Virus record (IMG/VR): IMGVR_UViG_3300036715_000093
Location: 1 to 34,333 of that record
Strand: one strand, 5' to 3'
DNA length: 34,333 bases
DNA from: a virus
Shown here: piece by piece, positions 1 to 34,333 of the stretch
Position numbering within the stretch: the first letter of the stretch is position 1
Layout: every line of letters begins with the position of its first letter
Translations under genes and position numbers: made by a program
The notes under the pieces: generated by a model
Database searches by the model: none
Seen by the model: only the letters and a program-made list of their open reading frames with translations
Told to the model about the DNA's origin: nothing

Positions 1-27
1 TTCTCGAAGCGTGTTGGCAGGGGCTAG
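1..27 (+). CDS. C-terminal tail of an upstream gene (partial)
   Basis: The reading frame that begins at the window edge runs eight codons (FSKRVGRG) to a TAG at 25-27, two bases before the GTG proposed as the next start. This is the expected layout for a preceding head gene ending in a tightly packed operon, but only eight residues are visible, so neither coding status nor function can be judged. Confidence 0.3.
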   Translation, partial: FSKRVGRG

Positions 28-29
28 TC

Positions 30-722
30 GTGATCTACGACGATCTGGCTGACCGCCTGACGAGCGAATATGGCCTGCTGCTGTTTGCGCTGTTTGGTCG
101 CTACCAGTCCATGCAGGCACCGGGTGTTGAGATTACGCCAAAGGCACTGGTCGACCTTCAGGTTGATGCCTATGCGCTCGGTAGGGCGTTCTATGACATC
201 GCCAAGACCGAGATCGACGCATACCTGCGCCCGATGCACGTTGGTGACTCAGAAGAGCTTGATGTCGCGCTCACGCACCGCAAACAAGAAGTTCTGACGC
301 TGGTTCGTAAGATGGTTGTTGAAAATGTACAGCAAGTAACGAAGCTCGGCAGGACTGGGCTTGGCGACTACTCGCGCTTGATACGGGACGCGCACAGTGC
401 AACGGGGTTGCTGATTCAGCGCAAGGTCGGAACCATCGACTTCAAGACGACAGACACTTCTGACCGCAAGTGGGATGCAAAAACGCTCATGCGCGTGGTG
501 ATTCGAGATTTTGGCTACCAGTCCTGGCTCGATACGCAGTTCGACGAAATACTTGCAAGCGGCACCGATCTGGCGACCGCATACAGAAATAACGAGAGTG
601 GTATCGACATGACTTTTTCGATCACCGGCGACACGCCTGGATATGAGGCGCTTGACGATATTCGCTCAAGAATTTTTCATCCCAATTCGACTCTTCTGGT
701 GAAGGCTTATGTTCCGTCCTAA
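30..722 (+). CDS. Phage protein upstream of head-tail connector genes, function unknown
   Basis: This 230-residue protein is soluble and mixed alpha/beta, with no signal peptide or membrane segment. I do not recognise its family. Its position, immediately before a connector-like gene and the tail terminator, makes a head or head-tail joining role likely by inference. GTG at 30 is preceded by a purine-rich GGCAGGGG at 16-23. The frame stays open to the left edge of the window without another start codon, so an earlier start outside the window is possible. Its last 14 bases overlap the start of the next gene, which indicates translational coupling. Confidence 0.7.
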   Translation: MIYDDLADRLTSEYGLLLFALFGRYQSMQAPGVEITPKALVDLQVDAYALGRAFYDIAKTEIDAYLRPMHVGDSEELDVALTHRKQEVLTLVRKMVVENVQQVTKLGRTGLGDYSRLIRDAHSATGLLIQRKVGTIDFKTTDTSDRKWDAKTLMRVVIRDFGYQSWLDTQFDEILASGTDLATAYRNNESGIDMTFSITGDTPGYEALDDIRSRIFHPNSTLLVKAYVPS

Positions 723-1056
723 TCAAGATTGCATCATTCAGAAGCGCGGCTTAAACGATGTGTATGGTATGCCGATACCGGGTGTCAACGTCAAGGAGCG
801 TTGCACCATCGTCAAGATAAACATCAAGAACGAAAAGTCCTCAGTTCGCGCTGACACTTCTGCTTCTCGCGGCAATGCTCGCGAATTTGAGGACGATGCG
901 GAATTTTTGCTAAACAAGAATACTGTGGCACAGATCGACGACGTGATTCTGGTTGATGGTTTGACTTTTCGCATCATGACAAGGTTTATCCGTAAGAATC
1001 TACAGGGAGTGCCAGATCATGTTCAGATTACCTGTACTTTCTGGAGCGCACAATGA
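709..1056 (+). CDS. Putative head-tail connector / head closure protein
   Basis: The 115-residue protein opens with a short N-terminal segment and then beta-rich sequence (RCTIVKINIKNEKSSVRADTS, DDVILVDGLTFRIM, HVQITCTFW). This resembles the small beta-barrel head-closure or stopper proteins that sit between the portal/adaptor ring and the tail. The call rests mainly on size, predicted beta content and position, between an unknown head-region gene and a tail-terminator-like gene. It overlaps the preceding gene by 14 bases and its stop overlaps the next ATG (ATGA type, 1053-1056), so the three genes are translationally coupled. The specific family was not recognised with certainty. Confidence 0.6.
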   Translation: MFRPNQDCIIQKRGLNDVYGMPIPGVNVKERCTIVKINIKNEKSSVRADTSASRGNAREFEDDAEFLLNKNTVAQIDDVILVDGLTFRIMTRFIRKNLQGVPDHVQITCTFWSAQ

Positions 1057-1430
1057 ATCTGATGCCGCTCGCACAGCGCCTTGAAATTAAAGGCATCGGT
1101 GCTCAAGGTAGTACAATTTTCATCAACATGATTCCGGCAGAGTGTTCAGAAGGGGTTTTGTTGAGAAATAAATTGCAAGGCACATTGATTGACTACGAAT
1201 TGCCAGGCTACTACAAGGCGAAATTTCAACTGATTGTTCGCGCAAAGGGCTATCAGTCTGGCGACGCTCTAATTCGAAGAACTATCGCTGCGCTGCTTGT
1301 GAACGATACGCAGATTGGCACCATGTACGTGCGATATATGCGACCCGCAACGCTGCCGGTGGTGTTTCCGCTATCCAAGGGCAACCTTCTTGAGTTTGCC
1401 GTTGACTTTGATGTGTTATTTAACGAATGA
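1053..1430 (+). CDS. Tail terminator / minor capsid protein-like tail completion protein
   Basis: This 125-residue protein carries the pattern of the phage 'minor capsid protein 3' / tail terminator group: an N-terminal helix, then ELPGYYKAKFQLIVRAKGYQSGDAL, the segment where these proteins have a PGYY...FQ(V/I)IVR strand followed by a helix. Tail terminators form a hexameric ring that caps the finished tail tube and contacts the head connector. The gene sits between the connector candidate and a gp10-like gene and overlaps both by four bases (ATGA junctions). The order terminator then gp10-like is swapped relative to many HK97-like phages, where gp10 comes first. The family call is from memory of the motif, not a search. 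Confidence 0.62.
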   Translation: MNLMPLAQRLEIKGIGAQGSTIFINMIPAECSEGVLLRNKLQGTLIDYELPGYYKAKFQLIVRAKGYQSGDALIRRTIAALLVNDTQIGTMYVRYMRPATLPVVFPLSKGNLLEFAVDFDVLFNE

Positions 1431-1918
1431 GCTTCAATACTCAGGGCATGGACGGGCTGAAGCTGCAACTTCAGCGGCTTCGCGATGTTTCTATCGCCGC
1501 AAATGCGGAATTGAAGAAATGTGCCGGTGAGGTTGCGGACTTAGCACGCCAAATGGCGCCAATAGATGAAGGTAATCTTGAGAAGGCCATCAAGGTGCGC
1601 TACGAGGGCGTCGAGCGCAATGCTCTTGGTCAGTTCGTCAAAGGTGGCGGCGCATATACAATTTACGTAGACAATGATATGCCTGTTGACGGTCGCGACG
1701 GCAAAACAGTTGGCGATTATGCCTGGATCATGCACGAGCATTTGACGCCGGCTGGAGACATGAATCTAGGGCCGAAGTCGGAAGAGAAGCAGGCATCACA
1801 AGGTATTCAGGTAGGTGGCAAGTTTCTCGAACGCGCCAGTGAGGCGATGAGAGACGGCATTTATTCCCGTCTCGCCAACATCGTCCATAAGTACGTTGAG
1901 GCTATGGACATTGAGTAG
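1427..1918 (+). CDS. HK97 gp10-like head-tail joining / tail completion protein
   Basis: The 163-residue protein shows the hallmark MAPIDEGNLEKAIKV segment (about residues 44-58). It corresponds to the 'aP.dtGnL..si' motif of HK97 gp10-type and lambda gpZ-type tail completion proteins, and is followed by YAWIMHEHL, a typical 'Ya..vh' strand. An N-terminal helix (residues 5-40) leads into this core. These proteins act at the head-tail junction during tail completion. The start overlaps the previous stop by four bases. The gene is followed by a 63-base gap with a perfect dyad element and then the major tail protein, which marks a likely change of expression level. Confidence 0.68.
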   Translation: MSFNTQGMDGLKLQLQRLRDVSIAANAELKKCAGEVADLARQMAPIDEGNLEKAIKVRYEGVERNALGQFVKGGGAYTIYVDNDMPVDGRDGKTVGDYAWIMHEHLTPAGDMNLGPKSEEKQASQGIQVGGKFLERASEAMRDGIYSRLANIVHKYVEAMDIE

Positions 1919-1935
1919 CCTTTATGTTAATCTCT

Positions 1936-1955
1936 ATAAGTCACAACTGACTTAT
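1936..1955. promoter_or_regulatory. Dyad element upstream of the major tail protein gene
   Basis: The sequence ATAAGTCA-CAAC-TGACTTAT is a perfect 8-bp inverted repeat with a 4-base centre. It is the best copy of a motif that recurs in the larger intergenic gaps of this window. It lies 26 bases before the tail-tube ATG and upstream of a strong AAAGGAG ribosome binding site (1968-1974). No good -10 box is visible right after it (TTATTT at 1952 is weak). It could be an operator, an activator site, or an RNA hairpin; the sequence alone does not decide. Confidence 0.6.
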
Positions 1956-1981
1956 TTCTCTCTTTGCAAAGGAGTTTTTGA

Positions 1982-2842
1982 ATGAGCGATACAAAAAACG
2001 TCAAGATCGGCGTGTGCAAGGTGCTGTATAACGGCGTCGATCTAGGCTACACTCAAGGCGGTGTGGAAGTTACCGTTAAAACCGAAACCCACAAGGTTAT
2101 GATTGACCAGTTCGGCAAGACGCCGATCAACGAGTACATCATGGGCCGCGAAGTGACGGTGAAATGCCCGCTGGCTGAAACCACGCTGGCTAACTTGGTC
2201 GAAATCATGCCTGGCGCAACGCTGTACGAAACTGGCGGTGTGCAAGCAACTGGCACGATGACCATTGCTACGCAACCGACAGACGGCCAGACCGTGAAGA
2301 TCAACGGCGTGACCGTAACATTCAAGGCGGCGAACCCGAATGCCGCCAATAATGAAGTGTTGATTGGAGCATCTGCGTCGGCAACTGCGACCAACCTTGC
2401 TGCCGCGATTAACGCAACAACCAACGCTGTTCTGGCCGCTGTGACCGCTGTTGCTGCGTCGGCAACCGTTACCCTCACGTCCGTTACGAAAGGCTCTCTT
2501 GGTAACAGTATTGCCATCGCAACCGGCACCGCTGGCGCCTCCGTGACTGTTTCCGCGGCCACGCTGACAGGCGGCGTTGATGGTACGCCTGCTCGCGTTG
2601 ACGTTCAGGTCGGCGTCGGCAACAATCTGTTGGACATCGCCCGACCGCTTGTTCTGCATCCTGTATCCAAGGCTAATAACGACTACTCCGAAGACTTCAC
2701 CGTGTTCAAAGCCGCTACCGCAGGCGCGCTGAACTTCGCGTACAAGCTGGAAAACGAGCGCGTCTTCTCCTGCGAGTTCAACGGCTACCCCGACCCTGTA
2801 ACCGGCAAGCTGTTTGCAATTGGCGATCCTGCCGCCGTTTAA
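1982..2842 (+). CDS. Major tail (tube) protein with inserted domain
   Basis: This 286-residue protein begins like siphovirus tail tube proteins (NVKIGVCKVLYNGVDLGYTQ, then GGVEVTVKTETHKVMIDQFG) and ends with the matching C-terminal strand set (residues 205-286, with a terminal NGYPDPVTGKLFAIGD). The tube fold is interrupted at about residues 89-200 by an Ala/Thr-rich module (TIATQPTDGQTVKINGVTVT ... TLTGGVDG). Similar modules occur in many phage surface and tail proteins, and probably form a decoration facing outward from the tube. It has its own strong RBS (AAAGGAG, seven bases before ATG), a dyad element upstream and a stem-loop downstream, as expected for an abundantly made protein. Confidence 0.85.
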   Translation: MSDTKNVKIGVCKVLYNGVDLGYTQGGVEVTVKTETHKVMIDQFGKTPINEYIMGREVTVKCPLAETTLANLVEIMPGATLYETGGVQATGTMTIATQPTDGQTVKINGVTVTFKAANPNAANNEVLIGASASATATNLAAAINATTNAVLAAVTAVAASATVTLTSVTKGSLGNSIAIATGTAGASVTVSAATLTGGVDGTPARVDVQVGVGNNLLDIARPLVLHPVSKANNDYSEDFTVFKAATAGALNFAYKLENERVFSCEFNGYPDPVTGKLFAIGDPAAV

Positions 2843-2847
2843 TCCAG

Positions 2848-2865
2848 TAAGTAACCCGTGACTAA
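2848..2865. promoter_or_regulatory. Copy of the dyad element downstream of the tail tube gene
   Basis: TAAGTAA-CCCG-TGACTAA matches the TAAGTCA-N4-TGACTTA pattern at 12 of 14 specified positions. It starts six bases after the tail tube stop codon and abuts a 9-bp stem-loop. No convincing -10 follows (TAATCC overlaps its end). Its position separates the abundant tail tube message from the chaperone genes. Confidence 0.5.
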
Positions 2866-2886
2866 TCCTCGCCTTCTGGCGAGGAT
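2865..2886 (+). terminator. Stem-loop after the tail tube gene (attenuator or mRNA-stabilising hairpin)
   Basis: ATCCTCGCC (2865-2873), loop TTCT, GGCGAGGAT (2878-2886) form a perfect 9-bp stem with a tetraloop. No U-tract follows (the next bases are GCAACC), so it does not look like a complete intrinsic terminator. At this position it may instead protect the 3' end of the tail tube mRNA or partly attenuate transcription into the downstream genes. Confidence 0.45.
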
Positions 2887-2911
2887 GCAACCATCGAAGG
2901 GAACCATAAGA

Positions 2912-3235
2912 ATGAAGATTCTGAATCTTGACAAATTGAACACCAACGAACAGCGCAAACTCGTTATCGGCAATGTGAGTTACCCGGTCGAGGAAATGAC
3001 TGTCGAGAATTTTATTGCCACCACCAAGGCGGCGGAAGACATCAAAGACGACTCCCTGGCGGTGCAGATTGAAGCGACCGTGGATATGATTTGCCGCAGC
3101 GTACCGACGATTGACTCCGCGATCCTGAAAAAGCTGTCACTTGACCAATTGAACATGATCGTCGCTTTCGTTCGCGGCGATGATGTTGACGGCGTGGAAT
3201 CTGGCGAAGAAGGTGACGATCAGCCGGGAAAGTAA
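2912..3235 (+). CDS. Tail assembly chaperone (lambda gpG-like, short form)
   Basis: The 107-residue product starts at ATG 2912 after a GAAGGGAA ribosome binding region. An in-frame GTG at 2858 also exists but lies within the preceding dyad and stem-loop and is not favoured. The protein is small, acidic and largely helical, ends in a very acidic tail (DDVDGVESGEEGDD), and precedes the tape measure gene, as lambda gpG does. The last codons read CCG GGA AAG TAA, which places the lambda-type slippery heptamer GGGAAAG directly before the stop. A fraction of ribosomes is expected to slip -1 and make a longer G-T fusion. Such chaperones coat the tape measure during tail assembly and are absent from the virion. 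Confidence 0.82.
   Translation: MKILNLDKLNTNEQRKLVIGNVSYPVEEMTVENFIATTKAAEDIKDDSLAVQIEATVDMICRSVPTIDSAILKKLSLDQLNMIVAFVRGDDVDGVESGEEGDDQPGK
3226..3232 (+). promoter_or_regulatory. Programmed -1 ribosomal frameshift site (GGGAAAG)
   Basis: In the zero frame the codons are CCG GGA AAG TAA, i.e. the canonical X XXY YYZ arrangement G GGA AAG. This is the same heptamer used by lambda genes G/T. After a -1 slip the next codon is GTA at 3232, and that frame is open to the stop at 3568-3570. The zero-frame stop follows the heptamer immediately, which can add a pause. I did not identify a clear downstream pseudoknot. Confidence 0.85.
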
Positions 3236-3570
3236 GAACCGCCGACATTGAGGAACTCGACTTTGGGTTTCTCTTTAGTCGGGTGCTGAGTTTCTATTCG
3301 CTCTCCTACCGCGAGTTGATGGGAATGCCAGTCAAGACGTTTTGGATGCTGAATCAGAACATCGACCGCATTCTGGCGCAACGAGATATGAGAGCTTTGA
3401 CTGTTGCGGTGTGCGGTCAAAGTACCCAGGAAGCAACGCAAAGTTATCGTCAGAGTCTCATTTTGGAGATCGGCACGGTTGCGAAGCTCAAAGAAGACCC
3501 AATGCGCGATGCCGTTCGTGACGAAGAGGGATTCGCGGCACTGAAGGATATTGCGAAACAAATGAAATAA
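3232..3570 (+). CDS. Tail assembly chaperone T domain, made as a -1 frameshift G-T fusion
   Basis: This 112-codon extension has no plausible start of its own. The earliest candidate is a GTG at 3283 without a ribosome binding site, and about 17 conserved-looking codons (DIEELDFGFLFSRV...) lie upstream of it. Read through the slippery site, the full fusion is about 219 residues (107 from G plus 112 from T). The T part is helical, with SYRELMGMPVKTFWMLNQNI near its start, a segment type seen in gpT-like extensions. It ends eight bases before the tape measure ATG. In lambda the T domain recruits the tail tube protein to the chaperone-coated tape measure; the same role is inferred here. Confidence 0.8.
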   Translation, partial: VRTADIEELDFGFLFSRVLSFYSLSYRELMGMPVKTFWMLNQNIDRILAQRDMRALTVAVCGQSTQEATQSYRQSLILEIGTVAKLKEDPMRDAVRDEEGFAALKDIAKQMK

Positions 3571-3580
3571 AGGAATCAAG

Positions 3581-6500
3581 ATGGCCGGTGGTAGCGAAAT
3601 CAAAAGCGTCCTGACGTTAGACGTATCTAAATTCACCTCGGCAATTGATAAAGCTACCGCCAATCTGGAGACGCTCGATAAGCAATTGAAGAGCGTCGGC
3701 AAGATTTCGGTCGATTTTGAAAAGAGCGTTTCCGGCTTGAGCGCCGGAATTCTCAATGTTTCCGACAAATTCAAGATGCTGGACAAGACCGTTGACAGTC
3801 TTGCCGGCAAGCTCGGTCAGGCAGTCGCCAGCGGCTTCGATACCGTATCTAAAAAATCTCGCGAAGCATCCAAAGACGTTGATGACTTTGGTAAGGCGGT
3901 AAAGCAAACCACGTCGATCAATGCCGATCAGTGGATTAAGAAGTATGCCGAGGAGATTAACAAACTCGCACCGGCTATCAAGAGCGCCATTTCCTCTATC
4001 ATTGAGTTTGACCGCGCTAACGCCGCGTCTGGCAACGTGTCTGAAGCGAGTGCGGCCAAGACGGTTGCGGCGAAACTCCGCATTCTTGAGTCCGAAAAAC
4101 AGACCAACTCCAAAATCATCGCGGATCGCGAGAAAATGGCCGCAGAAGTGCGTGCTATTCAGTCTAAACTGGAAGCGGAAGCGACAGCGAAACGTCTCGA
4201 CGCATCGCTATATTTTGGCAAAAACGCGCCAAAGGGCAACGCGCTACGCAGCGAAGCGTCCAGCCTTGACGGTATGGCTGCTCAGGTCGGTCAGGAGATT
4301 CAACAGCTCGAAATTCTCATTAAGGAGCTGAAGTGGAAGAATGCCGAGATCGACAAGGGTATTCAGCTCACGCGCGAACAAGCTACGGCAGATGAAAAAG
4401 CCGCAATCGCAGCGAAAGAGAAAGCTGATGCTGAGAAAATTGCCGCGGCAGCGGCAAAAGAAGCTGCCCGTACAGCGGCGAAAGAGAAAGCTGATGCTGA
4501 GAAAATTGCCGCGGCAGCGGCAAAAGAAGCTGCCCGCGCATCAAAACTCGCTTCTGAGGAGTCTGCCCGTGCAGCTCGCGCAGCGGCGAAAGAAAAAGCT
4601 GATGCTGAGAAAATCGCCGCAAAAGAAGCCATCAGCGCTGCCCGCGCCGCAGCGAAAGAAAAAGCTGATGCTGAGAAGGTTGCTGCAAAAGAGGCAAAAG
4701 AAGCTGCTCGTGCTGTAGCAAAAGAAAAAGCTGATGCTGAGAAAATTGCCGCGGCAGCGGCAAAAGAAGCTGCCCGTGCATCCAAGCTGGCTTCTGACGA
4801 GTCGGCTCGCGCAGCTCGCGCGGCGGCGGTAGAACGTATCAGGGCCGCGCGTGAAGCTGCCGATTTCGAGCGTCAGCAGGCGCAGCAGATCGCGACGATG
4901 TGGAAGGGCATGGCGCAACTCTGGGGCGCGTCAAGAATCGAGAGAGGACTTGGGTCGTCCATAACCGGCGCCGATCAAATGCAGCGAGCGGAGGTGATTG
5001 TTAAGTCACTCAATTACTCGTCAGAGCATAACAAAGCGATCATGGATAGCGCGTTCGATATGAGTAACGGGCTGAAGTTCATATCGGTACTGGATTCTGT
5101 TAAATCGCGCATGTCAGCGATTGCGTCTATTGGTTACGATAACGCCGAAATAATTGACAAGACTCTTTCAAGCGCGGTAAAGGCCGCAAACAATCTGCGA
5201 TTCCTTGGTATCGCCGAACACGGCGACATGCAAACGACGATCAGAAACCTTTACGGCGTCGTCGAAATGCGTCAGCAGACGGCAGACCCAGAAGCTACAA
5301 ATAGAACATTTGAGCTGATGCAGAAAATCATCACGGGTACGCAGGGTAAGGTCGAGACGCAAGACATGGAAACGGTGTTACGTCGCCTCGGCATGGGCGC
5401 TGGTCAATTGAGCGATCATGGCATGTTAAATCTTGCAGCCGTTGTTGATCAGTTCAAAGTTGCTGGCGGTGGCGGCGATGGCGGTGGCGCTAGTGGTGGT
5501 GTATCGACTGTAGGCACTGCATTCAAAATGATGCAGGCTTACGCAATTGGTAAAGCCAAAACGGCGCAGGCTGTTAATGAGTTCGTTGGCGCGGGAGTTC
5601 TCGATACTGGCGGGCTAGACCTGACCAAAGACAATGCTCACATTTTGAGGGAAGCGAAAGGCGCTGGATTCAAAGACGCAAAGCTCTGGATGGAAGACCC
5701 AGTTGCGGCGGTTCAAAAGATAATGCCGCAGATCATCAAGTACACTCAAGAAAAGGGCAATGTAAAAAAGTTCTATCAGGGCGGCGATATAAACGACCCT
5801 ACAAATCAACTTGCGGCGGTCGCTCAGTACCTTGCAAGACTCGGCATCACGACAACCGCCGCAACGGCGATGATGGTTGCTGGAGACCCGCGTTCACAGG
5901 AGAGAATTAAGCATCAGGTTGATACGATGAGCGGCGCCAAGGGAATTGACGCCGTAGATGAAGAAGCCAGAAAAACGTATGGCAGATCAGTACAGGAGGT
6001 GAAGGCATCACTCAGCAACCTGGCAATACTTGTCGGCAATACGTTGCTGCCTACATTGCAAAAAGTTTTGAACGTTGTTGGCGACATAGTGAGAGGCTTT
6101 AGCGAGTTCGCCAAGAACAATCCACTTACCCTTCAACTGATGACGGTTGCGGCAGCGGCAACCGCCGTAGTGATGGCATTCAAGGGATTCGCAAGCGTGT
6201 TTGGCGTTGTGGGAAACCTGTCGTCTGCCATTAGAAACCTTGCAACGGGCTTTGGTAGCGTAAATGCGAAAACGCAAGAATCTACCGCCGCGCATATCGC
6301 AAACCTGGCAGCTACAGTGCGATCCACTGACGCGACGAGAGTGTTCACAAACCTGAAATTGCAAGAAGCTCAGGCGCATGTGAACGCGATGTCTGGTATG
6401 CAAAGACTGACGGCGGTTCAAAACGTTCTCATTCCAGCTCAAAGAGCGGCGTCTGCGGCGACGCAGGAGCATGTGGTTGCGAGCAAGGCGTTGTCTGCGG

Positions 6501-8965
6501 CGCAACGCGCGGCGAGTGTAAGTTCGAGAGTTTTGTCTGGCGCTGTTGGTTTGTTGGGTGGCCCGCTTAGTCTAATTGGCATTGCGCTAACGCTTGGTGC
6601 ACTCGCTTGGGACAAGTGGGGTGATGCCGCTGGCAATGCGGCAAGAAAGGCAGAGGATGCTGCCCGTCGCGCTAAGGCCGCTCGTGACGGCATGTCCACG
6701 ATAGAGGATAGAAAGAGAAACGCCGCAGACATTGCCGAGAAAGAGGCGGAACTGGAGAAGTATAAGGCAAAGGTTTCGTCCGGTCGCGCGGATTTTAAGC
6801 CGCTGGTCGAGGAAAGAGAGGGGCAGCTTGAGATTCTTCGCGCAGAGCAGTCTCAAATTCAGGCAAATCTGGACAAGCAAGACGCTGATAACAAGGCGGT
6901 AGCCGCTCAACTCTTGGCAAGAAGTAAGAACGTAGGCCCAAAATTGAACGGCGCGGATTTGTATTCCGAAGAAGAGAGAATTGCGAAGGGCGCATTAAAA
7001 GGGGCGCGTAATAAAGGCGACGACATTTCGACCGGCATTACGGCATCGGACCAGGCTGTAATTAACGCGGCGAACGACCCCGGCAGGCCCAAACGCCAAT
7101 TCGAAGACCTATTCCTTCAGTCTCTCGCCAACTTGCAGGGCAGGGAAACAATTGACAAACTGAAGCTCGACACGATCATGACTGGCGATGATTCGTATCG
7201 CGCTCAGGCTGAAGCGGCCTTCAAAGAACATTGGCTCGGCGGTCAGTTCGACAAAGGTCACGACCCGTCAAAGCGTTTGTTTAAGAAAGACAGTAAGGGC
7301 GGCAACGGTATCGACAATCTCGATATGGATGGGTCTTACAAGGATGACGCTGGCGTAACGCGCACGGTCAAGGAGTGGATTGACGCCAGTGAGGCAGGTA
7401 AGAGACTGGAAGGTCAGATTAAGGCAATTTCTTTCGCAAAAGAACGCGCGAAGGCGGCAACGCTAGATGCGGCAGACGCAGAGGACAGACTCAAAAACGG
7501 TCTGCTGAAAGAGTCGGATGCAATGCGAGCGCTCAAGCGTGAATTTGCCCGTCAGGAAGCGAGCGGTGTTAATGACGCCGGTTACGAAAAAAACAAGACA
7601 GAAGCCTTGCTTGGTCGCGCCCGCTTGGATTCCGTTTTGATGACTGAGGCGCTGAAGGAGAAGTCGCAATCCATTAAAAATACACTGGCTCCGGACGACA
7701 ACGATATCAAAGTAAAAAAGAACATCGAAGAAAACCTCAAGGTCGAGCGCGAATACCAAAGCAACGTGGCTTCGCTGAACGAGCAGATTGAAAACTACAA
7801 AAAGGCCGGATACGACAAGGACAGCGAAGATTACGCGAGGGCGATTAGAGATAAGGAGAATCTTGAGAAGGCTCATTTAGAATGGACGAAGGAAGCTGCG
7901 AATCTTCAGGCAGACATGCTCAAAACGCCACTCCAGAAGCTCGTAAAAGAATGGGAGAATACTAGAAAGCAAGTTGACCAATTGAGTGCCAATTGGGGCA
8001 GAGGCTTCTTGAATACGTTCGCCACTCAGCTCATCAAGGGCAGGGCAGATTGGAAGGGATTCTTGTCTGGTATGACAGAGGACGTTCTCAAAATGCAGCT
8101 CGACAAGACGATGGGCCGCGCGGTCGAAGGCGTGTTCGATGGTCTTGGCAGTTGGCTGAAAGGCGCGTCTGTTTCTGACAAGTCTGCGGCGCCAGGAGTA
8201 AACGGCGCAGCTACGACAGCCGCAGGTGGTATCGGTGGTTTGCTCGACAAGGCCGCTGGCGGTCTCAGAGACTTCTGGAACTCTATCACTGGTGCCGGCA
8301 AGGCAACCGAAGGACTCGGTAATGCCGCCGTCGATACTGCGCTAAAGACGGGTTCCGAAATAGCGGGGATGTCGTCGAAGATGATGGCGGAGCAGAACGC
8401 CACAACGTCGCTGATTTCACTTGCGAACGCCGCAAGTGCCGCAGCGGCAGCAATGGGCGGTTCTGCGAGCGGTGGCGGCAGTGGTCTTGGTGGTTTGTTT
8501 GGTGGTTTGTTTGGTGGTTTGTTTGGCGGCGGTGACGCGACTAATACTGGCTCCATCATGAATCCGCAATCCGGTTGGGATTACCAAATGTCGCAGATGG
8601 CTTCGCCGATTCAATTCGCCAAAGGCGGCATCATGACCAGTATGGGGCCGTTGCCACTCAATATGTACGCCGGCGGTGGTGTTGTAAATTCCCCGCAGGT
8701 CGCGATCTTTGGCGAGGCTGGCCCGGAAGCCTACGTGCCGCTGCCTGACGGTCGTAGTATTCCAGTCACCATGAATGGCGGCAACAATAGTGGTCCAGCC
8801 ACCAACATCACCGTAAACGTCGTCAATCAATCTGGCACGCCAGTTCAGGCGAAACAACAGGGTCAGCCGCGCATCGACGGCAAACAGATCGTTCTTGACA
8901 TCGTGCTTGGTGCAGTAACGCAACCTGGCCCATTTAGAGACGGCATGAAAGGAGCGCTCGCATAA
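3581..8965 (+). CDS. Tail tape measure protein
   Basis: At 1794 residues this is the largest gene, with RBS AAAGGA seven bases upstream. Architecture: an N-terminal helical region; a highly charged Ala/Lys/Glu-rich coiled coil (about residues 267-433) built from repeated KEKADAEK(I/V)AA units; a central region with two hydrophobic segments (about 847-880 and 982-1012); more coiled coil; and a Gly-rich C-terminus with the lambda-family signature FGEAGPEAYVPLPDGR (about 1710-1725). The protein sets tail length, fills the tube and is ejected at infection; the hydrophobic segments may insert in the host membrane. At roughly 0.15 nm per residue, a general rule for these proteins, the tail would be long, about 270 nm. 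No peptidase or lysozyme domain was recognised. Confidence 0.92.
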   Translation: MAGGSEIKSVLTLDVSKFTSAIDKATANLETLDKQLKSVGKISVDFEKSVSGLSAGILNVSDKFKMLDKTVDSLAGKLGQAVASGFDTVSKKSREASKDVDDFGKAVKQTTSINADQWIKKYAEEINKLAPAIKSAISSIIEFDRANAASGNVSEASAAKTVAAKLRILESEKQTNSKIIADREKMAAEVRAIQSKLEAEATAKRLDASLYFGKNAPKGNALRSEASSLDGMAAQVGQEIQQLEILIKELKWKNAEIDKGIQLTREQATADEKAAIAAKEKADAEKIAAAAAKEAARTAAKEKADAEKIAAAAAKEAARASKLASEESARAARAAAKEKADAEKIAAKEAISAARAAAKEKADAEKVAAKEAKEAARAVAKEKADAEKIAAAAAKEAARASKLASDESARAARAAAVERIRAAREAADFERQQAQQIATMWKGMAQLWGASRIERGLGSSITGADQMQRAEVIVKSLNYSSEHNKAIMDSAFDMSNGLKFISVLDSVKSRMSAIASIGYDNAEIIDKTLSSAVKAANNLRFLGIAEHGDMQTTIRNLYGVVEMRQQTADPEATNRTFELMQKIITGTQGKVETQDMETVLRRLGMGAGQLSDHGMLNLAAVVDQFKVAGGGGDGGGASGGVSTVGTAFKMMQAYAIGKAKTAQAVNEFVGAGVLDTGGLDLTKDNAHILREAKGAGFKDAKLWMEDPVAAVQKIMPQIIKYTQEKGNVKKFYQGGDINDPTNQLAAVAQYLARLGITTTAATAMMVAGDPRSQERIKHQVDTMSGAKGIDAVDEEARKTYGRSVQEVKASLSNLAILVGNTLLPTLQKVLNVVGDIVRGFSEFAKNNPLTLQLMTVAAAATAVVMAFKGFASVFGVVGNLSSAIRNLATGFGSVNAKTQESTAAHIANLAATVRSTDATRVFTNLKLQEAQAHVNAMSGMQRLTAVQNVLIPAQRAASAATQEHVVASKALSAAQRAASVSSRVLSGAVGLLGGPLSLIGIALTLGALAWDKWGDAAGNAARKAEDAARRAKAARDGMSTIEDRKRNAADIAEKEAELEKYKAKVSSGRADFKPLVEEREGQLEILRAEQSQIQANLDKQDADNKAVAAQLLARSKNVGPKLNGADLYSEEERIAKGALKGARNKGDDISTGITASDQAVINAANDPGRPKRQFEDLFLQSLANLQGRETIDKLKLDTIMTGDDSYRAQAEAAFKEHWLGGQFDKGHDPSKRLFKKDSKGGNGIDNLDMDGSYKDDAGVTRTVKEWIDASEAGKRLEGQIKAISFAKERAKAATLDAADAEDRLKNGLLKESDAMRALKREFARQEASGVNDAGYEKNKTEALLGRARLDSVLMTEALKEKSQSIKNTLAPDDNDIKVKKNIEENLKVEREYQSNVASLNEQIENYKKAGYDKDSEDYARAIRDKENLEKAHLEWTKEAANLQADMLKTPLQKLVKEWENTRKQVDQLSANWGRGFLNTFATQLIKGRADWKGFLSGMTEDVLKMQLDKTMGRAVEGVFDGLGSWLKGASVSDKSAAPGVNGAATTAAGGIGGLLDKAAGGLRDFWNSITGAGKATEGLGNAAVDTALKTGSEIAGMSSKMMAEQNATTSLISLANAASAAAAAMGGSASGGGSGLGGLFGGLFGGLFGGGDATNTGSIMNPQSGWDYQMSQMASPIQFAKGGIMTSMGPLPLNMYAGGGVVNSPQVAIFGEAGPEAYVPLPDGRSIPVTMNGGNNSGPATNITVNVVNQSGTPVQAKQQGQPRIDGKQIVLDIVLGAVTQPGPFRDGMKGALA
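4412..4845 (+). repeat. Tandem repeats in the tape measure coiled coil (66-bp and 42-bp units)
   Basis: Near-identical copies of a 66-bp unit (coding KEKADAEKIAAAAAKEAAR-type sequence) begin at 4412, 4478, 4586, 4652 and 4718. A second, 42-bp unit (ASKLASEESARAAR type) follows copies two and five. The copies differ mostly at synonymous or conservative sites; copies one, two and five are the most alike at DNA level. The unit length is a whole number of codons (22 and 14), so expansion or contraction would change tail length without breaking the frame. Confidence 0.85.
8489..8524 (+). repeat. Three exact 12-bp repeats coding GGLF in the tape measure C-terminus
   Basis: The 12-mer GGTGGTTTGTTT occurs three times head to tail with no mismatch and encodes GGLFGGLFGGLF. 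Exact DNA identity suggests recent slippage expansion. Glycine-phenylalanine repeats of this kind are flexible and amphipathic and could contact membrane, but that is inference. Confidence 0.85.
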
Positions 8966-9321
8966 TGCTGAATTTTCCATTGGCCGATATTCAGGATTCA
9001 AAGTATTACTCAGTAACGTCGGAAGACGTGGCGATCAAGTCGAAGATGGAGGGCGGCTATGTAGTGAGTCGCCCGCGTCACACTCGCAAAGCGCGTAAGA
9101 CATTCAGGACGGGGTTCTCCGATCTATCTAGCGATCAGAAAGCAACGCTCGAAGTCTTCTGGGATTCTGTGTCGGGCGGCAGCGTTATATTCTTGTGGCT
9201 CAATCCGGTAGACAATGCGAGCTATCAGGTGCGCTTCACGAAGCCGATGGAGTTCAAATACGTCGGCGCTGGCGGTCATCATCGTTGGGATTGTCCCACT
9301 ATTGAACTTGAGCAGGCTTAG
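8965..9321 (+). CDS. Minor tail protein, lambda gpM-like
   Basis: The 118-residue protein follows the tape measure with a TAATG stop/start overlap. Its pattern matches gpM-type tail tip proteins (Phage_min_tail): a strand with SRPRHTRKARKTFRTGFSDL, a helix (SSDQKATLEVFWDSVSG), then IFLWLNPVDNASYQVRFTKP and a final strand ending IELEQA. In lambda, gpM is a tail tip protein linking the tube to gpL and gpJ. Order in the operon (tape measure, this gene, gpL-like, gpK-like, gpJ-like) is the same as in lambda and strongly supports the call. Confidence 0.8.
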   Translation: MLNFPLADIQDSKYYSVTSEDVAIKSKMEGGYVVSRPRHTRKARKTFRTGFSDLSSDQKATLEVFWDSVSGGSVIFLWLNPVDNASYQVRFTKPMEFKYVGAGGHHRWDCPTIELEQA

Positions 9322-9326
9322 TGAGA

Positions 9327-9344
9327 CAATTCACCCGTGACTTA
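9327..9344. promoter_or_regulatory. Copy of the dyad element before the gpL-like gene
   Basis: CAATTCA-CCCG-TGACTTA matches the recurring TAAGTCA-N4-TGACTTA pattern at 12 of 14 positions and shares the CCCG centre with the copy at 2848. It ends only 13 bases before the next ATG, so a promoter here would give an almost leaderless transcript. This position fits an operator or an RNA-level element better than a conventional promoter. Confidence 0.45.
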
Positions 9345-9357
9345 CTAGGCGACCCAA

Positions 9358-9990
9358 ATGGCACAACCACTTTCACTTGCTTCGGCAGTAGATAAAAACA
9401 GCATCGACTCACAGACACCCTGGCTTATTTGTCTGGAGGTCGATCTGATCGACTTTGATACGGGAGCATCATTCGGAACAGGCTACTTCGTTCGCAATAC
9501 CGAGGATTTGGTCTTCAACGGCAATACCTACATCAAGACCTCGTTTGACATCAACGTCAAGAATGATGCAGGCGGTCAGCCTAGCGTCACGATTACGATC
9601 AATGACTACACTGGAACTTTCCAGTCCTACATGCAGCAGTATGGCGGTGGTGTGGGTTCTAACTGCCGAATCATTGTCGTGAATTCCGGCAATCTGGACG
9701 CCGGCATCGAAGTGATCGAGTATTTCAAGATTGTCGGCGCATCGGCAAACAACTACGTGGCGACGCTTACGCTCGGCGCAGAGAACTCACTGTCCATCAT
9801 CTTTCCTCGCCGTCGTCAGTTTCACGGTCGCTGCGGCTGGCGTTATATGAGCGCTGAATGCGGTTATGTCGGCGCCTTGACGACATGCGATCTGAGTCTG
9901 GCCGGCCCCAACGGCTGCGAAGCTCATCTTAACCAGGCCCGCTACGGCGGCTTTCCTGGAATCAATAGCAACGGAATGAGGTACGCATGA
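9358..9990 (+). CDS. Minor tail tip protein, lambda gpL-like, with four C-terminal cysteines
   Basis: The 210-residue protein has the N-terminal beta domain of gpL-type tail tip proteins (YFVRNTEDLVFNGNTYIKTSF, then VTITINDYTG) and a C-terminal domain with Cys159, Cys168, Cys177 and Cys187 in a CGW...ECGY...TCD...GCEAH arrangement. Lambda gpL is known to bind an iron-sulphur cluster through C-terminal cysteines, and the spacing here fits a comparable site. The C-terminal AHLNQARYGGFPGI is also characteristic. It sits between gpM- and gpK-like genes and its stop overlaps the next start (ATGA). RBS is weak (TAGGCG). Confidence 0.8.
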   Translation: MAQPLSLASAVDKNSIDSQTPWLICLEVDLIDFDTGASFGTGYFVRNTEDLVFNGNTYIKTSFDINVKNDAGGQPSVTITINDYTGTFQSYMQQYGGGVGSNCRIIVVNSGNLDAGIEVIEYFKIVGASANNYVATLTLGAENSLSIIFPRRRQFHGRCGWRYMSAECGYVGALTTCDLSLAGPNGCEAHLNQARYGGFPGINSNGMRYA

Positions 9991-10361
9991 CCGACTACTC
10001 CGAACTGATCGGTACGCCATTTGAATATGGCGGTCGTGGCCCTGACAAGTACGACTGTTGGGGCTTGGTGATGCATCTCTACAAGAGTGAGAAGGGCATC
10101 GACATTCCAGACTATATTAGTCCATCTGATGCATCGCGCATTGCCGCGCTAATGATTGGCGATCTGCACCTTTGGGAACAGATTGAGGAAGTGAAAGGCG
10201 CTGTTGTGTTGTTTAGAGCTTCGGAGTTCATGCACGTCGGCTACTGCATTGGTGACGGGCGGTTCATTCATACGTGGGATAAAAGCGGTGGCGTTTGTAT
10301 CGAACGTCTGTCCGATTGGAAACGTCGCATTCTTGGTTTTTACAAATATGTCGGAAAATAA
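9987..10361 (+). CDS. NlpC/P60 family tail hydrolase (gpK C-terminal domain-like)
   Basis: This 124-residue protein is a minimal NlpC/P60 cysteine peptidase. It has YDCWGLV with nucleophile Cys24, then a strand GAVVLF and FMHVGYCIGDGRFIHT, supplying the candidate catalytic His83 and a second conserved histidine at 95. Such tail-tip enzymes cleave peptidoglycan cross-links or stem peptides locally during entry, or aid tip maturation. Lambda gpK has an extra N-terminal JAB/MPN-type domain; that domain is absent here. The gene overlaps the preceding gpL-like gene by four bases and the following tip gene by 14. Confidence 0.82.
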   Translation: MTDYSELIGTPFEYGGRGPDKYDCWGLVMHLYKSEKGIDIPDYISPSDASRIAALMIGDLHLWEQIEEVKGAVVLFRASEFMHVGYCIGDGRFIHTWDKSGGVCIERLSDWKRRILGFYKYVGK

Positions 10362-13300
10362 ATCCACGCACTTCGCCGCGCCAGTTGTTCTTGTCGCGGA
10401 CTCAAAATCTTTTGACATCATTCGAATCGTTAATCCGTTTGATGTGCGTAAACACGTAAAAGAAGCGCATGACTGGTCGCCAGAACTGACCATTGCTGAG
10501 TGCATCGAAAAGTATGAAGGCGAGTTCGTAGCGTCGATTAACGGTCGCATTATCGAGAAAAACGAATGGGATTTGACCCATGTCTCTCCCGGCGACAATC
10601 TGGTCATTTGCCCAGTGCCACAGGGTGGCGGCGGTGGCGGCAAAAGCATTATACGTCTCATAGCAATGATCGCCGTGACGGTCTACGCTCCATATTTGGC
10701 AAACGCCATTGGCGGAGACAGCTTTGTCGCGGCCACCGCCGGGACGTTCGCGGCGACACCTGTCGGAATGATGGTGACGGCAGGCGTCACGATTGCCGGC
10801 TCGATGCTGGTCAACGCTATGCTCCCCGTCTCGCCGCTTCAAGGTCAGTCCTCCACGTTTGCCAACAGTCGCTCTTACGGCATTGACGGTCCTAAGAATT
10901 CTTCGCTTGAGGCGATTGCGGTTCCGGTCTGCTACGGTAAATTTCGCATGGCCGGCAATCTGGTAAATGGGTACGTCGAAAACTACACGACCACTACGGC
11001 CAGCGCCGATGGCTCAATACCAGCCGGCACAGATAGTCAAATGGTTTATCTGCTGTATAACGCTGGTGAAGGCCCGGTGTCAATGATTTCTGATATTGAA
11101 GTCAATGATCAGCCAATCGCCGACTACACGCAGATGGAAAGCGCAATCAGGCTTGGCCTACCATCGCAAACGTCTATCCCCTGGTTTGCGAGTGTGATCG
11201 TCCCGGTCTCAAAACAGCTCAAGCTGACAACAGACTGGATTTATCATACCACGACAGACGTGGTAGATCAGGCCCGTTTCGACGTGGTGTTCCCTGGTGG
11301 ACTGGCGAAGATCGACAGTTCGAGCGGTAATACGGAAGCGTATTCTGTAGAGCTGGAAATCGAAGCGCGTCCGGCCTCGACGGAGCTTGTCAACCTCAAT
11401 GATTGGACGCCGCTTACGACGCCCGTGGCGATTGTCTCAGGTGCATCGCATATCGTTCATCATAGCGATAGCAAGACGTTCTCAAACGTAGAAGGCACAT
11501 TGATAGGGACGCTTGCGCCAGACCTCACCACCTCAGTAACGCCATTCGGGTCGCCGGCAGCGCTCTGTGGAAATACCGCCTTTTCTGACTTACTCGCGTC
11601 CAAGTTCGGCGTAACAATCGGCCCGAGCATCTCAAACATTTCCATTACGGAGGATAGTTGGGCTAATGGCTCCATACCGCCGGACACATTTAGTACCAGA
11701 ACCATTTCCGTCTCCTGGGATGAAGCGGTCGCCTATACCTCCGGCCCTGGCGGTAGTTATACCATCGCCGAAAAGTCACGTTCTGCCGTGCGTCGTTCGC
11801 TGTTCACGCCGAAGTCATCAGTCAGGGCGAAGTACGAGTTTCGCATTCGTCGCAAGACGCCAAAGCAGACTGATTCGATGTTTCTGGATGAGTGCTACTT
11901 GTCTGACGTGAACGAGATCAATTTTGACGATATAAGCTATAACAACACGGCGCTGGTGGGAATCAAGATTGCGCTGTCTGACCAGATCAGCGGTATGCCA
12001 ACCGTCACCTATCTCAACCACGGTGTAGTTATCAATGCCCCGCTAGGCTCTAACAACAATGCGAATCCAGCCAATGTCGCCTGGGATATTCTAACCAATG
12101 CGAGGTATGGCGCGGGATTTGCCACAAGCAGAATTGACATTCCAAAATTCACGGAATGGGCGGCCTATTGCGACCTCAATGAGCTGGAGTTTAACGGCGT
12201 TCTCGATCAGAGCATGAATGTCTGGGACGTGCTTCAGTATGTATTTCGCTGTGGTCACGCGCAGATCGTAAATATCGGCACGCGCTTCTCGGTGGCGATT
12301 GAGCGCGCCGATACGCCTGTTATGATGTTTGGCATGGGAAACATCATCGAGGGCAGCTTCAGTATCAACTGGTTGCCGCTTGCTGATCGCGCTAACGAGA
12401 TTGAAGTTCAGTTCTTCGACTATACGAACAAATACAAGCAAACCGCCATTAAGGCGTATGATTTCGACAGGTTAAAAACAGGCGAGCCACAAAAGACATC
12501 GACCGTGACGTTGTACGGTATTGTAGGTAGAAATCGCGCCGACAAGGAGATTCAACTCCTGCTCAACATGAACAAGTTGATTAGACAGACGGTCACGTTT
12601 GACGCTTCGATTGATGCGATTGCCTGCACTATTGGCGACTTGATCTATGTGCAGCATGACATGCCCGACTGGGGAGTTGCCGGTCGGTTAGAGGCGGGAT
12701 GCACGACAGGGACATTGATTCTGGACAGGCCGGTGACGATGGAAGCCGGTAAAATGTATAAGGCGCTCGTCTTGATGGACGGCGACATAATTGCCGAAAG
12801 AGACGTGGTGCTGCAAGTAGGCACGACGACTTCAATCACGTTACAGCAAACATTAACGGTTGCACCGGCTCAGTTCACTAACTTTATGTTTGGCGAAACC
12901 GCGAAGGTCAAGAAAACATTTCGCATCAAGTCTATTTCCGGATCAAGCGACCACACGCGCACCATTCAGGCAATCGAATATAACCCCGCCGTCTATAACC
13001 TAACAGACCGCGTGACCGACTATGATGTGGTTACGAATGGAACTAATGGAACTGTAGGCGGTGGTGTCGCAATCATCAGCCAGGTTCGCTCTCTTGATGG
13101 TTATGAGGAATTTGCGGCTACAGCAACAGGCTCAAAAGACCAGATTTATCTGACCTGGGACTATCCGCTGTCAGGCAACTACGCTGGCGCCGACATTTAC
13201 TTGAGCGTGGCTGGAGAAACGCTAAAAAACGTCGGTTCTGTTGGTGGTTCAAGTAAGTCATACGTGACTGATGCTGTAGTTGGACAGCCAATGAAGTTCA

Positions 13301-15285
13301 AGGTTGTGGCTTACGACATTAACGGCAAACGTGCGCCATACGATGCGGCCCCGGAATACACAATTACACCGACCGGAATCAATGCGAACCCGCCGAAGCC
13401 GGGAGACACAACAGGCGTCACGATCTTCTTCCAAGGCAAAGACTGCAATATCAATTGGCGTCTCAACTCGACGACCAAGAGCTATGAATTTGGCTCCGAA
13501 CCTTTGGGCGCCGACGCCGGTACGGCAGACCCTAACTTTAAGGATTGGGAAGTAAAAATTCTGACGACGAACGACACGGTTCTTCGCACAGAATATGTGA
13601 CTGCGCCGCACTTTGTCTATACCTTCGATATGAATTGGGCAGACACGCAAGGTCATCCAAATCGTCAGTTCATGGTTGAGATTCGCGTTAGAACAACCGA
13701 CAACAGGCTCGGAAATCCTGGCACGGTAGAAGCGTACAATCCGCCGCCAACAATTGATTGCGGTCAAATCGCATCAGTTGGGTCGTTTGACGGATTCTCG
13801 TTGCAATATGCGAAACCTGCCGATTCTGATTACGTCGGGGCAATGATGTGGATGGGCATGGACAACGCGGTTGAAATGACAGCGAACAATCTTGTCTACG
13901 ATGGCCCAGACACGAAAGTTCAAATGAGTGGGCTGATTCCGATGTCGCAGTATTTTGTGCGAATCGTCGGTTACGACGCCTTCGGCAAGTACGCGCTGAC
14001 AGACGGTTGCGTGGTAGCGTGTTCGACAACCAAGATTGACGCCGAGGCTATCGCGGATAACATTCTTAAAGACTCAATGCTTGTGCCAGAGCTTCGCGCC
14101 CGCATCAACTTGATCGACGATCCATTTACGGTTGCAGGTTCCGTGAATCAGCGCCTTCGAGATCAGGCTGACACGCTCGGTGCCGCAATTACGACCGAAA
14201 GCAGTGCGAGACAAACCGCCGACAGCTCAATTGCGACGCAAATCAATACGCTGACTGCGGCGCTTAATGCGAATACCGCAGCGATCACCACAGAGAAAAC
14301 CGCGCGAGTAAACGCTGATGGTTCGCTCGCTACGCAACTTAACGTGGTTCAGGCGACGACAAATAGCAACACGGCGGCGATCAATGCAGAGACGACCGCA
14401 AGAACCGACGCCGACAGCGCTCTATCCACGCAAATTTCAACGCTTTCGGCAAATGTCGCCTCGAACATGGCGGCGATTCAGACGGAGGCCACAGCCAGGG
14501 CAACGGCGGATAGCGCGAACGCATCCTCGATCAGTACGCTACAAACCACAGTTGGCGCAAACACTACTGCGATTTCGGTGCAACAGTCATCCATTGACGG
14601 ATTGAGCGGTCAGTACACCGTCAAGGTAGATAACAACGGCTATGTGTCCGGCTTTGGTCTCGCTTCGACAACGGTGAACGGAACGCCAACAAGCGAGTTT
14701 TTGATTCGCGCCGATAAGTTCTCCATCGCCACCCCGACCGGCCCAACAACAGAAAATCATCCATTTACCATTGGTCAGGTCAACGGCCAGACAAAGGTCG
14801 TTATGCGCTCGACGCTGATCGAGGATGCGGCGATCAATACGGCAAAGATCGGAGACCTTGCGGTAAGTACGTTGAAGATTGGCAACAATGCCGTCACTGT
14901 GCCGTTGAACGTATTGGCATATCCAGGCGTTTCTCACGCCGCACACAGCGAAAGTAAGAGTGAGATTGTTAGCGGTTGGCAATGGATGGATGCGCCAGCT
15001 TTCATTTCAGTAATTTTGACGATTCTGGCCGAAAATGACGGAGGCTCAACAAATTGCTTCGCTCGCTTAAGACTGGCTAATAGTTCTGGCTTCACAAGCG
15101 ACTTCTACTATGAGAGCGTCTCTATTAATGGCAAATGGGTGACGAATGTGCCGTTTTCTTCTTCTGTTCAGATTCCGTATGCCGGATGGTGGCGCATCGA
15201 GGTCGATCTTGGCGATGACTGGGGCGATGGCGGCCCTTGGATTTCCAGGGTTGCGAGTCTTGTTTGTTTTGGATCGAAAAAATAA
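10348..15285 (+). CDS. Tail tip / host specificity protein J, fused to a gpI-like N-terminal region
   Basis: ATG 10348 lies inside the end of the gpK-like gene (14-base overlap) and gives 1645 residues; an earlier in-frame GTG at 10204 would overlap that gene heavily. Residues 1-92 look like the beta-grasp part of tail assembly protein gpI (ending VSPGDNLVICPVPQ). A GGGGGGK linker (93-99) and two hydrophobic stretches (102-121, 126-160) follow. The body is the gpJ-type tip core, then fibronectin-III-like domains (about 912-1000 and 1141-1227), a heptad-like Ala/Thr/Asn coiled coil (about 1232-1418), a DUF1983-like segment (YTVKVDNNGYVSGFG ... SEFLIRADKFSI, about 1418-1515), and a unique C-terminal beta domain (1518-1645) likely to carry host contact. 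Confidence 0.87.
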   Translation: MSENKSTHFAAPVVLVADSKSFDIIRIVNPFDVRKHVKEAHDWSPELTIAECIEKYEGEFVASINGRIIEKNEWDLTHVSPGDNLVICPVPQGGGGGGKSIIRLIAMIAVTVYAPYLANAIGGDSFVAATAGTFAATPVGMMVTAGVTIAGSMLVNAMLPVSPLQGQSSTFANSRSYGIDGPKNSSLEAIAVPVCYGKFRMAGNLVNGYVENYTTTTASADGSIPAGTDSQMVYLLYNAGEGPVSMISDIEVNDQPIADYTQMESAIRLGLPSQTSIPWFASVIVPVSKQLKLTTDWIYHTTTDVVDQARFDVVFPGGLAKIDSSSGNTEAYSVELEIEARPASTELVNLNDWTPLTTPVAIVSGASHIVHHSDSKTFSNVEGTLIGTLAPDLTTSVTPFGSPAALCGNTAFSDLLASKFGVTIGPSISNISITEDSWANGSIPPDTFSTRTISVSWDEAVAYTSGPGGSYTIAEKSRSAVRRSLFTPKSSVRAKYEFRIRRKTPKQTDSMFLDECYLSDVNEINFDDISYNNTALVGIKIALSDQISGMPTVTYLNHGVVINAPLGSNNNANPANVAWDILTNARYGAGFATSRIDIPKFTEWAAYCDLNELEFNGVLDQSMNVWDVLQYVFRCGHAQIVNIGTRFSVAIERADTPVMMFGMGNIIEGSFSINWLPLADRANEIEVQFFDYTNKYKQTAIKAYDFDRLKTGEPQKTSTVTLYGIVGRNRADKEIQLLLNMNKLIRQTVTFDASIDAIACTIGDLIYVQHDMPDWGVAGRLEAGCTTGTLILDRPVTMEAGKMYKALVLMDGDIIAERDVVLQVGTTTSITLQQTLTVAPAQFTNFMFGETAKVKKTFRIKSISGSSDHTRTIQAIEYNPAVYNLTDRVTDYDVVTNGTNGTVGGGVAIISQVRSLDGYEEFAATATGSKDQIYLTWDYPLSGNYAGADIYLSVAGETLKNVGSVGGSSKSYVTDAVVGQPMKFKVVAYDINGKRAPYDAAPEYTITPTGINANPPKPGDTTGVTIFFQGKDCNINWRLNSTTKSYEFGSEPLGADAGTADPNFKDWEVKILTTNDTVLRTEYVTAPHFVYTFDMNWADTQGHPNRQFMVEIRVRTTDNRLGNPGTVEAYNPPPTIDCGQIASVGSFDGFSLQYAKPADSDYVGAMMWMGMDNAVEMTANNLVYDGPDTKVQMSGLIPMSQYFVRIVGYDAFGKYALTDGCVVACSTTKIDAEAIADNILKDSMLVPELRARINLIDDPFTVAGSVNQRLRDQADTLGAAITTESSARQTADSSIATQINTLTAALNANTAAITTEKTARVNADGSLATQLNVVQATTNSNTAAINAETTARTDADSALSTQISTLSANVASNMAAIQTEATARATADSANASSISTLQTTVGANTTAISVQQSSIDGLSGQYTVKVDNNGYVSGFGLASTTVNGTPTSEFLIRADKFSIATPTGPTTENHPFTIGQVNGQTKVVMRSTLIEDAAINTAKIGDLAVSTLKIGNNAVTVPLNVLAYPGVSHAAHSESKSEIVSGWQWMDAPAFISVILTILAENDGGSTNCFARLRLANSSGFTSDFYYESVSINGKWVTNVPFSSSVQIPYAGWWRIEVDLGDDWGDGGPWISRVASLVCFGSKK
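13254..13271. promoter_or_regulatory. Intragenic copy of the dyad element within the gpJ-like gene
   Basis: TAAGTCA-TACG-TGACTGA matches the recurring pattern at 13 of 14 positions, better than most intergenic copies, yet lies in the middle of coding sequence for SKSYVTDA in a fibronectin-like domain. A weak -10-like TGTAGT follows at 13275. It may be chance, or an internal site for the same factor. Confidence 0.3.
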
Positions 15286-15854
15286 TGATTGAATTTGCAA
15301 GGTTTGACAGCAATGGTCGGTACATCGCAATGGCGATAGGCGACAAAGAAGGAATGAAATTTGAAGACCTGACGCGCGTATATATCGGCAAGGTGAATTT
15401 GCAAACGCAATATCACGATATGACTACTGGGATGCCCGTAGATAAAGGGCCACAGCCTTCGAAATTTCACGAGTTCGATTACGTCACAAAACAGTGGGTG
15501 GACCCGCGCACCGTGCAGGATCACAAGAACGCAAAGTGGAAAGAAATCAAGATGAAGCGTGACGCTTTGGAAGTAGGAGGGTTCGTCTGGGATGGTTCGA
15601 GGTTCGACAGCGACCCGACCAGTCAGAGCAGGATTCAGGGCGCGGTTCAATTGGCAACGATCACTGGCGCTAACTTCACAATCGACTGGACGCTTTCTGA
15701 CAACACGGTTCGAACGCTCAATGCCGCAGACATGATCGCTGTGGGAGTAGCGCTTGGGCAGCATGTAAATTCTTGTCATGAGCGAGCAAGAACCTTGCGA
15801 CAGCAGATTGACGCGGCGACCGATGTCGCAGAGATTGAGTTAATCGCTTGGTGA
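15285..15854 (+). CDS. DUF4376-like protein, putative tail fibre assembly/chaperone protein
   Basis: The 189-residue protein starts at an ATG sharing a base with the gpJ-like stop (TAATG). The C-terminal half (about residues 84-189) matches the DUF4376 pattern: a helix with KMKRDALEVGGFVWDGSRFDSD, SQSRIQGA, a Trp-containing strand, DN with ALGQHV, then a helical ARTLRQQIDAATDVAEIELIAW ending in Trp. Genes of this type usually follow tail tip or fibre genes and are thought to help fibre assembly or attachment; direct function is not established. A paralogue with the same C-terminal layout follows the second fibre gene at 20754. Confidence 0.72.
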   Translation: MIEFARFDSNGRYIAMAIGDKEGMKFEDLTRVYIGKVNLQTQYHDMTTGMPVDKGPQPSKFHEFDYVTKQWVDPRTVQDHKNAKWKEIKMKRDALEVGGFVWDGSRFDSDPTSQSRIQGAVQLATITGANFTIDWTLSDNTVRTLNAADMIAVGVALGQHVNSCHERARTLRQQIDAATDVAEIELIAW

Positions 15855-15858
15855 TGGC

Positions 15859-15887
15859 TTGTAAGTCACGACTGACTGATATACAAT
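15859..15887 (+). promoter_or_regulatory. Predicted promoter overlapping a dyad element, before the first fibre gene
   Basis: A TTGTAA -35 (15859-15864) and TACAAT -10 (15882-15887) are separated by 17 bases, a good sigma70-type arrangement. The dyad copy TAAGTCA-CGAC-TGACTGA (15862-15879, 13 of 14 matches) covers most of the -35 and the spacer, so a protein bound there should affect polymerase directly. The predicted start of transcription near 15894 leaves a leader of about 20 bases before ATG 15914. Confidence 0.6.
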
Positions 15888-15913
15888 GTCCTCAACATCC
15901 ATAAGACGGCATC

Positions 15914-17665
15914 ATGGCACAGTATAAAACCTCGGCATCGGTAACGAACGGCAGCCAGAAAGTTATAATTTCTGGCCAGAACGTGGCCTTTCAAATCAAG
16001 GCGCGGTCGATCTTTATGGTTGCGTCTGAGCTTGTTCCTTATTTTGTCGCCACGGACGCGACATTCGATGGAACAAATACGGTAGTGACGCTGACCGGTG
16101 CGTATCAGGGCGTGACGCCGCTAATCAATCCCGTCCCATGCGTCTTCTCTCGGGATTTTACATACCCAGATAACATACCCACGATTGCTCAGGGCGACGT
16201 TGGTACTGCCGCAATCTTCACTCATGCAATGAATCGCATTCAGGACATGATTCATTCTGTGGCGCCGAGCGGCTTGGGACAATACGCCGATATGTACAAC
16301 GCCGTTGTCGCCGCCGCCGATACGGTTTCAACGAATACGGCAACGGTGATCAGTGATGCGGCTATTGTCGCGTCGAATAAGGCGTCGTCTGCATCGTCGG
16401 CAGCAGACGCGGCAACGTCGGCGAAAGCGGCGGCCACCAGCGCGACGGCGGCAGCGGCATCAGCTACTAGCGCTACAAACTCGGCTGCCAGCGCAACGGC
16501 GGCCGCTGCCAGTGCGGGGGCGAGCGCAACATCTGCTCAGTCTTCTGCGAGCAGCCTCGCAGCATCATTGGCATCTTTCAAAGCGGTATTTCTTGGAGAG
16601 TTGGCCGCCGATCCAACAGTTGACGGAAACGGAAACCCGCTTATCGCCGGTGCCGAATACTTCAACACCGTAACGCATAAAATGCGCATCTATAGTGGAA
16701 CGGCCTGGGCGGATTATGACGCTACAGCTCAGACGGCGACGAACAACGCCGTATTGAGCGCGACGAACGCGGCGGCGTCAGAAGCAGCGGCGGCAACGAG
16801 CGCAACAAGCGCCGCCACAAGCGCTAGTGCCGCTATCGCCGCCGAAACCAATACAGCAACGAATGCCGCCGCCGCCGCAACATCGGCCACAAATGCAGCC
16901 GCGAGCGCGACAGCCGCATCAGCAAACGCGAGTCAGTCCGCCGCAAGCAAGGCGGCAGCAGCCGCAAGCGCCACTACGGCGTCTTCTGACGCCGCCGCTG
17001 CTGCAACATCGGCCACGAATGCGGCGTCGTCGGCTGCAAATGCCGCGTCGGCCTCGACAGCCGCAATCGCGGCAAAAGACGAAGCAGTAACGGCAATATC
17101 GGGTCTGACTGTTTCGGCGGCGACATCGGCGGCCTCTGCTGATGCGGCGGCAACATCAGCCACAAATGCGGCGACAAGTGCCGCGGCGGCTCATGTATCT
17201 GAACTCGCTGCCGCAACAAGCGCAAGTTCGTCGGCGACTTCTGCGACCTCCGCGACAGCCAGTGCGGCTTCGGCGGCGACATCCGAATCAAATGCGTTGA
17301 CTTGCAAGAATGCGGCAGCGGCCAGTCAGGATGCCGCTGAGAGTGCCGCCGCCGCTGCGCTGGCAAGCCAGAACTCCGCTGTGGCGAGTCAGAACGCAGC
17401 CGCGGCATCGGCAGGTGTGGCTGCGTTGAATGCGACTTCGGCAACTCAAAGCGTCGTGTCAGCGAATGGCTTTGCGGCTGACGCTGCCAGTAGCGCAACA
17501 AACGCCGCCGCTTCTGCCGCCGCGGCACAACAGGCAGCGAAACAGGCTACCGCCGGCGGTCTAGTTACCTCTGTCGCCGGAAGGGTTGGCGATGTTGTGA
17601 TTACGACCAGTGACATCGTCGGTTATGTCGATCCTGTGGCGCTTTCATTGGTTTTTGGGAGTTAA
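15914..17665 (+). CDS. Ala/Ser-rich tail fibre shaft protein (Stf-like)
   Basis: This 583-residue protein begins with a compact N-terminal domain (1-125) of the kind that attaches fibres to the tail tip. It is followed by long Ala/Ser/Thr/Asn low-complexity heptad-like stretches (about 126-220 and 280-545), the repeat type of lambda side tail fibres that forms trimeric coiled coils. A short globular insert (about 226-280, with NPLIAGAEYFNTVTHKMRIY) splits the shaft. The C-terminus carries the fibre motif TSVAGRVGDVVITTSDI and stops 16 residues later, with no receptor-binding domain. The next gene, six bases downstream, contains the same motif followed by a large distal part, so the two may work as shaft and tip or be products of a split. 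Confidence 0.82.
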   Translation: MAQYKTSASVTNGSQKVIISGQNVAFQIKARSIFMVASELVPYFVATDATFDGTNTVVTLTGAYQGVTPLINPVPCVFSRDFTYPDNIPTIAQGDVGTAAIFTHAMNRIQDMIHSVAPSGLGQYADMYNAVVAAADTVSTNTATVISDAAIVASNKASSASSAADAATSAKAAATSATAAAASATSATNSAASATAAAASAGASATSAQSSASSLAASLASFKAVFLGELAADPTVDGNGNPLIAGAEYFNTVTHKMRIYSGTAWADYDATAQTATNNAVLSATNAAASEAAAATSATSAATSASAAIAAETNTATNAAAAATSATNAAASATAASANASQSAASKAAAAASATTASSDAAAAATSATNAASSAANAASASTAAIAAKDEAVTAISGLTVSAATSAASADAAATSATNAATSAAAAHVSELAAATSASSSATSATSATASAASAATSESNALTCKNAAAASQDAAESAAAAALASQNSAVASQNAAAASAGVAALNATSATQSVVSANGFAADAASSATNAAASAAAAQQAAKQATAGGLVTSVAGRVGDVVITTSDIVGYVDPVALSLVFGS

Positions 17666-17671
17666 GAAAGA

Positions 17672-20600
17672 ATGAGTTTTCTCGAAAAGGCAATCCCCCT
17701 AGGTTTGAGCGATCAGGACATTTACGTTTGTCCGCCCACTCAGAGCGGCTCCGTGCATGGTCTTGTTCTATCGAACACTAGCGGCGCAACTGCGACGTTC
17801 AAAATCAAGCTGTTCTCACAAGCCTCCGGCTTGACCACGCCAATCACGAGCGATGTAGCAAGTTTGGCTGCCGGTGCTATGTTTGTGTGGCCCAAGCCGA
17901 TCAATATGATCGCTGGTGACAGGATTATCGCAAGCGCATCTGTGGCGAATGCAATCGTCGCACTGGCTTCTGTCTATATTGCAACAGCTAACCCGGTTTC
18001 TTCGGGCTTTAATCCGCGCGGCTCATGGTCTTCGAACGCAACCTACAACGTCAATGACGTGGTTAGCTATGACGGAGACTCTTACATCGCTGTCACGCAA
18101 TCCGTCAATAGCGTTCCGCCGAGTGCTAACTGGATGATGAGCGCACGAAAAGGCGATGTTGGAATAGTTGCTCGCGGAACGTGGAATGGCGCGACGACAT
18201 ATAACCCGAATGAAGTGGTTATGTCCCCAATTGACCATAATCTTTACATCGCCACGCAGATGACGCTTGGAGACGAGCCATCTACAAACCCAATTTACTG
18301 GCAATTGCTATTGCAGAACGACTCCGTTGGCGCTGCTGCCGTAAGCGCAGCAAACGCTGCCGTCTCCGCGTCGTCGGCAGCTACATCTGCAACGACGGCC
18401 ACTACGCAAGCTACGAATGCGTCATCGTCGGCGACAGCGGCGTCAACGTCAGCGACTAGCGCAAATAACTCGGCTGCCGCTGCTGCCGCGAGTCAGACAA
18501 GCGCTGCAAGCTCGGCAACAAGCGCTACCGCATCGGCATCGACAGCGACGACAAGCGCTGCGACAGCAACCACGCAAGCCGGAAATGCTGCCGCTTCTGC
18601 CACTTCGGCGGCAACTTCTGCCACTTCTGCTACCGCGAGTCAAAATAAGGCAGCTCAATGGGCAGATGCTGACCTTAATGTGCAGGTAGAGAGCGGGAAA
18701 TACTCCGCGAAGCATTGGGCGATGACGGCTCAGGCGACGGTTACGGGGTCTCTAGTCTATCGTGGGTCTTGGGATGCGTCATCAGGCGCTTATCCTTCCT
18801 CTCCGGCGCTTGGCAACTACTACAAAATTTCCGTTGCTGGCACTATGGGCGGAACCCAGTTCTCAATCGGCGACTCAATGATCTTCAACGGTACAGATTG
18901 GGACAAGATTGATTCGACGGATCAAGTGACGAGCGTGGCGGGGCGTCAGGGCGCGGTAGTGCTAACAAAGAGTGATGTTGGGTTGAGCAACGTCGATGAC
19001 GTAAGTGATATCAACAAGCCTATCTCCACCGCACAGCAGACCGCTCTAAATGCCAAACAGGACACCTCTGGTAAAGATGCATCTAACGGCTACGCTGGAC
19101 TGACGCTGTTCAAATTGAATCTTCGCAACGCCGCCAATACGGTCACAAGTTGGTTCACCACTGCCGCGACTGCGGCACGCACTTGGACGATGCCTGACAA
19201 GGACGGCACGGTCGCGATGACCAGCGATCTCACGTCTGCGTCCATCTCCAACGTGCCAGCCGGAAACATCACTTCAACGACTGTGCAGAATGCGATCAAT
19301 GAGCTTGATGCCAAGAAGGCGAAACTTGCGGGAGATGCATCACAGACGTTTGCGGTTGCGAATGCCACTTTATCTAATCAGGCGGTGAACCTTTCACAGC
19401 TTGGCAGTTATAACCAAGTCATCGCCGACTTTGCAACCGGAACGTTGCCGTCTACTTGTTGGGGTGGCATAGTTCAAGTTCGTGGAGGCGCAACAGTTAC
19501 GCTTCCAACAACGAACCCGCCATCGGGAAGCAAAGTAGTGTTGTTTGCGAGCGGTGCTCAGGGCTTCACCGTCGCGTCGAACAGCAATCAGTACATTTAT
19601 GCCCCGCAGCTTGGCTTAAATTCAACGACTGGCCCCACGTCGTTTGCGGTCGTAGCTGGTGGCTGGATTGAGCTTATTTCGCGCGGCAATGGTGAATACG
19701 ACGTGACGGGTGGTTCGTCACTGATATTTCAAAATACTGCACCGGCTTTTACGAATCCCCTAGTAGTCCCCAACGCAACGGCAAGTAATCAAGCAGTAAA
19801 TTGGGCGCAGGCTGGAACGCAAATTTTGAGTTTCTCAACGAGCGGCACAGTTACACCAACCGCGTTTAATACTCTGGTTTTCACAAGTTTTTCGGCTGCG
19901 GGAACGATCACTGTCAACCCAGGGGCATTCACCGGCCAACGGGTTCGTGTGTATGGTTGCGGATATCCAGCTACTACAAAGACCAACGTAACAAGCGGCA
20001 GCCCTTTTCTTGCCTTCCCAGACGGGAGCACAAGTTATGCGTTGACTATCGCCAACTCTCTCCAGTATATTGAAATGGTTTGGGATACCAGTAATTGGCG
20101 TTGCACTACTGCCGGTCAAACATTTGTTGCTGCCGCGACACAAAGTGGGCAAGCAGTGAATTTAGGGCAACTTAGTAACGCATCAATAAGCGCGAATTTT
20201 AGCGGGTTAGCAGTAATACAAAACGTTACCTCGCTTCCCGCTAATTATGATATCGATCAAGTTATGTTGCTGCAAGCCAAGACTCCGACGGCAGGCGTGT
20301 CGTATAGTTCTATTGATTCACGAATTCTAACCGCTGGACTTGGGCCAAATGGGCCGTTTATTCGCGCAGGTAGTAACTCACTAGATTTAATGAGTAACGC
20401 TGGCGTTCTAGTCCCCAACGCAACAGCAGCGAATCAAGCGGTCAACTATGGGCAGTCTATTTCCGGCGCGACTATTAAAAATCTCACAACTTCAAGGTCA
20501 GTAGGAGTTGTATACACCAATTCCTCTTCTCGGGCGATTTCAGTTCAATGCTCAGGTTCCGTCTTAAATGCAGGAGATGCGCTAATGTTAGCAGTGGGTG

Positions 20601-20752
20601 GAATCAGCGTTTATGGATCAAGCGCGGCAACAAATACCCAGTCTTGCACTGTTGCATCCATTGTCCCTCCAAATGCCACTTATGAGCTTGCATCTGTAAA
20701 TAATGGAATTTACGGAGTCAATACAGTCTATAGCTGGGTGGAGGTGTCGTAA
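17672..20752 (+). CDS. Distal tail fibre protein with carbohydrate-binding-like modules and repeated beta domains
   Basis: At 1026 residues this protein has a distinct N-terminal domain (1-110). Two CBM5/12-like modules follow (about 113-156, NPRGSWSSNATYNVNDVVSY, and 164-213, RGTWNGATTYNPNEVV ending IYWQLL). An Ala/Ser/Thr coiled-coil shaft (about 220-330) leads into a hinge with TSVAGRQGAVVLTKSDVGLSNV (about 424-445) seen in many fibres. A distal part has four NQAVN-type motifs separating beta-rich units. Chitin- or polysaccharide-type binding modules suggest glycan contact on the host surface. RBS GAAAG precedes the ATG at 17672. The following gene is a DUF4376-like putative fibre chaperone. 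Confidence 0.82.
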   Translation: MSFLEKAIPLGLSDQDIYVCPPTQSGSVHGLVLSNTSGATATFKIKLFSQASGLTTPITSDVASLAAGAMFVWPKPINMIAGDRIIASASVANAIVALASVYIATANPVSSGFNPRGSWSSNATYNVNDVVSYDGDSYIAVTQSVNSVPPSANWMMSARKGDVGIVARGTWNGATTYNPNEVVMSPIDHNLYIATQMTLGDEPSTNPIYWQLLLQNDSVGAAAVSAANAAVSASSAATSATTATTQATNASSSATAASTSATSANNSAAAAAASQTSAASSATSATASASTATTSAATATTQAGNAAASATSAATSATSATASQNKAAQWADADLNVQVESGKYSAKHWAMTAQATVTGSLVYRGSWDASSGAYPSSPALGNYYKISVAGTMGGTQFSIGDSMIFNGTDWDKIDSTDQVTSVAGRQGAVVLTKSDVGLSNVDDVSDINKPISTAQQTALNAKQDTSGKDASNGYAGLTLFKLNLRNAANTVTSWFTTAATAARTWTMPDKDGTVAMTSDLTSASISNVPAGNITSTTVQNAINELDAKKAKLAGDASQTFAVANATLSNQAVNLSQLGSYNQVIADFATGTLPSTCWGGIVQVRGGATVTLPTTNPPSGSKVVLFASGAQGFTVASNSNQYIYAPQLGLNSTTGPTSFAVVAGGWIELISRGNGEYDVTGGSSLIFQNTAPAFTNPLVVPNATASNQAVNWAQAGTQILSFSTSGTVTPTAFNTLVFTSFSAAGTITVNPGAFTGQRVRVYGCGYPATTKTNVTSGSPFLAFPDGSTSYALTIANSLQYIEMVWDTSNWRCTTAGQTFVAAATQSGQAVNLGQLSNASISANFSGLAVIQNVTSLPANYDIDQVMLLQAKTPTAGVSYSSIDSRILTAGLGPNGPFIRAGSNSLDLMSNAGVLVPNATAANQAVNYGQSISGATIKNLTTSRSVGVVYTNSSSRAISVQCSGSVLNAGDALMLAVGGISVYGSSAATNTQSCTVASIVPPNATYELASVNNGIYGVNTVYSWVEVS
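19355..20455 (+). repeat. Four dispersed copies of a 15-residue NQAVN motif in the distal fibre
   Basis: Copies lie at 19355-19399, 19766-19810, 20126-20170 and 20411-20455, with consensus V-x-N-A-T-x-x-N-Q-A-V-N-x-x-Q (the third copy is divergent: AATQSGQAVNLGQ). The second and fourth are close at DNA level, starting with the same GTCCCCAACGCAAC. They divide the distal fibre into units of unequal length, like linkers between exchangeable beta modules. Confidence 0.75.
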
Positions 20753-20753
20753 A

Positions 20754-21284
20754 ATGCAAACATTTCAAGATACAGCAACATCACAACTTTGGGCCTTCGA
20801 GGATGATGTAGTTGTCAAGGAAGATAACGAGGTTTATTCCTTCATAACAGCGAATGGCCTGATGCTAAATACGCCAGCGACGTTGCGGCCCTACACGCCC
20901 CCCGCGCCGACTGCCGCGCAGCTTCTCGCACAAGCACGGTCCGCGCAGATTGCCACGCTCTATACAGCCTACCAGCAGGCCATCCAGCGGCCAGTGAGCT
21001 ACACCAGCAAGGGCGGCGTGACCAAGACGTACCAGGCTGATTCGGGCAGTGTATCGAACCTGCAAAACATGCTCTTGGCTTTCGGCGCGACACAGACGGC
21101 GCCGTCCGGCTTCTATTGGGTGTCACTCGACAACACGCAAGTGCCGTTCACCTATGCGGACATGCAAGGGCTGGCGCAGACTCTCGGCACACAAGGTGCG
21201 GCGGCATTCCAGCATTTGCAGACACAAAAAGCCGCTATTCTTGCTGCGACTACAGTATCCGATGTACAGGCTGTGATTTGGTAA
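20754..21284 (+). CDS. DUF4376-like protein, second putative fibre assembly protein
   Basis: ATG 20754 follows GGAGG (20740-20744) and sits one base after the fibre stop. The 176-residue protein has a short N-terminal part (1-50) with FQDTATSQLWAFEDDV. Its C-terminal domain (about 58-176) is laid out like the protein at 15285: an AR..QI helix, VSYTSKGGVTKTYQADSGSV, a Trp strand, VPFTYADMQGLAQ, then a helix and a final TTVSDVQAVIW. Codons from about 20870 to 21260 are clearly more GC-rich than both its own first 40 codons and the flanking genes, suggesting the C-terminal domain came from a higher-GC genome. Role in fibre folding or attachment is inferred from context. Confidence 0.68.
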   Translation: MQTFQDTATSQLWAFEDDVVVKEDNEVYSFITANGLMLNTPATLRPYTPPAPTAAQLLAQARSAQIATLYTAYQQAIQRPVSYTSKGGVTKTYQADSGSVSNLQNMLLAFGATQTAPSGFYWVSLDNTQVPFTYADMQGLAQTLGTQGAAAFQHLQTQKAAILAATTVSDVQAVIW

Positions 21285-21377
21285 TGCGGCGTTAGCAATT
21301 ACCAGACGAGCGCCAGAAATGGCAGAAACTACATAGAAGTTCATCTTAAAGACCGGGATTTCTTGGAGCAAGATCAG

Positions 21378-21851
21378 ATGGAGTACGCTGAAGTTCGTAA
21401 CAAAATAAAATCGGGTGACCTGCTCGCGTGGGCAGGCACCTGTTTTCAGTGTCGCATCGTGCGTGCGTTCACCAATTCGACCTACTCTCATGTGGGCGTA
21501 GCATGGGTGATTGGCGGTCGCGTGTTCGTGCTAGAAGCGGTTACATCGGGCGTCAGAATCTACCCACTATCGCGCGAAACCCCATTTTACTGGCAACCTA
21601 CTGGTGCCTTATGGAATGACGCGGCTGAATCATTTGCCCTGAAACACGTCGGAGACAAGTACAGCCGTCTCGACGCAATTAAGGCGTTTTTGCACATGCC
21701 AATCAAAAACGATGTGTGGCAATGTGCCGAATTTGCCCAAGCTGTTCTGAGTCTGGCGGGCGTCAAGCTAAATTGTGACGCAACGCCGGAAGAAGTGATG
21801 AAGACCGCCGCGCGAGTCTGTGACGCTGGTTTGGTTTTGGTTGATAGTTAA
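21378..21851 (+). CDS. YiiX/YebB-like papain-fold (NlpC/P60 superfamily) hydrolase
   Basis: ATG 21378 has GGAG nine bases upstream; a TTG at 21363 would be too early for that site. The 157-residue protein shows the circularly permuted NlpC/P60 layout: KSGDLLAW near the start, His38 in TYSHVGVAW, a strand VFVLEAV, and the likely nucleophile Cys116 in WQCAEFAQAVL, matching the 'CSE' helix of YiiX-type enzymes. Members cleave amide or thioester bonds; in phages they are usually annotated only as hydrolase-like. Location at the front of the lysis cassette suggests action on peptidoglycan or a lipid/protein amide, but no signal peptide is present. Preceded by a 93-base gap in which nothing was recognised. 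Confidence 0.68.
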   Translation: MEYAEVRNKIKSGDLLAWAGTCFQCRIVRAFTNSTYSHVGVAWVIGGRVFVLEAVTSGVRIYPLSRETPFYWQPTGALWNDAAESFALKHVGDKYSRLDAIKAFLHMPIKNDVWQCAEFAQAVLSLAGVKLNCDATPEEVMKTAARVCDAGLVLVDS

Positions 21852-21876
21852 GTCATTGCTGATTGATCTTTATAGG
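21848..21876 (+). promoter_or_regulatory. Dyad element with weak promoter, before the lysis membrane-protein gene
   Basis: TAAGTCA-TTGC-TGATTGA (21849-21866) matches the recurring pattern at 12 of 14 positions. A TTAAGT (21848-21853) and TATAGG (21871-21876) are 17 bases apart and could be weak -35/-10 boxes. If transcription starts near 21883, translation of the next gene would have to begin at ATG 21920 rather than 21890. Confidence 0.45.
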
Positions 21877-21889
21877 AAAAGCGTTTATC

Positions 21890-22288
21890 ATGTTGGCAAC
21901 TTACCGCAACGAGAATCAGATGACTGAGAAAGACTGTGACTCCTGTCACCATGCGAAAGAAAGTGACGCGCTGAATGGTCAAATTGATATTTTGCAAGGC
22001 GACATCAGTGACATCAAGAGCAGCATGGGAAAGATTGCCGATGCAGTCACGCGTCTTGCGGTGCTGGAAGAAAAGCACCAAACGACAGTCTTGGCGATGG
22101 AACGCATCATGACGCGTATCGAGCGCGATGAAAATCGAATTGGCGAACTCGAAAAGGCGCATATCAGGCAAGAAACGGCATTTGAAGCCTACGCAAGGGC
22201 AGTCAAGATGGCCTGGGCAGTTCTCGGCGCTGGCGTGCTGTATATGGGCAGTAACTTGATTCACATTGTTACTGGAGCGAAGCCGTAA
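21890..22288 (+). CDS. Coiled-coil protein with C-terminal membrane segment, lysis cassette
   Basis: The product is 132 residues from ATG 21890 (AGGAAAA nine bases upstream) or 122 from ATG 21920 (GAGA five bases upstream). It has a CDSCHH cysteine/histidine cluster near the N-terminus, a long heptad-containing helix (ILQGDISDIKSSMGKIADAV to RIGELEKAHIR), and one C-terminal hydrophobic segment (MAWAVLGAGVLYMGSNLIHIV). This topology resembles XhlA-type haemolysin-like or holin-accessory proteins found beside endolysins. Its stop overlaps the endolysin start (TAATG). The exact family is not recognised; a lysis role is inferred from position. Confidence 0.65.
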   Translation: MLATYRNENQMTEKDCDSCHHAKESDALNGQIDILQGDISDIKSSMGKIADAVTRLAVLEEKHQTTVLAMERIMTRIERDENRIGELEKAHIRQETAFEAYARAVKMAWAVLGAGVLYMGSNLIHIVTGAKP

Positions 22289-22707
22289 TGATTACCGTCG
22301 CAGAATATTACATGGGTCGCGATGTCCAGTTCAGTAACGAGCTGACTGCCGAGCTTCGAGCCAATGCCGAAGAGACAGTTAAGCGCACCAATGCCTTGAT
22401 AGCTGCGCTTGAATCTGATGGCATTGACGTTTCTGTAAACCCGATCACCAAGTCTCAATTGACGAGCGGCTGGCGTCCAAAAATTGTCAATCAGACGACC
22501 TTTGGCGCGGCGCTGTATTCAAACCACACAACCTGTCAGGCAAGCGACATATTTGATCCGCACGGCGACATCGACAATTGGTGCATGAATAATCAGACCA
22601 AGTTGGCCGATCTTGGGCTGTGGCTCGAACATCCAAGCAGCACAAAGGGATGGAGTCACGTTCAGATCGTGGCCCCACGCTCCGGTCATCGTGTGTTTTA
22701 TCCGTAA
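22288..22707 (+). CDS. Endolysin: M15-family zinc peptidase
   Basis: The 139-residue protein has the M15 fold signature: SGWRP at 60-64, SNHTTCQASDIFDP with zinc ligands His80 and Asp87, then LGLWLEHP with the likely catalytic Glu114, and GWSHVQ with third ligand His124. M15 phage endolysins cleave within the peptidoglycan stem peptide (L-alanyl-D-glutamate or DD-bonds). No signal peptide is present, so it needs a holin for export, consistent with membrane-protein genes on both sides. The TCQ in place of the usual G-x-A spacing near the second ligand is a modest deviation. Length is typical for small single-domain phage M15 enzymes. Confidence 0.85.
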   Translation: MITVAEYYMGRDVQFSNELTAELRANAEETVKRTNALIAALESDGIDVSVNPITKSQLTSGWRPKIVNQTTFGAALYSNHTTCQASDIFDPHGDIDNWCMNNQTKLADLGLWLEHPSSTKGWSHVQIVAPRSGHRVFYP

Positions 22708-22720
22708 AGGAAATGATGAA

Positions 22721-23167
22721 ATGGAATACTTCAAACTATTTTTTCAAGCCATGCGTTACGGCTCTCAACTTACTGACTCTGCCGTTTGGAAGAACCGTCA
22801 GCAGTCAGGCAACGCAATCATCGGCGTTCTCACGGTCGGCGCAGCCCTGCTCGCACACAAGGGAGTCGTACTTACGCACGAGGACATTGTTTCTATCGCT
22901 GGCGCTTTTTCCACTATTGGCTTCGTGTGGAATGGCTACCTCACCCTCGCAACCTCTAAATCTGTCGGGTTCGGAAAAGCAAGTGCAGATGCAGCCGAAG
23001 CCACTCAACAAATGCAGCCTGAGTCTATCGTTTCTACTGAAAACGGCGGAAAGGCGACAAATACAGAACCCGTTCGCAACAACGAGTCTGGACCCGGACA
23101 AGGACGAAGCGAACCAGACGCCTCCAGACCAGAATCAGTCTGGAGCAGCGGAACCATTATGGGGTGA
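22721..23167 (+). CDS. Holin-like two-TM membrane protein
   Basis: ATG 22721 gives 148 residues, with AAAGGAAA 14 to 21 bases upstream. An out-of-frame ATG at 22713 lies between. An amphipathic N-terminus is followed by VWKNRQQSGNAIIGVLTVGA (first membrane segment, about 30-46), a short loop, and IVSIAGAFSTIGFVWNGYLT (second segment, about 53-75) with a following ATSKSVG. The 'WKNRQ ... AT(S)xxVG' layout is typical of a widespread small phage membrane protein usually treated as a holin. The last 70 residues are hydrophilic, Pro/Gly/Ser-rich and overlap another long reading frame with a lipobox. It directly follows the M15 endolysin, supporting a lysis role. Confidence 0.72.
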   Translation: MEYFKLFFQAMRYGSQLTDSAVWKNRQQSGNAIIGVLTVGAALLAHKGVVLTHEDIVSIAGAFSTIGFVWNGYLTLATSKSVGFGKASADAAEATQQMQPESIVSTENGGKATNTEPVRNNESGPGQGRSEPDASRPESVWSSGTIMG

Positions 23168-23207
23168 ATTGTCCGGCCTGAATGTTTTTATCAAGTGCAT
23201 CAACTAA
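22887..23207 (+). CDS. Candidate embedded lipoprotein (Rz1-like o-spanin) in the +1 frame of the holin-like gene
   Basis: In the +1 frame relative to the holin-like gene there is a long open frame ending at 23207, 40 bases past the holin-like stop. The only plausible start is TTG 22887, with GAGG three bases before it, which is a short spacing. The product would be 106 residues: FLSLALFPLLASC, an uncharged signal with a perfect LASC lipobox, then a Ser/Pro/Gln-rich mature part. Embedding in another lysis gene in the +1 frame is the classic Rz/Rz1 arrangement. Against it: non-ATG start, no positive charges after the start, and the partner gene looks like a holin rather than Rz. Treat as a hypothesis. 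Confidence 0.35.
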   Translation: MFLSLALFPLLASCGMATSPSQPLNLSGSEKQVQMQPKPLNKCSLSLSFLLKTAERRQIQNPFATTSLDPDKDEANQTPPDQNQSGAAEPLWGELSGLNVFIKCIN

Positions 23208-23227
23208 CCACAACCAAGGAGCATCAC

Positions 23228-23470
23228 ATGAACTACCTGCTTTTGATCCAAACCATGATTTCTTCCATTCACGCCGTTGAGCAACTGATGCCTGAAAGCA
23301 CTGGCAAGCAAAAGTTTGACGCTGCCGTGACGCTGGTCGAGGCTGTCGTCGGCGACGTTCAGCCCATGATTCCGGCTCTGATGACGGTCGCCACGACCGT
23401 CGTGAATGGTCTGCGCTCCGCCGGCGTCTTTAAGGCCAATCCCACCAACGCCATTGCCGCGAAGCAATAA
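23228..23470 (+). CDS. Small conserved-looking phage protein after the lysis genes
   Basis: This 80-residue protein has a strong AAGGAG ribosome binding site (23216-23221) seven bases before ATG. It is mostly helical and moderately hydrophobic: an N-terminal LLLIQTMISSIHAVEQLMP helix, then FDAAVTLVEAVVGDVQPMIP and an amphipathic ALMTVATTVVNGL helix. It does not have a clear transmembrane segment. Codon use is GC-rich and C-ending, and the strong RBS suggests high expression. I do not know its function; proximity suggests a lysis or virion accessory role. Confidence 0.65.
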   Translation: MNYLLLIQTMISSIHAVEQLMPESTGKQKFDAAVTLVEAVVGDVQPMIPALMTVATTVVNGLRSAGVFKANPTNAIAAKQ

Positions 23471-23499
23471 ACAGCAGTAGTTCGACAGAAAGCAGGCTT

Positions 23500-23568
23500 A
23501 TGCTGCTTACGCTTGTTCTTACCGCCGGTGCCGCCCTTTCTTCGCCAGGGCTTGGTGTCGGTGCGTAG
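23500..23568 (+). CDS. Possible 22-residue hydrophobic mini-protein (or 5' end of a broken gene)
   Basis: ATG 23500 with AGCAGG three bases upstream opens a frame coding a single hydrophobic segment, ending at TAG 23566. The codons after the TAG continue with a protein-like AALRILTLDC, so an amber mutation in a roughly 33-codon gene is an alternative. Very short; coding status unproven. Confidence 0.25.
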   Translation: MLLTLVLTAGAALSSPGLGVGA

Positions 23569-23607
23569 GCGGCGCTTCGCATTTTGACACTCGATTGCTA
23601 AACTACA

Positions 23608-23754
23608 ATGCGACAAGAATTTGTTTTGTTTGCCGCCCAGCACGACCTGAATACGCAGCCAGCGGACTGCGTGTGCTGTGCCTACCAGGACAAGCACACC
23701 GAGCTGGCGTGGATAATTTGGCAATGGGTATGGAGATACCAGCGTGGCTCGTAA
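23608..23754 (+). CDS. Possible 48-residue small protein, Cys- and Trp-rich
   Basis: ATG 23608 opens a 48-codon frame with CVCCAYQDKH in the middle and a Trp-rich end (ELAWIIWQWVWRYQRGS). It stops two bases before the AAGGA ribosome binding site of the next gene, a spacing expected of a real upstream gene. No ribosome binding site precedes its own start, and TTGACA/TACAAT-like boxes that overlap its start are 14 bases apart, too close for a standard promoter. Function unknown. Confidence 0.35.
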   Translation: MRQEFVLFAAQHDLNTQPADCVCCAYQDKHTELAWIIWQWVWRYQRGS

Positions 23755-23769
23755 CAAGGAATTTGAATA

Positions 23770-24192
23770 ATGCCCATATTCTCGGTCACAAATAAAGCGT
23801 CTGGAAAAGAAGAGTATCGCTTTGAGGCTCAAAGCCTTACTGAGTTGGACTTGTTTCCATTCTCGTCGTTTGATTACGCCGAAGTTATCGACGCGCCGGC
23901 AGCGCAAACGCCCCAGCTCGTATACGGCGGGAGACGCATATTATCGAAACTGGAGTTTAGACGGCTATTCCCTGATGCAGCACGCCCTTATGTGGACGAA
24001 TTCAATGCTACGTTCGAATCTAGCACACTACTGACTGCAGATCAGAAGCGAGATATAAGATCGGGGCTAGAAGATTTCAAAGCGGCTTCTGAAATTAACC
24101 TGGATGATGCGTCCATCTCTCAGATTCTGTCGTTATATGTCGCTCTTGGTCTCATAACCAAGACAGATATGGAGACGATCCTAAATGGCTAA
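23770..24192 (+). CDS. Hypothetical phage protein preceding a virion-surface gene
   Basis: The 140-residue protein has an RBS AAGGA nine bases upstream. Its N-terminus (IFSVTNKASGKEEYRFEA) is beta-like. It is followed by a Pro/Ala hinge and a helical C-terminal domain (about 58-140) with ILSKLEFRRLFPDAARPYV, FNATFESSTLLTADQKRDI, SGLEDFKAA and YVALGLITKTDMETIL. This 'LEFRRLF..AE....D.FN' helical unit recurs in small phage proteins near fibre and surface genes, but I know no proven function. The stop overlaps the next ATG (8 bases), so the two are coupled and the protein may assist its large neighbour. Confidence 0.65.
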   Translation: MPIFSVTNKASGKEEYRFEAQSLTELDLFPFSSFDYAEVIDAPAAQTPQLVYGGRRILSKLEFRRLFPDAARPYVDEFNATFESSTLLTADQKRDIRSGLEDFKAASEINLDDASISQILSLYVALGLITKTDMETILNG

Positions 24193-26380
24193 CAAGTATC
24201 TCGACCATTATCTGTATGCCATCAACGCATCCTTTACTGGCTCTGTTTCTAACTATACCTTAACCGTGTCCTCGGTGACATCTGGTGTTATCGGTATTGG
24301 TTCGGCTGTAACTGGTGCCGGTGTGCCTGCAAATACATTCATTACGTCTCTTGGTACGGGGCAAGGAGGAACTGGAACCTATAACCTCAATAACTCGTTT
24401 ACCTTATCGAGCACGACACTGACAAGCACGAATGGCAATCCGAGTATAGCAATGCCTGCTTGGGGCGTTGCTCAAGATGGGGACGGCCTTGCTACGGGAA
24501 AGGCAACCCCTGCACTGGCTTCGTTGACCATAAATGCTGTAGCCGCCGCAGGGAATACCATAACCATTGCGGGGGTAACGCTGACTGCGGTTTCTTCCGG
24601 CGCCACGTCTACACAGTTTAACGTAGGATCAGACGTTAATACCCAGGCGACGAATATTGCGACCGCGCTTAATGCTGCAACTGGTGCGGTTGGTGCGAAT
24701 GTCTCGGCAACGCTCACGCAATTGCGCAACATTATATTTGCATCTGCAAGCGGATCAGTCGTTAATATCATGACCCGCCAGGGTAGCATCAACTCGAACT
24801 ACGCAAACAACAGTTATATGGCGATTTCTTCGTCAGGGTGGGGCACCGCGCCTACTGTAGTACAGTTTGCGGGCGGGGCATCCGGCGCGTGGGGGTGGCT
24901 ATTTAATACTTATGTCATGTGGCCAAGCGCCATTGCTGTTGCAACCTACGGATTATTCGGGGCAACACAACCTTTTCTTGGGGCGGTGTCCCCTGGAGAC
25001 AACGTTTATGTGCGCTCTAATAAAATTCTGTATTGCTACAACGCAAATTACTATTTAACCCCCCCGACAACTTTTAGCACGGCAGCGCTCCCGACAAATA
25101 TCATTTTTGATGATGGGACTAATGTTCCATCTTGGAATGCTGACGCGCCCGATCCAGTGTTCAGAGTTAATTGGTCGTCCGATACTAACCTAGCCAACTC
25201 ACTTTCCCTGATTGCTCACAAAGCTACAAGGATTATCGGGAAAGTAAATTCAACAGGGCTACCTAATTTACAATTTCATAACACAAACTCAGCTATTACG
25301 AATGGTACATATTTTGCATGGACTTTTTCGAATAATTGTTATGCGAAAGGAGTCGGGTTCTATAATGATTACCAAAGCAACACTGGCGCCTGGGCGCAAT
25401 TAGCCGTTTCCAACTCGGCAGATGCGGGTGCCGGTGTTATGTTTGAAGACATTTTTATGTCGTCCAGCAATACGTCCAATAACATATACGATTTGGGAAC
25501 TTCTTACTGCTCAGCAACGATCCGCAACCTTGTGTTTGACAATTCGGGGGCGACTGCACCGCACACAGGACTGATAAACTGTTCTAGTAATACAGCTAAT
25601 GATCTAGTCATTAATGGGATTAAGGTTATCAACAGCCTTGTAGGCTCTAAATCAATAAAAAGTTCTAGCGGTATAGGTACTGGCAATATCTTGATTATCA
25701 ATGCCGATCTTGGTAATGCTTTTGCGTTTGATCCAGTCGCATCAGCATATGCAAATGGTAATAATAATACCCTCTACCGAACTGTATCGATATTTTCTAG
25801 TGCTGCAACCAGAGATTTCCAAATAAACACCATACGCGGAAAGAGCGATTGGATTTCTGGGTTAGGATTCCCGACATTGAGCGCTACGTTGCTCGACGGG
25901 GTGACCCCGTGGAGCATTAAATTCCTCGCCAGCACAATTCCAGGCCAAACATCAACAGGTAGACCTCACTCTAGCCCACGCATATCGAAGATCAATTCGC
26001 TCGCCAATGGGGCAAGAACAATTACCCTGGAATATCTGCTAAACGACACCCTGTCTGGGATTGATACCAGCAATCTTTGGGCAGAGTTGACATACACCGA
26101 TACCAGTGGACGGGCCGTGTACTTAACGACTCGCCAGATTTTCCCTGCCTCAGCATTAACGCCATCGACGAACACTGGATGGTCTACGTGGAATGGGACC
26201 AAGGCGACGTGGATATCTGGCGGAACGATCAACTTTGACAGGTATAAATTCGTGCTAAGCACTTCAGCGGGGCATGACATGGCTTCTGGTTGCGAGATCA
26301 TTGCTCAGGTGCATATTGGGACATCAGTAACCAATGTGCAGCAAGTGCTGTTTATCGACCCCGATATGAGTCTTGCGTAA
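24185..26380 (+). CDS. Large beta-rich virion-surface / fibre-like protein
   Basis: This 731-residue protein has a widespread phage surface module at residues 14-80 (FTGSVSNYTLTVSSVTSGVI, VTGAGVPANTFITSLGTG, GTYNLNNSFTLSSTTL). A second module (about 108-232) resembles the insert in this phage's tail tube protein (NTITIAGVTLTAVSSGA ... ATNIATALNA ... FAGGASG). The middle (about 260-560) has many short Asn/Ser/Ile-rich strands and reads like a right-handed beta-helix. The C-terminal 120 residues form another beta domain. No catalytic lyase or hydrolase motif was recognised. The central coding DNA (about 25180-25800) is AT-rich relative to neighbours. It probably forms an extra tail or capsid appendage; the attachment point is unknown. 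Confidence 0.7.
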   Translation: MANKYLDHYLYAINASFTGSVSNYTLTVSSVTSGVIGIGSAVTGAGVPANTFITSLGTGQGGTGTYNLNNSFTLSSTTLTSTNGNPSIAMPAWGVAQDGDGLATGKATPALASLTINAVAAAGNTITIAGVTLTAVSSGATSTQFNVGSDVNTQATNIATALNAATGAVGANVSATLTQLRNIIFASASGSVVNIMTRQGSINSNYANNSYMAISSSGWGTAPTVVQFAGGASGAWGWLFNTYVMWPSAIAVATYGLFGATQPFLGAVSPGDNVYVRSNKILYCYNANYYLTPPTTFSTAALPTNIIFDDGTNVPSWNADAPDPVFRVNWSSDTNLANSLSLIAHKATRIIGKVNSTGLPNLQFHNTNSAITNGTYFAWTFSNNCYAKGVGFYNDYQSNTGAWAQLAVSNSADAGAGVMFEDIFMSSSNTSNNIYDLGTSYCSATIRNLVFDNSGATAPHTGLINCSSNTANDLVINGIKVINSLVGSKSIKSSSGIGTGNILIINADLGNAFAFDPVASAYANGNNNTLYRTVSIFSSAATRDFQINTIRGKSDWISGLGFPTLSATLLDGVTPWSIKFLASTIPGQTSTGRPHSSPRISKINSLANGARTITLEYLLNDTLSGIDTSNLWAELTYTDTSGRAVYLTTRQIFPASALTPSTNTGWSTWNGTKATWISGGTINFDRYKFVLSTSAGHDMASGCEIIAQVHIGTSVTNVQQVLFIDPDMSLA

Positions 26381-26781
26381 TGGCTAACGCTGTATTCGCC
26401 CCGATGAACTCTAGTTACGCGAACGCGCTATCAGTTCCAAGCACCAGGGGGCCATTTACTGTTGGAGGAGGGGTAGCTGTCTCAAACGGGCGTCTTCCTA
26501 CAGACTCTATTGGAAATTTTGCGTTGACACTAACCAATCTGGTAGTGGGTTCCGCAATATCCGTTGAGGCTTACAGCACGGGTCAGCAACTGTTCTTCGG
26601 GATTGCAGCAAGCGCGACGCAGCTCATAAATTTAGGGGTGTATCAATCCGGCGATCCGAAGAACGATCTACGGATCAAGATTCGCCAAGGATCAACTGCA
26701 CCTTACTATAAACCATACGAAACACGTCAGATGGCTACTATAGGATCAGCCAGTCTGTATATCGAACAACAACTTGATTAG
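26380..26781 (+). CDS. Small beta-rich structural partner protein
   Basis: ATG 26380 shares a base with the preceding stop (TAATG), giving 133 residues. Sequence is beta-rich: an N-terminal ANAVFAPMNSSYANALS, then FALTLTNLVVGSAISVEAYS and LRIKIRQGSTAPYYKPYETR. No signal peptide or membrane segment. It resembles the small proteins that follow large surface proteins in similar phage clusters. Function unknown; the tight coupling suggests a complex with the 731-residue protein upstream. Confidence 0.62.
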   Translation: MANAVFAPMNSSYANALSVPSTRGPFTVGGGVAVSNGRLPTDSIGNFALTLTNLVVGSAISVEAYSTGQQLFFGIAASATQLINLGVYQSGDPKNDLRIKIRQGSTAPYYKPYETRQMATIGSASLYIEQQLD

Positions 26782-26792
26782 GAGAAAACGTT

Positions 26793-28253
26793 ATGTCTAT
26801 AGCCGCAACAGATTTTAGCATATCAACAAGTGGAGACTTACGCAGTGTAGCAGGAACGTCCGTTTATTCGGTGCTCGATCTACATGCGTGGTTGCAATCT
26901 CTCGCTGGTAATCCGAACGTAACAGCCGACGATAACGTCTCTATCTTAGGTGCTGTACCATCGGAACTTGCTGGTAAGCGCAATACTCTCAGGCCGTCAG
27001 CGCTAACGCTCTTGAATGGCATTAACATTGACGACTTAACAAGCCAACGCTTTAACTTTGGTTCCATCGAGCAAGGAAGCGGGGCAGAACTATATACCGG
27101 CATCAATACCATCGGTTCTGGTCTGACTGGCCGTAGTCACTACGTTGTCCAGAACGGTGCCAAGTACAATTCTGGCACCAAGTGGTGGCCTGCCGGGCCG
27201 ATTAGGGCGTTGTTTAAGGTCAAGACGGCAGGCGCTCTAATCAACTCTGGCATTGTTACCGTACTATCCAGAGAGTGGGGTTATGCATTCAGCCACTTCG
27301 ACGTGGACTGTTCTGCCGGTTCCGAACAGGTTGCTGCATTGTCGGTGTCGGCTGACGGCAATATCTCCAGGCTTGTTGGAAATTATACTGGTGGCGCAAA
27401 TACCGTTACCTCTACAACGCCAGCGGGTGTTGTAACGCTTAACTTCGGCACGGTTACTAAAACATTAGGAAACGTGACCAAGCAATATAAAGGCACGATT
27501 TCTTGGACGGGCGCATTGCGACTGACTGAGGTGTATCAGGCTTTGCAGTGGGCTTGCCATGAAAACAGCACGGCCACGCTGAATGGTAAAGCGGGGTGGC
27601 AATATCGGAAATTGGATGCGGCCTATAATGATATCCAAGAAGCGCCATTTGGCAAGCTATCCGGCGGTAAGTTCTTCGTTGCTCAAGGGTGGTGGATAGA
27701 TGTGAATAGCCTGAACAGCGCGGATTTACAGGCGTACCAACTGATAAGCGACGATGGAACTCCCGTTGTACCACCAAATGTTATCTCGGTATCCGCCGGT
27801 AATTTGCTGGCCACTGACTATATCCTCATAGGTAAAGACAATGGCTCTGGCGGGTTTAGTACAACCACCGGCATCACAGGAACAGGAAGCGCCTCTAGCA
27901 CCACGCTAACGCTATCCGGCGCTCCTGCGGGTGATGTCGCTACTGGCGCAGGGTACATTCGCATTGCGAATAACCCGCATACCTATACCGGAATATCGGG
28001 CACAACCGTGTCTGGGCTGTCGCCCGCGATTCCGTCTGGTGGATACTCTGCGGCAGCGGTATGGTTCCCTTATATCGACAAGCAGACCTCGCAAACATCG
28101 GAATCGAGCGGGACATTTAACTATGTGGCCGATTTTACTGCGCGCGTCCGTGTTCGTAATGGCGGGGCATCGCCAATTGTGCCTTTCGAGACCACGTTCC
28201 CGGTAACTGTTACTGGCGGCTCGGTAAACGCTATTCGAAACGCTGACGTTTAA
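26793..28253 (+). CDS. Phage structural protein of the 'SIAATDFSI...LHAWLQ' type
   Basis: The 486-residue protein has RBS AGGAGA upstream of ATG 26793. Its opening (MSIAATDFSISTSGDLRSV, then YSVLDLHAWLQSLAG, ... LLNGINIDDLTSQRFNFGSI) matches a family of phage structural proteins common in diverse phages. Those share an N-terminal helix 'ysv..LH.WLq.laD' and an 'inG.niDd...q.l.dGsI' motif. The middle is a beta-sandwich-like region; residues 350-420 hold an IG-like beta unit (GTGSASSTTLTLSGAPAGD...). The C-terminus ends FPVTVTGGSVNAIRNADV. It is likely virion-exposed; the precise location in the particle is unknown. Confidence 0.7.
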   Translation: MSIAATDFSISTSGDLRSVAGTSVYSVLDLHAWLQSLAGNPNVTADDNVSILGAVPSELAGKRNTLRPSALTLLNGINIDDLTSQRFNFGSIEQGSGAELYTGINTIGSGLTGRSHYVVQNGAKYNSGTKWWPAGPIRALFKVKTAGALINSGIVTVLSREWGYAFSHFDVDCSAGSEQVAALSVSADGNISRLVGNYTGGANTVTSTTPAGVVTLNFGTVTKTLGNVTKQYKGTISWTGALRLTEVYQALQWACHENSTATLNGKAGWQYRKLDAAYNDIQEAPFGKLSGGKFFVAQGWWIDVNSLNSADLQAYQLISDDGTPVVPPNVISVSAGNLLATDYILIGKDNGSGGFSTTTGITGTGSASSTTLTLSGAPAGDVATGAGYIRIANNPHTYTGISGTTVSGLSPAIPSGGYSAAAVWFPYIDKQTSQTSESSGTFNYVADFTARVRVRNGGASPIVPFETTFPVTVTGGSVNAIRNADV

Positions 28254-28261
28254 GGCATAAA

Positions 28262-28642
28262 ATGTCTCTTACGGTAGACTTTGCGGGCCGGATAGTGCAT
28301 TCGGACGCCTCCATTACAGATATGGTGGCGTTTCACCTCGCGCTGCGCGATATTGAGGTTGGGGCAGATGCTATAATCTATCCCGCCATCCATACGTATA
28401 AAGAAGTCAGCCTGGGTGGCGGGGCGGTGTTCCCCGCCATTGCTTTTGTCAATGGATGGACGCTTCAATTTCCGGCGGGTAATTGGGTTATACGCGGTGG
28501 CAACTTGGACTGCGCGATCAACCCAGTACCAGGGGCATATATTGAACGCACACAATCTGCCGCATACGCAGTTACCAGTATTGGTGCTGGCGGAGCAACA
28601 CCTGCGGACATTGCCACAGCGGTGTGGGCGTACACACAATGA
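28262..28642 (+). CDS. Small structural partner protein
   Basis: The 126-residue protein follows the 486-residue structural gene by eight bases and overlaps the next gene by four (ATGA). It is beta-rich, with YKEVSLGGGAVFPAIAFVNG, TLQFPAGNWVIRGGNLD and a conserved-looking PVPGAYIERTQSAAYAVTS. It ends with a helix-like PADIATAVWAYTQ, a motif often found at the junction to a following baseplate-type helix. Proteins with this 'GGNLd....PVPG.YiE..QS.AYA' block occur downstream of the same large structural protein in other phages as I recall. Function unproven. Confidence 0.62.
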   Translation: MSLTVDFAGRIVHSDASITDMVAFHLALRDIEVGADAIIYPAIHTYKEVSLGGGAVFPAIAFVNGWTLQFPAGNWVIRGGNLDCAINPVPGAYIERTQSAAYAVTSIGAGGATPADIATAVWAYTQ

Positions 28643-28902
28643 GCGCGTGGACTAATCTGCTTGCAGCATCCAGCTTGGCCGCTGGCACGGCTTGGGATTT
28701 AATCACCCACCCGAGACTTGGTGGCGGAAGCATTCTGGTTCACGACGCTATTGGGACGATCAATGACATATCCGTCTCTGCTGTGGTAAATACTGATCCG
28801 ATAGTCGCCGTAACCAACGATACTTCGATATCCGCCATTTATTCCAGTGACGGCGCTATCGCTGCTTATGCGCCTGATGCACAATCTACCGCCATTATTT
28901 AG
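28639..28902 (+). CDS. Small hypothetical structural-cluster protein
   Basis: ATG 28639 overlaps the preceding stop by four bases (ATGA); a GTG at 28624 is also in frame but lies further inside the previous gene. The 87-residue protein opens with an Ala-rich amphipathic helix (TNLLAASSLAAGTAWDLI) followed by VHDAIGTINDISVSAVVNTD and Asp/Ser/Ile-rich strands. No known domain seen. It sits between a beta-rich partner protein and a BppU-like protein, so it is probably part of the same appendage. Confidence 0.55.
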   Translation: MSAWTNLLAASSLAAGTAWDLITHPRLGGGSILVHDAIGTINDISVSAVVNTDPIVAVTNDTSISAIYSSDGAIAAYAPDAQSTAII

Positions 28903-28910
28903 GAGCACTC

Positions 28911-29237
28911 ATGTCAACTATTCAACGCCGCCGTGGAAACACCCACAAAGACTTGCTGACAATCATCAGCTCGTCAACCAGTTTGCCTATCGACATCACG
29001 GGGTGTAGTTTCGTGATGAACGTCACCACCGATAAAGCGCCCGCCTCGCTCGGCACCAATTTATTGTATTCTCTGGTTGGAACAATCGTATCACCCGCCA
29101 CAAATGGTCAAGTCACATTTGCCCCAACGCAGACTCAGGCAACACAAGCTGATGGCACATACTATTACGAAGTGATAATGACGGACGCACAGGGGCTTAC
29201 CGAAACGGTGGCCTTGGACAAGTACGTCTATTACTAA
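28911..29237 (+). CDS. BppU-like N-terminal domain protein (baseplate/appendage adaptor)
   Basis: The 108-residue protein has RBS AGGAG seven bases before ATG. It reads as an immunoglobulin-like adaptor of the BppU N-terminal type: an opening RRGNTHKDLLTIISSSTSLP, then IDITGCSFVMNVTTD, VSPATNGQVTFAPT and DGTYYYEVIMTDAQG. In lactococcal phages this domain anchors receptor-binding proteins to the baseplate, and standalone versions occur in many phage tails. As the last gene before a terminator-like hairpin, it may connect the upstream surface proteins to the particle. Confidence 0.68.
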   Translation: MSTIQRRRGNTHKDLLTIISSSTSLPIDITGCSFVMNVTTDKAPASLGTNLLYSLVGTIVSPATNGQVTFAPTQTQATQADGTYYYEVIMTDAQGLTETVALDKYVYY

Positions 29238-29255
29238 TCATGCGTTTCGGCGCTG

Positions 29256-29292
29256 GTAACCGTTCCCCGCTCTAAAGGACGTGTTACTTTTT
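29256..29292 (+). terminator. Probable intrinsic terminator at the end of the surface-protein cluster
   Basis: GTAAC-CGTTCC (29256-29266) can pair with GGACG-T-GTTAC (29277-29287), forming about ten base pairs with two one-base bulges around a ten-base loop. TTTTT follows at 29288-29292. It lies 18 bases after the last surface gene and before the metallophosphoesterase gene, a natural transcription boundary. The bulges make it weaker than a perfect terminator. Confidence 0.5.
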
Positions 29293-29372
29293 CGCCTCTT
29301 GCGATGTCGATAGACTCCGCAAACTCATGTTCACCGCCACTAAAACACCATTTAAAGTACGGAGTTAAGCAC

Positions 29373-30701
29373 ATGGCAATTGGGTCAGATATAATCACGT
29401 TCATCGAAATCTACAACGACACGGACAATTATCCATCAATCGCCGATGTAGCTAAGGCGCTCGATATAAGCATCAAGACGGTTCGCAACAAGGCGGGTTT
29501 TCTGCGAACGCTGACAAAGAACGACCCAAGTGCGCCAAAGATCATCATGCGCTCACCGATCACGGATATTCCCATGTCCGAGGATGCTTCAAAATTCATG
29601 GAATCCTGGGGAGTCGAGGACTGCATCGCGGAACTGCGCCGCATCGCGGAGATTGACACTGAACAGATCGTGACGCGCAACTACTTCCGCAACCATTCGC
29701 ATATCTCCGAATCGACATGGAACCGCTACTTCGGAACTTTCGAAGAGTTCAAGCGCCAGGCTGGCATCAAGCTCTCGCGACAGCAGCACAGCATGGAGCG
29801 CAACGTTGCGAAACACGCCTCGGTAGACCATTACCGGCGCATGAGCGTCGAGCGCATGGACTACGGTGACAAATACCTGCGCGAAAACAGTAACCGCTTC
29901 AAAACCATTATTGCCTGCTCCGATCTGCATGACGTTGAAGTCGACCCATTCTTCCTGCGCGTTCTGATTGACACCTGTAAACGGGTTCAGCCTGACGCCA
30001 TCAACTTCGTCGGTGATGTGTTTGACCTTCCCGAATTTGGCAAGTACAGCGTCGATCCTCGCGAGTGGGATGTGGTCGGGCGCATCAAGCATACGCATGA
30101 CAACATTTTTAGACCATTGCGCGAAGTCTGTCCCAATGCGCAGATGGACTTCGAAGAAGGCAACCATGAAGCCCGAATGTTGCGTCATCTTGCCGACGCA
30201 ACGCCTGCCATGAGGGCTGTGCTGTCTGATTTGCACGACTTCACAGTAGGCAAACTTCTGGGCCTTGACGAGTTCGAGATCAATTACATTGCGAAAGCAG
30301 ACCTGGCCGCTTGGACGAAGCGCGACTTCGAAAAGGAGTTGGCAAATAACTACAAGGTGTATTGGGACACGTTGGTCATGCACCACTTTCCACATGCGCG
30401 AAATATGGGCTTGCCAGGCGTCAACGGTCATCACCATCGACATGAGGTGTGGGGCATGTTTAGCCCGATCTATGGCGCATATGAATGGCACCAGATGGGT
30501 TGTGGTCATCGTCGCAGCGCCTCGTATTGCGAGGGCGAAAAATGGCACATGGGCTTTGCCATTATTAACATCGACACACACACTCGCACCACCAATTTCG
30601 ACTATGTGCCAGTGACAGACTTTGCGGTATCGGGCGGCAAATGGTATCACCGCAACTCATCCGAACAGGACGCTTCGGTTGCAAAGGCGCTCATGACTTA
30701 A
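29373..30701 (+). CDS. Calcineurin-like metallophosphoesterase with N-terminal HTH domains
   Basis: ATG 29373 has GGAG eight bases upstream. The 442-residue protein combines an N-terminal helix-turn-helix (SIADVAKALDISIKTVRNKA, residues 22-41) with a second homeodomain-like unit (about 96-132, ISESTWNRYFGTFEEFKRQA). A metallophosphoesterase domain follows: SDLHD (Asp184, His186), GDVFD (Asp215), GNHE (Asn264-His265), MHHFPH (His337) and GHHHRH (352-357), the full set of metal ligands. It is likely a phosphodiesterase or phosphatase acting on nucleic acid or nucleotides, guided by DNA binding. Members of this architecture occur in phage replication/recombination regions; the substrate is unknown. 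Confidence 0.82.
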   Translation: MAIGSDIITFIEIYNDTDNYPSIADVAKALDISIKTVRNKAGFLRTLTKNDPSAPKIIMRSPITDIPMSEDASKFMESWGVEDCIAELRRIAEIDTEQIVTRNYFRNHSHISESTWNRYFGTFEEFKRQAGIKLSRQQHSMERNVAKHASVDHYRRMSVERMDYGDKYLRENSNRFKTIIACSDLHDVEVDPFFLRVLIDTCKRVQPDAINFVGDVFDLPEFGKYSVDPREWDVVGRIKHTHDNIFRPLREVCPNAQMDFEEGNHEARMLRHLADATPAMRAVLSDLHDFTVGKLLGLDEFEINYIAKADLAAWTKRDFEKELANNYKVYWDTLVMHHFPHARNMGLPGVNGHHHRHEVWGMFSPIYGAYEWHQMGCGHRRSASYCEGEKWHMGFAIINIDTHTRTTNFDYVPVTDFAVSGGKWYHRNSSEQDASVAKALMT

Positions 30702-30707
30702 TTATAG
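30679..30707 (+). promoter_or_regulatory. Predicted promoter before the PhoH-like gene
   Basis: TTGCAA (30679-30684) and TTATAG (30702-30707) are 17 bases apart. The right half of the recurring dyad, TGACTTA (30694-30700), lies in the spacer, but its left half is poorly matched (AAAGGCG), so only a half-site is claimed. The leader to ATG 30782 would be about 70 bases. Confidence 0.4.
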
Positions 30708-30781
30708 TTTTCTTATATGGTGAAGGGGTCACGAGTGGGTTACACTTATGGCTCCATCAACCACCAGAGAGCGGAATCTAC

Positions 30782-31552
30782 ATGAGCAGAAGTAAGGGTG
30801 GCGCACGGGGCGCAAAACCAAGACAACGCGAAAGTAAGAACACGGCAGAAGAGTTCTTTTTGCAAGCATCTCAGGAAGTTGAGATAGTTACCAAGAAGCC
30901 GGTAGAGCAACTGAAGGCACGAACCGACTCTCAGCATCGCTACATGAGCGCAATCAAGTCCTCCCCTCTGGTGTTCGCGACAGGGCCGGCAGGCACCGGC
31001 AAGACATATATCTGCGGCGCAATGGCGGCAGAGGCACTCGACAATAAGCAGATCGACAAAATCATCATCACTCGCCCTGTGGTGGAAGCGGGTGAAAGTT
31101 TAGGCTTTTTACCTGGCGAACTTGAAGAAAAGTTCGAACCTTTTTTAGCGCCGTTTCGCGATGTGCTTAACGAGCGTCTCGGCAAGACCTATGTGGACTA
31201 TCTCATCAAGGTTGGCAAGATCGAGGCGGCGCCACTGGCTTACATGCGCGGTCGCACGTTCAAGAATGCCTGGGTCATCTTGGATGAGAGTCAAAACACC
31301 ACGCCGGCGCAGATGCGTATGTTTCTCACGCGCATGGGCGAGAACTGCAAGATGATCGTCAATGGCGATATTCAGCAGAAAGACATTTCCGGTATGTGTG
31401 GGCTTGAGGACGCTGTGAGCCGTCTGTCCTACATTTCGTCGCTCAAGATTATTCAATTCACGCGACGCGATGTGGTGCGCTGCGGCTTAGTTCAGGAGGT
31501 GGTTGAAGCTTATGAGCAGGGTCTTGGGGCCGACGCCCCTATTCGCTACTGA
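30782..31552 (+). CDS. phoH: PhoH-like P-loop ATPase
   Basis: ATG 30782 (256 residues) is the start after a basic N-terminus; an upstream in-frame GTG is less likely. The protein has the PhoH core: Walker A GPAGTGKT (68-75), the family-typical IIITRPVVEAGESLGFLPG (95-112), EKFEPFLAPFRD, Walker B WVILDESQN (164-172), and MFLTRMGENCKMIVNGDIQQ (180-199) with sensor-type residues. PhoH proteins are RNA/nucleotide-binding ATPases common in phages, with proposed roles in RNA metabolism during infection; the activity here is not proven. The 40-residue Lys/Arg-rich N-terminal tail (RSKGGARGAKPRQRES) is an extra likely nucleic-acid contact. Confidence 0.88.
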   Translation: MSRSKGGARGAKPRQRESKNTAEEFFLQASQEVEIVTKKPVEQLKARTDSQHRYMSAIKSSPLVFATGPAGTGKTYICGAMAAEALDNKQIDKIIITRPVVEAGESLGFLPGELEEKFEPFLAPFRDVLNERLGKTYVDYLIKVGKIEAAPLAYMRGRTFKNAWVILDESQNTTPAQMRMFLTRMGENCKMIVNGDIQQKDISGMCGLEDAVSRLSYISSLKIIQFTRRDVVRCGLVQEVVEAYEQGLGADAPIRY

Positions 31553-31580
31553 CTTGGGCTGACTTGGGTCGACTTGGGCA
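31551..31580 (+). repeat. Three 10-bp direct repeats (GACTTGGG) after phoH
   Basis: GACTTGGGCT, GACTTGGGTC and GACTTGGGCA are head-to-tail 10-mers sharing an 8-base core, beginning within the phoH stop codon (TGA 31550-31552). The 10-bp period equals about one helical turn, so the three cores face the same side of DNA. They lie about 20 bases upstream of a dyad/TATAAT promoter, a position suited to activator or initiator binding. Confidence 0.7.
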
Positions 31581-31598
31581 TTCCGACGCTTAACGCTA

Positions 31599-31619
31599 TA
31601 AGTTAATACTGTCTATAAT
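31599..31619 (+). promoter_or_regulatory. Predicted promoter: degenerate dyad fused to TATAAT
   Basis: TAAGTTA-ATAC-TGTCTAT (31599-31616; 10 of 14 matches to the dyad) runs into a perfect TATAAT at 31614-31619. The arrangement is the same, base for base in register, as at 32378-32398, with TATAAT starting 15 bases after the motif start in both. No good -35 exists at the usual distance, suggesting activator dependence. Leader to ATG 31654 would be about 28 bases. Confidence 0.6.
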
Positions 31620-31653
31620 AAGATCACTATTTACTATTTGCGAAACGCACGGA

Positions 31654-32376
31654 ATGACCCAAAGACCTACATGGTTGGGGAGCTTTTATGGAGGGAGTCT
31701 CGGCTTTCTGAATTACGAAGTTCTCTCAATTCAAAATATACCACAGAAGGATCTCGCCAAAGAAGCGGAGCTGATGAGTGTCAAGTGGTTCGACTATCGC
31801 CGGCTACACCCTATGCAGGCGACCTATTACTTTGTGAAATGCTACACCGATGCCTACCGCGACTTCTGTCGCAAGGCAATCAACGCCGAGACGGCCCCAT
31901 ACGTTCGGGCAATCAAGCAGCACGACTTTTTGGAAGCGAAGGAGAAGCTCTCGTTCTGGCGTATGCGTCAACTGTGCGACAGGATGGGTATGCGCTATGA
32001 CTTCTTTCTGAGCTTTGCGATGTCCTGGCTGCGCAAGATGATCGGTGACGGCAAGGTGTACCCGCCGCGCCCCTCGCAAATCATGAATAATGAGGATCTT
32101 ATTGCTTCAGCAATGCTGGCGTGGGAAGAGCAATGTCAGGTTTCCATGCAGGTCGCGAGCGACCTCTATTATCGCGTGTCAAACTTCACTGGTAGTAGAG
32201 ATCAGCAGGCGCACGAGGCTTTCGTCATCGGTCAAGTCAAGTCGCGCAACGTGCCGCAATATTCGCTTCATGCTGCGCTCTATCTATACGACGTAGTGAG
32301 AGTTGAGGAAGCGTTGCGACACTTTGACGCGAGAGTGGTGAATATGGCAATAAATGAGGTTCGGTTGCCTGATTAG
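31654..32376 (+). CDS. Hypothetical phage protein between phoH and the Hfq-like gene
   Basis: This 240-residue protein starts at ATG 31654 after a weak CACGGA. It is rich in aromatic and charged residues and mostly helical, with segments such as LMSVKWFDYRRLHPMQATYY, EKLSFWRMRQLCDRMGMRYD, SFAMSWLRKMIGDGKVYPPR and NNEDLIASAMLAWEEQCQVS. No known catalytic motif, signal peptide or membrane segment was seen. Placement between an ATPase and a helicase operon, with its own promoter, suggests a replication or nucleic-acid role, perhaps a helicase loader or regulator, but that is only inference. Confidence 0.65.
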   Translation: MTQRPTWLGSFYGGSLGFLNYEVLSIQNIPQKDLAKEAELMSVKWFDYRRLHPMQATYYFVKCYTDAYRDFCRKAINAETAPYVRAIKQHDFLEAKEKLSFWRMRQLCDRMGMRYDFFLSFAMSWLRKMIGDGKVYPPRPSQIMNNEDLIASAMLAWEEQCQVSMQVASDLYYRVSNFTGSRDQQAHEAFVIGQVKSRNVPQYSLHAALYLYDVVRVEEALRHFDARVVNMAINEVRLPD

Positions 32377-32377
32377 A

Positions 32378-32398
32378 TAAGTCATTACTGACTATAAT
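32378..32398 (+). promoter_or_regulatory. Predicted promoter: dyad element fused to TATAAT, before the Hfq-like gene
   Basis: TAAGTCA-TTAC-TGACTAT (32378-32395; 12 of 14 matches) overlaps a perfect TATAAT at 32393-32398. A TGAC sits just before the -10, close to but not exactly an extended -10. There is no good -35. Transcription from near 32405 would give a leader of about 57 bases ending in a strong AAGGAG RBS. Confidence 0.62.
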
Positions 32399-32461
32399 GT
32401 GACGGTGTTTCACTTTCGATTCAATGCTTTTAATTTGATTCAATTCACAAGGAGAATTCTC

Positions 32462-32785
32462 ATGCAGCAAGATCAAATTCGCGCCGACCAACAAGCCTAT
32501 GCCCGTCAGATCGAAGGAACACTTCATCGTCCTGCCGTAACGCGCAAACCTCTCAAGAGCGCAAATGCACCGAAAGGTCATGAGGCTTTTCTCAAGGCGC
32601 TAGAAGCGTCCGGTCAGATCGTTTCCTTTGAAAAGGCCAGTAGCGGCGAGCGCGTGGTCGGCAAGATCAAGACATCCGACAAGTACACCATCAGCGTCAT
32701 AACTGAGACCGGAACTCGCGTTCTGTTCAAGCATGACGTTTCTGAATTCTTCGCGCCGCGTCAAGCGTCAGCCGAGACAAACTGA
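32462..32785 (+). CDS. Hfq/Sm-like small RNA-binding protein
   Basis: ATG 32462 has AAGGAG seven bases upstream; 107 residues. Residues 41-99 align by eye with the Hfq Sm core. EAFLKALEASGQIVSFEKAS matches the helix plus first strand (Hfq FLNALRRERVPVSIYLVN), ERVVGKIKTSDKYTISVI matches the G-x-I..(F/Y)D.(F/Y)...L strands, and RVLFKHDVSEFFAP matches the Sm2 motif YKHAISTVVP including Lys-His. A 40-residue basic N-terminal extension (RPAVTRKPLKSANAPKG) is not found in bacterial Hfq. Expected role: hexameric RNA chaperone or RNA-binding regulator. Its stop is one base from the helicase start, so the two are co-expressed. Similarity is judged by eye; no search was run. Confidence 0.62.
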   Translation: MQQDQIRADQQAYARQIEGTLHRPAVTRKPLKSANAPKGHEAFLKALEASGQIVSFEKASSGERVVGKIKTSDKYTISVITETGTRVLFKHDVSEFFAPRQASAETN

Positions 32786-32786
32786 T

Positions 32787-34244
32787 ATGAGCGTTATGTG
32801 CCCCGCGACGGTGGAAGAATCCGTCGTAAAAATGATTGGCGAAAATTTCACTGGTGTTGCGGCATCAACGGAAGCAGAAGTGGAGGCGGAGACAGTCGGC
32901 TCGTTCAGTATGGACGAAGGGTTTGACGCCGACTTTCAGACCAAGATCGCGGCATTTGCCTGTCGCGATGACGAGTTTATGCGTCGCATGGCGCACTTGC
33001 TCAAGCCAGACTATTTCGAGAACGCCGGCGAAGCCGCGCTGGTGAATATTGCTCTGCGTCACTTTGCTAAATACCGCTGTGTGCCGGATAACGTCGCGAT
33101 GGCGGCGGCGATTCGCGAAGACGTTACGGCAAAGATCATTCGCAAGGATGTGTTGCCGCTGGTCGTCGCGCAACGCAAGGTTATTTTGCATGACGCGCTG
33201 AGAAATCGCGAGTATGTCGAGGACAAGGTGGTTGAGTTCGTGAGACATCAGGCGGTAGGCGCGGCCCTGCTCAAGTCTGTTGATTTGCGCGATAGACGGC
33301 AGTTCGACAAGATAACCGCACTGATGAAGGCAGCTATCGACATTGGGCTAAACGAAGAAGGTGACGGCTACGATTACGCCGCCCGCATCGACGACAGAAC
33401 GACAGAGCGTCTGGACAAAGTGTCAGGCAAGCGACCGCCGCAAGGCATCACAACCGGCATTGCCAAGATGGACGAAATGCTCTATCACCGGGGCTGGGGT
33501 CGCAAAGAGCTGGCGACGATCATGGGAATTGCGAAGGCTGGAAAAACGGTGGCTTTGATTAACTTCGCGCAGGCCGCGTCACTGGCCGGCTTCAATGTTC
33601 TGTACGTCACGCTTGAGGTCGGCGCAGGCATTATTGCCGATCGCATGGACGCGAGTATTTCGTCGACCATGATGAAGGAGCTGTCGGACAAGATTCACGG
33701 CGTTCGCGAAAAGGTCGAAGAGGCAATGGCGAAAGCTGGTCGCCTGATTATTCACGAATACGCATCTGGCACGATGTCGCCCAACATGCTGCGAAAGCTG
33801 ATTGAGCGCTACAAATCGCCAGGCCGCAATGTTGATGGATCTGTACGTCCGATCACCAAGTTCGATCTGATCGTGGTTGACTACGCTGACATCATGGCGC
33901 CCAACTACCGCACCCAGGACACCATCGAGAACTCAAAGTCGGTCTATGTGGATCTTCGTGCGATTGCATTCGAAGAGAATGTGGCAATGCTGACAGCTAC
34001 GCAAGCCAACCGTGAGGGTCATAAGGCGGCGGTGGTGAAAGCGGAACACGTCGCAGAGGACTTCAACAAGGTTCGGACGGTTGACCTGATGATCTCCATC
34101 AACAAGACGGAAGAAGAGGCCCGTGATGGCATTGCGCGACTGTATTTCGCCGCCTCACGCAACCAGGAGTCCGGCTTCACCATAGTCATTAAGCAGAATT
34201 TGGCATGTATGCAGTTTGTTACGTCTGTCCTGCGAATCGAGTAG
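32787..34244 (+). CDS. DnaB-type replicative DNA helicase
   Basis: The 485-residue protein follows the Hfq-like gene by one base with no clear RBS, suggesting coupled translation; ATG 32796 is an alternative start. The N-terminal domain (about 45-190) corresponds to the helical primase-interacting part of DnaB. The RecA-like domain has GIAKAGKT (Walker A, 247-254), VLYVTLEVG (271-279, with the catalytic Glu), FDLIVVDYADIM (Walker B, 359-370), TATQANREG (403-411) and ARLYFAASRNQESG (450-463), with an Arg finger candidate at 458. It should form a hexamer unwinding DNA at the fork. An RNQESG sequence replaces the usual DnaB KNR.G, a mild variation seen in phage helicases. Confidence 0.88.
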   Translation: MSVMCPATVEESVVKMIGENFTGVAASTEAEVEAETVGSFSMDEGFDADFQTKIAAFACRDDEFMRRMAHLLKPDYFENAGEAALVNIALRHFAKYRCVPDNVAMAAAIREDVTAKIIRKDVLPLVVAQRKVILHDALRNREYVEDKVVEFVRHQAVGAALLKSVDLRDRRQFDKITALMKAAIDIGLNEEGDGYDYAARIDDRTTERLDKVSGKRPPQGITTGIAKMDEMLYHRGWGRKELATIMGIAKAGKTVALINFAQAASLAGFNVLYVTLEVGAGIIADRMDASISSTMMKELSDKIHGVREKVEEAMAKAGRLIIHEYASGTMSPNMLRKLIERYKSPGRNVDGSVRPITKFDLIVVDYADIMAPNYRTQDTIENSKSVYVDLRAIAFEENVAMLTATQANREGHKAAVVKAEHVAEDFNKVRTVDLMISINKTEEEARDGIARLYFAASRNQESGFTIVIKQNLACMQFVTSVLRIE

Positions 34245-34270
34245 TCGCCCCTGAGTTTTACTTTTATCAT
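34241..34270 (+). promoter_or_regulatory. Weak dyad copy and -10-like box after the helicase gene
   Basis: GTAGTCG-CCCC-TGAGTTT (34241-34258) matches the dyad at only 9 of 14 positions, overlapping the helicase stop. TATCAT follows at 34265-34270. Its position in the gap before the next gene is the main reason to list it. Confidence 0.25.
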
Positions 34271-34295
34271 AGCGGTAATCACAAAGGGAATCGTC

Positions 34296-34333
34296 ATGGA
34301 ATCGAAAGTTATCGAAGATGCAATCGCCAAGGT
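34296..34333 (+). CDS. Start of the next gene (partial)
   Basis: ATG 34296 follows AAAGGGAA (34283-34290), a good ribosome binding site at about six bases spacing. Twelve codons (MESKVIEDAIAK) are visible before the window ends. No function can be assigned. Confidence 0.6.
   Translation, partial: MESKVIEDAIAK

Follow-up and report, generated by a model that had tools for sequence, protein, structure and literature searches.

Near one end of the 34,333-base stretch of viral DNA analysed here (the window), three copies of a short sequence follow one another at a 10-base period behind a phoH-like gene, and the question is what such an array serves and what may read it. The original prediction described three cores of 10-bp period that start inside the phoH stop codon, about 20 bases before a dyad/TATAAT element, and proposed that the factor bound to the dyad also binds the cores cooperatively along one DNA face. 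Its description of the array proved accurate: exact copies of GACTTGGG lie at 31551–31558, 31561–31568 and 31571–31578, position 31551 is the second base of the TGA stop of phoH (31550–31552), the ACTTGGG cores start at 31552, 31562 and 31572, and 21 bases separate the last core from AAGTTAATACTGTCTATAAT (31600–31619). An exact 7-mer triple with a period of 8–12 occurs only here in the window, and in 0 of 100 dinucleotide-preserving shuffles of it.

The array forms the left end of a two-sided element of about 115 bases (31551–31664), in which ACTTGGG boxes, an inverted-repeat arm, an AT-rich centre, a matching arm and inverted CCCAAGT boxes succeed one another. The earlier account had caught one side only, the inverted boxes and the matching arm lying about 80 bp downstream, at the next start codon. 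The box layout is usually 2+2 and in the window 3+1, and the gene order around the element is phoH, phrog_2500, a small ORF and a DnaB-like helicase. The parts of the element and its neighbours are:

30782..31552, plus strand: phoH-like gene, its start set at the ATG at 30782 (listed ORF from 30641), its stop overlapping the first box
31551..31580, plus strand: left box array, three GACTTGGG with a period of 10; 2, 3, 5 or 9 boxes in relatives
31576..31585, plus strand: left inverted-repeat arm GGGCATTCCG, overlapping the last box
31590..31619, plus strand: promoter-like TTAACG-18-TATAAT in the AT-rich centre, 10 of 12 consensus positions
31600..31619, plus strand: AAGTTAATACTGTCTATAAT, an imperfect variant of a dispersed palindrome, overlapping the −10 hexamer
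31650..31660, plus strand: right inverted-repeat arm CGGAATG-A-CCC, including the start codon of the next gene at 31654; kept in L004–L008
31658..31664, minus strand: right box CCCAAAG, which departs from CCCAAGT at one position and runs opposite to the left boxes
31654..32376, plus strand: phrog_2500 gene (slot 1), the first after the element (E 1.8e-71)
32379..32398, plus strand: second dyad/TATAAT copy AAGTCATTACTGACTATAAT, without ACTTGGG boxes
32733..34244, plus strand: downstream gene for a DnaB-like helicase (E 3.7e-76)

At the place of the right box most other elements carry two exact copies. The left arm is predicted to pair with 31650–31660 (z −5.3), and the first promoter-like hexamer, TTAACG, is kept only in part among relatives. 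AlphaFold2 modelled the phrog_2500 protein only poorly, at a mean pLDDT of 63.9, and a fold search returned no matches.

Relatives were drawn from IMG/VR scans with the phrog_2500 and PhoH proteins and span 36–100% identity. The check named beforehand, a look for the triple repeat in relatives, gave a divided answer, since repeat number is not conserved (2, 3, 5 or 9) whereas at least two left boxes and their position are kept. At the same place L003 has three boxes, L004 nine (five exact and four with one mismatch), L005 five, and L006, L007, L008, L254 and L010 two each; expansion is confined to the left array. The boxes, their position and the centre are still present where the downstream protein is 36% identical (L010; about 70% in L008 and L254), and in L008 the sequence upstream of the element differs from phoH. 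The left arm GGGCATTCCG (with one change in L006), the AT-rich centre and the right arm CGGAATGACCC over the start codon are kept in L003–L008, which indicates that a larger element extends beyond the repeats, which form one flank of it, and that its presence outweighs the number of its boxes. These comparisons support the left boxes as a conserved cis-element ahead of a promoter-like centre. Boxes over coding starts fall in codon phases 0, 1 and 2 across different phages, which points to a constraint on the nucleic acid and not on the peptide.

Beyond these relatives, a first pattern matched elsewhere with ACTTGGG-N-ACTTGGG on the left, CCCAAGT-N-CCCAAGT on the right and about 110 bp in all. 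Simple 14-base patterns gave mostly chance matches among those listed, and a strict two-sided, DNA-only pattern was used instead; it produced 32 matches in viral_contigs and four in genome_contigs, the latter without a slot-protein match and apparently unrelated. By tblastn with slot proteins, 15 of the 32 loci lie at phrog_2500, seven at a small winged-helix gene followed by terS, and ten at neither. Many of the 22 slot matches are nearly identical to one another (a single A. baumannii phage-plasmid sequence accounts for eight), and by reading they reduce to about 12 distinct sequences, about seven at phrog_2500 and about five at the winged-helix gene and terS. Among the remaining ten, L321, L322, L323, L329, L335, L336, L337 and L340 were set aside because by reading they resemble other repeats, L339 adds another G001 site, and L328 is a satellite-like contig.

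Two genomic slots thus recur. The first, which is the position in the window, precedes phrog_2500 and dnaB; immediately upstream of it, G001 and the A. baumannii phage-plasmid have a gene for a Rep3 (RepB-family) initiator. The second separates the winged-helix gene from the terS-terL-portal genes and is occupied in G001, G002, G016, G017, the A. baumannii phage-plasmid, L333, L334, L048 and L268. The window shows slot 1 only, and the TerL of the A. baumannii phage-plasmid had no match within its 34 kb; L333, a slot 2 carrier, shares its sample with the relatives L004 and L006 and could be closely related to the window phage. Full 2+2 elements have 81–93 bp between their inner boxes, with unequal left and right box spacers in seven of nine (two rows near-identical). 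A scan for the same architecture with any 6-mer recovered the ACTTGGG elements, a G002 variant and a dense repeat in ANB28, with one match in 50 block-shuffled sequences; it misses the 3+1 element of the window.

The same shape with other arms is found in further genomes. Three elements of SSU5 have arms like AACCTGCTTC: one stands before phrog_2500, one spans the record ends before terS/terL, and one lies at 78301. RHEph10 also has three, with arms like TCCGGTCCGTCTC; two are found upstream of gene groups containing phoH/phrog_2500/dnaB and terL, and the remaining one (96037) is incomplete on the right. Phage nickie carries two elements with a common TTTCCC...TTAACTACT at the same two operons, and ANB28 an inverted repeat at slot 1. 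Long-inverted-repeat scans missed the nickie and SSU5 elements; those of SSU5, RHEph10 and nickie were recognised by eye and are weaker evidence, which does not apply to the ANB28 repeat. In SSU5, RHEph10 and nickie the arms are common to the sites within a genome and differ between genomes, as expected for a co-evolving trans factor. The exception is G002, which has ACTTGGGG arms in slot 1 and ACTTATGCTCG arms, twice per side, in slot 2. That slot 2 element (L396 7060–7177, before terS) has perfect 23-bp arms of two ACTTATGCTCG units per side.

We favour, with moderate confidence, a paired operator around a promoter that co-controls the replication and packaging operons; the element is probably a control site shared by large phages and phage-plasmids ahead of both gene sets. 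A phage-encoded factor would occupy the tandem ACTTGGG boxes upstream and, about 80 bp downstream, the inverted CCCAAGT boxes that cover the start codon; it would probably sit as oligomers along one DNA face and may bridge the AT-rich centre by looping. Binding would switch a central promoter driving phrog_2500, the small gene, dnaB and primase, and the same element before terS-terL-portal would let the factor time the packaging genes with the replication genes. Two operon heads with shared arms in one genome argue for one trans factor, while a fixed box sequence, unequal spacers and an expandable left array argue for a protein on duplex DNA rather than a hairpin. Promoter-like hexamers, a putative promoter, lie in the AT-rich centre between the inverted boxes; such a centre, however, easily yields promoter-like matches (three in 1.1 kb against 1.2 expected). 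The absence of an inverted right box in L008 also speaks against this reading, and the differing arms of the two G002 slots are awkward for one factor. By position only, the winged-helix protein beside slot 2 is the best local candidate for the reader, but a near-identical helix (TTKQSMQFSIRAL) occurs in SSU5, whose arms are not ACTTGGG.

The arrangement resembles known systems in part. The paired operators that flank the promoter of E. coli gal likewise consist of two binding regions about 8–10 helical turns apart, whereas here the units are tandem 7-bp boxes of variable number, the arms lie over a start codon and the operons are those of phages. Lambda-type attP arm sites are direct repeats spaced by about 10 bp on either side of a dyad core, as here, but the present elements occur at several sites per genome and at operon starts. 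Literature searches on the palindrome and on operators and repeats of SSU5, phage-plasmids and nickie, in which subscription journals were mostly outside coverage, found no description of the element.

The origin, packaging, hairpin and centromere readings are weaker than the paired operator. A lytic replication origin and/or pac-like site, in which the boxes would bind an initiator or the small terminase subunit and the AT-rich centre would melt or be cut, would suit slots placed exactly beside dnaB/primase and terS/terL and a centre enclosed by inverted boxes; moreover, the plasmid oriV of the A. baumannii phage-plasmid and of G001 is a separate 22-bp iteron array, which leaves a lytic origin to be accounted for. 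It remains doubtful because a single function accounts for one slot only, G001 has six or more element sites, and L328 has the element by int-alpA yet its own, different terminase genes. The extremes of cumulative GC skew, a weak test, also miss the elements except near the SSU5 record start, where one element lies at the record ends. The element itself was rejected as a Rep3 iteron origin, with iterons of about 20 bp beside rep, since the 22-bp iterons form an array of their own upstream of rep, accompanied by TTATCCACA boxes in the A. baumannii phage-plasmid.

A hairpin in RNA or single-stranded DNA, acting as an attenuator, in translation control or as a cruciform, is unlikely. Predicted folds are strong (z −3.1 to −9.1 in 10 of 11 elements), the arms differ between genomes yet remain complementary, and the start codon sits within the right arm, but inverted repeats fold well by construction and the fold of L010 is no better than that of its shuffles (z −0.7). 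The fixed box sequence combined with unequal spacers in seven of nine elements, and extra left boxes that lack a partner, also count against a hairpin. An Rfam search found no family match to the element and one sub-threshold match outside it.

Improbable, too, is a dispersed plasmid centromere of parS-like heptads that doubles as an operator. The parS/omega operators of pSM19035 are contiguous heptads, 7–10 in number, arranged in both orientations across several promoters of a single replicon (PMC9499535), and the present 7-bp boxes, direct and inverted over promoters at several sites per genome, resemble them to that extent; ParA matches were found in G001, G016, G017, ABpl and SSU5. The boxes here, by contrast, are separated by 2–4 bp and usually number 2+2, and no ParA match was found in G002, nickie or ANB28, all of which have the element or a counterpart, nor within the 34 kb of the window, itself possibly a fragment.

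In 28 elements with 84 boxes, hand-picked from those found with clear non-members omitted, 36 of 38 pairs of same-strand neighbours have a spacing of 9, 10 or 11 bp, so that the one-face binding of the original prediction is reasonable. Its assignment of that binding to the dyad factor fared worse, the dyad being a separate palindrome that mostly lacks ACTTGGG. Each core was said to carry GACTT, the right arm of the dyad; this applies to the palindrome at 32379 (AAGTCATTACTGACT) and not to the variant adjoining the repeats, and the G is not fixed in relatives (47 of the 84 boxes). AAGTCA-N4-TGACTT occurs 10 times in the window with up to two mismatches, against 1.1 expected, and in 6 of 10 cases in gene gaps or at gene edges (gap copies at 1938, 2849, 9328, 15863, 21850 and 32379); elsewhere the gap or edge share is 19/23 in G002, 25/31 in ABpl, 28/41 in G001 and 27/40 in G017. 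Two copies of the AAGTTAATACTGTCTATAAT-type motif (31600–31619 and 32379–32398) occurred together in 0 of 100 shuffles. A longer form of the palindrome pattern has 15–21 copies per genome in G001, G002, G017 and the A. baumannii phage-plasmid, one each in G016 and RHEph10, four in SSU5 and none in nickie or ANB28. Usually without adjoining ACTTGGG and sometimes followed by TATAAT or TATACT, the palindrome looks, from its sequence and placing, like a promoter or operator of part of the group; the centre of the window element holds an imperfect copy. Identity of its factor with the ACTTGGG factor is unlikely, and binding of the dyad factor to the triple repeat very improbable: ACTT is common to dyad and boxes, and a G001 element (54139–54241) has the palindrome in its centre, but most palindromes stand alone, the base before ACTTGGG varies, and nickie and ANB28 have a counterpart element and no palindrome. 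In G001 the sequence AGTCACCG is found both in the dispersed palindrome and in the iterons (TTTCAGTCACCGAAA) that precede the Rep3 gene (L348 18745–19025). A functionless tandem duplication that arose by chance, which slippage-like variation in copy number among close relatives might suggest, is hardly credible given the shuffles and the persistence of the element to 36% protein identity and at two slots.

A tentative possibility is a group-wide, two-slot lytic switch in SSU5-, AB_1- and Nickievirus-like phages and phage-plasmids, in which one phage-encoded factor would read a double-sided element before the replication and packaging operons, arms and factor would co-diverge, and a satellite (L328) would carry the element between int and alpA as a helper sensor. 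The element heads both operons across phages whose downstream proteins can be only about a quarter to a third identical, and it would offer a handle on the replication/packaging switch, help to find the regulator and serve to mark satellites that may respond to it. To our knowledge, the exit of phage-plasmids from the plasmid state and the timing of replication and packaging are little described outside P1 and N15. The likeness to SSU5-type and AB_1 phage-plasmids, a grouping taken from PMC12977533, lies in homologous TerL, DnaB and phrog_2500, and the element-bearing A. baumannii phage-plasmid has the size and host of AB_1.

In L328 (9,917 bp) an ACTTGGG element at 1938–2045 lies between the integrase and AlpA genes, followed by genes for a 484-aa protein, H-NS, HNH, TerS, TerL and protease/capsid. 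The contig resembles a capsid-forming PICI-type satellite, which we take to comprise int-alpA-rep, its own packaging and capsid genes and no tail genes; it ends in the protease/MCP gene, so tail genes could lie beyond, and it may equally well be a small piece of a prophage. The TerL of L328 belongs to a different PHROG (phrog_9), and the proteins of the contig had no matches in the genomes of the group, which makes it unlikely that its element serves the packaging of these phages; a sensor of a helper's regulator is possible. Searches found no second contig of this kind. Half-elements were also seen in two Acinetobacter plasmids (L224 at 4264, L247 at 9707), in stretches without annotated genes, and a 501-bp query from L224 that includes the edge of an ISAba22 copy matched 292 Acinetobacter plasmid records, mostly mobilizable or conjugative. 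The window itself contains 66-bp tandem repeats at 4412–4780, inside an ORF of 1794 aa, and at 8487–8526 a 12-bp tandem repeat, TTGGTGGTTTGT, in 3.3 exact copies.
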